The notes below the pieces were generated by a model that did no database searches, was not told where the DNA came from, and saw nothing but the letters and a program-made list of their open reading frames with translations. A stretch of 64,000 bases of DNA from positions 1 to 64,000 of the forward strand of contig CALVBB010000001.1 in assembly GCA_944325705.1 (NCBI GenBank). The letters are read 5' to 3'. Positions within the stretch are counted from its first letter, which is position 1, and every line of letters starts with the position of its first letter. Position numbers and translations under genes: made by a program. Shown piece by piece: positions 1 through 64,000 of the stretch. The DNA comes from Candidatus Gastranaerophilales bacterium (lineage in GTDB: Bacteria > Cyanobacteriota > Vampirovibrionia > Gastranaerophilales > Gastranaerophilaceae).

Positions 1-36
1 AAGTAATAAAAAAAATAAAGCAAAGGAGATTAAACA

Positions 37-1250
37 ATGGAAAAGTCAAGTATAGCAAGGATTTGCGGGGGGGGGGGGCAAGTAGTTTAAGCTCCTTAAC
101 CGGCACAGAGCAAGGGATACAGGCAATCGAAGAGGGTGAAGCCTTTAGTTGGCGTGCATTTTGGGGGCAGTTGATTAAGAGAAAATTCCCCTTGCCACCC
201 TGTCTTGGATTTGCTCCACGCTCGGAAAGTTTAGCTTATGAGCCTACGGTTCAACACCGCTCAATTTCCTCGCAACCCGGATTTGTTCGCTTCGCTCACT
301 TCATCCCCTCTCACAAACCAATTCACCGGATTGTTTTGTTCGATAGAGTGCAAATCCGCTTTACAAAAGGGGATGATGTAAGAGCCTCCCTTCCTAAGGG
401 AGGTGGTGCGCAGCACCGGAGGGTTTTGAAGGAAACCACACCCCCTTCACGCTTCACCCGCCGAAAATCCGTCATCCGGATTATTCGGGATGTCGGAAAA
501 GCGTGGTTTCCCGACACCTTACGGGCTGGGTTCGCTATCGCTCACACGGCGCCCTCCCGAAAATCCGGTTTCACATTAGCCGAAGTGCTGATTACCCTTG
601 GGATTATCGGTGTAGTGGCTGCTATGACGTTGCCGACAGTTCTTAACAACATTCAGAACAAACAACTTGAAACAGCGCTTAAAAAGTCTTACTCACTTCT
701 TTCTCAGGTAACCCAGAGAGTAGTTATGGAGGATTTCGGGGGCATGGTTGATGCAGAGAACGGAAAAGAAATTAGTTCTTATTTTGTAAAGCATTATAAA
801 AACGGAAATATTTGCGGAAGCGGCAAAACTTCCGGCTGCCCTGTTACAACCGGTGGCGATGAAGCCTGTAATTTCATGAAGCAAAATTATAAAAATTTTA
901 ACGGAAAATCTAACGGCGGCTGCGTTGGTAATGATATTATTTCTAATACGATTGACAGTACGACACTATATTTTGATGCACCAAGAGCTGGTGAAGGGGC
1001 TGAAACAGAAGAAAATATTCTTATGGCTGTGGATGTTAACGGCTGGCAGAAGAAACCTAACCGCTGGGGACATGACCTTTTTATGTTCCAGCTTACAAAA
1101 GACGGAAAACTTTTACCTATGGGTTCTAAAGATTCTGCATATCCTGAAGAAACCTATTGCAGTTTAACATCGACTTCCGTGAAAAACGGCCGTGGTTGTA
1201 CTGTAAAAGCACTTAATGATACTGACTATTTTAAAAAACTTCCGAAATAA
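37..1250 (+). CDS. Pseudopilin behind a G-tract leader; out of frame as assembled
   Basis: A strong ribosome site (AAAGGAG) precedes ATG 37, which opens MEKSSIARIC and enters a run of 12 G. In the assembled frame it stops four codons after the run. The frame one base back is open from the run to 1250 and encodes a type IV pilin-like protein with KSG then FTLAEVLITLGIIGVVAAM (about codon 180), a prepilin cleavage site and N-terminal helix. The open frame has no convincing own start: TTG 63 has no ribosome site. A run of 10 or 13 G would join ATG to pilin. The roughly 180-residue stretch between leader and helix is built partly of repeat DNA found elsewhere in the window (near 24880-25120). The mature part is Cys-rich with CNFMK and CSLTS segments. 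Pilin-like nature is clear; cellular role is unknown. Upstream sequence is cut by the window edge. Confidence 0.75.
67..78 (+). repeat. Mononucleotide G12 tract (contingency-locus candidate)
   Basis: Twelve consecutive G inside the leader of the pseudopilin. Length decides which frame follows: 10 or 13 G would open the pilin frame, while 11 or 12 leads to a stop within about 12 nt. Homopolymer length may also be an assembly artefact. Confidence 0.85.
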
Positions 1251-1266
1251 TAAATAATTTTGATAA

Positions 1267-1311
1267 CAATAAACCCTGAAACAGTTTTTATACCGGATTC
1301 AGGGTTTATTG
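1267..1311. terminator. Bidirectional intrinsic terminator
   Basis: A perfect 14-bp stem (CAATAAACCCTGAA pairing with 1298-1311) with a 17-nt loop lies between the convergent pseudopilin and foldase genes. A T-rich stretch follows on the + side. Confidence 0.8.
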
Positions 1312-1329
1312 TTTTAGTTGTTATATAAA

Positions 1330-2475
1330 TTATTTTTTGTCAGATTTTTTCTCTTTTTCAATCTGTTTTGCTTTAGCGCTGCCTTCTTTTATTTCCTGCT
1401 GAACTTCTTTTCTGATTGTAGCAGGATCGAATTCGCTGTTTACGTATTCTATGGAGGAGTTTTTCTTCAAAGATTCAACCAGATTGTCGATAAGCTGTAG
1501 TTGTTTCTGGTTCTGGAGGTAAGCTTTGATGTCATTTTTAACCTTTTCAAACGGTTCCTGACCGGCTGCCATTCTGTCTGTTACCATAATAATGTGGTAG
1601 CCGAAATTTGTTTTAACAAGACCTGAAACGGTATTTGGTTTCATAGAAAATGCTGCTTTTGAAAATTCCGGAACCATTTCCTGTGCAGAGAAGAAACCGA
1701 GTTCGCCGCCTTTTACAGCAGTTGTTGTGTCGTCGGAATTTTCTTTTGCAATTTTTGCAAACTGTGAAGGATCTTTCTTCACCTCAGCAAGAACTTTGTC
1801 TGCTTTAGCTTTTTTAGCCGCAATTTCTGCATCCACTTTCTTTTTGATTTCGTCTTTTGAAAGCCCTGCATTTTCTTTGTTGGAAGTTATGATTTCTTCA
1901 ATTTCCTGCGGGTTCACTGCAATTAAGATATGGGATGCTCTGACTTTTTCAGGGTATTTGAACTGTTTGATGTTTTCATTGTAGTATTTTTTTGCGTCAG
2001 CATCGGAAACATCGCTGTTGCCGAGTTCTTTAGCAAGTTTTTTCATTCTTACTTCCTGCGCTAAGTCTTTTCTGAAATCTGCAGCAGAAACGCCGTTTTG
2101 TTTAAGAATTTGTTGAAGCTGTTCTTTTGAACCGACTTTATCAACGATTTCTTTAATAGCATTTTCTGTATCTTCTTTAGTTACCTTAATATCGCGTTTG
2201 TCCATTTCCTGTTCAAGAAGTTCACGGACGATAAGTTCATTTACAACTCTTTCTTTAATCAGATAGTATAAAAAGTTGTTTTTGCCGTCTTTTACGTTGA
2301 TGCCAAGTTGAGCAATCATACCATTGTTGGTTTGTTTGTTAAAGCTTTCGTCAAACTGTCCCTGGGTAATGTTTTTGTCGTTAACTTTGATAATTGTTTG
2401 AGCAGATTTAATACCGCAGCCGGTAAAGAGGATTGCTGATAATGCAATGGTTGCAAGTAATTTTTTACCTTTCAT
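1330..2475 (-). CDS. Lipoprotein peptidyl-prolyl isomerase (SurA/PrsA/PpiC type)
   Basis: This is a 381-residue extracytoplasmic foldase. The signal peptide ends in the lipobox LFTGC with Cys20, so it is a lipoprotein. A SurA-like N-terminal chaperone region covers about residues 30-170. A parvulin rotamase domain follows at about 178-305, with RASHILI, GGELGFF and FGYHIIMV motifs. The C-terminal tail is Lys-rich. It starts 20 nt after mfd, with a purine-rich ribosome site (GAAGAAAGAGAG), so it is probably co-transcribed. In such bacteria this family helps fold exported or outer-membrane proteins; the exact client is unknown. Confidence 0.9.
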   Translation of the reverse strand: MKGKKLLATIALSAILFTGCGIKSAQTIIKVNDKNITQGQFDESFNKQTNNGMIAQLGINVKDGKNNFLYYLIKERVVNELIVRELLEQEMDKRDIKVTKEDTENAIKEIVDKVGSKEQLQQILKQNGVSAADFRKDLAQEVRMKKLAKELGNSDVSDADAKKYYNENIKQFKYPEKVRASHILIAVNPQEIEEIITSNKENAGLSKDEIKKKVDAEIAAKKAKADKVLAEVKKDPSQFAKIAKENSDDTTTAVKGGELGFFSAQEMVPEFSKAAFSMKPNTVSGLVKTNFGYHIIMVTDRMAAGQEPFEKVKNDIKAYLQNQKQLQLIDNLVESLKKNSSIEYVNSEFDPATIRKEVQQEIKEGSAKAKQIEKEKKSDKK

Positions 2476-2495
2476 AAACTCTCTCTTTCTTCTTT

Positions 2496-5400
2496 TTACT
2501 TTGTATATTCGTGACTAATTTTATGTATATAATAAAACAAATCAATCAAAATGTTAAATACTTCATTAAAATTCATATATGAATTATTTAAGAGTAATAT
2601 GGAGTTACCCTCCTGACAGGATGCAGGGGCAATTGTAAATTTTATTCTTTTCAAGATATTTGAAGGGAGCCCGCGCTGGATAATCTGCCATTCCGGCTGG
2701 GTATAAGGGGTATAAATTCTTATGTTGTCGGAAGTTTCGCGGATTGCTGCAATTTTTACATCGCTTGCAGCAAGTCGTATTCTTATTAATTTTATTAAAT
2801 TCTCGACACTTTCAGGCGGCTTGGCAAAGCGGTCTTTCCATTCTTCTGTTATATAATCGAGTTCAACGTCATTTTTTACATCTGCAAGACGTTTGTATTC
2901 AATCATTTTTTGTTCGGCAGAACCTACCCAGTCATCCGGAATGAAGGCGGTAACATTAATATCAACGATTGTCTGGACATCTTTTTCAACGTGTTCCCCT
3001 TGAATTTCGTGAATGGTTTCTTCTAATAACTGGCAGTAGGTATCAAACCCTACGTTAATCATGTGCCCGTGCTGTTTTGTGCCGAGAATGTTCCCGACGC
3101 CGCGGATTTCGACATCACGCAGGGCTATCTGGTAGCCGCTTCCAAGGGTTGTGAATTCTTTTATTGCTTTTAACCTTTGTACTGCGTCTTTTGTCATTTC
3201 TTTCTGGCGCTTGTAGAAGCAGTAGCAGTATGCCTGTCTTTGGGAGCGTCCGACGCGCCCTCTTAACTGGTACAGCTGTGCAAGCCCGAAGCGGTCGGCG
3301 TCGTGGATTATCATAGTGTTTGCGTTTGGGATGTCAATACCGTTTTCGATAATCGTCGTTGCAAGAAGCACATCGTATTCGTGGTTCGCAAAGTCAACAA
3401 TCACCTGCTCAAGCGCTTTTTCATCCATCTGTCCGTGCCCTATTGCAATTCTCGCGTTTGGTACAAGCTGCTGTAACTGCATTTTAAATTCTTCTATTGT
3501 TTCTACCCGGTTATAGAGATAGAATACCTGTCCTTCTCTGTCAAGTTCATGAACTATGGCATTTTTAACCATATTGTCGTTCCAGACGCCCACGAATGTT
3601 TTTATCGGAAGCCTGTTTTTCGGGGGCGTGTTGATGACAGACATATCCTTAATTCCGGAGAGTGACATATAAAGTGTTCGCGGAATAGGGGTTGCAGACA
3701 TTGTGATTATGTCAATGTTTTCACGGAGCTGCTTTAATTTTTCCTTGTGGCGGACACCGAAGCGGTGTTCTTCATCAATTACGAGAAGCCCTAAGTCTTT
3801 GAAAACTATGCCTTCCTGCAAAAGTCTGTGGGTGCCGACAACAACGTCACATTTTCCGGTCGCAAGATTTTTTACGGTTTCTTTCTGTTCTTTATTGGTG
3901 CGGAAGCGTGAGAGCAGTTCCACCTGAACCCCGAACGGTTTAAAGCGTTCCGACATTGTCTGGAAGTGCTGGAGTGCAAGAATTGTTGTAGGAACAACAA
4001 CCGCAACCTGTTTACCCGAGGTGACAGCCTTAAAGATTGCCCTCATTGCAACTTCTGTTTTACCGAAACCGACATCCCCGCAGATTAGCCTATCCATAGG
4101 GTTTTCGCTTTCCATATCAGCCTTGACATCAAGGATGGCCTTCATCTGGTCAGGAGTTTCAGTGTATTCAAAGGCTTCTTCCATTTCCACCTGCCATGTT
4201 GTATCAGGGAGGAATTGTATGCCTTTTTGCATTTTTCGTCTTGCATAAAGCCGTAATAAGTCATACGCAACCTGTTCAACTTCTTTTTTAACGCGGGCTT
4301 TGGTGTTTTCCCAATCTTTTCCGCCCATTCTGGAAAGTTTGGGTTTAATTGACCCTGAACCGCGGTAACGGCACAAAAGGTTAATCTGTTCTGCAGGAAT
4401 ATGAAGTTTATCTTTGCTTGCGTATTCAATTGTCAGGTAGTCTTTCAACTGCCCGTCAAGCTCCTGCTGTGTCAATCCTCTGTAAATCCCGACACCATGA
4501 ATACTGTGGACAACGTACTCGCCTTCTTTAATATCATTGATGCTTTCGATAAATTCAGGTTTTTCTTTATAGTAAGAACGTTTTGTGGATGTAACCTCTT
4601 TTGAGCGTTTGTTAAAAAGTTCGCGGTCTGTGAGGACTATGGTTTCAAAATCCTCTAAAATTCCGCCATGGGAGGCAATGCTTTCAGAGTATTCAATATC
4701 TGCAAAAACTTCGCGCTCCGAGAGGATTTCTCTCACTCGTTCTGGATAATCCGTTGCAATAATTATTCTATATCGTTGATTATCTGTGATAAATTTTGCG
4801 ATTTCATCCAGATTTGCCGCAAAGCTTTTTACAGGCTGGGTGTTAAATTCCACAAGCTCATCCATCTCACCGTCAAGAAAATTGTTAAGCCCTATCTTTA
4901 TAAACCCTGCCATTTTGTTTACAAAATCTTCATAAGGAATGTGATTGCGGTCTTTCAGTTCATAATTCAGTGCAAGTTTAAGATTTTCCTGAAGCTGTTT
5001 TTCATAATTTTCGTCAAGAAATTCATACTTTGCGTAAATCTCCGGTGATTCATCAAGTATTATTATGTAATCCTTAAAATAGTCAAGAACGCTTACAAGT
5101 TCCGGATTAAAGTAGCTCTGATAAACCTCAATTCCCTCAAAATATCCTTCTTCTATGATTTGCTCTTTTATTTCTTCCGGAAGATTTTTGGCTATGACAG
5201 GAGTGCGGTCTAACGCTTCTCTGTCGGGCAGAATAAATTTATAAACAGGAAGAATTTTTGCTTCTTTAATTTTTTCAACAGACTTCTGGGTTTCATTGTT
5301 AAAGTAACGCAAATCAACTACCTCATCACCCCAGAGTTCTATTCTCAATGGTGCTCTGTCAAGAGAGAAAATATCAATAATATCCCCCCTCACGCTGAAT

Positions 5401-5897
5401 TCTGCAATATCAGACACCATAGTAGCCTTTTTGTAGCCAAGATTTACAAGCTTTTGCGCAAAGTCTTTGAGATTAATTTCATCCCCGATTTTTATTGTAA
5501 TTGAGTTTTCTTTGATAAATTTTTCGTCAGGAAACTTTTCCAGTAGTGTTTTGACCGGAGTAATTACAATATCTGGTTTTGCGAGCAGTATTCTCAACTG
5601 TTCTGCGTAATCGTAAACATTGGCGGTAACACTCTCATACATTGAAATGTTCTGGAACGGCAAAAGTTCCGCCTCTACTCCGTAAGCCTTTTTTAAATCA
5701 TTCTGGTATTTGAGTGCATTTTGTTCTGTAGAGGTTATGACCAGAATTTTTTTCTTTGAAATCTCATGCGTTTTTTGTATCAGCAAAAGTCTTAAGAGCG
5801 TAACAAGACCTGTCGCGGCAAACGATATTTTTGCCTGAACGTCATGTTTGAAACTCTGATAACTCTCGTTTGTACTGAGGCAGTCAATCTTAAACAT
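2496..5897 (-). CDS. mfd: Transcription-repair coupling factor Mfd
   Basis: This 1133-residue protein has the family's usual length. Mfd displaces stalled RNA polymerase from lesions and recruits UvrA. Visible parts are an N-terminal UvrB-like region, an RNA-polymerase-interacting region near residues 470-540 (EYVVHSIHGVGIYRG), Walker A GDVGFGKT near 610, the DEEH box (VIDEEHRFG) near 709, SATPIPRT, and the RecG-like motif (QLYQLRGRVGRS) with a C-terminal TRCF domain. No ribosome site precedes ATG 5897; instead TAAAAT sits 6 nt upstream, suggesting a leaderless mRNA. Confidence 0.97.
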   Translation of the reverse strand: MFKIDCLSTNESYQSFKHDVQAKISFAATGLVTLLRLLLIQKTHEISKKKILVITSTEQNALKYQNDLKKAYGVEAELLPFQNISMYESVTANVYDYAEQLRILLAKPDIVITPVKTLLEKFPDEKFIKENSITIKIGDEINLKDFAQKLVNLGYKKATMVSDIAEFSVRGDIIDIFSLDRAPLRIELWGDEVVDLRYFNNETQKSVEKIKEAKILPVYKFILPDREALDRTPVIAKNLPEEIKEQIIEEGYFEGIEVYQSYFNPELVSVLDYFKDYIIILDESPEIYAKYEFLDENYEKQLQENLKLALNYELKDRNHIPYEDFVNKMAGFIKIGLNNFLDGEMDELVEFNTQPVKSFAANLDEIAKFITDNQRYRIIIATDYPERVREILSEREVFADIEYSESIASHGGILEDFETIVLTDRELFNKRSKEVTSTKRSYYKEKPEFIESINDIKEGEYVVHSIHGVGIYRGLTQQELDGQLKDYLTIEYASKDKLHIPAEQINLLCRYRGSGSIKPKLSRMGGKDWENTKARVKKEVEQVAYDLLRLYARRKMQKGIQFLPDTTWQVEMEEAFEYTETPDQMKAILDVKADMESENPMDRLICGDVGFGKTEVAMRAIFKAVTSGKQVAVVVPTTILALQHFQTMSERFKPFGVQVELLSRFRTNKEQKETVKNLATGKCDVVVGTHRLLQEGIVFKDLGLLVIDEEHRFGVRHKEKLKQLRENIDIITMSATPIPRTLYMSLSGIKDMSVINTPPKNRLPIKTFVGVWNDNMVKNAIVHELDREGQVFYLYNRVETIEEFKMQLQQLVPNARIAIGHGQMDEKALEQVIVDFANHEYDVLLATTIIENGIDIPNANTMIIHDADRFGLAQLYQLRGRVGRSQRQAYCYCFYKRQKEMTKDAVQRLKAIKEFTTLGSGYQIALRDVEIRGVGNILGTKQHGHMINVGFDTYCQLLEETIHEIQGEHVEKDVQTIVDINVTAFIPDDWVGSAEQKMIEYKRLADVKNDVELDYITEEWKDRFAKPPESVENLIKLIRIRLAASDVKIAAIRETSDNIRIYTPYTQPEWQIIQRGLPSNILKRIKFTIAPASCQEGNSILLLNNSYMNFNEVFNILIDLFYYIHKISHEYTK

Positions 5898-5903
5898 AAC
5901 TCT

Positions 5904-5909
5904 ATTTTA
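5904..5909 (-). promoter_or_regulatory. -10 element of mfd, 6 nt before ATG
   Basis: TAAAAT lies on the minus strand, separated from the mfd start codon by only AGAGTT. Transcription would begin at or next to the ATG. No good -35 is visible. Confidence 0.5.
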
Positions 5910-5940
5910 TCATAAAATGAAGAATTATTAAGCAAAAGTG

Positions 5941-6025
5941 CTATTGTAACAAAATGTAAAGATGAATTTTAAAGTGGCTGAAATTCAATTATACTCTGAG
6001 ATAGGATAGGGTGGGGTGGGGTGGC
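5941..6025 (+). promoter_or_regulatory. Regulon-like upstream element with G-rich pentamer array (copy A)
   Basis: TGTAAC, an AT-rich stretch, GGCTGAAATTCAATTATACT and CTGAG are followed by five pentamers (ATAGG ATAGG GTGGG GTGGG GTGGC). The same order recurs before the genes at 38169 and 63435. TATACT could be a -10, which would put the pentamers at the start of the transcript. Confidence 0.6.
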
Positions 6026-6104
6026 GGTATAGCAATCTTTTTGGGCAAACTCCTTTTTTAAAAGTATAACAAATGCGAGATTGAGTATAAGAAAGGATAT
6101 TACT

Positions 6105-6647
6105 ATGGTAAGAATTGAAGGAACAAATTTTCAAAGTTCTTCAAATACCCCTCAGGAAAAAGCCGGTGCTGTAAAGCCTCAAAAGAAAATGAATACAGTA
6201 TTTGATGCTGAGAAAAGGCTAAAAGAAGCAAACGATTATTTGAATCAAGGATATTATCAGAGAGGTGATATTATTCATATGACACCGGTAAATGATGTAG
6301 TTTATCTGGATGAGGCTCAGGTTCATCCTGAAAAATATTCTGTTGACGATTTGGATAAAAAGATTGATGATTTATCCGGCCCATTTAAAGAAAAAGTTTT
6401 AAACGAAAATTATGATTATACAAAAATGCTTCCTGAAAAGTCTGACAATAACAAAATTGTCTATGAAAGAGGCAATATAGAACAAAAGTATGATACATTG
6501 TATTATCATCCGCAAGATTCAGTTGAAGTAACAAGACAGGAAGTGCGTGATTATAATATTGCGCAGGAGTTAACTGAAATTAGAGATAACAAAGTGCTTA
6601 TGGATGATGTGGAAAACCGCTTTAATTTGAAAGCTCAAAACTGGTAG
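6105..6647 (+). CDS. Unknown protein of the pentamer-array gene set
   Basis: I do not recognise this 180-residue hydrophilic protein. I chose ATG 6105 because AGAAAGGA lies at the right distance; an in-frame TTG at 6081 has no such site. It begins MVRIEGTNFQSSS, is rich in charged residues, Asn and Tyr, and has no signal peptide or membrane segment. The central part carries many Asp/Glu (SVDDLDKKIDDLSG). It is grouped with the genes at 37040, 38169, 50497 (minus) and 63435 because they share an upstream element and a similar short polar N-terminus. A shared regulon or export route is inference. Confidence 0.75.
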   Translation: MVRIEGTNFQSSSNTPQEKAGAVKPQKKMNTVFDAEKRLKEANDYLNQGYYQRGDIIHMTPVNDVVYLDEAQVHPEKYSVDDLDKKIDDLSGPFKEKVLNENYDYTKMLPEKSDNNKIVYERGNIEQKYDTLYYHPQDSVEVTRQEVRDYNIAQELTEIRDNKVLMDDVENRFNLKAQNW

Positions 6648-6697
6648 CCGCAGGATTCTGATAAGTTTGAATAAAAGTAAAAAGTAATAATAAATAT

Positions 6698-6732
6698 TAA
6701 AAGCTCCTGAAAAATTTATTCAGGAGCTTTTA
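6698..6732. terminator. Bidirectional intrinsic terminator
   Basis: A perfect 14-bp stem (TAAAAGCTCCTGAA with 6719-6732) lies between convergent genes. Its right arm includes the stop codon of the minus-strand gene. Confidence 0.8.
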
Positions 6733-7068
6733 GTTATTTCCGTTGGGGCTTTCGTATTCAATGCCCATTTCTTTTAGTGTTCTGATAAAGTTCTGTGCAC
6801 AGATTTTTTGTGCTTCCGGAGGAACAATTCTCAAGATTTCAACTGTTCTTGAAATTACCGGATCTTTGTCATACCAGCGGTTGTTTGCATTCACCGGTTT
6901 TACCATTGCGTAGAATTTATCGACTGTTTCTTTAGAAACTTTTTCCTCAATTTTTTTCAGGAAAATTTCAGCCTGAGCATGCAGTTCAGTCTGATAGTTC
7001 TTTAAAAGTTCGATAACTTCCAGCAGAAGCGGATCGTGATCGTACCAGCGCTTATAAGTAGGACTCAT
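6730..7068 (-). CDS. Small protein with two RWYDxDP repeats
   Basis: This is a 112-residue protein of unknown function built from two copies of one unit. The first begins KRWYDHDPLLLEVIELL (about residue 6), the second NRWYDKDPVISRTVEIL (about 66). Each is followed by a helical segment containing A-Q-x-x-x-x-x-I or C-A-Q-N-F-I. No signal peptide or membrane segment is visible. Its start overlaps the end of murA by 17 bp, so the two are translationally linked and probably one transcript. The name is descriptive only. Confidence 0.85.
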   Translation of the reverse strand: MSPTYKRWYDHDPLLLEVIELLKNYQTELHAQAEIFLKKIEEKVSKETVDKFYAMVKPVNANNRWYDKDPVISRTVEILRIVPPEAQKICAQNFIRTLKEMGIEYESPNGNN

Positions 7069-8377
7069 TGTGTATTTCCTCCGTCAGGCTGATTGGTGAA
7101 GAAGGCATGTCATCTCTTCTTTCAATCTTGCCACCTAACAATCTTAGCTTAGTTTCGAAATTTTCGTATCCTCTATCTATATGATGTAGGTTTTCGATGA
7201 CCGAATTTCCTTCTGCCATAAGAGCTGCAACAACAAGGGAAGCTCCGGCTCTCAGATCGCTTGCGGCTAATGTCGCACCGGTAAGCTTTTTCACTCCTTT
7301 TATAATCGCATGGTTTCTGTCCTGATGAATGTCGGCGCCCATTCTTCTGAGTTCCGGAACTTGCATAAATCTGTTCTCATAAAGGCTTTCTGTTATTATT
7401 CCTACACCGTTTGCTGTAGATAACAGAGTCATTGCCATTGACTGCAGGTCTGTCGGAAATCCCGGGTATGGCTGGGTGACAAAGTTTATTGAATTTAAAC
7501 GGTTTTTGCAGCTTACTTCAAGTGAATTAGGCTCGATAAGCTTAATATTTGCCCCCATTTTCAGAAGTTTATCCGTATAGAAAGTCAAGTGTGCAGGGCA
7601 TACTCCTTTAATAATTGCCTTCCCGCGGGTAGCAATTATTGCTGTCATGAATGTGCCGGCTTCAATTCTATCAGGAATCGTTGTATATTCTATCGGGTGA
7701 AGGCTTTCCTGCTTAACACCGTTGATAATGATTTCGGAAGTTCCGGCTCCGTTCACATCCGCTCCGAGTGAATTTAAGAAATTGGCTAAATCAACAATTT
7801 CCGGTTCCTGTGCTGCATTTTGAATTCTTGTAGAGCCTTCTGCAAGTGTTGCTGCCAGCATAAGGTTTTCTGTTGCCCCTACTGACGGGATGTCCAGATA
7901 AATTTCCGCACCGGTTAATTTAGGAACTTTTGCATGGACATAACCGTTTTCTATTTTTATTTTAGCCCCGAGCGCCTCAAGTCCTCTGATATGGAAATCA
8001 ACTCTGCGCTCTCCGATAGCACATCCGCCCGGAAGTGCTACAATTGCTTCTCTGCATCTTGAAACAAGAGCACCCAGAACTATAAATGACGCTCTCATTT
8101 TGCTTACCAGTTCATATTTTGCAGTGATGCTTGTAAGATTTGTTGCATCAATTGTAACTGATTTTTCAGCTTTGTTATAAGTTGTTCGGGCTCCGAGTTC
8201 TTCAATTACTCTGAGCATTATCTCTACATCGGTCAAGTCCGGTACGTTATAAATTTTACTTTCACCCTTTACCAGAAGTGCGGCAGCCATAAGTTTCAAA
8301 ACAGAGTTCTTCGCTCCGCCTACGGAAACTTCGCCTCTCAGGGGTGTTCCGCCTTTTATATAATATTTCTGTGTCAA
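7052..8377 (-). CDS. murA: UDP-N-acetylglucosamine 1-carboxyvinyltransferase
   Basis: MurA adds enolpyruvate from PEP to UDP-GlcNAc, the first committed step of peptidoglycan synthesis, in the cytosol. The protein is 441 residues, slightly longer than usual because of a short C-terminal tail. The active-site loop PGGCAIGERRVDFH carries the catalytic Cys (about 117), so this is the fosfomycin-sensitive Cys type. The N-terminal GGAKNSVLKLMAAALL and the DLRAGASLVVAALMAEG motif are both present. It overlaps the downstream RWYD-repeat gene. Confidence 0.97.
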   Translation of the reverse strand: MTQKYYIKGGTPLRGEVSVGGAKNSVLKLMAAALLVKGESKIYNVPDLTDVEIMLRVIEELGARTTYNKAEKSVTIDATNLTSITAKYELVSKMRASFIVLGALVSRCREAIVALPGGCAIGERRVDFHIRGLEALGAKIKIENGYVHAKVPKLTGAEIYLDIPSVGATENLMLAATLAEGSTRIQNAAQEPEIVDLANFLNSLGADVNGAGTSEIIINGVKQESLHPIEYTTIPDRIEAGTFMTAIIATRGKAIIKGVCPAHLTFYTDKLLKMGANIKLIEPNSLEVSCKNRLNSINFVTQPYPGFPTDLQSMAMTLLSTANGVGIITESLYENRFMQVPELRRMGADIHQDRNHAIIKGVKKLTGATLAASDLRAGASLVVAALMAEGNSVIENLHHIDRGYENFETKLRLLGGKIERRDDMPSSPISLTEEIHNESYL

Positions 8378-8516
8378 TTTTTTGCTCCGAAAAAATTTTT
8401 AATGTGTTTATCTCATTTACTTATATGATAATACAATTACTTTCGTTTGGTGTAAATAAGTTAAATAATGTAAAGAAATAATCTATTTTAAATTATTAAA
8501 AAATAATAAATTTTCC

Positions 8517-8544
8517 TTGTTAAATGTTTTTGATAACTTATAAT
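8517..8544 (+). promoter_or_regulatory. Probable grpE-dnaJ promoter
   Basis: TTGTTA, a 16-nt spacer, then a perfect TATAAT lie 36 nt before the grpE start. No CIRCE (HrcA) inverted repeat is visible in the divergent murA-grpE gap, so heat-shock control, if any, uses something else. Confidence 0.6.
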
Positions 8545-8580
8545 AATTAATATATTATATAGTATGTAAGAGGTAGAGAT

Positions 8581-9168
8581 ATGTCACATAAACACAGCAA
8601 TAATCCTTTCAGAAAACATCTTGACGAAGAAATAAAAGAAGAAAATACAATCGAAGCTAAAGAAGAACAGGCTGCTACAGACTCCACCGAAGAAAAAACT
8701 GATGGGGCTAAAAATGATGAGTATGAGAAATTAAAGGCTGATTATGATACCTTGAATAATCAGTATCTCAGACTTGCCGCTGATTTTGAAAACTTCCGCA
8801 AACGTCAGGAACAGGAACGCGAAAGCCTTTTGAGATACGGTGCAGAAACAGCTTTGAAAAAAATGATTGAAGTTCTTGACAATTTTGAGCGTGGTGAAAA
8901 AGCTCTTGAAAATGTTGAAGATTGCCAGCAGGTTAAAGACAGCTTTAATCTTATTCATAAGCAGGTTATTGAAACGCTCTCTAAGCTTGGACTTGAACAG
9001 ATTGAGGCAGCAGGCAAAGAATTTGATCCTAATTTCCATGAAGCTGTTATGAGGACTCCTGCAGGTGAGCATGAGGAAAATACTATTGTTGCGGAACTTC
9101 AAAAAGGCTACAAACTGGGAGATAAAGTTTTAAGACCTGCTCTTGTTAATGTGGCTTCAGCAGAGTAG
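8581..9168 (+). CDS. grpE: Nucleotide exchange factor GrpE
   Basis: GrpE releases ADP from DnaK. The 195-residue protein has an acidic, low-complexity N-terminus (about 1-45), then a long coiled coil (about 45-105) with the signature LAADFENFRKRQ. The C-terminal beta domain follows (FDPNFHEAVMR and KGYKLGDKVLRPALV). RBS AAGAGGTAG precedes ATG 8581. It lies 55 nt upstream of dnaJ with a small hairpin between them; dnaK is not in this window. Confidence 0.96.
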   Translation: MSHKHSNNPFRKHLDEEIKEENTIEAKEEQAATDSTEEKTDGAKNDEYEKLKADYDTLNNQYLRLAADFENFRKRQEQERESLLRYGAETALKKMIEVLDNFERGEKALENVEDCQQVKDSFNLIHKQVIETLSKLGLEQIEAAGKEFDPNFHEAVMRTPAGEHEENTIVAELQKGYKLGDKVLRPALVNVASAE

Positions 9169-9177
9169 AATAAAAAT

Positions 9178-9194
9178 AAAGAGCCTTGCTCTTT
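9178..9194 (+). promoter_or_regulatory. Small hairpin between grpE and dnaJ
   Basis: AAAGAGC-CTT-GCTCTTT forms a 7-bp stem with a 3-nt loop and TAT after it. It could partially terminate or serve as a processing site, giving different levels of GrpE and DnaJ. Confidence 0.4.
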
Positions 9195-9223
9195 TATCAG
9201 AATAGGGAAGAAATTAAAATAAA

Positions 9224-10351
9224 ATGGCAGATTACTATGAGATACTCGGCGTAGAAAAAAGCGCAACGAAAGAGGAAATTAAATCGGCTTTCAGACGGAA
9301 AGCCCGTACACTTCACCCCGATGTTAACAAAGCTCCGGATGCTGAAGAAAAATTTAAAGAACTTGGAAAAGCTTACGAAACCCTGATGGACGATAATAAA
9401 CGCTCCACTTATGACCGGTTCGGAGAGGATGGACTTAAGAATGCAGGATTTAATACAAGCGGGCCGTTCGACAGCGGATTTGGCGATATAAATGATATAT
9501 TCAACGCATTTTTTGGCGGCTTTGGCGGAGGTTTTGGATTTGGCGGCAGACCTGATCCGAATGCGCCGCAGCGCGGAGAAGATTTAAGAGCAGATGTTGA
9601 GGTTACTTTTGAAGAAGCTGTTTTCGGTGTGACAAAAGAGGTCAAGTTTGAGCATCTGGAAGCCTGTCCTGACTGCGGAGGAACTGGTGCAGAAAAAGGG
9701 TCAAAACCTGTTACATGTCCTACCTGCGGAGGTGCGGGTCAGGTTCAGACGGTTGCGAGAACTCCTCTTGGTTCGTTCACGCAGATTAGCCCGTGCCCTG
9801 ACTGCCACGGTACCGGACAAAAAATCAGCAATCCTTGCAAAAAATGCAAAGGTTACGGTAAGATTGAAGTTGAAAAGAAAATTGAAATTAAAATTCCGGC
9901 CGGCGTTGACAGCCACTCTAAGATTCGTGTTTCAGGAGAAGGCGACGCAGGTACAAACGGCGGAAGAGCAGGCGATTTGTTTGTGGTTCTGCATGTGAAG
10001 CCTTCTGAATACTTCACACGTGACGGAATTGATGTTTACACAAAACTGGAAATCTCTCCGGCGCAGGCAGCCCTCGGAGATGAAATTGTTATTAAAACTC
10101 TAGACGGAGAACAGAAAATTCAGGTTTATGCAGGTATTCAGAACGGAAACACAATAAAGATTAAAGGTGCCGGCGTGCCGGTTATCTCACGTCCTTCGCA
10201 GAGAGGCGATCATATTATTGTTGTGACCGTAAAAATTCCGACAAAGCTTACTGAAGAAGAACGCAGTCTGTATAGACGATTGTATGAGCTTAAAAATGAC
10301 AGAAAGCCGCAGGATTCGCTTATTGACAAAGTAAAAGGAGTATTCAAATAA
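9224..10351 (+). CDS. dnaJ: Chaperone protein DnaJ
   Basis: This is a full-length 375-residue type I J-protein, the co-chaperone that stimulates DnaK ATPase. The J domain (1-70) has the HPD triad in LHPDVN. A Gly/Phe-rich linker ([11 protein letters not shown]) follows. Four zinc-binding repeats come next: [24 protein letters not shown] and CKKCKGYG (about 147-215). The C-terminal substrate domains are complete. The stop overlaps the next ATG by one base (TAATG), so the beta-propeller gene is translationally coupled. Confidence 0.97.
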
Positions 10352-11787
10352 TGCGCAGATTGTTAACTGCATTTGCGGCGGTGCTGGCGCTTTCGGCGGC
10401 CGTTAATGCAACACAACTTCCTGACAATGTGAAGAACGCAGTTACAAAAGATTTTCCTAATACCAATTTCAGGTTTGACGGGGTGGTAATTCTTCCGGAT
10501 AATACTGTTTACCTGCCTTTAATCCCGGCAAAACTTAATCCTGATAAAGAACTAACAGTGAAGAGCACCTATCCTTCCGGAAAAACTCTCTCAGATAAGC
10601 CGGATGTTGTTGTGTTTGATAACGATTATGTTCTTTTGAAAGTCCTGGTGGACAGCAAGGGGCAAAAAAGTATTGTTCGCATGGATAATCCTCCGCAGGA
10701 AGTCAGAACGGGCCTTCTGCCTCAGGATATGCTCGTTCCGCGGAATCTTACTATTCCGGATAATTTAAAAAATATTATAGGAAACCTTGAAATTACAACT
10801 ACAAAAGATACAGGGCTTATTGTGCCGGCTGTTAAAACAGCAGCTTCTGCGGGTCAGATAAGTTCTCTTGCAGAGTTTCCGCAGTTTAAGAATAAGATTT
10901 TGTATGTTGCCTCTAATCTTTCAAAAAATATTCAGGTAATGAATCCTGAGCGAAAAAGTCCGGCTTACGCACTTGAACAGCAGAATATTCCTATTGCGAT
11001 AAAGGGATACAGGGATAGTTTTCTTCTGGTAACCTGTTTCGGTAAAAAATCGCTGGATGTAATTTCTCTTGCGGATGACAAAGTTATTAAGCAGATTGAG
11101 TTTAAAACCTGTCCGGATGAAATTGTTATGGATTTGAAAAATAATATTGCCTATGTCGCAAGCGGTGAGGACTGCAGCATATATTTAATTAACCTTGACA
11201 GTATGACTGTGAAAAAACAGATTAAAGTTAACGGTATGTGCGAAAAGCTTACGCTAAGCGCAGACGGAACAAAGATGTTTTATAATGACAAACAAACACA
11301 CACCATCTGGGCAATTGAACTTGATAACAACTATCTTTTAAAAGAGGTCGGCAAGTTCCCGAATGTTTCAAAGATTGCATATCTGAATAACAAAATTTAT
11401 ATCACAAGCCGTACACAAAATCGTCTTGCGATTATCGATTATCAGACAATGGGCTTGATGTCCGAAAACTCTATTGCGGAAAAACCTGTTGATATGCTGG
11501 CTTACAAAGATTTTTTATATGTTCTCGGGGCTGTCGGCAATAAAATTGAGGTTATTGACACAACAACGGACAAGCTTGTAGAAACTATAGAGCTTTCAAC
11601 AAACGACGGCTTTCCGTCAAAGCTTAATTATATAGAAGGAACTAATCTTGCGCTTGTAACTGACGCAAAGGCCGGTGTTTATACAATTATCGACCTTGAT
11701 GCAAAGAAAATTCTAAAGACAAATCCGATAGATTTGCCGGTGAGTTCAATTGTTGTAGCAAACAGAGTGAGAAAAATAGGCAAATGA
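10351..11787 (+). CDS. Secreted beta-propeller (YVTN/lactonase-like) protein
   Basis: This 478-residue protein has a signal peptide ([20 protein letters not shown]). The second half, from about residue 180, consists of repeating four-strand blades of the YVTN type, with segments such as KILYVASNLSKNIQVMN and NNIAYVASGEDCSIYLIN. Such propellers usually bind partners rather than catalyse. The N-terminal 150 residues are not recognised. It is coupled to dnaJ upstream by a 1-bp overlap and to the methyltransferase downstream by ATGA. A periplasmic or surface location is inferred. Confidence 0.85.
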   Translation: MRRLLTAFAAVLALSAAVNATQLPDNVKNAVTKDFPNTNFRFDGVVILPDNTVYLPLIPAKLNPDKELTVKSTYPSGKTLSDKPDVVVFDNDYVLLKVLVDSKGQKSIVRMDNPPQEVRTGLLPQDMLVPRNLTIPDNLKNIIGNLEITTTKDTGLIVPAVKTAASAGQISSLAEFPQFKNKILYVASNLSKNIQVMNPERKSPAYALEQQNIPIAIKGYRDSFLLVTCFGKKSLDVISLADDKVIKQIEFKTCPDEIVMDLKNNIAYVASGEDCSIYLINLDSMTVKKQIKVNGMCEKLTLSADGTKMFYNDKQTHTIWAIELDNNYLLKEVGKFPNVSKIAYLNNKIYITSRTQNRLAIIDYQTMGLMSENSIAEKPVDMLAYKDFLYVLGAVGNKIEVIDTTTDKLVETIELSTNDGFPSKLNYIEGTNLALVTDAKAGVYTIIDLDAKKILKTNPIDLPVSSIVVANRVRKIGK

Positions 11788-12353
11788 TTACGGATTTTTC
11801 AGAAACAGCACAGGAAGTTCTTATTGAATTAGAAAAAACTCAACGTGATTTCTGGAATATTTCGCGTCCGACTGCGTTGTTTTTGTATAATTTGATAAAA
11901 AATGAAGGCTTTACACACGGGCTGGAGGTCGGAACTTCAAACGGCTATTCAGGAATCTGGCTTTCGACGGCTTTGAAGTCAAACGGCGGAACGCTTGACA
12001 CTATAGAATTTTACGAAAAAAGATACTCTATTGCGTGTGAAAATTTTGAAAAATGCGGAACTTCAGATGTTGTAACAATTCGTCCTGGTGAAGCCTGTGA
12101 TGTTTTGCGGGCGCTTCCGGAGGACTTTATGATTGATTTTGCCTTTGTGGATGCAAACAAAAGAGAGTCTGTAGAATATTTTAAACTTATCCATCCGCAC
12201 TTGAAAGCGGGCGGAATTTTTACCTGCGACAATGTGTTGTCACATAAGGAAAAAGTTCAGACATACATTGATGCGATAAATTCCCATCCGGATTACAGGC
12301 ATGTTGTGCTTGACCTGCCGGCAGGACTTTCGTTTGCAAGAAAAATAAAGTAA
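11784..12353 (+). CDS. O-methyltransferase (SAM-dependent, family 3 type)
   Basis: The 189-residue protein has a class I SAM-binding fold. Motif I is GLEVGTSNGYSG (about residue 48). The acidic metal/SAM residues lie in DFAFVDANKRESVEYF, and the post-motif is GGIFTCDNVL. Length and motifs match catechol/caffeoyl-CoA-type O-methyltransferases (COG4122). The substrate cannot be told. It overlaps the propeller gene by 4 bp (ATGA). Confidence 0.88.
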   Translation: MITDFSETAQEVLIELEKTQRDFWNISRPTALFLYNLIKNEGFTHGLEVGTSNGYSGIWLSTALKSNGGTLDTIEFYEKRYSIACENFEKCGTSDVVTIRPGEACDVLRALPEDFMIDFAFVDANKRESVEYFKLIHPHLKAGGIFTCDNVLSHKEKVQTYIDAINSHPDYRHVVLDLPAGLSFARKIK

Positions 12354-12368
12354 GAAGGAAATGTGAAG

Positions 12369-12653
12369 ATGTTGAAATTCAGTAATAATAAGGTTTTCGG
12401 GGGAAGGGGGCAGTAGTTTAAGCTTTGTTAAAAGGCTTATTAACAACAGTATTGTACGATTTATTAGCATATTTATTGTTTCTTCAAAATTAAGAAAAAG
12501 GTTTAGATGTAAATTTTTATATTGTGCTGAAATGTGTTCTAAAGGAAATAAAGTTTTTGTGGTAGATGAATACGAGCAAAATAAAACGAAAATATTGGCT
12601 GCCTCCGCTGTAATGACTTTGTGTTTGACGGCAAGACAAAGTGCAATTAGTTA
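12369..12653 (+). CDS. Non-pilin ORF behind a decayed G-tract leader; out of frame
   Basis: AAGAAGGAA precedes ATG 12369, which reads MLKFSNNKVFGGRGQ then stops. The tract is GGGGGAAGGGGG (12399-12410) followed by CAGTAGTTTAAGC, the same junction as at the pseudopilin leaders. The frame one base forward is open for about 80 codons to TAA at 12651-12653. It encodes a basic, hydrophobic start (SSLSFVKRLINNS), then a Cys-containing stretch, and ends TARQSAIS. It contains no pilin helix. Losing one tract base would join the two frames. The end converges on hydF with a short overlap. It may be a gene, a truncated relic, or only a leader module. Confidence 0.45.
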
Positions 12654-13864
12654 AAAATTTTAATTGCACGCGGAAGTATGCCGAGGCAGTATGAGATAGT
12701 TATACCGTAGTTTGTAATTGGTACTCCTGCCGAATTTGCTTTTAAAATTCTGGAGAGCACCTCCCGTCGGTTTGTCATACACGCACCGCAGTGGATTATG
12801 AGTTTATAGCCGCTTATGTCAGGAAAATCATGCCCTGCGTAATTTTCTATAACAAGGTTTTTGCCTGTTTTTTCCCTTAAAAGGTTAGGAATTTTAACAC
12901 GGCCTATATCATCTTCTATTGCATGGTGGGTGCAGCTTTCAAGGATTAAGACTCTATCCCCGTCTTTTAAGTTTTCGATTGCGGAGGCGCCTTCTTCAAA
13001 TGCCTTTAAATCCCCTTTCAGTCTTGCAAAAAGTATTGAAAATGAGGTTAGCGGAATACTTTCCGGAACAATTTCAGATACTGTTTTAAAGGCTTGCGAA
13101 TCTGTTATAACAAGTGCAGGCGGTTCTTTAAGATTATCAAGCGCCTGCTTTAGTTCGCTTTCTTTGACCACATAGCTAAGGCAATCGCTGTCGAGTAAAT
13201 CTCTCAATGTTTGAACCTGCGGGAGTATAATCCTTCCCTTTGGCGCTTCTTTGTCAATCGGGATTACAAGTATAACTGTGCTTCCCGGAGGAATTAAATC
13301 ACCTGCGATTTTTGGAGAATTTACAAAATCTTCAGGAAGCATTCTGACAAGTTTTTCTTTGAACTTGAATACAATATCTTTATCCATTCTGGCAGATGTC
13401 TTTAAGATTTTGTTCTCAGGTTTTGAACTGTCATTTTGAACTTGTTTCAGAATCTCATCATATTTTTCTGCAGGAATTTCTCTGACATCCTGTTTATTAA
13501 TCACAATCATATATGGAATTTTTAGTTCATCAAATTTTTTGATTAAATCTTTTTCGTAATCATCAATTCCGTTATAGTCGCATACAATCACCGCAATATC
13601 TGTCCGGTTAATGATTTTCATTGTCTTTTGGACACGTTCCTGCCCGAGAGCGGTTGAGTCGTTTATACCAGCTGTGTCAAGAAAGTTAACCGGGCCTACA
13701 GGCAGAAGTTCCATGGATTTTTCCACTACATCGGTGGTTGTTCCAGCAATATCAGATACTATTGAAACCTCCTGACCTGTTATTCTGTTTAAAAACGCTG
13801 ATTTGCCGGCGTTTGTTTTTCCGAAAATTCCTATATGCAGACGCATTGATTTTAATGTTTTCAT
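12647..13864 (-). CDS. hydF: [FeFe]-hydrogenase maturation GTPase HydF
   Basis: HydF is the scaffold on which the 2Fe part of the H-cluster is assembled before transfer to the hydrogenase. The protein has 405 residues. The GTPase domain carries G1 GKTNAGKS (about 15-22), DIAGTTTD, DTAGIND and NKQD. Further on are the cluster ligands CTHH (about 310) and HCGAC (about 357), as expected for HydF. The partner hydE is at 34917, about 21 kb away. hydG and a hydrogenase are not in the window. Confidence 0.95.
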   Translation of the reverse strand: MKTLKSMRLHIGIFGKTNAGKSAFLNRITGQEVSIVSDIAGTTTDVVEKSMELLPVGPVNFLDTAGINDSTALGQERVQKTMKIINRTDIAVIVCDYNGIDDYEKDLIKKFDELKIPYMIVINKQDVREIPAEKYDEILKQVQNDSSKPENKILKTSARMDKDIVFKFKEKLVRMLPEDFVNSPKIAGDLIPPGSTVILVIPIDKEAPKGRIILPQVQTLRDLLDSDCLSYVVKESELKQALDNLKEPPALVITDSQAFKTVSEIVPESIPLTSFSILFARLKGDLKAFEEGASAIENLKDGDRVLILESCTHHAIEDDIGRVKIPNLLREKTGKNLVIENYAGHDFPDISGYKLIIHCGACMTNRREVLSRILKANSAGVPITNYGITISYCLGILPRAIKIFN

Positions 13865-13952
13865 TTTTTTGCCCTATCTTTTATTACCGGATTATTTTCA
13901 AAGTTTTGCCGGCTTCCTTTTTATATTTAACTAATATTGTTTTATTAAAAAA

Positions 13953-13975
13953 GGCATCCGTTTTTGCGGATGCCC
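13953..13975 (-). terminator. Intrinsic terminator of rpsO
   Basis: On the minus strand, GGGCATCCG-CAAAAA-CGGATGCC is followed by TTTTTTAAT. It lies just after the rpsO stop codon. Confidence 0.85.
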
Positions 13976-13994
13976 GATTTTTTCTTCTTGTAAA

Positions 13995-14264
13995 TTAACC
14001 TCTGATACCCAGTTTTTTGATTAATGCTCTGTATCCTTCAAGATCTCTTTCTTTCAGGTATGACAAAAGTCTTTTTCTTCTGCCGACCATCATCAAAAGT
14101 CCTCTTTTTGTAGCAAAGTCTTTCTGGTTGGTTTTCAAATGCTCTGTTAATTCGGAAATTTTCTGGCTTAACATTGCAATCTGAACTTCTACTGAACCGG
14201 TATCTTTTTCGTTTGCACCATATTCTTTAATGATGTCCTGTTTGTTTTTTAAGTTAATTGACAT
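13995..14264 (-). CDS. rpsO: 30S ribosomal protein S15
   Basis: At 89 residues this has the family's normal length. S15 binds the central domain of 16S rRNA early in 30S assembly. The conserved segments [13 protein letters not shown] and [16 protein letters not shown] are present. A ribosome site (AGGAAAA) precedes ATG 14264. It is monocistronic with its own terminator; pnp, a common neighbour elsewhere, is not here. Confidence 0.98.
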
Positions 14265-14375
14265 ATTTTTTCCTTTACATTGTTGAGTGACTATTTGGCG
14301 TAAGCACTCTACAAAGCAAATAATAATATATCAAGAAAAAAAATCAACCGTTCTGTTAAAAACACTTTACATGAC

Positions 14376-14882
14376 TTATGCGATGAAAGAATGAGCAATC
14401 ATGCTGGCTTTATCTAAAAGCTGGTCTGTTGTCATTTCTGCGTTGGAATAGTTTCTATCAGCTTTTGTAATCAACCCCTGTTCATAGTTGCTGTCTGAGT
14501 TTTCATATTTTTTTGTAACAGTTTCGCATATTTTTTTGTAGAACTGGAGATTATTTTTCGAAGCTTGATATTCTGCCCAGGCTGCCTCAAATTTTTCCTG
14601 CTGTTTTTCGTGTCTTTGAATTAAGTAATCAACAAATGCTCTTGAAGGATTTCCATTCAAATAAGCATCTTTAATGGCTGTTCTTGTTTCAGGATCGCTA
14701 ACCCCGTTTAGTGCATTTTCAAGCGCCTCGGCTTTTTTCTCCTGAGCCTTTTCTGTGCTTTTGGCAGCTGTAATCGGGTTTGATGCAAAAATAGAATTTA
14801 TTTTTTCTGTTTTTGCAGCTGATACTAATGTCGGACTATACCCTTGTGTTAATAAATCAATTTTTTCGATTCCTTTTACCAT
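14376..14882 (-). CDS. Unknown helical protein
   Basis: This 168-residue protein is not recognised. It is rich in Ala, Glu, Lys and Gln, largely alpha-helical by composition (AEALENALNGV; EKQQEKFEAAWAEYQASK). It has no signal peptide or membrane segment and begins MVKGIEKIDLLTQG, a short polar N-terminus like those of the pentamer-array genes. The upstream region has AT-rich promoter-like sequence but only a doubtful match to the shared element. An export substrate or cytosolic structural role are both possible. Confidence 0.7.
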   Translation of the reverse strand: MVKGIEKIDLLTQGYSPTLVSAAKTEKINSIFASNPITAAKSTEKAQEKKAEALENALNGVSDPETRTAIKDAYLNGNPSRAFVDYLIQRHEKQQEKFEAAWAEYQASKNNLQFYKKICETVTKKYENSDSNYEQGLITKADRNYSNAEMTTDQLLDKASMIAHSFIA

Positions 14883-14994
14883 ATAGCAATCCCTTGTTTT
14901 TCCTTATGTATATATAAAGTATTTACCGTGCTGAAAATTGCCTTTTTTGCTGCTCTGATATTAAGATATGTAAACTTACGTTTCCCAATAAAAA

Positions 14995-15013
14995 AGGACG
15001 GTTTAACCGTCCT
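14995..15013 (-). terminator. Intrinsic terminator
   Basis: AGGACGG-TTTAA-CCGTCCT is followed on the minus strand by TTTTTATT. It lies after the small basic-protein gene at 15083-15367. Confidence 0.7.
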
Positions 15014-15082
15014 GTATTTTAATTCCTTTTCCTATTTTCCTTATTAATTAAAAACCTTTTCCTTTTGCTTTTTCCTATTAAT

Positions 15083-15367
15083 TTAAGCAACGACTCTTGA
15101 TACAAAATGAATAACGTCTTTGATTGAATCTTTGACAAATTCTTTAGCCAGAGTGCTCACAGGTCTGTTTTCGATACATTCAAAAACATAGTAGATTGGA
15201 TCCTGTGCATTGTTAAAACGCATTCTTTTATCTCTTTTATCAAGGTAGCTGTAATTTTCTATGCTGAAACCTTTTGTATTTCTTTTATTTCTTCTTCTGC
15301 GGGTTAATGAACCAAACTGTCCGTTTCCTGAAGTTTCGTTATGTGAATCTGCTGTTGCTGCCAACAT
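15083..15367 (-). CDS. Unknown small protein with a basic patch
   Basis: This 94-residue protein is not recognised. It has a strongly basic segment LTRRRRNKRNTKG (about 21-33), a YSYLDKRDKRMRF stretch, and an amphipathic C-terminal helix ending VSRVVA. No signal peptide is visible. The start has a long purine-rich stretch upstream (AGAGAGAAGAAAGAGAG). Two downstream motifs are only suggestive of nucleic-acid contact. Confidence 0.65.
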   Translation of the reverse strand: MLAATADSHNETSGNGQFGSLTRRRRNKRNTKGFSIENYSYLDKRDKRMRFNNAQDPIYYVFECIENRPVSTLAKEFVKDSIKDVIHFVSRVVA

Positions 15368-15498
15368 CTCTTTGCTCTCTTTCTTCTCTCTTATCTCTTA
15401 CATATATATAAAGTATATAGTATGTAAAAAATTGCTTTTTGGGAAGAAAGTTTGTAAAGTTATGTAAATAATGGGTAAAATGCCGACGCGGGAAGGGG

Positions 15499-16920
15499 TT
15501 AGCTGTTAGCTTTTAATTCAATAATATCTTCTTCAGGGATGAGGTTTTTCCCGACTGCTTTTTCAAGCGCAGCACGTGCGGAGTTGTACTGGTAAAGGGT
15601 GGCATAATAATTAAGTTGTGCTTCCTGATACTGGATTTGAGCATCTTTGAGTTCGGTCGGGCTTGCTTCTCCTACCTTGTAGCGCCCGTAGGAAAGCTCG
15701 TAGTTCTCTTTTGACTGTTTTACCTGAAGCATTGAAACCGGTATCTGGTTTTTCTTTTCCTGTAATGTTAAAAATGCGTTCTGGATTTCCAGATAGATAG
15801 AATTCTGGGTGTTCTGCGCATTGGCAATTTCTTTATCGTATAGGTATCTTGCTTCTTTAATTTCATTTCTTATTAACATTCCGTTTACGGTCGGAAAGTT
15901 CAAATATCCGCCTAAGTTGTAACCGTAGTTAGAATTCCAGCTTTTGCCGCCGCGCTGATACTGACCTTCAATTGAGATTGTAGGGAAGTAGGATTTTTTG
16001 ACAAGTTTGAGGGTTTGCTTGGCGCTCTCAACCTTGATTTCCGCAAGGTGAAGCTCCGGTCTGGATTCTCTTGCTATTTCTACCGATTTTTCAAGAGTTA
16101 CATCAACAGGAACATAGGTTAACCTTTCCTGAACATTGTACCTGTCAATAAAAGGAACTCCCATAACGTTGTTTAATTTTGCAATAGCAAGCTCTACCGC
16201 ATTGTCGGCCTGAATAAGTTTAAGTTTGGCGCTGCTGAGATTTGTTTCGGCAATAGTAACGTCTACTTTCGGGTTCATTCCTATTTGATAGAATGCTTTT
16301 GCCTGATCGTAAAACATTTCAAATTTTTCTACGGTATCTTCCGCAACCCGTTTGTTTTCAAGCGCGTACAGAAGATTGTAGTAAGCGTCCTTTGTCTGGT
16401 AGATAATATCGTTAATAATACCGGTCAGGGTTGTTTTGTAGGCTTCGTAATCCAAACGGCGGATTGTTGCCTGATTCTGGGTTACACCGAAGTCATAAAG
16501 CATTTGCTGCAGGGTTATCTGACCGAGTATATAGTAGTTAAAAGTGAGGTTTCTACCCAGTGCATCGGATAACTGAAGCTGTTTTATTCTGGTGTAGCCG
16601 GTCTGCCAGCTTAATTGAGGAAAATAGTTTGACCAGACCTGCTTTATTCTTGTATCGGAAGCCAGAATATCCTGAAACGCGGCATTAATCTGCGGATTGT
16701 TCCCCAGTGCAAGTTCTATACATTTATCAAGCGTCATATCAACACTCTTTTCAACAGAACCTTCTATAACAAAATTATCATTGCCGGTTTTCTTAGGCAG
16801 AACTGCCTCTGATTCAGGGTATTCTTTTTGATTAATTTCGTTGCCGATGTTCTCTTTCGCAATTGCCGGAAAGCCAATCAGAGAATATATTAAAATTAAT
16901 GAAATTATTTTTTTCAACAT
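15499..16920 (-). CDS. TolC-family outer-membrane efflux channel
   Basis: This 473-residue protein has a signal peptide (MLKKIISLILIYSLIGFPAIA) and the two-fold repeated long helical hairpins of the TolC family, with typical LALGNNPQINAA and SRPELHLAEIKVESA segments. It is the exit duct of the tripartite pump encoded directly upstream: the pump stop codon and this start are adjacent (TAAATG). Together with the RND pump and adaptor it forms one operon transcribed leftward from 21246. Substrates unknown. Confidence 0.93.
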   Translation of the reverse strand: MLKKIISLILIYSLIGFPAIAKENIGNEINQKEYPESEAVLPKKTGNDNFVIEGSVEKSVDMTLDKCIELALGNNPQINAAFQDILASDTRIKQVWSNYFPQLSWQTGYTRIKQLQLSDALGRNLTFNYYILGQITLQQMLYDFGVTQNQATIRRLDYEAYKTTLTGIINDIIYQTKDAYYNLLYALENKRVAEDTVEKFEMFYDQAKAFYQIGMNPKVDVTIAETNLSSAKLKLIQADNAVELAIAKLNNVMGVPFIDRYNVQERLTYVPVDVTLEKSVEIARESRPELHLAEIKVESAKQTLKLVKKSYFPTISIEGQYQRGGKSWNSNYGYNLGGYLNFPTVNGMLIRNEIKEARYLYDKEIANAQNTQNSIYLEIQNAFLTLQEKKNQIPVSMLQVKQSKENYELSYGRYKVGEASPTELKDAQIQYQEAQLNYYATLYQYNSARAALEKAVGKNLIPEEDIIELKANS

Positions 16921-19900
16921 TTATTTTTTGTTCCTTTTACTTTTAATCAGCCTGCCCGTATTGATTTTAAACTGTTCAATCATAACGTAGAACGCCGGAA
17001 CAAGAAAAGTTCCGATAAACGCTACGGCAATCATTCCGCCGAATACGGTCATTCCTACAGAGTGGCGGCTTGCCGCACCTGCTCCGTGTGCGAATACAAG
17101 CGGAAGCAGACCTAAGATAAATGCGATGTTTGTCATCATTACAGCTCTAAATCTTAGTTTTGCCGCCTGTATCGCTGCATCTTTAATTGACATACCTGCT
17201 TCGTGGGCATCTTTAGCAAATTCTATAATCAAAATTGCCTGCTTTGTACTCAAACCGATTAACATTACAAGCCCGATTTGAGCGTAAATATCAAGCGAGT
17301 ACCCCGCAACATACTGGAACAGCAGGGCTCCTACAAGTGCTACCGGAGATATTAACAGTACTGCAACCGGAAGCATCCAGCTTTCATACAGACCTACAAG
17401 GAACAAGTAGATGAATACTAAGGACATTGCAAGTATAGGCCCGATTTGTCCGCTGGATTCCTGCTCTTGCAAAGCGCTTCCCGACCAGGTATATCCCATA
17501 TCCTCAGGCAGTGTTTTATCTGAGATTTCCGCCATTGTTTTCATTGCCTGACCGGAGCTTACGCCTGTTCTTGCCATACCGTTAATCAAGATTGACGGAT
17601 ACATGTTGAACCTTGTCAAACTGTAAGGCCCGACAACGTTTTTAACTTTTACCACAGCTGATAGAGGCACCATTTTACCGTAATTATTTTTGACATAAAT
17701 TTTATCAAGGTCAGAAGGTTTTTCCCTGAACGGTGCATCCGCTTGTAAATATACACGGTAAACACGTCCGAATTTGTTAAAGTCGTTTACGTAGGATTTG
17801 CCGAAATATGCCGCAAGCGCGTTGTAGATCTCAGAAATTTCAACACTCTGCGCCATTGCCTTGGAAGAATCTACATCAATAAGCAGCTGCGGAAGGTTTG
17901 CGGTGTATGAGGTATAAACCATTGAGAATGCCGGATCTTTGTTGGCTTCCCCGATAAGTTTCATTGCCTCGTCGTAAAGTTCCTGCGGTGTCCGGTTGCC
18001 CTTGTCCAGAAGCTGGTATTCAAAACCTCCGAACATACCCAGACCTGAAATTGAAGGCGGGGAGAATGACGCAATTGTTGCCGAAGGATAGGTTGAAAAT
18101 TCTTTCTGTACTCTAGCTAAGATGCTTTCCATTTGAAGGTCTTTTTTCTTACGTTTTGACCAGTTGTCAAGCTGTGATACGATAAGTGCGGTGTTTTCTC
18201 CGGAAAACCCTACAAGTGTGATTGTGTATTTTACACCCGGAATTTGTAGAAGTCTGTTTTCTATTTCGGTTGCCACAATGTCTGTTCTGGAGGCGGATGA
18301 ACCTTCCGGAAGCTGTATCTGGGTGAAGATTGCACCCTTATCCTCTGTCGGCAGAAAGCCTGTAGGAATTATCTTAAACATCCCAACAATTAATGCAATT
18401 ATAAGCAGAAATGTTACAATTGTATTTTTAGGGGAATCTATAAATACTTTTGCGCCTTCAAGATATTTATTTCTTACCTCATTGAACCAGTTGTCGAAAT
18501 CCTGTATTAATTTAAAATTGCTGTGTTCTTCTCCGGATTTTAAAATCATTGAACAAAGAGCAGGCGCAAGCGTCAGTGCAACAAGTGTAGAAAGTCCGAT
18601 AGACGACGCTATACACAGCGCAAACTGTCTGAACATCTGGCCTGTAATTCCTGACATAAATGAAACCGGAACAAATACCGCCATCAATACAAGTGAAGTT
18701 GCAAGAACAGCTCCAAACACTTCTTTCATAGTAATTTCGGTGGCTTCTTTAGGCTCCTTTCCTTCCTGAATATGACGCTGTGTATTTTCAAGTACAACAA
18801 TCGCATCGTCTACAACCAGACCTACTGCAAGAACAAGTCCGAATAGTATCAACAGGTTAATTGAAAATCCTAACAGGCTCATGAATATAAACACCCCGAT
18901 AAGTGATACCGGAATCGCACAGAACGGAATAAAAGCAGCACGCGCGCTGCCGAGAAACATATACGTTACAATACCTACTAAGATAATTGCAAGTGTTATA
19001 GCGTGGATAACCTCGTTAATTGATTCTCTTACAAACTCGGTTTCATCACGCTGGATTTTGTATTCAATACCCTGCGGAAAACCTTTGCTTAATTCTTTCA
19101 TTTTTGCCTGAATTTTGTTTGAAAGGTCGATAGCGTTTGCTTCAGGAAGCTGGCTTATAGAAATGATTGCAGACTGTCTGCCTCCGATACGGGAGAAGTA
19201 TGAATAACTTTCCGCCCCGAGTTCAACTCTGCCGATGTCTTTAATTCTTACCTGAGAACCGTCAGGCTTTGAGCGGACAATTATGTTTTCAAATTCTTCC
19301 GGGGTTTGCAGACGGCCTTTTGTTCTCATTGTGAGTTTTATCATCTGCTTGTTAACCATTGGTTCTACACCTAAATCGCCTGCCGGAGCCTGAATATTCT
19401 GGGCCTGTATGGCGGCGCTAACTTCGCTTACCGAAACCCCGAGGTTTGCCATTTTAGCGGCATCAAGCCATATTCTCATAGAGTAATCGGAAGAACCAAA
19501 TACGGCTACTTTACCTACCCCTTTAATACGCGCAAGTTCATCCTTAATATAAATTGAAGCATAGTTTGCAACATATAATGAATCATAAGTTCCGCTCGGC
19601 GAGTTTATAGAAATCATCATAAGCCCCGGCCCGCCTGTAGTTTTTCTGACAGAAAGACCGTATCTTCTAACTTCCTCCGGCAGACGCGGAGTTACAAGCT
19701 GAAGGTTATTCTGGACGTTAACCACAGCCATATCAGGATCAGAACCTATTTCAAAATATAATGTTAATTCATAAGAGCCGTTACGTGAGGTTGAGGACAT
19801 ATAAATCATATCTTCAACACCGTTCAATTGGGCTTCTACCGGCGCAGCTATTGTTGATTCAATTACATCAGAGCTTGCACCGGCATAAGTGGCGCTAACC

Positions 19901-20043
19901 ACAACCTGAGGAGGGGTAATTGAAGGATATTCTTCAAGCGGCAGTGTTTTCAGCATCAACATACCTGCAAGCATAATTGCAAGTGAAATTACTATTGCAA
20001 GTTTCGGTCTTTGTATAAATATATTGCCTGATTTTTCTGCCAT
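16921..20043 (-). CDS. RND efflux transporter, HAE1 (AcrB-like) family
   Basis: The 1040-residue inner-membrane pump has the usual size and twelve hydrophobic segments in two halves separated by large periplasmic loops. The N-terminus [20 protein letters not shown] and the proton-relay Asp pair in [13 protein letters not shown] (about 404) are typical of HAE1 drug/metabolite exporters. It sits between its adaptor (12-nt gap) and its TolC channel (no gap). Likely exports amphiphilic compounds such as bile acids or drugs; that is inference. Confidence 0.96.
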
Positions 20044-20055
20044 TTATTTCTTTCC

Positions 20056-21246
20056 TTATGTATATTTATTATCAGCGTCGTTCTTTTCGGAGGAAGGTTC
20101 GCTTTTTTTTAGCTTATCCATTTCTTCCTGAGATATTACTGTAACAGGTTTCCCCGGAGTAACTTTTTGCAGCCCGTCTGTTATAATTCTGTCACCGGCG
20201 GAGAGGCCCTCTGTAATAATCCAGTTGTCGCCCTGTTGTCCTCCTGTTTTTATATATACAAGCTGAGGAAGCTCCTGCTCATCAAGTTTGAAAACGTATT
20301 TGCCGGCCTGGTTTTCTTGTACGGCGGTCTGCGGAACAATCGGGGTTTTAACAGGGTTGTTTGAATATAGTTTTACGGTTACAAATTCTCCGTGCAAAAG
20401 TCCGTTGTCAGGGTTTTTGAAAGTTGCCCTCATTGTTACAGTGCCTGTTGACTGGTCAATTTTGTTGTCGTGAAAATCCTGTGTGCCGTCATATTCATAT
20501 TTTACGCCGTCAGGAAAGTACAATTCGACCTTTCTGTTTTTATTGTTTGATTTGTCTGCGCTGGAGAGTTTTGCAAAGTCAACAGAATCAATCGGGAAAG
20601 TTACGTAAATCGGATTTGTACTGTTAAGGGTTGTGAGTGCGCCGGAGCTTGGTGAAACATAGTTTCCGACGGTGACTGTTATAATCCCGATACGCCCGTC
20701 TACCGGAGCTTTCACGAGTGTATAGCCAAGATTCCTTTTGCTGTCGTTGTATCTTGCCTGTGCTGAGGCAAGCTGTGCTTTCAGGGAATCTCTCTGTGCA
20801 AGCAGATTATCATATTGTGATTTTGCTATATAATCTTTTTTGACAAGTTCGGAAGCTCTTGCAAGCTGTTTTTCCGCATAAGCAAGCTGTGCTCTTGTGT
20901 TTGCAACATCTGCCTGCGCCACATTTGCCGCATTCTGGTATTCTGTAGGTTCTATCAAAAACAGTGTCTGACCTGCTTTTACAAAATCGCCTTCTTTGAA
21001 GTAACTTTTCTGAAGATAACCTGAGATACGTGCAAGCACATTAACCTGATACTTGGAAACTACTCTCCCCGGAGCTTCAAAGCTTCGTATAATATCGGCA
21101 TTTTCTACTGTTTGGACAGTTACAGCCGGTGCAGGTTTGTTTTTGGCTGCTCTTCCCTGCATAACTTTATCAAATATATTTGAGCCGTATCTGAACAAGA
21201 TTGCGGCAATAATTATTGCTATAACTATAATTATATTTTTCTTCAT
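20056..21246 (-). CDS. RND periplasmic adaptor (membrane fusion protein)
   Basis: This 396-residue adaptor links the RND pump to the TolC channel. It has an N-terminal membrane anchor (residues 4-20), then the lipoyl-like half motif (RISGYLQKSYFKEGDFVKAG), a coiled-coil hairpin (about 100-160), the second lipoyl half (LVKAPVDGRIG) and a beta-barrel. It is the first gene of the operon, with ribosome site GGAGGAG just before ATG. Confidence 0.95.
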   Translation of the reverse strand: MKKNIIIVIAIIIAAILFRYGSNIFDKVMQGRAAKNKPAPAVTVQTVENADIIRSFEAPGRVVSKYQVNVLARISGYLQKSYFKEGDFVKAGQTLFLIEPTEYQNAANVAQADVANTRAQLAYAEKQLARASELVKKDYIAKSQYDNLLAQRDSLKAQLASAQARYNDSKRNLGYTLVKAPVDGRIGIITVTVGNYVSPSSGALTTLNSTNPIYVTFPIDSVDFAKLSSADKSNNKNRKVELYFPDGVKYEYDGTQDFHDNKIDQSTGTVTMRATFKNPDNGLLHGEFVTVKLYSNNPVKTPIVPQTAVQENQAGKYVFKLDEQELPQLVYIKTGGQQGDNWIITEGLSAGDRIITDGLQKVTPGKPVTVISQEEMDKLKKSEPSSEKNDADNKYT

Positions 21247-21375
21247 TAATGCTCCTCCGGTCTGATTTCAGATATAATTCTATCGTAAGCGAAATTTAGG
21301 CTCTGTCAAAGTTTTTAACAATGTAACATTTTACTTCTGTTGCGTGAATTAAGGGCTGAAAATATAGAAGTGTTC

Positions 21376-21391
21376 TGTTGCATTTGCAACA
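21376..21391. promoter_or_regulatory. Possible operator upstream of the efflux operon
   Basis: TGTTGCA-TT-TGCAACA is a perfect 7-2-7 palindrome about 130 bp upstream of the adaptor start, between the efflux operon and rdgB. A related half site (TGTTGCG) lies near 21338. No regulator gene is adjacent. Confidence 0.4.
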
Positions 21392-21428
21392 CAGTATGCT
21401 ACTATACTTAAAATAAGATGTCAATAGA

Positions 21429-21992
21429 CTACTTTGTTAAAAATTCTATAACTTTTCTGAGCGCTCTGCCTCTGTGTGAAATTTCGTTTTTTTCTTCTTC
21501 TGACATTTCTGCCATGGTTTTCGGGGTATTTTCAACAAGAAAAACCGGATCATAGCCGAAACCGCCTGTTCCTGCCTGTTTGTAAGCTATTTTGCCTTGG
21601 CATTCTCCGGTTGTCTGAAAAATAATTTCACCGTTTTCATCAACAAGAGTCATTGCACATACGAACTTTGCATTTCTGTTTTTATGTGGCTCCAGTTCTT
21701 TTAAAAGTTTGTTAATTCTTGCCTGCGGAGTGTCAGCATAGCGTGCGGAATACAGTCCCGGAGCACCGTTTAAGGCTTCCACACAAAGACCTGAATCGTC
21801 TGCCAGTGACATCATTTTGGAAACACGGGCAGCTTCTTTTGCTTTTATATAAGAATTTTCTTCAAAAGTTTTACCGTTTTCAACAGGGTTAAAACCTTCT
21901 GCAGGCGATATAAATTCAATATCAGTATCTCCTGCGATTTCCTGAATTTCTTTTAACTTATGAGGATTTCCTGTTGCAAAAACTATTTTCAT
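21429..21992 (-). CDS. rdgB: XTP/dITP pyrophosphatase (RdgB/HAM1 family)
   Basis: This 187-residue house-cleaning enzyme hydrolyses non-canonical purine triphosphates (XTP, dITP, ITP) to monophosphates. The N-terminal signature FATGNPHKLKEI, the ADDSGLCVEALNGAPG motif with catalytic Asp, the GGFGYDPVF motif and the C-terminal SHRGRALRK are all present. RBS AAAGGA. It lies 42 nt after uppS on the same strand, so probably one transcript. Confidence 0.96.
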   Translation of the reverse strand: MKIVFATGNPHKLKEIQEIAGDTDIEFISPAEGFNPVENGKTFEENSYIKAKEAARVSKMMSLADDSGLCVEALNGAPGLYSARYADTPQARINKLLKELEPHKNRNAKFVCAMTLVDENGEIIFQTTGECQGKIAYKQAGTGGFGYDPVFLVENTPKTMAEMSEEEKNEISHRGRALRKVIEFLTK

Positions 21993-22034
21993 CCTGTTTC
22001 CTTTTATAAGTCTTATCGCTGCCGGCGGTAATTT

Positions 22035-22775
22035 TTATTTCCCGTAGCGACGCTGGCGGCGGTTAAACTCGGTGATTGCATCCGCGAGTGCATTTTTGTC
22101 AAACTCCGGCCAGAAAGTTTTCGTAACCAGAAATTCCGAGTATGCAATCTGCCATAAAAGATAATTTGATACTCTCATTTCTCCGCCGGTTCTGATGAGA
22201 AGATCCGGATCAGGAATGTCTTTTGTGTAAAGATTTTTAGAAATCAATTCTTCTGTAATATCTTCAACCTTAATTTCTCCGGTTTGAACTTTTTGTGCAA
22301 TACTTTTTGCCGCGTGAACAATCTCGTCTCTTGAGCCGTAGTTGAATGCTATCTGCAGGCGGACGCCTGTATTATTCTTTGTAACTTCAACAGCGTGTGC
22401 TAAAATCTCCTGCAGCTTTGTGCCGAGCTTTGTTAAATCTCCGATGAAATTAATTACTACGCCGTTTTCGTGCATTTCTTTAAGTTCATTTCTGATGGTT
22501 TCGCCCAGAAGGTTCATCAAAAAATCAACTTCTTCTTTTTTTCTGTTCCAGTTTTCTGTAGAAAAAGCGTAAACTGTCAGATATTTTACACCGAAATCAT
22601 CGCATGCCCTCATTGCTGCTTTAAGAGCATCAACCCCTTTTTTATGGCCGAAAGCGGACGGGAGGTTTTTCTCTTTTGCCCAGCGTCTGTTACCGTCCAT
22701 AATTATTGCAATATGCTGCAGATTTGTATTTTTTACTATATCAATTATTTCCTGATCTTTGGTAATTGTTTCCAT
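22035..22775 (-). CDS. uppS: Isoprenyl transferase (undecaprenyl diphosphate synthase)
   Basis: A cis-prenyltransferase that makes the C55 lipid carrier for cell-wall and glycan precursors. The 246-residue protein shows the substrate site IMDGNRRWAKEKN with the catalytic Asp, GHKKGVDALK, and the C-terminal RTGGEMRVSNYLLWQ, where Gly replaces the more usual Ser. Ribosome site AGGTGG precedes ATG 22775. It is divergent from a glycan gene at 22837. Confidence 0.96.
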   Translation of the reverse strand: METITKDQEIIDIVKNTNLQHIAIIMDGNRRWAKEKNLPSAFGHKKGVDALKAAMRACDDFGVKYLTVYAFSTENWNRKKEEVDFLMNLLGETIRNELKEMHENGVVINFIGDLTKLGTKLQEILAHAVEVTKNNTGVRLQIAFNYGSRDEIVHAAKSIAQKVQTGEIKVEDITEELISKNLYTKDIPDPDLLIRTGGEMRVSNYLLWQIAYSEFLVTKTFWPEFDKNALADAITEFNRRQRRYGK

Positions 22776-22836
22776 ATTTCCACCTGTACGCTTTATTATA
22801 TCACAAATATATGATATTATAATTGAGGAGGTTAAA

Positions 22837-23721
22837 ATGAAAAGGGCAGCGGTTTTTGCGCACTATGATAAAGACAGAATTATTGATGATTATGTTATAT
22901 ATTATCTGAAAGCATTAAAGGAAATTTTTGATACCATAGTTTTTGTGTCCTGTAATGAACTTGAGGAAGGTGAAAAATCAAAGCTAGACGGTATTGCGGA
23001 TTATGTAATTACGGAAAATCATAATGAGTACGATTTCGGTTCATATAAGCGCGGGTACTTTTATCTTTTAAATAACGGGCTTGAGGAAAACTTTGACGAA
23101 CTGGGGTTCCTAAACGACAGCTGCTACGGCCCTCTGTATCCTTTGAAACCGGTTATTGCGCAGGTAGGCGATTGTGATTTCTGGGGGATGACAAGAAATC
23201 TCGAATGGCAGGAGCATATACAAAGTTTCTTTTTTGTTTTTAAAAAGCAGGTTTTTACATCAAAAGTTTTTAAAGATTTTATGGCAAACATAAAAGAGCT
23301 GCCACACAAAATTGATATTGTCACGCAATATGAAATCGGACTTTCAAGGCTTCTGGTTCAAAACGGATTCAAGTTTGATTACGCTGTAAAGTATAAGAAA
23401 AAATACCGCTCTAACATCACAATTTTTAAATGGCGCGAGGCAATTTTAAAATACCGAATGCCACTTTTAAAATGCTCAATTCTCCGCGGTATGAATACTT
23501 TTCATACCACGATTGCAGATTGGGAAACTGTTATTCCGAATGGTTACCCTGTTGAGTTAATCAAAAAAAATCTTGAGCGCACAGCAGTAAAAAATATTAA
23601 CTGTAAAAGGTTTAAAAATTTGCGGATTTTTCTTTTTAATATTGTCGGAAATCTCAGGAAAACTCCGCGCAGAATTTTTTCCAATTTTATAAAATACTGC
23701 CTGCCGTTTTTATCGGATTAG
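22837..23721 (+). CDS. Rhamnan synthesis F-like glycan protein
   Basis: This is a 294-residue protein. ATG 22837 is chosen because GAGGAGG lies 4 nt upstream; the in-frame start at 22759 would extend back over the uppS start. It resembles RgpF-family proteins, as seen in AVFAHYDKDRIIDDYVIYYL, YDFGSYKRGYFYL, LNDSCYGPLYPL and WGMTRNLEWQEHIQSFF. These act in rhamnose-rich polysaccharide synthesis, probably as glycosyltransferases. The end overlaps the convergent glycosyltransferase by 4 bp. Confidence 0.85.
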   Translation: MKRAAVFAHYDKDRIIDDYVIYYLKALKEIFDTIVFVSCNELEEGEKSKLDGIADYVITENHNEYDFGSYKRGYFYLLNNGLEENFDELGFLNDSCYGPLYPLKPVIAQVGDCDFWGMTRNLEWQEHIQSFFFVFKKQVFTSKVFKDFMANIKELPHKIDIVTQYEIGLSRLLVQNGFKFDYAVKYKKKYRSNITIFKWREAILKYRMPLLKCSILRGMNTFHTTIADWETVIPNGYPVELIKKNLERTAVKNINCKRFKNLRIFLFNIVGNLRKTPRRIFSNFIKYCLPFLSD

Positions 23722-24512
23722 CGCCTGAAAATTTTGCATGTATAGTATAAAAGCCGTTTTATGCACATTACGATTGCTGCAAATATTATGAAAATCAGCA
23801 GGTGAAGGTTAAACGGTTCCTGTTTCAGGATTTTTAAGTATGCGGCTATATTGGCAAATCTGAACCTGCATCGGCTGTGTTGTCCGAGGTAACTTTCGCG
23901 GTGCTGCCGCCAGAAGGTGAGTTTTTCCGGCAGGTAATAAAAGTCTGTCAGGCGCGCAAGCTGTATATAAATATACCAGTCAAGAAGCCTATCAATCGGG
24001 GTATCAAAGTCAATCAGTTCAAGCAGATTTTTCTTTACCATTACGCAGGACATAGTTAAAACAGGATTGCTTATGCCAAATTCATAAAACATACTCCGCG
24101 GGAATACTCCTTTGGTTTTCGGGAAACTTTTCTTTATAGTTTCACCGAACAGTTCAACGTCATTAAAAATAAACCCGAAATGCCTGTTATGTTCGATTAA
24201 TTTGACTTTTTTCTCAAGATAATTTTCTTTCCATAAATCATCGCTTTCAAGAAAGGCAATCCACTCTCCGGACGCCTCTTTTAGAGCTTTTTGAATTGAT
24301 TTTTTTAAGCCCAGATTTTTGTTGTTTACGATTAATTTTATGCGGCTGTCATTTCGGGCAATTTCTTTAATAATATCAACGGACGAATCGGTTGAAGCGT
24401 CGTCTATGACTATTAATTCCAGATTTTTATAAGTCTGTTTCAGGACGGAATTTATAGTATCTTTTATATACTGCTGGTAATTATAGCTGGTTACAATGAC
24501 TGATACAAGCAT
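23718..24512 (-). CDS. Family 2 glycosyltransferase
   Basis: This 264-residue GT-A enzyme transfers a sugar in cell-surface glycan synthesis. It shows SVIVTSYNYQQYIKDTINSV, the nucleotide site VIDDASTDSS, and the acidic metal motif LESDDLW. A hydrophobic C-terminal segment (LLIFIIFAAIVMCI) suggests membrane association. I place the start at 24512, not 24530: a perfect TATAAT ends 6 nt before ATG 24512, so a codon at 24530 would lie upstream of the transcript. It converges on the RgpF-like gene. Confidence 0.9.
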   Translation of the reverse strand: MLVSVIVTSYNYQQYIKDTINSVLKQTYKNLELIVIDDASTDSSVDIIKEIARNDSRIKLIVNNKNLGLKKSIQKALKEASGEWIAFLESDDLWKENYLEKKVKLIEHNRHFGFIFNDVELFGETIKKSFPKTKGVFPRSMFYEFGISNPVLTMSCVMVKKNLLELIDFDTPIDRLLDWYIYIQLARLTDFYYLPEKLTFWRQHRESYLGQHSRCRFRFANIAAYLKILKQEPFNLHLLIFIIFAAIVMCIKRLLYYTCKIFRR

Positions 24513-24518
24513 AATTTT

Positions 24519-24524
24519 ATTATA
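24519..24524 (-). promoter_or_regulatory. -10 element of the glycosyltransferase gene, 6 nt before ATG
   Basis: A perfect TATAAT on the minus strand is separated from the ATG by AAAATT. It supports a leaderless transcript and fixes the start. Confidence 0.55.
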
Positions 24525-24530
24525 TAGCAT

Positions 24531-25199
24531 AAAAAAGACGGTAAGACGATAAGTGCATCAAAAAAGTGAAGTGTGAAGGGTAAGGAGTGAAGGGGGCTAC
24601 AAAGTTGAAATGTTGAAGGGATGAAAGGTTTAACATTAGATATGTAATTCTGAAGCATTAATTGTTGCCGCTTGCATGAGGAGTAGGTCGGATTTACTAA
24701 TCCGATGACATAACTGCACCGGATAAGATTATAACACATTATAAAACTGGTGTCCGATACCGGACACCAGTTTCGCTCTCTCTTATTTAATTTCCCCTCT
24801 ACCAGAGAACGGGGGAAAATCTTTTCGCCCTCAGCACGGGTTTTGCTTCGCTCCACCCTGCCGAAAATCCGTCTCTTGGATTTGCTCCATGCTGCTCTCG
24901 CTCTGTCGGCTCAACCCGCTCGCAATCCGGACTATCGTCCGTCCTCAAATCCGCTTCTTGCTCGTTCGCGTTTAACGGGACTTCAGACTTTCTTTTCACA
25001 AGCTTTGCTTGCTCCAAAGAAAGTTCTCCGCCCTCAGCTCACTCGCGCCTCTTGGATTTACTCCATGCTCGGAAACTTTCGCTTTTGAACCTACGGTTCA
25101 AGTCCGCTCAATTCGTTCGCGTTTAACGGGACTTCGGACTTTCTTTTCGCAAGCTTTGCCTGCTCCAAAGAAAGTTCCTCCGCCCTCAGCTCACTCGCG
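24531..25199. repeat. Non-coding block of dispersed repeats between the glycosyltransferase and nrdJ
   Basis: No gene is seen here. It holds degenerate GTTGAAATG-type repeats (24600-24630), a TCGGATTTACTAATCCGA hairpin (24690-24710), a 13-bp perfect hairpin (24744-24773, AAACTGGTGTCCG) and G+C-richer repeats from 24830. The latter resemble the leader region of the pseudopilin at 200-320. An imperfect direct repeat of about 85 bp sits at about 24965-25049 and 25113-25199. Confidence 0.6.
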
Positions 25200-27185
25200 C
25201 TACGAACAACCTGAATATCCGCAGTTCAGACAGATAAAGCAGCCTTCTGCCATCTCTATCGTATTCCCGCATTCAGGACAGGTTACTGTTTTAACTTCAC
25301 CTGACGGATTGTATTCTTCAATCTCATCTTTTATTTCTTCAGCCTTTGCCTCTTCCGGTTTCTTTTTGTCATCAAGGTTCATTGGCTGGAACTGACGTGA
25401 ATTGTTTCTGTAAACAGTGATGCCTTTCAGGTTGTTTTCGTAAGCAAGAACGTAAGCTTCTTCAATGTCTTTTCTTGTTGCGTGTTCTTCAAAGTTTACT
25501 GTTTTTGAAACGGCATTGTCGGTATGAAGCTGGAATGCAGCCTGCATTTTTACGTGCCAGTAAGGCGATACGTCGTGTGCGGTTACGAAGATTTTCTTAA
25601 CTTCCTCAGGAACCCCAGCAACGTGTGCAACAGAACCTGTTTTGGCAATTTCTTTCATCAAATCTTCTGAGTAGAAACCGTGTTTTACTGCGTAATCCTT
25701 GAAAATAGGGTTTACTTCCAGCATTTCAGTTCCGTCCATAATCAATCTTGAGAATACAAGACCAAACAGAGGCTCAACTCCGCCTGATGCGCCTGCAATC
25801 ATTGAAATTGTACCTGTCGGTGCAATACATGTTGTGGTTGCGTTTCTTATACCGTATTTTTCGATTTGTGAATCTAATTCTTTCCATTGTTCATCTGAGA
25901 TGATTCCTGCGGATTTCCCTTTATATTTATTATAGAGGAAGTTTTTGCCGTCATAAACACTTCCTTTGAAGTTGTTAAATCTTCCGCGTTCTTTTGAAAG
26001 TTCAATTGATTCACATTTTGATTCGTAATCGATGAATTCCATTACCTGACCGGCAAGCTTTGTGCCTTCAGCTGACGCGTATGAGATCCCCATTTTCATA
26101 AGCATATCAGCCCAGCCCATTACACCGAGGCCGATTTTTCTGTTATTTTGAACCATTTCGGAAATTTGCGGAAGCGGGTAATTATTTACGGCAATTACGT
26201 TATCAAGGAAGCGGATGGCTGTTCTTGTTGTTTTCGCGAGCAACTCCCAATCAACTGTTCCGTCTGATTTAACCATTTTACCAAGGTTAATTGAGCCGAG
26301 GTTGCATGCTTCATACGCCAGAAGCGGAACCTCTCCGCAAGGGTTTGTAGATTCAATCTGACCTACAAGCGGTGTCGGGTTATCAGAATTCATTTTGTCA
26401 ATAAAGATAATTCCCGGCTCACCGTTTCTCCATGCGCCGTCAACAATCATATCAAAAACTTTTTTTGCGCTTATTTTTCCGGCAACAGTGTTGTTCTGCG
26501 GGTTGATAAGCTCATAATCAGTACCGTTTTTGAGTGCTTCCATAAATTTATCAGTGATAGCAACGGAAATGTTAAAGTTGTTTAATCTGTTGTTATCAGC
26601 TTTGCAGTTGATGAAGTCTAAAATATCAGGATGATCAACTCTTAAGATACCCATATTAGCACCGCGTCTTGTGCCGCCCTGTTTAACAGCTTCGGTCGCT
26701 GCGTTAAACACTTCCATAAATGAAACAGGGCCTGAAGATACGCCCATAGTTGAACGTACAACACTGTTTTTCGGTCTTAATCTTGAGAAAGAAAAACCGG
26801 TGCCGCCGCCTGATTTATGAATAAGCGCTGTATTTTTAACGGTTTCAAAAATGCCTTCAAGCGAATCTTCCACAGGAAGCACAAAGCAAGCGGCTAATTG
26901 TCCGAGTTCTCTGCCGGCATTCATCAATGTCGGGGAGTTAGGCATAAAGTAGCAGTTTGTAATTGCGTCATAGAATCTTTCTGTTAATTTATCGATATCG
27001 GCCTGAGATTTGCCGAATTTCAAATCTCCTTCCGCAATAGTTTTTGCTACACGCCTGAACATATCAGCCGGTGTTTCTGTGCATTTCCCGTCTTTGTCGC
27101 GTTTCAAGTATCTTTTTTCAAGAACTTTTATGGCATTTTCGGATAAGTTTAATTTGTCTTCCACTAAGTTCACACTAACCTCCAT
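25200..27185 (-). CDS. nrdJ: Adenosylcobalamin-dependent ribonucleotide reductase (class II)
   Basis: This 661-residue enzyme reduces ribonucleotides to deoxyribonucleotides with a B12-derived radical and needs no oxygen. Visible features are MPNSPTLMNAG, the active-site region NPCGEVPLLAYEACNLGSI (about 285), and TTCIAPTGTISMIAGASGG. A C-terminal Cys-rich zinc-ribbon tail follows (CPECGNTIEMAEGCFICLNC). RBS AGAGGGA precedes ATG 27185. No cobalamin riboswitch was recognised upstream. Its 3' end abuts a repeat block. Confidence 0.96.
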   Translation of the reverse strand: MEVSVNLVEDKLNLSENAIKVLEKRYLKRDKDGKCTETPADMFRRVAKTIAEGDLKFGKSQADIDKLTERFYDAITNCYFMPNSPTLMNAGRELGQLAACFVLPVEDSLEGIFETVKNTALIHKSGGGTGFSFSRLRPKNSVVRSTMGVSSGPVSFMEVFNAATEAVKQGGTRRGANMGILRVDHPDILDFINCKADNNRLNNFNISVAITDKFMEALKNGTDYELINPQNNTVAGKISAKKVFDMIVDGAWRNGEPGIIFIDKMNSDNPTPLVGQIESTNPCGEVPLLAYEACNLGSINLGKMVKSDGTVDWELLAKTTRTAIRFLDNVIAVNNYPLPQISEMVQNNRKIGLGVMGWADMLMKMGISYASAEGTKLAGQVMEFIDYESKCESIELSKERGRFNNFKGSVYDGKNFLYNKYKGKSAGIISDEQWKELDSQIEKYGIRNATTTCIAPTGTISMIAGASGGVEPLFGLVFSRLIMDGTEMLEVNPIFKDYAVKHGFYSEDLMKEIAKTGSVAHVAGVPEEVKKIFVTAHDVSPYWHVKMQAAFQLHTDNAVSKTVNFEEHATRKDIEEAYVLAYENNLKGITVYRNNSRQFQPMNLDDKKKPEEAKAEEIKDEIEEYNPSGEVKTVTCPECGNTIEMAEGCFICLNCGYSGCS

Positions 27186-27329
27186 TTATATCCCTCTGTT
27201 AATACGTAAAGTCTGTAAAAATTTAAGCATGACTGTTTAATTATCATACAACAATTTTTCTGTTCATGGCAAGGCAAAAAAGTAAATATTACGAAATGTA
27301 ATTATTTTATTCCCTTAAAATAATGCATG

Positions 27330-27358
27330 TTGAGATAATTTACAAAAAGTGGTATAAT
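27330..27358 (+). promoter_or_regulatory. Promoter of the large pilin-like surface gene
   Basis: TTGAGA, a 17-nt spacer and a perfect TATAAT, about 48 nt before ATG 27406. Confidence 0.7.
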
Positions 27359-27405
27359 TTATAATGTTATAGTATATACAAATGATTAACTATAGGAGTT
27401 GAGAT

Positions 27406-30012
27406 ATGAAGTTTCCAATGTTAAAAGAAATGGCGGCGCTTTTTCGCGGAAAGAAGAGCGTTGATGATTGTATTGAGAAGAAGAAAAGACGCGGGATTTC
27501 TCTGGCGGAAATGCTGCTGGCTCTGGCTATAGTCGGTATATTAGCCGCAATATTAATGCCGGTGCTGAAATCATCTCAGCCTGACAGGTTGGAAACCCTT
27601 CATAAAAAAGCTAATTATATAGTTGAGCACGTTGTTGCGGATATTGCTTTTGATGAAGATTTGTATCCGCCGACAACTACACAAACAGGTCTCGGCAGTA
27701 TCGGTGCCGTTAAAGTTGACGGCGTAACTTATGCCGGTGAAGAAAAATTCTGTGAATTATTTGCAAGCAGGGTAAATAAGGCTCCTGGCAGTGTAACAAA
27801 CTGTTCAGCAGGTAAAAAGACATTTACATCTATAGAAGGTATTGACTGGTATCTTCCAGTATCAACCTTCGACGGCTCAAGGCCTTATGAGGAAATTAAA
27901 TTTGATGTAAACGGTTCTCAGTCTCCAAATTGTCAATATAATGAAACCTCTTGTCCGAAACCGGATACTTTTGTATATTATCTTAAGCCAAATGGGAAAC
28001 TCTATACAAATACTCCAACCGGTTCTTCAACTACTTATTGTATAAACTTGATGCAGACCGGTCCTGGCAGTGTTATGATTAAACCGAAGACCGGAGGTTC
28101 ATGGTCATCGCTTGCAGGCAGCAGCTGCGGTAAGGCGCCTGGAGAATATATGTTAAAAGCAACACCGGCAGCCGGTTATGAGGCAAAACCATGGAGTGAG
28201 CGAAATCTTACAATAACTAACGCAGATGTTGATGTTAATATTGAGTTTCAGCTTATACCACCTCCTGTAATGAGAGATGTTATAATTACTAAAATAAGAA
28301 ATTACAGTTTGCTTGGCGGTTTATTTAATCCGTCTAATGTTGCTGATGGTACTGTAAAGCTTGGAGATCAGGAAATTACATTTAGCGGCAGTGGAACTCC
28401 GAGTTGTTATTCTGCTTTGGATATATTCCATCTTTCTCCTGGCTGCAAGATTTATACAACAACAGTTTCTGTTGAATCTGGACAATACGGAGTTACGGCT
28501 GTTCCTGATGCAAAGAGTGCTGTTGATAAGGTTCAGCCGACAGTTGTGGACGTGACCTCAACTAATGGTAGTGCTGAAATTTCTTTTATATGGAATTATC
28601 TAGACAATGCTAAATATAATGTAACTGCTCCGATAATAGGTGATCACTACTGTAATAACGGGATTAATGTCACAACTGTATCCGGAACTGTGAATCAAAA
28701 AGAGAAGGGAACTCCATTCACACTGACACTTACTAAACCAAGTGCTTGCGATTTTGAATGGGTTATTAGTGAACCGTCAGTAATTACGAGCGGAAATATT
28801 AAATCTATGGTACTTAAGGGTTCAATTCCGGATCATGACATTGATATTCCGGTACGTATGATAGCACCTGGAGGTGCACATGATACCAATCCGGTTAAGC
28901 ATAAAGTAATAGTTAATCAGCACTGTCCGGACGGGTCTGCGATGTGTGCGGCTGTCACAGGTACAGGTGAATATCCGGAAGGAACTGGAGGCATTGTAGT
29001 TAAAGTTTCCCCTTATGAAGGTCTTAGTGCAGACTGGACAGAGCAGACTGTATCTGTTGGTACGGAAGATGTCATTCTGGATGTTACTCTGACTGAAGGT
29101 GCATATTGTATTAATACAACTATATCAGGGCCGGGTAATATTTTGCCTTCCAAAAATTATTGCGGCTTGACTAATGGTACATATACAATTACAGCAGTGC
29201 CTGCTACCGGATACGGGGTTACCGATGCCGGATGGGTGCAGACTTCTGCTAGTCCAAAACAGTATCAAAAGAGTGTTACGATAAATGATGCCAGTGTAAA
29301 TGAAAGCGTTTCATTTATTAGGCAGGAAGATAATACATACTGTGTTAATCTTACAATTAACTGTCCGTATGCAGATCCTTCAACTTGCGGTTATTATACC
29401 CTGTGGGGAGTTTCTCCGAGTTTCCCTGAATCCTCGCTGACACTTACCGGGAATATTGCTTCTATCTGTGGATTGACTAACGGTACTTACATAGCAATTG
29501 TACATCCGGATACCAGCAAAGCTTCTTTAAAAGGTTACCAACCTTCTTCGTACATGGCACTAATTGAAAATGCAAACTATGAAAATACTATTGATTTTGA
29601 GAGGATCAAAGCACCACTGAGTGTTGCTCTGAAATTCAAACTGGAGGATGGTTTGACTGTAGTGGACGCTAAAAATAATCTGGGTACAGCCGACATTCAA
29701 TACATATTGACATTCACAGATTCTGAAACCGGTGTTAATGTTGAATATACGCAGACTATTTCTAATGCTGAGGCTATGGATATTTATGATTCAATCAGCA
29801 GCGGTGCCAATATATCTACAAAGACGAATATATCAACTCAGGATGTTCCTATTGGACAGTATACAGTGTCATCCCTTAAAGGTTACAGAATTTCAACGGA
29901 AGGTGTAAAAACTGAAATTTCCAGCAGTGTATCAAGTATTGTGATTAATTTAACTCAAGCAGGTGCAACACTGCCTCTGGTGTATACGTTCAAGAAGGAA
30001 GAAACCCCCTGA
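27406..30012 (+). CDS. Giant pilin-like surface protein with repeated beta domains
   Basis: This 868-residue protein has a prepilin-type N-terminus: a 30-residue basic leader ending KKRRG, then ISLAEMLLALAIVGILAAIL with Glu at +5. After the helix comes a long extracellular part with repeated Cys-containing beta units. Recurring YCIN/YCVN openings are followed by GPG and G-x-Y-x-x-x-A-x-P segments (for example YCINLMQTGPGS, YCINTTISGPGN and YCVNLTINC). These resemble bacterial surface repeat domains. An ordinary pseudopilin is 100-250 residues, so this one may be displayed at a pilus tip or act as an adhesin. Function is inferred. Confidence 0.8.
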   Translation: MKFPMLKEMAALFRGKKSVDDCIEKKKRRGISLAEMLLALAIVGILAAILMPVLKSSQPDRLETLHKKANYIVEHVVADIAFDEDLYPPTTTQTGLGSIGAVKVDGVTYAGEEKFCELFASRVNKAPGSVTNCSAGKKTFTSIEGIDWYLPVSTFDGSRPYEEIKFDVNGSQSPNCQYNETSCPKPDTFVYYLKPNGKLYTNTPTGSSTTYCINLMQTGPGSVMIKPKTGGSWSSLAGSSCGKAPGEYMLKATPAAGYEAKPWSERNLTITNADVDVNIEFQLIPPPVMRDVIITKIRNYSLLGGLFNPSNVADGTVKLGDQEITFSGSGTPSCYSALDIFHLSPGCKIYTTTVSVESGQYGVTAVPDAKSAVDKVQPTVVDVTSTNGSAEISFIWNYLDNAKYNVTAPIIGDHYCNNGINVTTVSGTVNQKEKGTPFTLTLTKPSACDFEWVISEPSVITSGNIKSMVLKGSIPDHDIDIPVRMIAPGGAHDTNPVKHKVIVNQHCPDGSAMCAAVTGTGEYPEGTGGIVVKVSPYEGLSADWTEQTVSVGTEDVILDVTLTEGAYCINTTISGPGNILPSKNYCGLTNGTYTITAVPATGYGVTDAGWVQTSASPKQYQKSVTINDASVNESVSFIRQEDNTYCVNLTINCPYADPSTCGYYTLWGVSPSFPESSLTLTGNIASICGLTNGTYIAIVHPDTSKASLKGYQPSSYMALIENANYENTIDFERIKAPLSVALKFKLEDGLTVVDAKNNLGTADIQYILTFTDSETGVNVEYTQTISNAEAMDIYDSISSGANISTKTNISTQDVPIGQYTVSSLKGYRISTEGVKTEISSSVSSIVINLTQAGATLPLVYTFKKEETP

Positions 30013-30051
30013 AACTACTGAATAGCCAAGTAATCTACAATTATCAGATAA

Positions 30052-30084
30052 CAAAAGGAACGGATATTAATTCGTTCCTTTTTG
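30052..30084 (+). terminator. Intrinsic terminator
   Basis: CAAAAGGAACG pairs with CGTTCCTTTTTG around a 10-nt loop, ending in a T run, after the giant pilin-like gene. Confidence 0.8.
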
Positions 30085-30167
30085 TCATATAAATTTTTAT
30101 TAAAATTCAGTTTGGAGATTATTAAGTTTTGTATGTTTGGTATATAATTCTTATTGAGGTACCAAAT

Positions 30168-31541
30168 TTGAAACATTCAAAACTCACAGCCCTGATATTT
30201 ATAGCATTGATTCTGGGTGTACTCGTCGGGCACTTTACACCTGATTTTGCAGTCAGAATGCGGCCGTTTGCGGAAATTTTTCTCCGTATGGTCAAGATGA
30301 TTATTGCACCGTTGCTGTTTGCAACCCTTGTTGTCGGAATTTCCGGCCATGATGATGCAAAAAGTCTAGGTAAAATCGGACTTAAAACAATTATTTATTT
30401 TGAAATAGTAACGACTTTAGCGCTTATTATCGGTTTAACAATGGCGAATATCTTCAAACCTGGGGTAGGCTTTGTGTCGGGAACTTCTCCGCATGCAATT
30501 CAGATGCAGGAGGCGGGGCTTATGGCAGCGACAAAAGCTCACACCTCTATCGGGCAGATGGTGACCGATATTTTCCCGACAAGTATTGTTGATGCAATGG
30601 CTCAGGGTAACTTGCTGCAGATTGTTGTTTTTTCAATTTTCTTTGCGCTTGCTATATGTGCTGTTGGAAAAAAGGCGCAGCCTGTTCTTGATGTCTTAAA
30701 TTCCGTGTCGCAAATAATGTTTAAATTTACGGAATATGTTATGTATTTTGCGCCTCTCGGAATTTTCGGCGCAATTGCCGCTACTGTCGGCGCTAACGGC
30801 TTGAACGTTTTAAAAAGTTATTTCAAAGTTATAGGCGCACTCTACGCTGCGCTTGCAGTTTTTGTCCTGCTTGTGCTGATAATTGCCTGTAAAATAGTTA
30901 AAATTTCATTCAGAAACTTAATCAGCGCTTTGCAGGAGCCGGCTTTGCTTGCATTTACTACCGCAAGTTCCGAGGCCGCATTTCCGAAAGCTATGGATAT
31001 TATGGAACGCTTCGGGGTTCCGAAAAAAATCGTCGGGTTTGTTATGCCGACAGGCTATACATTTAACCTTGACGGAAGTACGCTTTACCTTGCAATGGGT
31101 GTAATTTTCTCCTCGCAGATTGTCGGAATTCACCTTGATTTGAACCAGCAGATTATCATAATGCTTGCCTTGATGTTAACAAGTAAAGGGGTTGCCGGAG
31201 TGCCGCGTGTTTCTCTGATTGTCCTTGCCGGAACTCTTGCAAGCTTTAATATACCTATCCTCGGCGTTGCAATCCTACTCGGTATTGACCAGATTCTTGA
31301 TATGGGAAGAACTACCGTTAACTTAATCGGAAACTGTGTTGCAACTGTTGTTATTGCCCGCTGGGAAAGAGAGTTTGATTACGATAAAATGAAAGAATTC
31401 GTGCGCCAATCTAAAGAAGAAAGTATCGGCGCGGATATTGAAAAATTAAAAAATGAATTGAGTCATAAAAAGCTGCACGGTGGAGAGCCTGAAAATAGCA
31501 GCAATACTGGATTAGAAACAATTGAAGTAAAAGAAGGATAA
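30168..31541 (+). CDS. Dicarboxylate/amino-acid:cation symporter (DAACS family)
   Basis: The 457-residue inner-membrane carrier imports C4-dicarboxylates or acidic amino acids with protons or sodium. TTG 30168 is chosen because TTGAGGT lies about 8 nt upstream; the in-frame TTG at 30129 has none. Family marks include about eight hydrophobic segments, the hairpin sequence AFTTASSEAAFPKAM, the GYTFNLDGSTLYLA motif and the C-terminal GRTTVNLIGNCVATVV. It ends 6 nt before ileS. Confidence 0.93.
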   Translation: MKHSKLTALIFIALILGVLVGHFTPDFAVRMRPFAEIFLRMVKMIIAPLLFATLVVGISGHDDAKSLGKIGLKTIIYFEIVTTLALIIGLTMANIFKPGVGFVSGTSPHAIQMQEAGLMAATKAHTSIGQMVTDIFPTSIVDAMAQGNLLQIVVFSIFFALAICAVGKKAQPVLDVLNSVSQIMFKFTEYVMYFAPLGIFGAIAATVGANGLNVLKSYFKVIGALYAALAVFVLLVLIIACKIVKISFRNLISALQEPALLAFTTASSEAAFPKAMDIMERFGVPKKIVGFVMPTGYTFNLDGSTLYLAMGVIFSSQIVGIHLDLNQQIIIMLALMLTSKGVAGVPRVSLIVLAGTLASFNIPILGVAILLGIDQILDMGRTTVNLIGNCVATVVIARWEREFDYDKMKEFVRQSKEESIGADIEKLKNELSHKKLHGGEPENSSNTGLETIEVKEG

Positions 31542-31547
31542 TAGAAG

Positions 31548-34364
31548 ATGAGTAACGAAACCGGTACAAAAGTTGAATTTAAAGAAACTCTTAATCTGCC
31601 TCAGACAAGCCTTGCAATGAGGGCAAATGCGGCTGTCAGAGAACTTGAAATCCAGAAATTCTGGGAAGAAAATAATATTTACGAAAAAATTATTTCTCAA
31701 AGAGATAAGGCAAATAAATTTATTCTGCATGACGGTCCGCCGTATTTAAGTTCTGAAAAAATTCACGTTGGAACGGCTTTGAACAAAATCTTGAAAGATA
31801 TTCTTTTAAAATATAAAGCGCAGGCAGGGTATTATACGCCGTATGTTCCGGGGTACGACGGACACGGGCTCCCTATTGAAAATAAAGTTGTAAAAAATAT
31901 TAAAGGTGGCAGAAGTGCGCTTACACCTTACGAATTGCGCCAGAAGTGCCGTGAATTTGCTCATACAAGTCTTAAAGGGCAGGAGAGCGAATTTAAGCGC
32001 CTCGGGGTTCTCGGCGATTGGGAACATCCCTATTTGACAATTGCGCCTGAATACGAAGCTGAACAGGTCAGAGTTTTCGGCGAAATGTATAAAAAAGGTT
32101 ACATTGAAAAAGGTATGAAACCTGTTTACTGGTGCGCTTCCTGCGAAACCGCGTTAGCCGAAGCCGAAGTTGAATATGCTGATCATACCTCAACTTCTAT
32201 TTATGTCAGATTTAAATTCTTTGACGAAGATAAGAAAAAAGCATTTGCTACAGCAGGTGTAAACAGTGACAAGGATTTGTATGCAATTATCTGGACGACA
32301 ACTCCTTGGACAATTCCTTCAAATATGGCAATCAGTATGCACCCGAAATTTGAGTACACTTTCTTTGAATATAAGGGAGATATTTATGTAGCGGCTCAGG
32401 AATTACTCGGAGCATTTTTAGCCGATGTAGGATGGGAAGAAAAAGATATTAAAGTTTTAGGTTCATGCACAGGAGCGGATCTGGAGCTTTTGAATACAAA
32501 ACATCCGCTTTATGACAGAAAGTCTCCGATAATTTTAGGCGAGCACGTTACGCTGGATGCAGGTACAGGTTCTGTACATACGGCTCCGGGTCACGGTCTT
32601 GAGGACTATGAAGTGGGCTGCAGATACGGTATTGAAGTGTTTTCTCCTCTCGACAGCCGCGGCGTCTGGACTGATGCGGTTAACGATAAAGATTTAGAGG
32701 GTGTTCCGTATTACAAAGGCAACGCAATCGTTATCGAAAAACTTAAAAACTGCGGAGCTTTAATTTCTCAAGCTGATATAAACCACAGCTACCCGCACTG
32801 CTGGAGATGTAAAAATCCTGTAATCTACAGGGCAACGCCTCAGTGGTTTGTTAAAGTTGACCGCTTTAGAGACGAAACCTTAGAAGCTATTAAAGATGTA
32901 AAATGGATTCCTGCAAGCGGAGAAGCAAGAATTTCAAACATGGTTGCAGGCCGCACCGACTGGTGTATTTCCCGTCAGCGTGCGTGGGGTGTTCCTATCC
33001 CTGTTTTCTATTGCGAGGATTGCGGAGAAGTTATTGTAACCGACGAAACAATAGAAAATGTTGCGAAAATTTTCGAAAAAGAAAGTTCTGATGCGTGGGT
33101 TAAATATTCCGCAGAAGAATTACTTCCGCAAGGTTTCAAATGCCCGAAATGCGGCAAAAACCACTTTCGTAAAGAAAATGATATTATGGACGTCTGGTTT
33201 GACTCGGGAATTTCATGGCGCGCAGTTGTGGAAAAACGCTCGGATGTTCTCGGACACACTCCTGTTGAAATGTATCTGGAAGGTTCCGACCAGCACAGAG
33301 GCTGGTTCCAGTCATCTCTTCTGACATCAATCGCAACTCAGGGCAAGGCGCCTTATAAATCGGTTCTTACTCACGGGTTTGTGTTCGGCGAGGACGGAAG
33401 AAAAATGTCGAAATCTCTCGGAAATTACATAAGGCCGGATGAAATTATCAAAACCTACGGCGCTGATATTTTAAGACTCTGGGCTGCTTCCGTTGACTAC
33501 AGAAATGATACCAAAATCGGTAACAACATAATTAAGCAGCTTGCAGAAATTTTTAAGAAAACCAGAAACACTTCAAGATTCTTGCTCGGCAACCTGTTCG
33601 ATTTTGACCCTGAAAAAGATTACGTAAAATATGAAGATTTAACTGCACTCGATAAATTTGCACTGCATAAATTGAACCAGTTAATCGAAAACGTAACCGA
33701 AGCATTTGAACATTACGAATTCTACAAATACTTCCAGCAGCTTCAAAACTTTGCGGCGGTTGATTTGAGTTCATTCTACCTTGATATTGTAAAAGACAGA
33801 TTATACACGGCAGGTAAAAAATCACTTTCACGCCGCGCCTGCCAGACTGTGCTTTATGAAATTCTGCAGACCCTCGTGAGAATTCTTGTTCCTGTTATGC
33901 CTCATCAGGCTGAGGACATCTGGATGAGTGTTCCTGAATGCCAGAAGTGCGGTCTGGAAAGTATACTTCTCTCTGACTGGCCGACTGCAAAACCTCAGTG
34001 GCACAACGAAAAACTGGAAGAAGATTTTGCAAAAATCTTAAAAGCAAGAGAAGTCGTAACCCGCGCGATTGAACCTCTCCGTGCCGATAAAAAAGTCGGA
34101 AGCTCTTTAGAGGTTGCAGTTTACGTGAGCGTTAAAGATAATGAGGTATTGAAAGCGAATGAAAGCGAACTTTGTAATATCTTTATTACATCACAGGCGC
34201 ATGTAGCGGATGAAAAGCCGTCTGATGTATTGAATGAATACAAAGAGGACGATTACACCGTATGGGTAACGGCGGCTGAAGGCGAGAAGTGCGCCCGCTG
34301 CTGGAAATACAGAAAGTTAAATTCCGACGGTATCTGCGACGATTGCGTTGAGGCTATTAAATAA
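31548..34364 (+). CDS. ileS: Isoleucyl-tRNA synthetase
   Basis: This class I synthetase has 938 residues, the normal length. The first signature is HVGT (about 73), the second KMSKS (about 619). The CP1 editing domain lies between, and a C-terminal zinc site is visible (CARCWKY and CDDC). Its short distance to the symporter upstream suggests co-transcription. A terminator follows at 34401. Confidence 0.98.
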   Translation: MSNETGTKVEFKETLNLPQTSLAMRANAAVRELEIQKFWEENNIYEKIISQRDKANKFILHDGPPYLSSEKIHVGTALNKILKDILLKYKAQAGYYTPYVPGYDGHGLPIENKVVKNIKGGRSALTPYELRQKCREFAHTSLKGQESEFKRLGVLGDWEHPYLTIAPEYEAEQVRVFGEMYKKGYIEKGMKPVYWCASCETALAEAEVEYADHTSTSIYVRFKFFDEDKKKAFATAGVNSDKDLYAIIWTTTPWTIPSNMAISMHPKFEYTFFEYKGDIYVAAQELLGAFLADVGWEEKDIKVLGSCTGADLELLNTKHPLYDRKSPIILGEHVTLDAGTGSVHTAPGHGLEDYEVGCRYGIEVFSPLDSRGVWTDAVNDKDLEGVPYYKGNAIVIEKLKNCGALISQADINHSYPHCWRCKNPVIYRATPQWFVKVDRFRDETLEAIKDVKWIPASGEARISNMVAGRTDWCISRQRAWGVPIPVFYCEDCGEVIVTDETIENVAKIFEKESSDAWVKYSAEELLPQGFKCPKCGKNHFRKENDIMDVWFDSGISWRAVVEKRSDVLGHTPVEMYLEGSDQHRGWFQSSLLTSIATQGKAPYKSVLTHGFVFGEDGRKMSKSLGNYIRPDEIIKTYGADILRLWAASVDYRNDTKIGNNIIKQLAEIFKKTRNTSRFLLGNLFDFDPEKDYVKYEDLTALDKFALHKLNQLIENVTEAFEHYEFYKYFQQLQNFAAVDLSSFYLDIVKDRLYTAGKKSLSRRACQTVLYEILQTLVRILVPVMPHQAEDIWMSVPECQKCGLESILLSDWPTAKPQWHNEKLEEDFAKILKAREVVTRAIEPLRADKKVGSSLEVAVYVSVKDNEVLKANESELCNIFITSQAHVADEKPSDVLNEYKEDDYTVWVTAAEGEKCARCWKYRKLNSDGICDDCVEAIK

Positions 34365-34400
34365 AAGTTGCAAGACAAAGCCCGCAGACTATAGAACGAA

Positions 34401-34430
34401 AAAGGGAGCAATTGTCAGCTCCCTTTTTTT
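34401..34430 (+). terminator. Intrinsic terminator of ileS
   Basis: AAAGGGAGC and GCTCCCTTT pair around an 8-nt loop and run into seven T. Confidence 0.85.
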
Positions 34431-34432
34431 AA

Positions 34433-34857
34433 TTATAATTTTGCTCCTTCCTTATAGTTTTTATATTCAAGTTTATCTTTTCCGGTTAGAATATTAATTA
34501 TACTTTTTCCACCATTAGGTGCCCAGGTACTCGGTTGAAGTTTGTCTGTATAGACTCCAAGAAAACCAGCAGGTCGGAATTACAAATCCGAGTGGCAGAA
34601 CTGTTGAAAAGTTGAAAGGTTGAATGGGTGAAAGGTTAACATTAGACGTGTCATTCTGAAACGTAAATAGTTGCGTCTCACAATAGTTGCAACTGTTCAG
34701 AAGCTCTTTGTTATTAGCGCCCGCAATGGAAAAAGATTTGAAAAAATCCCCGCGCTTAATATTTTCTAAAAAAGTGTGCCAGAAATTCTTGTCCTGAGCG
34801 GAAGTTAATCTACCCCCCCCCCCCTGAGAGTTTTGAAGCTATAGTTGTGTTTTGCAT
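34433..34857 (-). pseudogene. Broken G-tract leader ORF with a separate C-terminal coding remnant
   Basis: A strong site (AAGGAGGATA) precedes minus-strand ATG 34857, which reads MQNTTIASKLS then a run of 12 G (C at 34813-34824) and a stop. The leader matches the MEKSSIARIS pattern of the pseudopilin leaders. With 11 G the frame would stay open to 34515 and begin RLTSAQDKNFWHTFLENIKR, followed by repeat-derived sequence. From about 34580 to 34433 another frame is open without a start and ends LEYKNYKEGAKL, like the tail of a former gene. I read this as a G-tract gene disrupted by repeats and frameshift. Confidence 0.5.
34813..34824 (-). repeat. Mononucleotide tract (12 C on +, 12 G on coding strand)
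   Basis: The run lies in the leader of the minus-strand ORF starting at 34857. A length of 11 would open the downstream frame; 12 gives an immediate TAG. Confidence 0.8.
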
Positions 34858-34904
34858 AAATGTATCCTCCTTTTTCATATTTTTTATTATAGTATATTTT
34901 GATG

Positions 34905-34910
34905 TATAAT
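34905..34910 (+). promoter_or_regulatory. -10 element of hydE, 6 nt before ATG
   Basis: A perfect TATAAT followed by GCAACT then ATG 34917. No Shine-Dalgarno sequence lies near, so the mRNA is probably leaderless. Confidence 0.55.
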
Positions 34911-34916
34911 GCAACT

Positions 34917-35963
34917 ATGAGAGATCTTATAGAAAAGGCCGTATCTACCCGCATACTGGCAAGGGATGAAATAACGGCTGTTCTTGGAGATAACAGTTGT
35001 AATCATGAACTTTTTGCCGCGGCAGACAGGGTTAGAAAACAGTTTGTCGGCGATGAGGTTCATCTGAGGGCTTTGATTGAGTTTTCAAATTTTTGCAGGT
35101 GTAACTGTCTTTACTGCGGGATTCGTGCCGGAAATAATCTTGTCGAAAGATACAGGCTTGATAGGGAACAAATTCTTTCTCTTGCCAAAAAAGCCTTTGA
35201 TTTCGGCTACAGAACAATAGTTTTGCAATCCGGGGAGGATGTATATTTTACTGCCGAAGCTCTTGCAGGAATTGTTGCGGAAATTAAGAAATTAGATGTT
35301 GCCGTAACTTTGAGCATAGGCGAGAGAAGCTATGAAGAATATAAAATTCTGAAAGACGCAGGTGCTGACAGATTTTTATTAAGAATTGAAACAACGGACA
35401 AAAATTTATACGAAAAAATGCACCCGAAAGCAAGTTTTGAAAACCGGAAAAGATGTCTTTATAATTTAAAGAAACTCGGGTTTGAAACAGGAACAGGCTG
35501 TCTTGTCGGACTTCCTGAGCAGACTTATGCGTCCCTCGCCAATGATATTTTGTTCTTTAAAGATCTTGATGCGGATATGATAGGTATCGGGCCTTTAATT
35601 CCGCATGAACATACCCCTTTAAAGGATTGTTCTGCTGGAGATTTGACGTTAGCGCTAAAGGTTCTTGCTCTGACTAGGCTTTTGCTTCCTGATATAAATA
35701 TTCCTGCAACAACTGCTATGGAAACGCTTCATCCGGAAGGCAGGATTATGGCGCTTCAAAGCGGTGCAAATGTTGTTATGCCTAATGTTACACTTGATGA
35801 ATACAAATCTAAATACGAAATTTATCCGGATAAGGCAAATGTAAACTACGGAGAGCTGGCTGAAAAGTTGAGGCAAATCGGGCGTACGATTTCTGAGAAA
35901 AAAGGTTTCAGGGGAAATTCTGACCACCCCCTCACCCTTAATCCTGTGACAGACTTCGAATAA
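34917..35963 (+). CDS. hydE: [FeFe]-hydrogenase maturation radical SAM enzyme HydE
   Basis: HydE is a biotin-synthase-like radical SAM enzyme acting in assembly of the H-cluster. The 348-residue protein has the cluster motif CRCNCLYC (C-x3-C-x2-C, about residues 60-67), VLQSGED, and the HydE-typical IGIGPLIPHEHTPL and TTAMETLHPEGR. I start at ATG 34917, where TATAAT ends 6 nt upstream; an ATG at 34902 would lie upstream of the -10. hydF is about 21 kb away; hydG is not in the window. Confidence 0.94.
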   Translation: MRDLIEKAVSTRILARDEITAVLGDNSCNHELFAAADRVRKQFVGDEVHLRALIEFSNFCRCNCLYCGIRAGNNLVERYRLDREQILSLAKKAFDFGYRTIVLQSGEDVYFTAEALAGIVAEIKKLDVAVTLSIGERSYEEYKILKDAGADRFLLRIETTDKNLYEKMHPKASFENRKRCLYNLKKLGFETGTGCLVGLPEQTYASLANDILFFKDLDADMIGIGPLIPHEHTPLKDCSAGDLTLALKVLALTRLLLPDINIPATTAMETLHPEGRIMALQSGANVVMPNVTLDEYKSKYEIYPDKANVNYGELAEKLRQIGRTISEKKGFRGNSDHPLTLNPVTDFE

Positions 35964-36029
35964 TAGTTTGAGCACGACGGTTTTATTCAATAGGATGTCT
36001 GGCGGTAAATATAGAAAGGATAAGATATT

Positions 36030-36950
36030 ATGAAAATTGCAAAAAGTTTGATAGAATTAATTGGCGGAACTCCGCTTGTAAAAATTAATAAATTGAATAC
36101 CGGTGCAGCCGTTATTGCCGCAAAAATTGAATCAAGAAATCCTGCGGGTTCTATTAAAGATAGGCCTGCTTATAATATGATTAAAAGAGCTGAAGATGCA
36201 GGGCTTATTAATAAAGATACTGTAATCATCGAGCCTACCAGCGGAAATACAGGAATAGGGCTTGCCATGGTCTGTGCAATTAAAGGCTACAAGATGATTC
36301 TTACAATGCCTGAAACCATGAGTCTGGAGCGCAGAATGCTTCTAAAAGCTTACGGAGCAGAACTTGTGCTGACTGAAGGTTCAAAAGGTATGCAGGGTGC
36401 TGTAGATAAGGCGGAAGAACTGCATAAAGAAATTAAAAACTCCTTTATTCCGCAGCAATTTTCTAATCCGGCAAATCCTGAAAGCCATATTCTGACAACT
36501 GCTGAAGAAATCTGGAAAGATACAGATGGTAAAGTCGATATAGTGGTAGCAGGCGTCGGCACTGGCGGAACAATTTCAGGTATTGCAAAAGGTTTAAAAT
36601 CTAAAAATCCGGAGATTAAGGCTGTAGCGATTGAGCCTGCCTCCTCTCAGGTTCTTGCCGGAAAACCTGCGGGCGCTCATAAAATTCAGGGTATCGGCGC
36701 GAACTTCGTTCCGGAAAATTTTGACCGCAGTGCGGTTGATGAAATTATTCCGGTGTCTGACGAACAGGCACTTGAAACTGCTCGTCATTTAGCTTCTAAA
36801 GAGGGAATTCTGTCCGGAATTTCTGCAGGGGCTGCAATGTATGCCGCAAATCTGCTTTCCTGCCGTCCTGAAAATAAGGACAAACTGATTGTCGTAGTTC
36901 TTCCTGACAGCGGCGAACGTTATCTCTCAAGTGAACTTTTTAAAGATTAA
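36030..36950 (+). CDS. cysK: Cysteine synthase A (O-acetylserine sulfhydrylase)
   Basis: This 306-residue PLP enzyme makes cysteine from O-acetylserine and sulfide. The PLP lysine lies in [10 protein letters not shown] (about 42), the phosphate loop is GTGGTI, and the substrate loop is TSGNTG. The final motif is [21 protein letters not shown] serves as ribosome site. No operon partner is evident. Confidence 0.96.
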
Positions 36951-36954
36951 TTTT

Positions 36955-36995
36955 TGTTACAATTTTAAAAATGATTGAAATTCAGTACTCCTGAA
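36955..36995 (+). promoter_or_regulatory. Weaker form of the shared upstream element
   Basis: TGTTAC, an AT-rich run, ATTGAAATTCAGTACTCCTGA. It resembles the element at 5941 and 38010 but lacks the pentamer array. Confidence 0.4.
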
Positions 36996-37039
36996 AGTTG
37001 TTTTTATAATTAGTGAAGTAATTTAGGAGAGCTGAATTT

Positions 37040-37939
37040 ATGGTAGAAATTTCAAACATCGGGCCGGTCGGAGATAACGGCGGTAGCGGGCAAAAGAAAA
37101 CTGTCCGCAACAATTCTAATGATACAAAAGTAAGTGCATTTGATGAATACAGAAAATTTCAGCAGGAAAAGCTGCAGGAATTTGAAAATTTCCGTAATCA
37201 GGCAAATGAAAACTTTGAAAATTACAAAAAAGAAGCAATGGAACGTTTCGATGCTTATGAAGCAAGTATCAATAAAAAGAAAGACGGCGCAGCAAAAGAT
37301 GCTGATTTTGACTATGCAAAAGCCCTTGAGGGCGAATGGAAAATGTATGAGGCTAAACCGGGCGAGAGTTTTTATTCTCAGCCAAAACCAAAGACAGCAC
37401 CTGTTTACAATCCTGATGCAGAACCTGTAAAAGCAGCGAATAGTAATTCTGCTGATGATGTTAATAGAACAAAGTCTGATACAACTGTTCATGAACAAGT
37501 AAAACAAGAAGAAAAACCTCCGGTGTCTGTTGTCGAACGGGAGGGTGTCACAGGAAAATACACGCTTACCTCAGGCGCAAACGGCGAAGGGTTTTCCCTA
37601 AGTACAGAGATGAGTGTTTTTGGCGGCGGCGAAGCCATGAAGTTTTTCAAAGGCGGTGGATTTTTAGACAGCGATATAAAATATGATAAGGATTCCAAAA
37701 TGTATTCCTACAGAGGTTTGCAATCAAGCAACAGAGAGATTCTTCAAATGCGTATGATGAATACTGCCCAGCGGGTTTCAATAGACAATGCTGTTTATAA
37801 TGACCTTCTGGCAAAGCAGAAAAACGGCACGGAACTTAGTGATGCCGAACAGAGTTTTATTCAGTCGCATCTGCAAAACCTTGAGAGATACGGACTCGGG
37901 GTTGATGAAGAAGGAAATCTTATCGATAAATCAGAATAA
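37040..37939 (+). CDS. Unknown coiled-coil protein of the shared-element gene set
   Basis: This is a 299-residue protein of unknown function with RBS AGGAGAG. The N-terminus (MVEISNIGPVGDNGG) is short and polar. A coiled-coil stretch covers about 30-85, with heptad-like FENFRNQANENFENYKK. A Pro/Asn-rich linker follows (about 110-160), then a C-terminal domain from about 170 with GKYTLTSGANGEGFSL. No signal peptide or membrane segment is seen. It shares its upstream element and composition with its neighbour at 38169. Secretion without a signal peptide is possible but unproven. Confidence 0.75.
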   Translation: MVEISNIGPVGDNGGSGQKKTVRNNSNDTKVSAFDEYRKFQQEKLQEFENFRNQANENFENYKKEAMERFDAYEASINKKKDGAAKDADFDYAKALEGEWKMYEAKPGESFYSQPKPKTAPVYNPDAEPVKAANSNSADDVNRTKSDTTVHEQVKQEEKPPVSVVEREGVTGKYTLTSGANGEGFSLSTEMSVFGGGEAMKFFKGGGFLDSDIKYDKDSKMYSYRGLQSSNREILQMRMMNTAQRVSIDNAVYNDLLAKQKNGTELSDAEQSFIQSHLQNLERYGLGVDEEGNLIDKSE

Positions 37940-37954
37940 GTTTCATATCTATAT

Positions 37955-37992
37955 AAAAAAAGTCCTGCCTTTTAATTGGCAGGACTTTTTTT
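37955..37992. terminator. Intrinsic terminator
   Basis: A 15-bp stem (AAAAAAAGTCCTGCC with 37978-37992) ends in a T run after the gene at 37040. Confidence 0.85.
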
Positions 37993-38009
37993 TAGTAATA
38001 TGTGAAAAT

Positions 38010-38085
38010 ATGTAACAATTTCAAAATGGTTGTAAACGGCTGAAATTCAATTATACCCTGAGATAGGGTAGGATGGAGCAGGGTG
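38010..38085 (+). promoter_or_regulatory. Regulon-like upstream element with pentamer array (copy B)
   Basis: TGTAAC, an AT-rich run, GGCTGAAATTCAATTATACC and CTGAG, then five diverged pentamers (ATAGG GTAGG ATGGA GCAGG GTGGA). The five-base spacing of G pairs is kept although bases differ from copies A and C. Confidence 0.6.
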
Positions 38086-38168
38086 GAGATATTAGCGGAT
38101 TTTGAAATCTTTTTCTTCGAAATGTTTTTATATATATAAGAGTTATATAGTAAGAGAGAGGTTTACTG

Positions 38169-39713
38169 ATGGTTGAAGGTATCAATAATGTATTTAAGAC
38201 CGGTCAAAAGATTGAACTTCAAAACAGAGAAACACAGCCTTCCGGTATTACATTTGAATTGAAGTCTGTTTTTGATGACCTCGCAAAACAGGGGATTATT
38301 AAAGACAAAGACGGAAAAGGTCTTACAAAACAAGATGTCCTGAATCTTTATAATATGCTTAATCAAATCCATCAAAATACAGGTCGTACAACTAACTATA
38401 CAACAATGCAGGCAGGACAGAGTTTTGATTATTCCGCAGACGAGATGAAGGCGCTCGCTGAAGCTGCAGGTTATGAAATCAGCGGGCAGGAAGAGCCGCC
38501 GGAACCTGTCGATAATAAACCTGTTCCTTCTCATCCAGAATTGCTGGATAAGAAGGATAAGCCTGTGCTTAAGGTGCCGCCTCAGGAGGTTAATAACTCT
38601 CCAATAGAGTTACCGGATGATGTCAAACGTGCTAAGACAGAGGGTATGATTGAGGCTCTCGGCGGTAAAATAATTCAGCGTTCTGTAAACGGTGACAAAC
38701 AGGATATTGCTGTTGTTGAAATTGACGGGCAGAAAATCCGACGTGAAATTAATGATGACGGAACACTTGGCGATACTATTGCAGCCACAAAGACTTCCGG
38801 TAAAAATAAATACATAAGCGGGGACTTCCCGCCGGAAACAAAAGTTCTTGAACGAGTAGTAAACGGGCAAAAACAGCAGATTGGTATTTATGAGGATGAA
38901 AACGGCAATAAAGTCAGACGGCTTGTGGAAAATGACCCTGAAACAGGCAAACCCCGTCTTGGAGAAAATCTGGTTCTTGTCAGCAGCGCAGGAAAAAATA
39001 AGTATATAACACAGAGTAAAATGGACGAACAGGTTAGATCTGCATTAGGAATTGCCGATAACGAGGCGATTCCGGAAGATATTAAACCTGAATTTATTTC
39101 AATAGGCGGGGAGCCGACTATTATATTTAAGAAAGACGGCAAAACTTTGAGCCAGCAGCAGTTGAGAGAATATGTTGTACAAATTCAGGAGCAGCGTGTT
39201 GAAAAATTTGATACCCAGATGAAGCAGAATAGTAGTGCAGAAATCAATGATTCCAACCTTCTTGCGGCTGCGCAGTTTAATGTTATTAACGACAAATTTG
39301 GAGATAAGCAGGGCAATATTACCCCTGATGAATATTTTAACTATGAAATAAAAAGCAGCGGAATTACTGATGAACAGTTGGCAGAAGCAGGTATTACAAG
39401 TGAGCAGTTGCGTGAGTATTCGGACTTTAATTTTAATGTAATTGATGCAGATGGTAACGGCGAAATCACAAAAGAAGAATTAAAAACCTACATTGATGGT
39501 GCAAATGCTAATAATGATAATCTGTTATCAGCAGATGAAGTTATGCAATACGGCTCGGACACCATTATGGCAAGAAAGAAGCCGAATATTGATAAGGCGG
39601 TAGCTGACGGATATACGGTAGGAAAATTTGAAGGTTCTCCAATCTTCATAAAAGACGGTAAGCAATTCTGGATGAATATGGACGGCACTCCCGGAAATCT
39701 TATTGAAGAATAA
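38169..39713 (+). CDS. EF-hand calcium-binding repeat protein without signal peptide
   Basis: The protein has 514 residues. Near the C-terminus is a canonical EF-hand loop, DADGNGEITKEE (about 427-438), with degenerate neighbours at about 376 (DKFGDKQGNITPDE) and 444, and an EF-like KDKDGKGLTKQD near 42. The middle holds two copies of one unit (about 160-215 and 218-280), each with VNG-x-KQ-x-I, an R-R pair and GKNKYI. No signal peptide is visible, although EF-hand proteins of this sort are often extracellular. It is preceded by the pentamer element, and AGAGAGG serves as ribosome site. Function unknown. Confidence 0.8.
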   Translation: MVEGINNVFKTGQKIELQNRETQPSGITFELKSVFDDLAKQGIIKDKDGKGLTKQDVLNLYNMLNQIHQNTGRTTNYTTMQAGQSFDYSADEMKALAEAAGYEISGQEEPPEPVDNKPVPSHPELLDKKDKPVLKVPPQEVNNSPIELPDDVKRAKTEGMIEALGGKIIQRSVNGDKQDIAVVEIDGQKIRREINDDGTLGDTIAATKTSGKNKYISGDFPPETKVLERVVNGQKQQIGIYEDENGNKVRRLVENDPETGKPRLGENLVLVSSAGKNKYITQSKMDEQVRSALGIADNEAIPEDIKPEFISIGGEPTIIFKKDGKTLSQQQLREYVVQIQEQRVEKFDTQMKQNSSAEINDSNLLAAAQFNVINDKFGDKQGNITPDEYFNYEIKSSGITDEQLAEAGITSEQLREYSDFNFNVIDADGNGEITKEELKTYIDGANANNDNLLSADEVMQYGSDTIMARKKPNIDKAVADGYTVGKFEGSPIFIKDGKQFWMNMDGTPGNLIEE

Positions 39714-39749
39714 AGGATAATTCGGCAGAGTGCCCTTAAGCTCATAAAC

Positions 39750-40059
39750 AAACACATGTATCATCAAAAGCGATGATACATGTGTTGTAATTTGTGAAAA
39801 TATCTGTAAAAGCGATTTATATAATGTTGTCACAAAGTATAAGAGTGGGCTACTTTCACTGTCTTGCTCGCTCGCTATTAACGGGCCTCCGGTTGGCGAC
39901 TACTATGGCGCTTCGCCATATACGTTGCCAAGCCTCCGTCCTCAGCTCGCCAACAAAAAACATGTACCATCAAAAGCGATGATACATGTTTTTTAATTTG
40001 TGCAAAATTCCGTAAAAGCGGCTTATACAATGTTGTCACAAAGTATAAGAGTGGACTAC
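39750..40059. repeat. Duplicated groEL 3' region flanking a hairpin repeat
   Basis: No gene lies in this gap. A direct repeat of about 104 bp (39750-39853 and 39955-40059) carries the same terminator hairpin (ATGTATCATC-AAAAGC-GATGATACAT in the first) and ends next to the groEL stop codon. Between the copies sits a G+C-richer insert (about 39854-39954) with TTAACGGGCCTCCGG on one side, an imperfect hairpin, and CCTCCGTCCTCAGCTC on the other. The insert's edges match the repeat block beside nrdJ. Confidence 0.7.
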
Positions 40060-40064
40060 GTCCA

Positions 40065-41822
<1,758 letters not shown>

Positions 41823-41828
41823 TAAAGC

Positions 41829-42113
41829 TTATTCAATAATTGCTAAAGCGTCTTTGATTGATAAAATTTTGTATTCAGTGCCGTCCATTTTAATATCTGT
41901 GCCCGCATATTTCGCGTAAAGAACAGTCTGACCTACTGTAACGTCCATAGGTTCTCTTTCGCCCTTGTCGTTTATTTTGCCGAGACCTACAGCAACGATT
42001 TCACCTTTTTGAGGCTTTTCTTTAGCGCTGTCCGGAATAAAAATTCCGCCTGAGGTCTGTTCGGTATCTTCAATAACTTTTACAACAATTCTGTCGCCTA
42101 ATGGTTTTAACAT
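41829..42113 (-). CDS. groES: 10 kDa co-chaperonin GroES
   Basis: At 94 residues this has the usual length. It forms the lid of the GroEL chamber. The signature [14 protein letters not shown] and the mobile loop [19 protein letters not shown] are present. RBS AGAAGGAGA precedes ATG 42113. TATAAT upstream (about 42147-42152) is a likely -10; no CIRCE operator was seen. Confidence 0.98.
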
Positions 42114-42171
42114 ATTTATTTCTCCTTCTTATACTAACCAAGTACATTATATTTATATAACGGATTTTGAA

Positions 42172-42206
42172 AATAATTAAAAACCTTAAGGTTTTTTTAA
42201 TTATTT
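42172..42206. promoter_or_regulatory. A+T-rich palindrome upstream of groES
   Basis: AATTAAAAACCTTAAGG followed by its near-perfect complement forms a stem of about 15 bp centred on CCTTAAGG. It may be a terminator or an operator for groESL. Confidence 0.4.
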
Positions 42207-42247
42207 GTTGAAAAGAAGCGGAAGATTTGATATAATTAAAGTAGAGA

Positions 42248-42325
42248 GGACAATCTATAAATGTTTTCTCGAACACGCTCCCGCACTGCTCTCGCTATCG
42301 TCTCGAAAACATTTATAGATTGTCC
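42248..42325 (+). repeat. Long hairpin element with conserved 36-nt loop (copy 1)
   Basis: A perfect 21-bp stem (42248-42268 with 42305-42325, beginning GGACAATCTATAAATG) encloses a 36-nt loop starting TCGAACACGCTCCCGCACTG. The same loop, with a different stem, lies before the pseudopilin at 55843. It ends 41 nt before ATG 42367. Confidence 0.75.
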
Positions 42326-42366
42326 AGAGAAAAGTAATAAAAAAATAAAGCAAAGGAGACTAAACA

Positions 42367-43165
42367 ATGGAAAAGTCAAGTATAGCAAGGGTTTCCGGGG
42401 GGGGGGGCAAATAGTTTAAGCTCCTTAACCGGCAAATGGCGGGGATTACAGGGGGCAGGCGCAGAGAGAAAGCTTTGTCGCCGCCAATTCGGATTTACGC
42501 TTGCCGAGGTTTTAATAACACTCGGGATAATTGGTGTGGTTGCGGCAATGACAATGCCGGCGGTTATTAATAATTATGGTAAACAGGAGGCCGTTGTCAG
42601 ACTTAAAAAGTTTTCTTCTACTATGCAGAATGCTTTGAATTTGGCTACAGTTGACTATGGTCCTGTGCAAACATGGCAATTTCCGGAAAAACAAAACGAT
42701 GCTGATGAAATTAATAGTTTTGTCAATACTTATTTGTTTCCGTATTTGACCGGAATAGAAAAGTGTAATGCAGGAGAAACAAATTGTAAGCGTTTTGTGA
42801 AAAATTTATATAGTAATTCTGTGAATTATTTGCCTGTATATGTTTTTAGTGACGGTGGTTGTTTTGGTCTTGTTACCGGCGGAGCAAGCGAGCTATCTTC
42901 AAATATTCATTTTTTGTTTGATTATAACTGTTTAGGAAAACCAAATAAATACGGCAAGGATATTTTCCAATTTGTAGTTAAGTTTGGGAACGGGCGGCAA
43001 TATCCAAAGTTTAATAGCGGAGGTCTAAGAATGTCAAATGCAAAAACAAGAGAAGATTTAATAGATTTATGTAAAAATATAACAAGTGAATACCAGAAAT
43101 CTGACTGTGCTGCTCTAATTGAATATGATGGCTGGCAAATCAAAGATGATTATCCATGGTGGTAA
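42367..43165 (+). CDS. Pseudopilin behind a G11 leader; out of frame as assembled
   Basis: AAAGGAG precedes ATG 42367, which reads MEKSSIARVS, enters 11 G and stops at TAG. The frame one base forward is open from the run and contains SSLSSLTGKWRGLQG, then RRQFG and FTLAEVLITLGIIGVVAAM at about 42494, a clean prepilin cleavage site. At a corrected length of 10 or 13 G the leader would be about 43 residues, the shortest of the family. The mature part (about 220 residues) has a DYGPVQTWQFPE segment, several Cys and a YDGWQIKDDYPWW end, matching the paralogue ending at 57014. Role unknown. Confidence 0.78.
42397..42407 (+). repeat. Mononucleotide G11 tract
   Basis: Same leader position as at 67, 48842 and 55873 but one base shorter. 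One G fewer, or two more, would open the pilin frame. Confidence 0.85.
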
Positions 43166-43191
43166 AAAGAGGTCCTATCAGACCTCTTTTT
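43164..43191. terminator. Bidirectional intrinsic terminator
   Basis: AAAAAGAGGTC pairs with GACCTCTTTTT around a 6-nt loop between the convergent pseudopilin and trpS. Confidence 0.85.
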
Positions 43192-43193
43192 GA

Positions 43194-44195
43194 TTAATAC
43201 ATTTTGACAAGCTGTCTGACTTCTTCTAAAGTTTTTTGTGCCTCAATGCTAGCCCGTTTTGAACCTTCATTCAGAATATCTTTAACCTCATCAATGTTGG
43301 TTTCGTAATAGCGGCGTTTTTCGCGGATCTCGTGAAGTTTTTCGTTAATCACCGCACCAAGCTGACGTTTGCAGTCAGCACACCCGCGTTCACCTTTTTC
43401 ACATTCGCATTTTACAGTTTCAATCTGCTCATGAGTGCCGAAGATTTCCCAGTATTTGAAGGCGACTTCACACTGGTCAGGGTGTCCTAAATCTGTTTTT
43501 CTCATACGGCTTCTGTCAGTGATTGCAGACATAACTTTTTTGGCAGTAACTTCATCAGTGTCGGAAATCTTAATATCATTCTGGAAAGATTTGCCCATTT
43601 TGTTTCCGTCCAGTCCGCAAATGAGAGAACAGTGATTCAAAAGAGGTTTCGGCTCATTAAAGAAGTCAGTTTTGTAGATGTGGTTAAATCTTCTTGCAAT
43701 ATCGCGCGTAATCTCAATATGCGCAACCTGATCAATTCCGACAGGCACGTGTGTTGCGTTCATCATCATAATATCTGCGCTCATCAAAACAGGATAGCCG
43801 AGAAGTCCATAACTCATCTGGGAGTCCTGAGAATCTTTTGAACGGAGAATTTTAACCATATCCTTTAAGCATGGATCGCGCTCAACCCAGTTCTGAGGGG
43901 TAATCATTCCCAGATAAACGTTGAGTTCTGCGATTTCCGGCACAAGCGACTGCACGTATATTGTTGAAATTTCAGGGTCAATTCCGGACGCAAGCCAGTC
44001 TATTACAACATCTAGAACATCCTCCTTTAAAGTTTCTGTTTTGTCATATTTTGTAGTCAGTGCATGCCAGTCCGCCACAAAGAAAAAACTTTCATACCTG
44101 TGCTGTAATTCCGTCCAGTTCTGGATAACACCCAGATAATGCCCTAAATGAAGTTTTCCGGTCGGGCGCATCCCTGATACAATTCTCTCTTTCAT
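43194..44195 (-). CDS. trpS: Tryptophanyl-tRNA synthetase
   Basis: This 333-residue class I synthetase has HLGH (about 17) in the first signature and KMGKSFQND (about 200) as the KMSKS-type loop. The specificity region DQVAHIEITRDIARRFN is intact. A CECEKGERGCADCKRQ insertion near residue 260 has four Cys and may bind metal. RBS AAAGGAG. It is a single gene ending in a terminator shared with the pseudopilin. Confidence 0.97.
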   Translation of the reverse strand: MKERIVSGMRPTGKLHLGHYLGVIQNWTELQHRYESFFFVADWHALTTKYDKTETLKEDVLDVVIDWLASGIDPEISTIYVQSLVPEIAELNVYLGMITPQNWVERDPCLKDMVKILRSKDSQDSQMSYGLLGYPVLMSADIMMMNATHVPVGIDQVAHIEITRDIARRFNHIYKTDFFNEPKPLLNHCSLICGLDGNKMGKSFQNDIKISDTDEVTAKKVMSAITDRSRMRKTDLGHPDQCEVAFKYWEIFGTHEQIETVKCECEKGERGCADCKRQLGAVINEKLHEIREKRRYYETNIDEVKDILNEGSKRASIEAQKTLEEVRQLVKMY

Positions 44196-44278
44196 TCTTT
44201 GCTCCTTTTCTTCTGTTTATTATACACGAAAAAGTATTTTTTTGATTATATTTTTATTGTAATTTTCAAAAAAAATGT

Positions 44279-44284
44279 TATAAT
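44279..44284 (+). promoter_or_regulatory. -10 element 6 nt before ATG 44291
   Basis: TATAAT then AAACTT then ATG. TTGTAA 16 nt further up is a fair -35. No ribosome site is seen, so the mRNA is probably leaderless. Confidence 0.6.
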
Positions 44285-44290
44285 AAACTT

Positions 44291-44923
44291 ATGAAAAAAA
44301 TATTATGTTTAATTCTGTTGTTGGGAATTGCGGGCTTTATACAGGAGAGTGCAGGGGCTGCCGATACGGTGCCGGCAGAGGAAACAGTTACTCCGCAGGT
44401 GGAAAATGTTAAACTTGATATGAGAGATTACGACGAAGTTGAGGTGCCTGCCGGAACTTTTATTCCTGTTGTGAGCGCTCAGGAAATCTCAACTCAATAT
44501 TGTCCTGTCGGTTATAAGGTTAGATTTACTTCCACAAACGATTTGTATATGCAGGATACAAATGTAATCCCGGAGAATACGGAGTTTTACGGTTACATAG
44601 AAAAGCTTAACGAGCCCGTTGTCGGTACGAATGCTTCTATGGTAATAAAAATTTCAAAAATGATTCTGCCTGACGGATTTGAGGTTCCGATAAGAGCGTA
44701 TGTCTATACGTCTAATAATAATATAATCGGCGGGGAGATGTCGCAGCCGGCAGAATGGATTAAAATGCCTCATTATCAGAGTAAAATCGGTATTAACACC
44801 ACCCTGCAGATACGCCCTGGCAGAGCAAGAAAACAGGGCGAGCATACAATTATAAAATCCGGAGAGGACAGGCTTATAATACTTACAGACAGTGCTTATA
44901 TCACACATACCTTAACAAATTGA
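44291..44923 (+). CDS. Secreted beta-rich protein of unknown function
   Basis: This 210-residue protein has a signal peptide (MKKILCLILLLGIAGFIQESAGA). The mature part has EVPAGTFIPVVSAQEIST, IPENTEFYGYIEKLN and ILPDGFEVPIRAYVYT. These recall the protein encoded just downstream (VTVPAGQQMAAVVTTPLSS; TPYGIQIPISAVIKT), so the two look like distant paralogues. A VirB10/TrbI-like fold is possible but not certain. It lies upstream of the TonB cluster and could serve the same envelope system. Confidence 0.75.
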   Translation: MKKILCLILLLGIAGFIQESAGAADTVPAEETVTPQVENVKLDMRDYDEVEVPAGTFIPVVSAQEISTQYCPVGYKVRFTSTNDLYMQDTNVIPENTEFYGYIEKLNEPVVGTNASMVIKISKMILPDGFEVPIRAYVYTSNNNIIGGEMSQPAEWIKMPHYQSKIGINTTLQIRPGRARKQGEHTIIKSGEDRLIILTDSAYITHTLTN

Positions 44924-44995
44924 CAAATGATAAATTGCTAATAAAATGTTATATTATCAGAAGATATGTGTATGTAAGTGAGGAAGGGAAAGAAT

Positions 44996-45739
44996 ATGAA
45001 AAAAAGTTTAAACCTAATACTGGCAGTAATGCTGTTATCAGGCAGTGCTGTTTTAGCAGCAGGCAACTATAATTATACACAGAATACACAGCCACCGGCA
45101 TATCAGCCGACATATTACAATCAGCCAAAGATGACAGGAAACGGTACACTGAAAGGAAGTGTTGTAACTGTTCCTGCCGGACAGCAGATGGCCGCGGTTG
45201 TGACTACCCCGTTGAGTTCTGAAACCCTCACTCTGGGGCAGACTGTTACCCTTGCACTCGGTTCGGATTTCTATTACAACAATAACCTGATTGCACCTGC
45301 CGGAAGTTCTGTCACAGGAACGGTGCTTGAAGTTTCAAAGGCTAAACGCGGCAGTATGAACGGAAAACTTACTCTCCGCTTTACGCAGATTATAACACCT
45401 TACGGAATACAGATACCTATTTCTGCCGTTATAAAGACTGAGGACAATTCGGGTACACTAATAGGCGGTACTAAAATGGATGTTACAAAAGATTACGCAA
45501 AAGATTTGACAGTCGGCGCAGGTGCCGGTGCTGTTTCAGGGGTTGTGTTCGGCGCGCTCGCAGGCGGTGATATAGGAAAAGGTGCTGCTCTAGGTACTGC
45601 TGTCGGAGCAGGCGGGGGGCTTGTGAAATCTTTGTGGGATAAAGGCGATAATGTAGAGATCCCGGCAAATTCAAGAATAGAACTTGTACTTACCCAGCCA
45701 ATTACTGTTAATCCGGCAATTTATAACTCCAATTATTAG
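44996..45739 (+). CDS. Secreted protein with glycine zipper
   Basis: This 247-residue protein starts at ATG 44996, where GAGGAAGGGAAAG lies upstream. The signal peptide is KKSLNLILAVMLLSGSAVLA. A Gln/Tyr/Pro-rich stretch follows, then a beta-rich domain (about 50-150) with LAPAGSSVTGTVLEVSK-like spacing. A glycine zipper near 165-205 (GAGAGAVSGVVFGALAGG) is a segment that often inserts into or packs at membranes. It sits 87 nt before the tonB-like gene. Function unknown; an envelope role is likely. Confidence 0.75.
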   Translation: MKKSLNLILAVMLLSGSAVLAAGNYNYTQNTQPPAYQPTYYNQPKMTGNGTLKGSVVTVPAGQQMAAVVTTPLSSETLTLGQTVTLALGSDFYYNNNLIAPAGSSVTGTVLEVSKAKRGSMNGKLTLRFTQIITPYGIQIPISAVIKTEDNSGTLIGGTKMDVTKDYAKDLTVGAGAGAVSGVVFGALAGGDIGKGAALGTAVGAGGGLVKSLWDKGDNVEIPANSRIELVLTQPITVNPAIYNSNY

Positions 45740-45826
45740 TAAGCCGGCTAATAATTTTATTTACGCTTTGGAATAAAATTATTATTGAAAAACAGATTTT
45801 GGAAATATTTGTTGATAGGTAGAAAA

Positions 45827-47026
45827 ATGTCAATCTTAGGAAAATACTCGGACAATTTAATAGAAGACGATGATACGGAAGAAATTACAGGATTTACCAC
45901 CCCCGTTGTTATCCGGAAAAAGGAAGAAGATTCCTTAAAAAAATCCATTATTATTTCAACCCTTCTTCACCCTGCGGCAGTCGGGGCATTCTGTCTCGGG
46001 TCACTGATATTGACGCTTCTCGGGATTCACCTTTTTACCGTGGATAAACCCGAACCTAAAATGAAAGACATAGAGTTTGTGCTTGTCGACAAAGAAGATA
46101 CCCCTATAAATAAAAATACACCGTACCGTGCGGATATAAATTCACGCGCGGGCGGTCATCACGATCCGACAAGGAAAGTTTCAATGCCATCTCCTGCACC
46201 ATCTGCAGCGCCTTCAAGGGCTCAGTCTGCTTCTCCTGCGCCGAAACAGGCGGCAAAACCTATTCAGCAGAAGCCAAAACAGGTTTCAAAGCCTAACGTA
46301 TTTGAACAGATTATGCAGCAGGCGGCAAAACCTCAAAAAACAACTCAGCAGACGCCGTCACCTGCCCCGAAGGCAAAGCCTCAGGCAAAACCGCAGCCGC
46401 CGACGGCTAGACCTTCAATAAAACCGCCAATGACACCGAGACCGGCCGCGAAGCCGTCCTCAGCGTTTCAGGTTCCTGTACCAAAGGGCGGAACATCAGG
46501 CGGACGTTATACAACAGGCCCGATTAGCGGTTCCGGCAAACTTGCACACGGTGGATCTTCCGGAGGAGGCAGCGGAAGCGGACGTTACACTCCTGCACCG
46601 GTTCTTGCACCGACAGGCGGCTCTGGTTCGGGTGCAAAACTTGGAAGAGCAGGCGGAGGCGGTACCGGCGGGTATGGCAACCCAGGGCCCGGAAATCCGA
46701 ACGGCAGACCCGGAATTGATGCGATTAGAGAACCTGATTTCGGACCTTACATGAGAGAACTACAGCGTAGAATAAAAATGAACTGGAATCCGCCTAAAGG
46801 TAACGAAAGCAAACGTGTTGTTCTTTTATTTAAAATTGCAAAAGACGGTAGACTGTTGTCCTGCAGTGTATTTAAGTCATCAGGACTTCCGGGGGCTGAT
46901 AAGGCTGCACTGGATGCGGTAAAACTCACAGCACCGTTTAAGCCGCTTCCGGCCGAGTATAAAGGCTCCAGCATCGATATTCAGTTTACATTTGACTACA
47001 ATGTATTCGGGGCTACCGGATATTAA
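45827..47026 (+). CDS. TonB-family energy transducer
   Basis: The 399-residue protein spans the periplasm and passes energy from an ExbB/ExbD motor to an outer-membrane partner. I prefer ATG 45827 (MSILGKYSDN), although TTG 45785 is in frame. A membrane segment lies at about 43-72. A long Pro/Ala/Lys/Gln-rich linker (about 110-215) and a Gly/Ser-rich stretch (GSGSGAKLGRAGGGGTGG) follow. The TonB/TolA C-terminal domain is last (MRELQRRIKMNWNPP; VFKSSGLPGADKAALDAV). ExbB and two ExbD genes follow directly. TolA is the alternative name. Confidence 0.88.
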   Translation: MSILGKYSDNLIEDDDTEEITGFTTPVVIRKKEEDSLKKSIIISTLLHPAAVGAFCLGSLILTLLGIHLFTVDKPEPKMKDIEFVLVDKEDTPINKNTPYRADINSRAGGHHDPTRKVSMPSPAPSAAPSRAQSASPAPKQAAKPIQQKPKQVSKPNVFEQIMQQAAKPQKTTQQTPSPAPKAKPQAKPQPPTARPSIKPPMTPRPAAKPSSAFQVPVPKGGTSGGRYTTGPISGSGKLAHGGSSGGGSGSGRYTPAPVLAPTGGSGSGAKLGRAGGGGTGGYGNPGPGNPNGRPGIDAIREPDFGPYMRELQRRIKMNWNPPKGNESKRVVLLFKIAKDGRLLSCSVFKSSGLPGADKAALDAVKLTAPFKPLPAEYKGSSIDIQFTFDYNVFGATGY

Positions 47027-47067
47027 GCATAAAAAATAACGTATCACAAGATAAAGAGGATTAAACT

Positions 47068-47709
47068 ATGGAACTATTATTGAACTCAATTAAAATGGAT
47101 TGGCCTGTATTATTACCTATTCTGGTATGTTCGATCCTTGTAGTTGCAGTTGTTATCAACAGGGCAGCGTTTTATAAAAAGAACAAGCGCGACATTGTTC
47201 TTTTTATTCCGAAAATTCAAAAAGAACTTGCTAAAAACAATCTTCAGGCAGCCCAGAATGTTGCGGTTGATTGCGGCGGGGTTATCGGCGAAGTTACAGA
47301 AGAAGCTGTCAGAATTTTTTCGGAACAGCGGAACGGTTTTTCGCGCTCATTTGATATTGCTGCAGCTCTTGCTACAAGAAAGCTCGAAAGTCATCTGACA
47401 ATTCTTGGTACAATCGGTGCTGTTGCTCCGTTTTTAGGGTTGTTCGGAACTGTTGTCAGAATCCTTTATACATTTCAGGATCTGGCTATGCAGGGAAACC
47501 AGTCGGCAGCGGTTGCAATGGGTATAGGTTCTGCTCTGATTGCTACGGCTTTCGGTTTGATAGTTGCGATTGTTGCGGTTATTTTCTACAATTCTTTCCA
47601 GTCTATTGTAAAGCGTTATGACGATGATTTTCAGTTGATAAAATTGTTGTTCCTGAGCTTTGTAGATTCGGAAACAGAAGTGAAACCGGCCTCAAGTGCT
47701 TCAATGTAG
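47068..47709 (+). CDS. ExbB/TolQ/MotA-type proton channel
   Basis: This 213-residue inner-membrane protein forms the stator with ExbD. It has three membrane helices: an N-terminal one (VLLPILVCSILVVAVVI), then TILGTIGAVAPFLGLFGTV (about 110-130) and GSALIATAFGLIVAIVAVIF (about 150). The MotA/TolQ/ExbB signature is clear. RBS AAAGAGG. It is the second gene of the tonB cluster. Confidence 0.95.
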   Translation: MELLLNSIKMDWPVLLPILVCSILVVAVVINRAAFYKKNKRDIVLFIPKIQKELAKNNLQAAQNVAVDCGGVIGEVTEEAVRIFSEQRNGFSRSFDIAAALATRKLESHLTILGTIGAVAPFLGLFGTVVRILYTFQDLAMQGNQSAAVAMGIGSALIATAFGLIVAIVAVIFYNSFQSIVKRYDDDFQLIKLLFLSFVDSETEVKPASSASM

Positions 47710-47756
47710 TTTACTAATAAGTACGCTCAAGGTTAGAAAATAAGGATTATAAGAAA

Positions 47757-48218
47757 ATGGCATTCAGTTCATCATCAGGTAAAAAGAATAAAGGTTTTAC
47801 GGACATAAACATAACACCGCTAACTGATATTTTTCTGGTACTGTTAATCATAATGATGGTAGTTGCACCGACATTCCAGTCAATGGATAACACGATTACA
47901 ATACCGGAGATTAACAGCGGGGTATCTATTGAGCAAAAAAATGCTACTGTTTCAATAACTCAAGACGGCATTATGTATGTAAACGGCAAAGAGATAAATC
48001 CTGATACGCTTACTGATGAACTACTTGCACTAAAACCTTCCTTAGAAAAACTGGAAGTGGTAGTAAAGGCTGACGAGAGGGTTAAAAGTTCCGAGATAAT
48101 GAAAGTGATGAACGCGGCTCAGGACGCCGAGTTTAAAAAACTAATCGTAGCGGGCGAGCCGTTAACCAAAAAAGAACAGAAAGATTTAAAAAACAAGTCC
48201 GGAAGGCAGGGAGCGTAA
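47757..48218 (+). CDS. ExbD/TolR-type stator protein, copy 1
   Basis: A 153-residue inner-membrane protein with one helix carrying the conserved Asp (DINITPLTDIFLVLLIIMMV), then a periplasmic domain. It has a Lys-rich C-terminal tail (KKEQKDLKNKSGRQGA) that copy 2 lacks. It ends 3 nt before copy 2. ExbD works as the proton-driven partner of ExbB. Confidence 0.95.
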   Translation: MAFSSSSGKKNKGFTDINITPLTDIFLVLLIIMMVVAPTFQSMDNTITIPEINSGVSIEQKNATVSITQDGIMYVNGKEINPDTLTDELLALKPSLEKLEVVVKADERVKSSEIMKVMNAAQDAEFKKLIVAGEPLTKKEQKDLKNKSGRQGA

Positions 48219-48221
48219 GCT

Positions 48222-48605
48222 ATGAATCGTGATACATTCAGTGATATAAACATAACACCGTTAACCGATATTTTTCTGGTGCTGCTTATTATAATGATGG
48301 TGATAGCACCGCTTTTAGACCAGCAGGGGCTTAATCTTACGGTTCCGGAAAATGTTGCTGAGGAGCAGGCAAATAAAGATGCAAAAATTTTAACGGTAAC
48401 GGTTTCTGCAGATAACAGATATTATATAGACGGTGAAGAAGTTTCAATTCCGCAGCTTGAAAGCGTATTGAAAACTCAGGCAAAGGCATACCCTGACGGT
48501 ATGATGATTCAAACTGATGGAGAGGCAACCCACGGCGCTGTTGTAAAGCTTATGGACAGTGCAAGAAACTCCGGCGTTACAAGTATATCAGTTTCTGAAG
48601 TATGA
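48222..48605 (+). CDS. ExbD/TolR-type stator protein, copy 2
   Basis: This 127-residue paralogue of the preceding gene is nearly identical over the membrane helix at protein and DNA level, but diverges in the periplasmic part (PLLDQQGLNLTVPENV). Two different ExbDs with one ExbB suggests a heteromeric stator, as in some TonB and TolQ-like systems. Confidence 0.94.
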   Translation: MNRDTFSDINITPLTDIFLVLLIIMMVIAPLLDQQGLNLTVPENVAEEQANKDAKILTVTVSADNRYYIDGEEVSIPQLESVLKTQAKAYPDGMMIQTDGEATHGAVVKLMDSARNSGVTSISVSEV

Positions 48606-48670
48606 TGTTGAAAAGTTTTGAAAAATAGATTATAATAAAGAGGCAGGGGAAAAGTCAAAGAGATGCTGAA

Positions 48671-48741
48671 ATAAATTTCTCGGACATGCTCCCGCGCAGC
48701 TCCCGTAATCGCCTCAAAAAGTTTTTTATTTAAGTTGGAAT
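48671..48741 (+). repeat. Decayed copy of the conserved-loop hairpin element
   Basis: The loop (TCGGACATGCTCCCGCGCAG) and the right arm (48716-48741) resemble the element at 55673-55760. The left arm is mostly lost. It lies before the pseudopilin at 48812. A CATCCTGAACTAGTTTCAGG palindrome follows at about 48751. Confidence 0.6.
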
Positions 48742-48811
48742 ACTATATGTCATCCTGAACTAGTTTCAGGATCTAAATAGAGAAGAAGAAAAAAGCAAAG
48801 GAGAATAAACA

Positions 48812-50004
48812 ATGGAAAAGTCAAGTATAGCAAGGATTTCCGGGGGGAGGGGGCAAGTAGTTTAAGCTCCTTAATCGGCACAGAGCAAGGGATACAGGCA
48901 GCCGAAGAGGGTAAAGCCTTAAGTCGGCGTGCATTCTGGCGAAAACTGATTGAAATAAAATCCCCTCAGTCCCTCTTGAAAAAAGGGAGTGAAAATCTAT
49001 GTCCTTCTTTTGAGGGAGGACCGAAATCTATGATTTCGAGGAGGGGTAGCTCAAAGTCAAGGTGTGGCGCGGAAGTGCCTGAGGGTTTACCCTCACCAGA
49101 ATTTGTAAACTCGCATACTCTCATAAACAAATTCTGCCCTCTTACAGAGAGAGAGGGCGAAAGGCACAAGTCATATCGTGTTACACATTTTGCAGGGCTC
49201 AGCTGTTCCCTTTGTATCGCAAAGAGAGAGGGCAATAGAGAACGCTTCACCCGTCGCAAAGCCGCTTTCACGCTTGCAGAGGTCTTAATCACCATCGGGA
49301 TTATCGGTGTAGTAGCTGCCATGACATTACCAACCCTTGTCCAGAGGCATCGGGAAAAACAGACCGTATCGGCGTTGAAATCTGCCTATTCAATTTTTTC
49401 TCAAGCATATCTTATGGCTGTTAAGGAGTATGGTACGCTTGACAACTGGGGATTTGCCGGTATAGAAAAAGTTGAACATGAAGATGGCTCCGTCGATTAC
49501 GTTTCAGAAGAAAACGGTGTGTCGAATAAAGTTATATATGATAAATTTGCAAAATATCTCAAAGTCGGCAAGCATTGTTCGCCTGGTGATGAAACCTGCT
49601 TAAAGACTGTAACCAAAGGAACTTTTGAATCAGGAATATTAACTAATGGTATGGCATTTAACTTTGTTCAAAGAAGCGGGGATTGTTCTTCTAAAGCAGG
49701 TTCGACAAAAAATTTACAGAGCGTCTGTGCAGATATTACGGTTGATATTGACGGGCCTTCTAAAGGTGAAAATGCCTGGGGAAAAGACTGGTTCAGGTTT
49801 TATATTACTAAATACGGGGTTCTGCCAAAAGGGACGCCGGATTCAACCTCGTTTACTTTTTCAAAGAATTGTATTAACGCAAGTCAGGCAACATACGGCG
49901 GAAAATACGGCGAGGCCTGTACTGCATGGGTACTATATAACGAAAATATGGATTATCTTCACTGTGACGATTTAAGCTGGGAAGGTAAAACTAAATGTAA
50001 ATAA
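48812..50004 (+). CDS. Pseudopilin behind an interrupted G-tract leader; out of frame
   Basis: AAAGGAG precedes ATG 48812, reading MEKSSIARISGGRGQVV then stop. The tract is GGGGGGAGGGGG, one substitution in 12. The frame one base back is open from the tract to 50004 and contains SSLSSLIGTEQGIQA, RRAFWRKLIEIK, repeat-derived sequence, RRKAA and FTLAEVLITIGIIGVVAAM (about 49270). The mature part is about 245 residues with Cys pairs (CSPGDETC; CSSKAG) and WGKDWFRFYITKYG. The interrupted tract should slip less, so this copy may be locked off. A TTG at 48976 has no ribosome site. Confidence 0.75.
48842..48853 (+). repeat. Interrupted G tract (6 G, A, 5 G)
   Basis: Same site as the pure runs in the paralogous leaders, with one A. 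The substitution would stabilise tract length. Confidence 0.85.
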
Positions 50005-50009
50005 AAAAC

Positions 50010-50036
50010 AAGACCTCTTTAAGAGGTCTTATTTTT
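50010..50036. terminator. Bidirectional intrinsic terminator
   Basis: AAGACCTCTT and AAGAGGTCTT form a compact hairpin followed by ATTTTTTATT, between convergent genes. Confidence 0.8.
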
Positions 50037-50497
50037 TATTCTTGAACCATTGCCTTTAAATTTTCTTCAGAAATTCCTGTACCTGTACTCAAATCTTTTA
50101 GATTAATAGCAACATAAGGTTTTCCGTCAGGGCCAATCGGAACTTTGTACTTATCTCTGTTCCCGCCGTAATCGTCACGGATATTCTGGTACATTGTACC
50201 GTCTGCCAGGTTAAAACGGCCCTTTATCTCACCGAGTGTAGTATTTTTGTCGTCAACTGTAATTACAACACGATTTTCAGCACCGAGAAGTTTTAAAAAC
50301 CAGTTTGGTTCTTCATATTTCACGTTACCGCCTTTAACTTCGTCCGAAAAATTCTTTAAGGCTTCCTGTTGTTTGTGAACTTCAGTTTTTTTGCCTATAG
50401 GAATAACTCCGATGCCGCTGTTATTTCCGTTATATCCTGTAGACTGTGCTGCTCTTGTCTGCTGAACACCATTCACACCATTGATACTCAACGTCAT
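50036..50497 (-). CDS. Unknown protein of the shared-element gene set
   Basis: This is a 153-residue protein of unknown function. It has a polar N-terminus (MTLSINGVNGVQQTRAAQ), no signal peptide, and a C-terminal part with NWFLKLLGAENRVVITVDD and GDDRNKYK-like charged stretches. Ribosome site AGAGGAG. Upstream (minus strand, about 50555-50590) lie GTAAACA and GCTGAAATTC, part of the element seen before the genes at 6105, 38169 and 63435, but without pentamers. The palindrome TTTAAGTA-AGAG-TACTTAAA at about 50517-50536 lies between element and gene. Confidence 0.72.
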   Translation of the reverse strand: MTLSINGVNGVQQTRAAQSTGYNGNNSGIGVIPIGKKTEVHKQQEALKNFSDEVKGGNVKYEEPNWFLKLLGAENRVVITVDDKNTTLGEIKGRFNLADGTMYQNIRDDYGGNRDKYKVPIGPDGKPYVAINLKDLSTGTGISEENLKAMVQE

Positions 50498-50590
50498 AAT
50501 TTACGCTCCTCTTTTTATTTAAGTACTCTTACTTAAATAAAAACATTTGAAAAAGGCGAATTTCAGCATGATACAAAAATGTTTACAAAC

Positions 50591-51208
50591 TTAACAATTT
50601 TCTAGAAGCCTGAATATTTCATTTACAGGTTCAATCAGATTTTCAACTGGGCAATTTTCATCAAGTTCAAGCGTAATTGTCGGAATTTTATTCTCAATAC
50701 CGGCGAAAGTTCCGAAACTCCCCGGTGTCGGATAGCCAATATTTGCCTCAACAGGATAGTGAATTATTTTTGAAATTTTTTGAGCAATCTCTTCTGCATC
50801 GCCGTCGTAGTTTACGACTTTAAACGGGGCGTGGAGTGTAAGTATTAGACGCGGTTTGTATTTTTCAATTATGTTAACCAGAAATTTGGTTTCTCGTTCG
50901 CTTGCAGGAGTCTGACCGCCGAAAAATTCATTTTTTTCTGTTAGTTCCCAGTTCTCTGTCGGAAAATTTCGGTTAAGGTCAACTCCGTTTGCGTTTGTCC
51001 GCATATTCTGAACAAGCCCATCCGGATTGAGGCAAGGAATAAACAGAAGCAGACTGTCGTTATTTTTCAGATAATTTTCAATTAAGAATTTTCCCTGTGG
51101 CTCATCGCCATGAAAAACACCTATTACAAGAATGTTTTTAGCCGATTCGCCGCCAAGCAGAACTATTTCGCTGCCTTTTACAGATTTAGTTTTTTCCAGT
51201 ACTTTCAT
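50591..51208 (-). CDS. M14-family zinc carboxypeptidase (MpaA-like)
   Basis: This 205-residue protein has zinc ligands in HGDE (about 33-36) and the later His of LTLHAPF. The substrate Arg motif is DLNRNFP, and the general-base Glu lies in TITLELDEN. This short form resembles MpaA, which trims murein tripeptides by cutting gamma-D-Glu-diaminopimelate. No signal peptide is seen, so it is probably cytosolic and in cell-wall recycling. Its start overlaps the ftsY stop by one base. Confidence 0.85.
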   Translation of the reverse strand: MKVLEKTKSVKGSEIVLLGGESAKNILVIGVFHGDEPQGKFLIENYLKNNDSLLLFIPCLNPDGLVQNMRTNANGVDLNRNFPTENWELTEKNEFFGGQTPASERETKFLVNIIEKYKPRLILTLHAPFKVVNYDGDAEEIAQKISKIIHYPVEANIGYPTPGSFGTFAGIENKIPTITLELDENCPVENLIEPVNEIFRLLENC

Positions 51209-52143
51209 CAGTTAAAAATAGCCTCGATAAATTCTTCTGAATTAAAGTCTTTCAAATCTTCCATTTTTTCTCCGACGCCGGCAAGTTTTACAGGAAGCTT
51301 AAGTTCTTTTGCAACAGCAAGCACAATTGCGCCTTTTGCCGAGCCGTCAAGTTTTGTGAGCGCAACCGATGTTATATTCACTGCTTCTGTGAAAACTTTT
51401 GCCTGCTGAAGCCCGTTCTGTCCGGTATTTGCATCCAGTACAAGCATACATTCCCTGAGGCTTTCCGGTGCATTTTTGTCAATGACGCCTTTGATTTTGG
51501 CAAGTTCTTCCATAAGGTTGAACTTATTTTGAAGCCTGCCAGCAGTGTCGACAAGGATTACGTCGTAATTTTCCTGACGAGCTTTTTGAATTGCCTCATA
51601 TACAACCGATGCAGGATCGGCCTTGTCGCGGCGGACAATATCGGCGCCTGCGCGTTTTGACCAGATGTCCAGCTGTTCTTCGGCTGCCGCTCGAAACGTA
51701 TCGCCTGCTGCTATAAGAACTTTTTTCCCCTGATTTCGAAACCTGTATGCAAGTTTCCCAATTAAAGTAGTCTTGCCGGCACCGTTTACCCCTGTAATGA
51801 AGTAGATGTTTAAGGTATCAGGAATGTAGTTTAACTCGTTGTTTCCTGCTTCCTGAAGAGTTTTTAGAAATTCTGTTTTCAGGTATTCTTTAACCTCTGA
51901 CGGCTTAATTTTTGACTGGCTGCGGAGTCGGTCAACGAGTTCTGCGGCGTAATTTACGCCCAGATCCGCGCTTATGAGAACATCTTCCATATCTTCCAGT
52001 ACAAATTCGGAAAATTCTTCTTCATGCGCAACAGATTCTGTCACGCTGCCGACAAGTGCGTGTGCAGTATTTGATACTGCTTTTTTGAAGTTATTAAATC
52101 CGTCCGAGAAGAATTTAAACATACTATTTAAGTCCGTTTTCAA
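51208..52143 (-). CDS. ftsY: Signal recognition particle receptor FtsY
   Basis: The 311-residue SRP-type GTPase docks ribosome-SRP complexes at the membrane. The NG domain is complete with G1 GVNGAGKTTLIGKL (about 116), DTAGRLQNKFNLMEEL, and TKLDGSAKGA. The acidic A domain is short. It overlaps the end of nusB by 20 bp and the next gene by 1 bp, giving an nusB-ftsY-peptidase operon. Confidence 0.97.
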   Translation of the reverse strand: MKTDLNSMFKFFSDGFNNFKKAVSNTAHALVGSVTESVAHEEEFSEFVLEDMEDVLISADLGVNYAAELVDRLRSQSKIKPSEVKEYLKTEFLKTLQEAGNNELNYIPDTLNIYFITGVNGAGKTTLIGKLAYRFRNQGKKVLIAAGDTFRAAAEEQLDIWSKRAGADIVRRDKADPASVVYEAIQKARQENYDVILVDTAGRLQNKFNLMEELAKIKGVIDKNAPESLRECMLVLDANTGQNGLQQAKVFTEAVNITSVALTKLDGSAKGAIVLAVAKELKLPVKLAGVGEKMEDLKDFNSEEFIEAIFN

Positions 52144-52789
52144 CGATTATTTTGGCGAGCACGCCGTTAATAAATGAAGAACTGTCGTCGGTTGAGTATT
52201 TTTTAGCAAGTTCAAGTGCTTCATCAACAACAACTTTCATCGGCGCATCTTTCATATACAGAAGCTCAACAATCGCAATTCTGAGAATATCTTTGTCCAT
52301 TTTAACGAGGCGTTGAAAATCCCAGTTTTTAGCGTGGCGCTTAATCATATCATCGATTTCGGTGTGGTATTTCTGGAAAAATTCTGCGATGCGGATTGCA
52401 TATTCTTTCACCTCATTCTGGGAATCCAGTGTGGTGAATTCGGCAATCTCAAGCGCAAGCAGTGCTTTTTCTGCAATTTCAATCATCTCGTTAATCCTGC
52501 CTGACATATCGGAGGTCATAGGCAGCGGAACCGGAACATTGGCAACGCCGAGCGGTCTTTTGAGGTTTGTTTCGTGTTCGGCTTCGTAGGTGTCAATCTG
52601 GTCTTTCATTTCAACCAGAGCGCCTACGGTAATTTTCAACTCGTCGCTTGCGTTGCTTGTCAAAATTCTGACTGATTTTAATATAATATCTTCAAGATCC
52701 TGTCTTGAATAGTTTGTAATCTTTTTATCGAATTGTGAAAACAGGATAAATGCCAGTTCTCTGGCAGCTCTACGGGCTTGCATAATCAT
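52124..52789 (-). CDS. nusB: Transcription antitermination factor NusB
   Basis: NusB with NusE binds boxA of rRNA transcripts. At 221 residues it is longer than the usual 130-160. The standard start RRAARELAFILFSQFDK is present, followed by an unusual middle stretch (about 60-130). The C-terminal core KMDKDILRIAIVELLYM and VVVDEALELAKKYSTDDSSSFINGVLAKI is typical. The extra residues lie in the middle of the protein. Confidence 0.93.
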   Translation of the reverse strand: MIMQARRAARELAFILFSQFDKKITNYSRQDLEDIILKSVRILTSNASDELKITVGALVEMKDQIDTYEAEHETNLKRPLGVANVPVPLPMTSDMSGRINEMIEIAEKALLALEIAEFTTLDSQNEVKEYAIRIAEFFQKYHTEIDDMIKRHAKNWDFQRLVKMDKDILRIAIVELLYMKDAPMKVVVDEALELAKKYSTDDSSSFINGVLAKIIVENGLK

Positions 52790-53090
52790 TCCTCACATAA
52801 ATTAGTCTTACACAAGGCTATGTTAGCATGAAAAATTTCTCACGACAAGCAGTCAGTTTTGGGACTTATATAGCAAATTCCACTAATAATGGTTAAAAAT
52901 GTAACCCTGAAATAAATTCAGGGCGGGCTCTGAACTTGTTTCAGGGTCTTGCCGGTGGTAAAATTCCGAAACACCAGGCAGGGGCATAAAATCACGTTTC
53001 GCCTCTGGCTCAACGGATTTTGCAGCCAGTTCGGAATGACATTTCCTGTATCTCTTAGTAATATTTGGTGGAAAATTATATATAACTCCC
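52790..53090. repeat. Non-coding gap with CCTGAA palindromic repeats
   Basis: No gene seen. CCCTGAAATAAATTCAGGG (52905-52923) is followed by CTGAACTTGTTTCAGGGTC and a G+C-rich stretch ending GGAATGACA near 53041. Similar palindromes occur near 48751, 53702, 55591 and 55781. Confidence 0.55.
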
Positions 53091-53288
53091 TCAGTTTTTA
53101 GAATTTGTGACAGCTGCAAAAAACATCAATAATGCGGTGTCGAGTTTCCGGCAGCGTCTGTGAATTCGTATGAGATCGGTTTTTGTGACTTCTGGTTGTT
53201 TTAAGAGTGCTTCAACATATTCCTGGAGTTCGCCGTTGATATTTGCTACTGTTTCAAGTTCTTTATAGAAATCTATACATTTTAACAT
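53091..53288 (-). CDS. Small unknown protein, divergent from an XRE-like gene
   Basis: This 65-residue protein is not recognised. It has several Cys-containing helical stretches (CIDFYKELETVANINGEL; RIHRRCRKLDTALLMFF) and begins just beyond a perfect palindrome shared with the divergent gene at 53378. This arrangement is typical of a regulated divergon. A toxin, antitoxin or co-regulator role is only a guess. Confidence 0.6.
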   Translation of the reverse strand: MLKCIDFYKELETVANINGELQEYVEALLKQPEVTKTDLIRIHRRCRKLDTALLMFFAAVTNSKN

Positions 53289-53299
53289 ATTACATAATC

Positions 53300-53320
53300 A
53301 TTAATGTTTACAACATTAAT
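53300..53320. promoter_or_regulatory. Perfect palindromic operator between divergent small genes
   Basis: ATTAATGTT-TAC-AACATTAAT is a 9-3-9 palindrome, 11 nt upstream of the minus-strand start and about 57 nt before the plus-strand one. Confidence 0.6.
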
Positions 53321-53377
53321 AATATAGCAGTGATTTTAATTTTGGTCAAGCTTATATAAATATAATATGCTTTTATT

Positions 53378-53590
53378 ATGTTGGATATTTATAATGAAAT
53401 AAGGGCACTTGTATACAGGCGTGGTACGTCTTTAACAAAGATGCTGGCTGACTTGAGGGCGAAAGGTATAAAGGTGGCGGAGCAGAAAAACTTTGCCTAT
53501 AAATGCCGTAATCGTACTATAAAATTTGAAGAAGTCCAACATATTCTGGATTATCTGGGTTATGAACTAATCATAAAAGAAAAGCAATAA
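53378..53590 (+). CDS. Small XRE-like (helix-turn-helix) protein
   Basis: This 70-residue protein looks like a minimal lambda-repressor-type DNA-binding protein. It has a TSLTKMLADLRAKGIK helix pair, a KCRNRTIKFEEVQHIL recognition-type region and the common ending LDYLGYELIIKEK. It is probably the repressor that binds the palindrome at 53300 and controls itself and the divergent gene. TATAAT-like sequence lies near 53358 and a terminator follows. Confidence 0.65.
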   Translation: MLDIYNEIRALVYRRGTSLTKMLADLRAKGIKVAEQKNFAYKCRNRTIKFEEVQHILDYLGYELIIKEKQ

Positions 53591-53591
53591 A

Positions 53592-53616
53592 AAACCTCCT
53601 GATTGAGGAGGCTTTT
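53592..53616 (+). terminator. Intrinsic terminator
   Basis: CCTCCT-GATTG-AGGAGG then C and five T, right after the XRE-like gene. Confidence 0.8.
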
Positions 53617-53754
53617 TATTTTGAAAATTCTGTAAGAGAGGCTCTCATTTTGTGAGATACTGAACTTCGGAAGAAAACAGGCTCACACAAAATTTTAAAG
53701 ATCCTGAAATAAATTCAGGATGACAAAAATTAGTATCCTGAAAAATCCGCTCTT

Positions 53755-54288
53755 TTATTTCATCGGGATTGTCAATTTCTGCCCTATGGAAAGTTTGTTC
53801 GGGTTTTTCATGTTATTGGCATTCATGACCTTCCAGGCTCTTTCCTGGGTGTAGCCGCCGTAAAATCTTGTGAGTATGCTTTCCATAGTATCGCCGCTTT
53901 GAACGGTGTAAACTTCGTCTGCCGGAGTTTCAACGGAATCTGTTGCCGGCAAAAAGTTCAGTTTTTCCTGTTTTGCTGCCGGAGCCGGAAGTGAAAGTTT
54001 CATGTTCCAGTTTATCCCGTGCATTGACATAAAGATTAAGCCTGCAACGATTGCTGTTGTCACCACTCCGCCGGCAAATCCTGCCGCAATATATACACTC
54101 GGTGATTTGTCAATCTTCTGGTTAACTTTGAAATTCTGCCACAACAGGTCTAATTCTTTTTCCCTGTTTGGTCTTACATAAACATTCGGGGTAATATCAT
54201 GAGTTTCCTGTTTGTATTTAGAAAGTGCTTCTAAAACTGCCATTTTCTCCTTAGATAAATTTGACCTTCTTATAGTTGAACTCTTCAT
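53755..54288 (-). CDS. Membrane-anchored LysM protein
   Basis: This 177-residue protein has a cytosolic N-terminal segment of about 60 residues and one membrane helix (SVYIAAGFAGGVVTTAIVAG, about 64-85). A short linker and a C-terminal LysM domain (about 127-177) follow, with VYTVQSGDTMESILTRFYGG and NKLSIGQKLTIPMK. LysM binds peptidoglycan glycan. The N-terminus contains ATIRRSNLS-like basic residues. It may tether the membrane to the wall; an enzymatic domain is lacking. Confidence 0.88.
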   Translation of the reverse strand: MKSSTIRRSNLSKEKMAVLEALSKYKQETHDITPNVYVRPNREKELDLLWQNFKVNQKIDKSPSVYIAAGFAGGVVTTAIVAGLIFMSMHGINWNMKLSLPAPAAKQEKLNFLPATDSVETPADEVYTVQSGDTMESILTRFYGGYTQERAWKVMNANNMKNPNKLSIGQKLTIPMK

Positions 54289-54910
54289 ACTGACCTCACA
54301 ACCCTAATTATTGTAAATTGTTTCTGCCAGTATCCTATCATGAGAGTTTTTTTTGCGCAAGTTTTGTTACTAAATCCTGTCAAGTCTTTTTACATCTTGT
54401 AATATTTTGGGGCGATGTGGTGATAAAGAAAAGACGTTAGGACGATAAGACGCTAAGAGCGACAAAAAGTAAACCGTGAAGGGTGAGGAGTGAAGCACAG
54501 TTCCCTCTCCCCCTGAGGAGCAAAGCGAATAGGCGAAGAATGCGCCTTGTGAGCCTGCTTCCGGAACACAGTGCAGCTGAGAGGGTTAGGGGCGAGGGGA
54601 TTTTTCTATTGCCCTCTCTCACTGTGATACAAAGGGAACCGCTGAGTTCTGTGAAGCGTGTAGTATGCCTTGTGCTGAGGGTTGCTTGGGCGGAAGAAGG
54701 TGTGATGATTTGCTAATTCGATGCATCTTAGTGTTCTAAGAAGCTATAATGCAATGGACAATAAGAGGCATATTGGCACTAGTTAAATACAAAATATAAA
54801 GAAATATTAAAAATAAGAATAATTCCTACTTTACAAAATATTTATTTTATACTATTATAGCTAAGTAGAAAATTGATAAACAAAATGGTATTTTGAGAAA
54901 GGTGGAAATT
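54289..54910. repeat. Non-coding gap with an inverted copy of the pseudopilin-leader repeat
   Basis: I see no gene here. From 54480 the G+C rises. The part at about 54611-54650 (TTGCCCTCTCTC onward) is the reverse complement of DNA inside the pseudopilin leaders near 49185-49235 and 56215-56265. It starts with GTGAAGGGTGAGGAGTGAAG near 54476, which also resembles 24570-24595. Confidence 0.55.
54830..54858 (+). promoter_or_regulatory. Promoter of the rubrerythrin gene
   Basis: TTTACA, a 17-nt spacer and TATTAT, about 52 nt before ATG 54911. Confidence 0.6.
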
Positions 54911-55450
54911 ATGGTAAAATTTGTATGTACAGTATGCGGCTGGTCAACAGAAGCTGACAAAGCCCCTGAAAGATGCCCTCTTTGCGGCGCAACTACTTTT
55001 AAAGAAGTAGGCGGAGGCGAAAAAGTTTACGCTTGTGAGCACAAAGTAGGCGACGGTAAAGTTGAAGATAAAGAAGTTCTTGAAGGTTTGAGAGCACACT
55101 TTAGCGGAGAATGCACAGAAGTAGGAATGTATCTTGCAATGTCAAGAGTTGCTGAAAGAGAAGGCTATCCGGAAGTTGCAGAAGCTTACAAAAGATACGC
55201 TTTTGAAGAAGCAGAACACGCTGCAAAATTTGCTGAACTTCTCGGTGAAGTTGTTACAGATTCTACTAAGAAAAACCTTGAACTCCGTGCTGAAGCAGAA
55301 CACGGCGCATGCGAAGGTAAACTTGCTATTGCAGCCCGTGCTAAACAGTTGGGATATGATGCTGTTCACGATACAGTTCACGAAATGGCAAAAGATGAAG
55401 CCCGTCATGGTAAAGGTTTTGACGGACTTTTGAAAAGATATTTTTCATAA
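54911..55450 (+). CDS. Reverse rubrerythrin
   Basis: This 179-residue protein detoxifies peroxide in anaerobes. I start at ATG 54911, which has GAAAGGTGG upstream. The rubredoxin-like iron site (Cys 6, 9, 22, 25 in CTVCGW and CPLCGA) comes first, followed by the ferritin-like di-iron domain ([40 protein letters not shown]). That order defines the reverse type. Codon choice looks like that of highly expressed genes. A terminator-like hairpin lies at 55504. Confidence 0.93.
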
Positions 55451-55503
55451 TGAGTGTTGTGTGTTGATTTTACCGGCACACTGCATATTACTCCATTGTT
55501 TAT

Positions 55504-55538
55504 AAAGCCCTCTGGAAATTAATCCGGGGGCTTTTACT
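55504..55538 (+). terminator. Probable intrinsic terminator
   Basis: AAAGCCCTCTGG and CCGGGGGCTTT pair (with G-T pairs) around an AT loop, then TTAC. Confidence 0.55.
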
Positions 55539-55672
55539 ATTATTAAAAGTATGTTATAATAAAAACATACAGGGGAAAAGTCAAAGAGATGCTGAAATAA
55601 AATCAGCATGACAAAAAGAAAACATCAAGTCATCCAGAACTTGCTCCTGCTAACGTCAAAATAAAGTAGAAC

Positions 55673-55760
55673 ATTCCAAAATAAATAAAAAACTTTTTTC
55701 GAACACGCTTCCGCGCAGCTTCCGCAATCGTCTCAAAAAGTTTTTTATTTAATTTGGAAT
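55673..55760 (+). repeat. Long hairpin element with conserved 36-nt loop (copy 2)
   Basis: A 26-bp stem with one mismatch (55673-55698 with 55735-55760) encloses a 36-nt loop starting TCGAACACGCTTCCGCGCAG. The stem (ATTCCAAAATAAAT...) is unrelated to that at 42248 while the loop is nearly the same. It lies 82 nt before ATG 55843. Confidence 0.75.
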
Positions 55761-55842
55761 ACAAAGTAAAAGTTATATGTCATCCTGAACTAGTTTGCAG
55801 GATCTAAATAGAGAAGAAGAAAAAGGCAAAGGAGATTAAGCA

Positions 55843-57014
55843 ATGGAAAAGTCAAGTATAGCAAGGGTTTCCGGGGGGGGGGGGTAAATAGTTTAAGCTC
55901 CTTAACCGGCACAGAGCAAGGGATACAGGCAGCCGAAGAGGGTAAAGCCTTAAGTTGGCGTGCATTTTTGCGGAAACTGATTGAAATAAAATCCCCCCTG
56001 CCCGCCTTAAAAAAAGGGAGTGAAAATCTATGTCCTTCTTTTGAGGGAGGACCGAAATCTATGATTTCGAGGAGGGGTAGCTCAAAGTCAAGGTGTGGCG
56101 CGGAAGTGCCTGAGGGTTTACCCTCACCAGAATTTGTAAACTCGCATACTCTCATAAACAAATTCTGCCCTCTTACAGAGAGAGAGGGCGAAAGGCACAA
56201 GTCATATCCTGTTACACATTTTGCAGGGCTCAGCTGTTCCCTTTGTATCACAGAGGGAATGGGCAATAGCGAACGCTTCACTCCTCACTATTCACCACTC
56301 ACCTGCCGAAAATCCGCTTTTACTCTGGCAGAAGTGCTGATTACCCTTGGAATTATCGGAATTGTTGCTGCTATGACCTTGCCGACAGTAATAAATAAGT
56401 ATCAAAAAGTTGAAACAACCACAAAGTTAAAACGAGTGTATTCTCTTCTGACAAACGCAACACAGCGTGCAATAAATGATTATGGTCCTTCTCAATACTG
56501 GGATTATCCGATAAAAGATGAAGATGAAGGTGCCTATCTGCCTTCAAGCATTACTCAGGATGAGTTTTTTAACAGGTATTATGCTCCGTACCTGAAAACT
56601 TCAAAACTAAATCAAAATCTTCTCGGTAAAAGTTACAAAGTGTATAATTTTAATAAACAGGATGCAGGATATGATGGTAATCAAACTGGGCTTGGTACCC
56701 GTTTTAGATTGAATGATGGTATGTGCATTACAATGTGGTCAAATCACCAATATTTTGTGTTTACAACGGATTTGAACTGTGAAAAACCGCCTAATATACT
56801 CGGAAAAGATGTTTTTGATATAGCAGAGTTGTACTGGGAAGGGAATAAAACACTTCAATCCCCGCCGAGGCTTGCGCGTATAAAAAATGAAGATGACCGT
56901 AAAGAAGCAATTGAAGAATGCAAAAGTGATGATTATGTAAGCGGGAATGCAACCATCTGTTTTGCTATATTTGTATATGACGGCTGGCAGTTTAAGGCGG
57001 ATTACCCGTGGTGA
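55843..57014 (+). CDS. Pseudopilin behind a G12 leader; out of frame as assembled
   Basis: AAAGGAG precedes ATG 55843, reading MEKSSIARVS, 12 G, then an immediate TAA. The frame one base back is open from the run to 57014. It contains SSLSSLTGTEQGIQA, RAFLRKLIEIK, repeat-derived sequence almost identical to that of the gene at 48812, then CRKSA and FTLAEVLITLGIIGIVAAM (about 56319). The mature part is about 230 residues with DYGPSQYWDYP and YDGWQFKADYPW, close to the paralogue at 42367. Adding one G would join leader and pilin. Confidence 0.78.
55873..55884 (+). repeat. Mononucleotide G12 tract
   Basis: Same position in the leader as the other tracts. 10 or 13 G would open the pilin frame. 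Confidence 0.85.
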
Positions 57015-57170
57015 TACGATGTGCCCGCTTATAGTTTTATAAATTTTACTTCTGCCAGCTACATACTTTGTAACGTGTTTTGTTGAAATTAAACATGTTT
57101 ATGAGATAATTTTAATGAGGCTAAATATAAAATAGCAGAAGTACACAATATATAAAAAAGGAAAAACAAA

Positions 57171-59258
57171 ATGGCAAGAAAAACTCCATTAGAAAAAATC
57201 AGAAACATTGGTATTGCCGCTCACATTGACGCCGGCAAAACCACTACAACAGAGCGTATCTTGTTCTACACAGGAAAAACTCATAAAATCGGTGAGGTTC
57301 ACGATGGTGCTGCTGTAACCGACTTTATGGAACAGGAACGTGAAAGAGGTATTACAATTCAGTCAGCAGCTGTTACTGCAACCTGGAAAGGCCACCAGAT
57401 TAACGTTATCGACACCCCTGGCCACGTAGACTTTACAATTGAAGTTGAACGTTCTTTACGTGTATTAGATGGTGTTGTTGCGGTATTCTGTGCAGTTGGC
57501 GGTGTTCAGTCGCAGTCAGAAACAGTTTGGAGACAGGCAAACAGATACGAAGTTCCTCGTATGGTTTTCGTTAACAAAATGGACAGAACAGGCGCTAACT
57601 TCTACCGTGTAGTTGACCAGATCAGAAACAGACTGGGTGCGAACGCTCACCCTATCAGATTACCTATCGGTGCTGAAGACCAGTTCAAAGGTTTAATAGA
57701 CCTTTTTGAAATGAAAGCTTATATCTATACTAATGACCTTGGTACAGATATTAAGGTTGAAGATATTCCTGCCGATATGGTTGAAGATGCTAAAAAATAC
57801 AGAGAAGCACTCGTGGAAGCTATTGCTGAATGCGATGACGATATTATGATGAAATATCTTGAAGGCGAAGAAATTTCAATCGACGAATTGAAAAAAGGTT
57901 TGAGAAAAGGCGTCTGCGATAACAAGATTGTTCCTGTTACATGCGGTACTGCTTTCAAAAACAAAGGTGTTCAACTGCTCCTTGATTCAATCGTTGAATT
58001 GATGCCTTCTCCTGTTGATGTTAAAGCTATTGAAGGCGAACTTGAAGACGGTACAAAAGTTGAAAGACATTCATCAGATGATGAACCGTTTTCGGCTCTT
58101 GCTTTTAAAGTTATGACTGACCCTTACGTAGGTCGTTTAACATTCTTGAGAATATATTCAGGTAAATTGACTTCAGGTTCTTATGTTCTCAACGCTACTA
58201 ACGGCAAAAAAGAACGTATCTCAAGACTTGTTCAAATGTACGCTGATCAGAGAATTGAAGAAGATGAAGTGTACGCAGGTGACATCTGCGCTGCTGTTGG
58301 TTTGAAAGATACAACAACAGGTGATACTCTGTGTGATGAAAAATCACCGATTATCTTAGAAAGAATGACTTTCCCTGAACCTGTAATTTCAGTTGCTATT
58401 GAGCCGAAAACAAAAGCAGACCAGGATAAAATGGGTATCGCACTTCAGAAACTCGCGGAAGAGGATCCGTCTTTCCGTGTTAAATCTGATACTGAAACCG
58501 GTCAGACAATCATATCCGGTATGGGTGAACTTCACCTTGACATTATCGTAGACCGTCTGCTCAGAGAATTCAAAGTAGACGCTAACGTTGGTAAACCGCA
58601 GGTTGCTTACCGTGAAACTATCAGAGGCAATGCTGATCAGGATTCTAAATTCATCCGTCAGTCAGGTGGTAAAGGTCAATACGGGCATGTTAAGATTAAA
58701 ATTTCACCTGCAGAAGAAAACGCCGGATTTGTATTTGAAAACAAAATCGTCGGCGGTGCTATTCCGAAAGAATACATTGAACCTGCAAGAAAAGGTATGG
58801 AAGAAGCCCTTGAAGGCGGTATCTTAGCAGGCTTCCCGATGATTGATGTAAAAGTTGAACTATATGACGGAAGCTACCACGAAGTCGACTCTTCTGAAAT
58901 GGCATTCAAAATTGCAGGTTCTATGGCAATCAAAGAAGGCTGCCGTAAAGCAAAACCTTGTATTCTTGAGCCTATGATGAAAGTTGAAATTGAAGTTCCT
59001 GAAGAAAATACAGGTGATATTATCGGTGATATTTCATCCCGCCGCGGACGTGTTGAGGGTATGGAAATCATTGAAGGCACCGGTATTCAGAAGATTAACG
59101 CTATCGTTCCGCTTGCCGAAATGTTCGGTTACGCAACCGATATTCGTTCAAAAACTCAGGGACGCGGTACTTTCTCAATGGAATTCAAATGCTACGAACA
59201 GGTTCCTGCAAATATCGAAAAAGAAATTATCGAGAAATCAGGAGCAAGCAAAGAATAG
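57171..59258 (+). CDS. fusA: Elongation factor G
   Basis: The 695-residue translocase GTPase has normal length. G1 [14 protein letters not shown] (about 17), DTPGHVDF, and [10 protein letters not shown] are present, as are domains II-V. No neighbouring rpsL, rpsG or tufA is present, so it is detached from the usual str operon. RBS AAAAAGGAAAA. An intrinsic terminator follows. Confidence 0.98.
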
Positions 59259-59320
59259 GTTTAATTTTCAGCTCACCGGTTTTGACCGGAAACAGAAGAG
59301 AAAAACCTGTTGCGAATTTG

Positions 59321-59352
59321 AAAAAAGACCTCTTGTAAAAGAGGTCTTTTTT
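59321..59352. terminator. Intrinsic terminator (bidirectional)
   Basis: AAAAAAGACCTCTT, GTA, then AAAGAGGTCTTTTTT. It serves fusA and the convergent 51-residue gene. Confidence 0.85.
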
Positions 59353-59355
59353 ATT

Positions 59356-59511
59356 TTAGGCAAGTCCTAAAACTTTTTTGTACCAGCTGAATGTTTCCAA
59401 TTCAATTCCGTTGAAGGTTGTTCTTAAGCATTGTTTTTTCAAATAATCTTCAAATTCGTCATTAAATTTGGATTTTGGTTTTTTCATTGTTGTCTTAGTT
59501 AATGTTTTCAT
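59356..59511 (-). CDS. Small 51-residue gene of unknown function
   Basis: ATG 59511 on the minus strand is preceded by AAAAAGGAGAAGG at good spacing. The product begins MKTLTKTTMKKPKSKFNDEF, continues with EDYLKKQCLRTTFNG and ends ETFSWYKKVLGLA. It is basic, with one Cys, and has no membrane segment. The strong ribosome site and its own terminator support a real gene. Function unknown. Confidence 0.65.
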   Translation of the reverse strand: MKTLTKTTMKKPKSKFNDEFEDYLKKQCLRTTFNGIELETFSWYKKVLGLA

Positions 59512-59699
59512 AGAATCCTTCTCCTTTTTCTTACCATTAGACTTTACACCCCTAACATTGTTTGTATTATAACTTTATTTTTGAAATTTTACTACTACCT
59601 AAAAGAATTAGTTTTTAATTTTTTAAGCCCGGAGCGGATTTGTATGCGTAAATTTTTGTAAAATCATTTTAATTCCCTTCAGAACTAATTATTTTGTGT

Positions 59700-59705
59700 T
59701 ATACT
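59700..59705 (+). promoter_or_regulatory. -10 element 6 nt before ATG 59712
   Basis: TATACT then CACTTT then ATG, no ribosome site. A leaderless start is likely. Confidence 0.5.
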
Positions 59706-59711
59706 CACTTT

Positions 59712-60623
59712 ATGATTTTAATAGGTGAAAACATCCATGTAATTTCAAAATCTGTTCAGAGCGCTTTAATGACTCGAGATGAACATTTTATAAAAGATTT
59801 AATTAACCTGCAGGGAAAGATGGATTATATTGATTTGAATGTCGGGCCTGCAAAGGGTGGGATGGCTGGTGTTTTGCCGTGGCTTGCAGGGCTTGCAGAC
59901 GGGAAAAAGCTCTCATTTGATACCACAAACTCTGAGGAGATGAAAGCCGGACTTGCAGCCTGCGCTAATCCGTCGGAAACTTTCCTCAACAGTACAGGGA
60001 AGGACGAGCCTAGGCTTTCAAATATGATAGAGTTAGCCTTGCAGTACGGCGCAAATTTGATAGCGCTTACTCTCAGCAAAGAAACCGGTATCCCTAAATC
60101 ATCAGACGGGCGACTTGAGATTGCTTTTGAGATTTATGAAAAGTGTCTGGAAAAAGGTATGGACAGCGAAAAACTATTTTTTGACCCGCTGATTTTGCCT
60201 GTAAGCGTCGACCAGTCGCAGGCTATGGAGGCTGTTAATACAATAAAAATGATTAAAGAAAGCTTTGACCCTCCGGTAAAAACGGTTATTGGCCTGTCAA
60301 ATATTTCAAACGGTTCTCCGAAAGAATTGCGTCCTTTGATAAACAGAGTGTTTGCGGTGCTGGCTGCCGGCGCCGGACTTGATGCTGCAATTGTCGATGC
60401 CTGTGATGTTGAATTAATAAGAATTGTCAGAATGCTTGATAAGAAATCCCCTGAAAATCCGGCGGATGAACTATACTTAAATCTTGCCTCAACAGTGGAA
60501 GATTTCGGTGATATTAATGATATAAATTATGATAAAGATGATGCCGGTCAGGTTGAAATTATAAAGACAGCAGAGATTTTAACCGGTAAGAAAATTTATT
60601 CGCACAGCTTTACACAAATATAA
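59712..60623 (+). CDS. Pterin-binding methyltransferase (AcsE / methyltetrahydrofolate type)
   Basis: This 303-residue TIM-barrel protein has the pterin-binding fold of dihydropteroate synthases and corrinoid methyltransferases. Marks are GENIHVIS near the start, MDYIDLNVGPAKGG, and the DPLILPVSVDQSQAME and VIGLSNISNG segments typical of methyltetrahydrofolate:corrinoid/iron-sulfur protein methyltransferase. It moves a methyl group from methyltetrahydrofolate to a corrinoid protein. No other acetyl-CoA-pathway gene is in the window, so its partner is unknown. I start at ATG 59712. Confidence 0.85.
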   Translation: MILIGENIHVISKSVQSALMTRDEHFIKDLINLQGKMDYIDLNVGPAKGGMAGVLPWLAGLADGKKLSFDTTNSEEMKAGLAACANPSETFLNSTGKDEPRLSNMIELALQYGANLIALTLSKETGIPKSSDGRLEIAFEIYEKCLEKGMDSEKLFFDPLILPVSVDQSQAMEAVNTIKMIKESFDPPVKTVIGLSNISNGSPKELRPLINRVFAVLAAGAGLDAAIVDACDVELIRIVRMLDKKSPENPADELYLNLASTVEDFGDINDINYDKDDAGQVEIIKTAEILTGKKIYSHSFTQI

Positions 60624-60649
60624 TTTTTTGCTAAAATACTGGTGTATAT

Positions 60650-62806
60650 ATGAGGGCAGAAAAAATTAAAAGGCAAATTTTTTTATCAGCTGTAATACTA
60701 TCAATGGCCGCTTTTATACCTGCTGAGGCATATATGTCGCCGGAAGCTAATGCGCTTTACCAGCAGGCGTGCACGCTTGAGTATCAGCATAACCTCCCGG
60801 AAGCGGCAAACAAACTTAATCAGGCGATTAAACTTGCCGGTGATGAGGCTATGCTTTATACAAAACTTGCCGGAATTTACACTGATATGGATGAATTCGA
60901 CAAAGCTGTTGCAGTTTATCAGAAAGTTATTCAGCTTAAGCCTAATGACGCTTTTGTTTATATAAGTCTTGGCAATATATATGAAACGCAAAGCAAATAT
61001 AATGATGCGCTTGCTGCCTACAAAAAAGCTCTCGAAATTTTTCCGGAGTACAAATACAACTATCTGAATATTGCAAATATTGAATATCAGATGAAAGATT
61101 TTAAAAGTGCTATAAACGATTACAATACATTTCTTGCAACTTATGCACAGCACAATGAGGCGCGTAAAAATCTTGCATCCTCTTATCTTGCAAACGGAAA
61201 TTACGACAGAGCAGCCGTTGAATATGAACAACTTTACTTAAAAGATTTTCAGAACTTTGACGCTTATGCAAACTACGGCACAGCGCTTTTTGAAATAAAA
61301 GATTACGGCAAAGCTGCGGAAATGCTTGAAAAAGAAATAGGAAGAAACCCTGATAATACTGCAGCACATGCAACGCTTGCTCTTTCCTATCAGGAGCTTG
61401 AGAAAAATGATTTAGCACTTGAGCAGTATAAAGTTGTGTTTGCACAGAAACCTAATCTTTATTCTTTGAAATTTGATTACGCAAACCTTCTTGCGGATAT
61501 GGGGAAAAATACAGAAGCACTTGCGGCTTATAATGATTATGTCGCGCATTATCCGGATGATGCGCGGGTGTACAAAAATCTCGGGCTTGTTTATAAGCGC
61601 CAGAAAAATTACAACATGACGATTGTAAATTACGAAAAAGCGCTTAAGCTTTCTCCGGACGACACCGATTTGAAAAAAGATCTTGCAAGCTGTTACCACC
61701 TGCAGGAGGATTACGAAAAGGCCCTGAAATACTATAATGATGTGCTTGCAGTAACCCCTGACGATTACGATGTGAAATTGAACAAGGCAATTGTTCTTCA
61801 CGCAATGAAAAAATATGAAGATGCAATTGCAATGTATAATGATTTGTTAACCGTAAAAAACAGCGACATTGTGCAGAATAATTTGACTGAAGCTTATGTT
61901 GCACAGGGACATGAAGATTTAAAAATTCATAATTACTCAAAGGCAACCGATGAGTTTTTGAAAGCTGTATCAAGAGGTACAAAAGACAGCATGGCGTATT
62001 ACGGGCTTGCAAAGGCTTACCGTGCCTGCGGGGTAAACGAGAAGGCAACTGAATATTACGAAAAAGCGATTGCAATGGAGCCGGAAAAAACATTATACAG
62101 CAGCGAACTTGCGGAGTTTATTGCTGAAATGAATTCTAAAACTGCCGCATCGGTTTCTCCGGAAACTCCGGCTCAAAATAATCAGGAAATAAAGGTTGAA
62201 CCTGTAAAAACTCCTGCTGGCTCATCTGAAACTGCTTCGGCCGCTGCAGCTTCTGCAGGTGGCGCGGATTCAATGGCAAAAGCTGCTGATAGCAGTCTGC
62301 CGGAAATTGTAGTTGCGGATAGTCAGGTTAATAAAGAAGCTGATATGCAGAAGAATAAAGACTTGATTGCGCTTGCGGATGAAAATTACAAAAAGAAAAA
62401 TTACGATACCTCGATTTTAAATTACAAGGAAGCGCTGAAAATTAACCCTTCCGACGAGGTTACGCTTTTGAAAATCGGTAATGTTTATAAACTCAAAGAT
62501 GATGAGAAAAACGCAATTGATTTTTATAAAAAAGCTATTTTCGTAAACCCTTCCTATGCGGACGGCTGGTTTAACCTTGGGCTGGTTTACGCGTCGCAGA
62601 AAAATGTTGCCGAAAGCAAAAAATGTTTTGAACGTGTAATTAAGCTTGAAACAGATTACGCTTATGCTTATTATGCGCTTGCTCTGGCTTATGAAACAGA
62701 AAATAACAAAGAGGAAGCTGTGAAAAATTACGAACTGTTTCTTAAATACAACAAAGACCCTGAGCAGGTAAAGACAGTTGAAGAAAAAATAAAAAGCTTA
62801 AAATAA
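60650..62806 (+). CDS. Secreted TPR-repeat protein
   Basis: This 718-residue protein has a signal peptide ending about PAEA (residue 27). About twelve tetratricopeptide repeats follow (for example AFVYISLGNIYETQSKYNDA; YLNIANIEYQMKDFKSAIND) up to about residue 490. A linker rich in Ala, Ser and Pro covers about 495-580, and another group of repeats closes the protein. Such proteins act as scaffolds in envelope complexes. A TAAAAT lies 12 nt before ATG. Its stop is followed after 1 nt by the lipoprotein gene, so the two are coupled. Confidence 0.9.
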   Translation: MRAEKIKRQIFLSAVILSMAAFIPAEAYMSPEANALYQQACTLEYQHNLPEAANKLNQAIKLAGDEAMLYTKLAGIYTDMDEFDKAVAVYQKVIQLKPNDAFVYISLGNIYETQSKYNDALAAYKKALEIFPEYKYNYLNIANIEYQMKDFKSAINDYNTFLATYAQHNEARKNLASSYLANGNYDRAAVEYEQLYLKDFQNFDAYANYGTALFEIKDYGKAAEMLEKEIGRNPDNTAAHATLALSYQELEKNDLALEQYKVVFAQKPNLYSLKFDYANLLADMGKNTEALAAYNDYVAHYPDDARVYKNLGLVYKRQKNYNMTIVNYEKALKLSPDDTDLKKDLASCYHLQEDYEKALKYYNDVLAVTPDDYDVKLNKAIVLHAMKKYEDAIAMYNDLLTVKNSDIVQNNLTEAYVAQGHEDLKIHNYSKATDEFLKAVSRGTKDSMAYYGLAKAYRACGVNEKATEYYEKAIAMEPEKTLYSSELAEFIAEMNSKTAASVSPETPAQNNQEIKVEPVKTPAGSSETASAAAASAGGADSMAKAADSSLPEIVVADSQVNKEADMQKNKDLIALADENYKKKNYDTSILNYKEALKINPSDEVTLLKIGNVYKLKDDEKNAIDFYKKAIFVNPSYADGWFNLGLVYASQKNVAESKKCFERVIKLETDYAYAYYALALAYETENNKEEAVKNYELFLKYNKDPEQVKTVEEKIKSLK

Positions 62807-62807
62807 A

Positions 62808-63215
62808 ATGAAAAAGAGTTTTTTAATAATAATCGCAATGCTTTTTGCGCTGGTGACAACCGGTTGTTCTGATAGACCGGCTATTATGTTTAATAAAAAT
62901 CCTATTACAAAAGAAAACGTGCTGGACTATTCTTCTGTTTTCAAGCCGAATGTGAGAATATACTATTTAATTCTTATGCCAAAGAAAAACCATTCAAGGT
63001 ATCTTTATATTCAGCTTATCAAAAAAGACAATGCTGAAATGCGTCTGGGGTATAAGCTTTACTGGACAAAGACAGTCAGGCTGAAGGATGAGGAGGAAAG
63101 CTATTTTACGGATTACGTTGTGGTAAGCAGTCCTGGCGCTTACGTAATGCAGGTTTACTCAAAAGACAGACCGCATGAGCCTATGGCCAGAGCGCAGTTT
63201 TTTGTACAGGAATAG
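62808..63215 (+). CDS. Small lipoprotein of unknown function
   Basis: This 135-residue protein has a signal peptide ending in VTTGC (lipid-attached Cys20). The mature part is beta-rich and basic, with YYLILMPKKNHSRYLYIQL and a pair of motifs around YFTDYVVVSSPGAYVMQVYS. Begins 1 nt after the TPR gene stop, so they are probably co-translated and act together in the envelope. Confidence 0.85.
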   Translation: MKKSFLIIIAMLFALVTTGCSDRPAIMFNKNPITKENVLDYSSVFKPNVRIYYLILMPKKNHSRYLYIQLIKKDNAEMRLGYKLYWTKTVRLKDEEESYFTDYVVVSSPGAYVMQVYSKDRPHEPMARAQFFVQE

Positions 63216-63260
63216 AAAATGTACTCTCCTGCACAGAAAGCAAATTCGTTATAATTATGA

Positions 63261-63345
63261 TTTTGTAACAAAATGTAAATATAAATTTTAATATGCCTGA
63301 GCATCAATTATACTCTGAGATAGGATAGGATAGGATAGGATAGGG
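63261..63345 (+). promoter_or_regulatory. Regulon-like upstream element with pentamer array (copy C)
   Basis: TGTAAC, an AT-rich run, CCTGAGCATCAATTATACT and CTGAG, then five perfect ATAGG pentamers. This is the most regular of the three arrays. Confidence 0.65.
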
Positions 63346-63434
63346 GGGCGTGTAGCAATCTTTTCGGGTAGAAATACTTTTTAAAAATATAAGTATTATT
63401 TATATAAAGAGTATAAACACGAAAGGAGATTAAT

Positions 63435-64000
63435 ATGTTTGAACTGGGTAAAGTCGCTGGCTCCGGAATGGTTCAGCAGGAGGGCAAAACGGCAAGTTCA
63501 AAGCGCAGGAGCTTTGGTGAAGAAGCGATTAATTCTATCATGGATAATTACAAATCCGACAAAACTAATAACAACAAGGGTTCTCATCAGGATGTAAAAG
63601 AGAAAAATAATTATGATGACTACAACAAGTTTAATAATCTGATGGAGAAATCTAAACTTTCCAACAAGCCGTTAAAAGGTGTAGATTTGCTTAAAGCAGG
63701 TTATTCACAACAACCTTCATTTGACAAGAACGGCGGTGTTTATTACACCAATCCTAAGACCGGTGAAGAAATAAGATTGTGTAACTGGGAAGGTTCAAAC
63801 ATATACGTAACAAGGGATGGTAAAAAATATACACAGTATTTTGATAAGTCAGGAAAGCCGGCAGGCGGTGAGGTTACCGTAACAAATAAAAACGGCTCTA
63901 CTGTTACATATAAATACGAAAATGATATTGCCGGAAATAAATTTATTACCGACGTAAAACGAACAGACCCGCCGGAGGACAGAAGAGAGGAAATGGCGGC
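63435..64000 (+). CDS. Unknown protein, partial (runs off the window)
   Basis: ATG 63435 follows GAAAGGAG. At least 188 residues are visible, ending at the window edge. The protein begins MFELGKVAGSGMVQQ, is polar with many Asn/Lys/Asp (DNYKSDKTNNNKGSHQD), and later has GGVYYTNPKTGEEIRL and YVTRDGKKYTQYFDKSG repeats of beta type. No signal peptide. Belongs to the pentamer-array set. Function unknown. Confidence 0.75.
   Translation, partial: MFELGKVAGSGMVQQEGKTASSKRRSFGEEAINSIMDNYKSDKTNNNKGSHQDVKEKNNYDDYNKFNNLMEKSKLSNKPLKGVDLLKAGYSQQPSFDKNGGVYYTNPKTGEEIRLCNWEGSNIYVTRDGKKYTQYFDKSGKPAGGEVTVTNKNGSTVTYKYENDIAGNKFITDVKRTDPPEDRREEMA

Follow-up and report, generated by a model that had tools for sequence, protein, structure and literature searches.

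A putative poly-G switch and a repeat-built leader in type IV prepilin genes of an uncultured Gastranaerophilales bacterium

The window analysed here, a 64 000 nt stretch of a Candidatus Gastranaerophilales genome, contains a prepilin gene which, in its ON reading, extends on the forward strand from an ATG at 48812 to a stop codon at 50004, and which is out of frame as assembled. The frame listed by the ORF finder runs from 48976 to 50004 and is open through repeat DNA into the pilin, and the TTG at 48976, its listed start, has no ribosome site in the sequence. The pilin frame is also open upstream of 48976, back to a G-rich tract at 48842–48853. The conserved start is ATG 48812, which is preceded by AAAGGAG, with a 6-nt Shine–Dalgarno match, and opens a head of ten codons (ATG GAA AAG TCA AGT ATA GCA AGG ATT TCC) followed by the poly-G tract. 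This tract (GGGGGGAGGGGG, 48842–48853, forward strand) is 12 nt long with one A inside, and head and pilin are in frame when its length is 1 mod 3. Beyond it there are stops in two of the three frames, while the third reaches the pilin via the repeats. At the assembled length of 12 nt, translation from the ATG yields MEKSSIARISGGRGQVV and then meets a stop, an OFF state. With a tract length of 1 mod 3 the product reads SSLSSLIGTEQGIQAAEEGKAL..., followed by the repeat block and then the pilin FTLAEVLITIGIIGVVAAMTLP.

In the pilin frame, the long leader (48854–49266, forward strand) comprises a head segment (SSLSSL...) plus repeat DNA, which is partly palindromic. The repeat block (48960–49255, forward strand) is itself one of the 35 places in the genome that match its DNA in full or in part. 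Within the repeat lies an in-frame ATG (49030–49032, forward strand) with GGAGG 10 nt upstream, a possible bypass start. The mature type IV pilin (49267–50001, forward strand) has 245 aa and the N-terminus FTLAEVLIT. A previous sequence-only reading had described intergenic repeat DNA read as part of a very long prepilin leader. The repeat-built stretch is indeed read into the pilin, but the gene begins further upstream, and the head, with ATG 48812, the poly-G tract and the out-of-frame pilin, was overlooked.

All four pilin genes in the window carry the same head (ribosome site, ATG and poly-G), and all four are OFF. Gene 1 (37–1250, forward strand) has a G12 tract at 67–78, gene 2 (42367–43165, forward strand) a G11 tract at 42397–42407 and a short leader, and gene 4 (55843–57014, forward strand) a G12 tract at 55873–55884. 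Counted from the ATG in the ON reading and worked out from the coordinates, the leaders are 152 aa in the target, 178 aa in gene 1 and 159 aa in gene 4, within the 150–180 residues proposed earlier, but 42 aa in gene 2. The segment 48764–49063 is repeated at 55795–56094 with 94% identity. Leader DNA is also found outside any pilin. An inverted copy of part of the repeat lies at 54602–54675 (reverse strand), with 49182–49242 and 54602–54662 being 82% complementary, in agreement with the inverse copy previously placed near 54480–54660. A copy of part of the gene 1 leader lies at 25050–25113 (forward strand). The likeness claimed between 200–320 and 24880–25120 is present, at 87.5% between 203–266 and 25050–25113, but it covers just 64 bp, less than claimed.

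The window also contains an orphan switch head (MQNTTIASKLS plus leader) with a G12 tract at 34813–34824 on the reverse strand, behind which no pilin motif was found. This head is of the MQNT.IASKL type, has a 98-codon leader and is situated between a 938-aa ORF and a 354-aa ORF. The former resembles ileS.

Several features support assignment of the target product to the type IV pilins. The sequence AFTLAEV has a small residue before the Phe and a Glu at +5, as in the prepilin methylation motif. PF07963 scored over its cut-off in three of the four window pilins, as did TIGR02532 in the same three; in gene 1 neither profile did so. A model of the mature target (pLDDT 87.9) has a helix at residues 3–55 and a beta-rich head, i.e. 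the long helix and globular head of such pilins. A Foldseek comparison of this model with the PDB gave no match at E < 0.001, and after realignment the top four structures were type IV pilins with modest Z scores (3.7–4.5). The genome encodes a prepilin peptidase (PF01478, 28.8 bits against a cut-off of 26.5) and pilus or secretion ATPases (PF00437, seven matches, five over cut-off). Type IV pilin leaders are described, in the excerpted text of PMC10191384, as cytoplasmic, variable in length and cut after Gly or Ala. On that description a long leader need not block export.

When up to 3 mismatches are allowed, the genome contains 17 copies of the 24-nt start of the head, and none of the 16 judged was ON; the 17th is cut by a contig end and was excluded from frame judging. 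Tracts of at least 10 G number 62. In a set drawn from loci around tracts of G10 or longer and around heads, 42 poly-G tracts precede a pilin motif. Ten of these have a stop in the leader before the pilin and were left unscored, and the remaining 32 are open, with 2 ON and 30 OFF. The ribosome site at the start matches over 5–6 nt in 29 of the 32 intact genes and over 4 nt in the other three. The heads are of several unlike kinds (ME..SSIAR, MQNT.IASKLR, MLKF.. and MKTID..), indicating a repertoire rather than one duplicated gene. As in a contingency locus, the homopolymer tract lies in the 5' coding region and the other frames are stopped. Three genes (L111, L113 and L115) have in common an AT-rich, stop-rich stretch of 57 codons between tract and pilin; the other leaders differ.

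Judged from sequence, the target very probably belongs to a repertoire of dozens of type IV prepilin genes that are phase variable. Translation would begin at the conserved ATG about 30 nt ahead of the poly-G, which is mostly 10–12 long, and replication slippage would alter the length of the tract. Two of every three tract lengths would lead to an early stop, and the third would allow the leader to be read through to the type IV pilin. The leader would then remain cytoplasmic and be removed by the prepilin peptidase, with assembly of the pilin into a pilus and a role at the cell surface as the presumed outcome.

The preponderance of OFF states extends beyond this genome. Among the matches listed, other genomes contained 136 tract–pilin sites in at least 120 loci, of which 115 were scorable; 18 were unscored as no start was found and three because of a stop in the leader. 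The 115 scored sites, again among the matches listed, comprise 10 ON, 55 that need an additional G and 50 that need one fewer. When tract lengths are permuted against frame classes, 42.0 ON are expected, and in 20 000 shuffles the number never fell to the 10 observed. For lengths 10–12 in all genomes, 12 of 140 genes are ON against 51.0 expected by permutation, a test that took seven sites from G012, a sister-species genome, and not the later 18. The latter are part of 24 G012 sites (six unscored), and two of the 18 are ON. Overall, 141 of the 154 scored genes are OFF. Paralogues within one genome are not independent; even so, a count restricted to one site per genome gave a mean of 2.8 ON among 40 genomes.

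A length preference was ruled out as the source of this excess, since the avoidance runs both ways: in other genomes, 41 genes with an ON length of 11 have a tract of 10 and four a tract of 11, and 28 genes with an ON length of 10 have a tract of 11 and four a tract of 10. So strong an OFF excess would not be expected from free switching, and needs either selection against the ON state or another route of expression.

Poly-G genes without a pilin provide a comparison within the same genome. Ten were assessed, these being the tracts with clear frames on both sides, with ON or OFF read by eye and other pilin-less tracts omitted; five are ON, compared with 2 of 32 pilins (Fisher P 0.005). The OFF excess thus looks specific to pilins. 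L099, L103, L112, L133 and L141 are ON, and L091:1501, L101, L134, L144 and L152 are OFF. From their sequences, these genes look like further switch genes.

Comparison with the sister species reveals one clean pair in which tract length differs between related genomes with a change of frame, as in contingency loci. L091:2741 has G11 and is OFF, whereas its G012 counterpart, L158, has G12 and is ON; the 45 nt before the tract are identical and the sequence after it is nearly so, leaving a difference of a single G. Among 13 flank-matched tract pairs from the two genomes, 7 differ in length, but several of the 13 also differ in bases beside the tract and some are possibly paralogues, and length differences of such pairs are not clean proof of slippage.

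The pilin bodies gave dN/dS values of 0.065–0.26 in nine of ten similar pairs, five of the nine being pairs in which both genes are OFF. The tenth gave no value, as synonymous sites were saturated. For the target and its G012 orthologue the pilin value is 0.090. By this measure, the pilin bodies of OFF genes are evidently under purifying selection, and OFF genes are not dead.

Conserved bodies in silent genes would also be expected if RNA polymerase or the ribosome slipped at the tract in a programmed manner, so that OFF genes steadily yielded a little in-frame pilin with no change in the DNA. This would account for 141 of 154 genes being OFF while their bodies are under purifying selection. 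However, the changes needed are about equally +1 and −1 (55 and 50, among the matches listed), some genes are ON, and in one gene the change of a single G separates the OFF state from the ON state of the sister species. Programmed slippage is consequently an unlikely basis for the pattern, although it fares better than the other alternatives considered below.

The sequence between the tract and the pilin is maintained as coding sequence. Among 37 genes with a leader of 60 codons or more, 31 have an open pilin frame, and other frames are open in 5 of 185 tests. The corresponding values are 15/20 and 5/100 (other five frames) for the window's own genome, and 16/17 and 0/85 for G012; the 42 rows of this openness analysis are not row for row the 42 used in ON/OFF scoring. 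As the pilin frame is open and other frames rarely are, the leaders are kept open. Dinucleotide shuffles remained open in one fixed frame in 3 of 2000 cases for the target leader, 10 of 2000 for gene 1 and 0 of 2000 for gene 4, so the openness suspected in the sequence-only reading does exceed chance. Frequent stops in sister pilin genes had been named there as evidence to the contrary. A stop before the pilin was found in 10 of 42 genes, and in 5 of the 20 own-genome leaders of at least 60 codons, which goes some way in that direction.

The content of the leader, by contrast with its frame, is highly variable. L014 and L069 have surroundings that are about 90% identical and leaders of 98 and 183 codons, respectively. 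The leaders of L004 and L048 (144 and 139 codons) are mosaics, and L271, with a body 79% identical to that of L004, has a leader of 8 codons. The G012 orthologue of the target has a pilin that is 93% identical and a leader of at least 240 codons (to the contig end), with the same kinds of repeat arranged otherwise. Among 29 target homologues inspected, 17 lack any run of 7 G, and in these the pilin is preceded by 45 codons or fewer. The earlier suggestion that repeats have been drafted into protein fits well with these leaders of very different length on orthologous pilins. Leader content is quickly replaced, as in a disposable region on which an open frame is the sole requirement. The head peptide, in a weak test on 12 sequences, gave a pN/pS of 0.71 in frame and of 0.75 and 0.91 in the two other frames; this weak constraint counts against the switch reading. 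If it is removed, its sequence and length would be nearly indifferent provided that it is open, and dispersed repeats could gather there. In addition, the window pilins L003 and L004 have 692 bp of head, tract and leader in common at 87%, and their bodies are unlike. This suggests that the switch head may pass from pilin to pilin.

The favoured reading, a slippage-operated switch, may form part of a silent library in which dozens of pilins, each one G from expression, are kept mostly OFF by selection, with one or a few displayed per cell; the leader would be a safe landing ground for repeats and would let the head pass between unlike bodies. This wider proposal is evenly poised between acceptance and doubt.

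A second alternative is that translation of the pilin begins within the leader, at a start codon provided by the repeat, with the poly-G not in control. Both the target and gene 4 have an ATG in the pilin frame within the repeat, 10 nt from a GGAGG; the target tract is interrupted, yet the body remains conserved (dN/dS 0.090); and one or more internal in-frame starts behind a ribosome-like site, with TTG and GTG counted, occur in 10 of the 32 intact genes. The other 22 lack one, and the pilin frame shows no enrichment for them (12/55 compared with 32/115 and 10/54). By these counts internal initiation finds no support as a general rule, and it would also fail to explain why the ATG is conserved and why the leader is open throughout; its probability is low, slightly below that of programmed slippage. 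The target itself may be a special case. Three other tracts with an A inside were found (L153, L154 and L155), and in these the post-tract frame meets a stop before the pilin or the pilin was not found. The A in the target tract should slow slippage, and together with the plausible internal start from the repeat it raises the possibility that the target gene has left the switch.

As its second option, the sequence-only reading had put forward selection on the repeats that keeps one of their frames free of stops. The repeat is palindromic in part, with a fold z of −3.58 for 49074–49165 and of −1.32 and +1.38 for two other stretches. In the own genome, all 6 leader places are stop-free in the target's frame, as are 2 of the 7 places elsewhere, with a stop or break in the other five; in G012 there is no stop in 28 of 34 matches of any kind. 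If the target copy is substituted at random, 10.9 stops are predicted for the DNA copies of the own genome that lie outside leaders; these have 5, and 15 of 20 are stop-free (12.4 predicted); a second set, in which copies from both genomes are mixed, has 10 stops against 18.6. These shortfalls, and the G012 count, are what one-frame selection would produce. However, leader copies show a comparable deficit (3 stops against 6.3), the non-leader rows include some truncated or broken leaders, and copies outside leaders may be what is left of earlier ones. An open leader was, moreover, the source of the query, which biases look-alikes towards openness. Stop counts therefore cannot separate selection on the repeat from descent from open leaders.

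More informative is the frame in which the repeat is read. A different frame of this repeat is used in L302 (= L105), L300 and L306, each of which has a stop in the frame that the target uses, and these are all three of the leader copies with such a stop. L105 is one of the two ON genes, and its repeat frame would stop in the target's copy. Leaders thus use the repeat in two frames rather than in a single conserved one, which speaks against one-frame selection. The proposal is weakened, and we regard it as improbable, a little more so than internal initiation. Dispersed palindromic repeats in frame within genes are known as Rickettsia palindromic elements, according to the excerpted text of PMC10969869, and the repeat described here has the same character. 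Unlike those elements as they are described there (PMC10969869), the present repeats are concentrated in a single gene family, in a region that tolerates them, and more than one of their frames is used. By analogy with Rickettsia palindromic elements, the arrangement fits a disposable leader in which dispersed elements would be tolerated.

The tract–pilin layout has a restricted distribution among the genomes sampled. A scan for G10, a short gap and FTLAEVLIT matched at least 120 stretches; as it demands G10 or longer and a short leader, it is no census. The 80 listed of the at least 120 matches comprise 57 from Candidatus Gastranaerophilales or Melainabacteria, 13 from uncultured bacterium, five from Candidatus Scatousia, two each from Bacterium and Fusobacterium sp. 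CAG:439, and one from Muribaculaceae. A reversed control pattern gave no match among the rows listed. In the order, 52 of 192 genomes have the layout, all within the window's family (52/170), with 0 of 22 in other families. A phylum sample outside the window's family gave 0 of 216, three of the 216 being also among the 22. No head and no tract–pilin layout was found in the viral contigs scanned. That the G tracts are miscalled or the genes dead copies is very improbable: homopolymers are hard to sequence and the leader is interrupted by a stop in 10 of 42 cases, but the layout occurs in 52 of 170 family genomes and in MAGs of many projects, the ON frame is avoided in both directions, unlike in random error, and the bodies are under purifying selection.

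Phase variation by homopolymers is best known from pathogens. In the poly-G contingency genes of Neisseria, which are surface genes, translation is turned ON or OFF by homopolymer length, and in pilC the tract lies in a gene for a pilus-associated adhesin. In the present case, unlike pilC, the tract is found in a large pilin family. A study of Neisseria meningitidis reportedly listed 115 candidate phase-variable genes of mixed kinds; here a single family, the type IV pilins, would have dozens of switches in one genome, that of an uncultured, non-photosynthetic lineage of the animal gut.

A closer parallel is Bifidobacterium breve, also a gut commensal, in which a G tract lies within the gene that leads a pilus cluster and replication slippage brings that gene into frame, as stated in the excerpted text of PMC9187656. 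There, two sortase-dependent pilus clusters are involved in the strain studied, whereas here there are tens of type IV prepilin genes, and the repeat-built leader found here has no mention for B. breve in those excerpts (PMC9187656). For type IV pilins with long leaders, no length like the 150 to 240 or more repeat-built residues of the present leaders appears in the excerpts of PMC10191384. No report of phase variation or pilin switches in Gastranaerophilales or Melainabacteria was found in the open literature searched, which included portions of PMC5877343 and PMC4040986, with subscription papers and preprints lying outside the search.

With nearly all pilins OFF and one step from ON, the repertoire points to strong selection on the pilin displayed, for which host immunity, phages or attachment are candidate forces. 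In many such pilins the start is likely to be misplaced by automatic annotation. The leader may also offer a clean case of repeat DNA turned coding, because that part of the product would be discarded.

Two further features of the window may be recorded. Just upstream of the target, at 47757–48605, there are two adjacent small membrane genes that are 86% alike over 69 bp. In appearance they resemble ExbD/TolR. Elsewhere, an 89-bp block ending in G/A-rich short repeats is present in three copies, at 5939–6027, 38001–38089 and 63258–63346.
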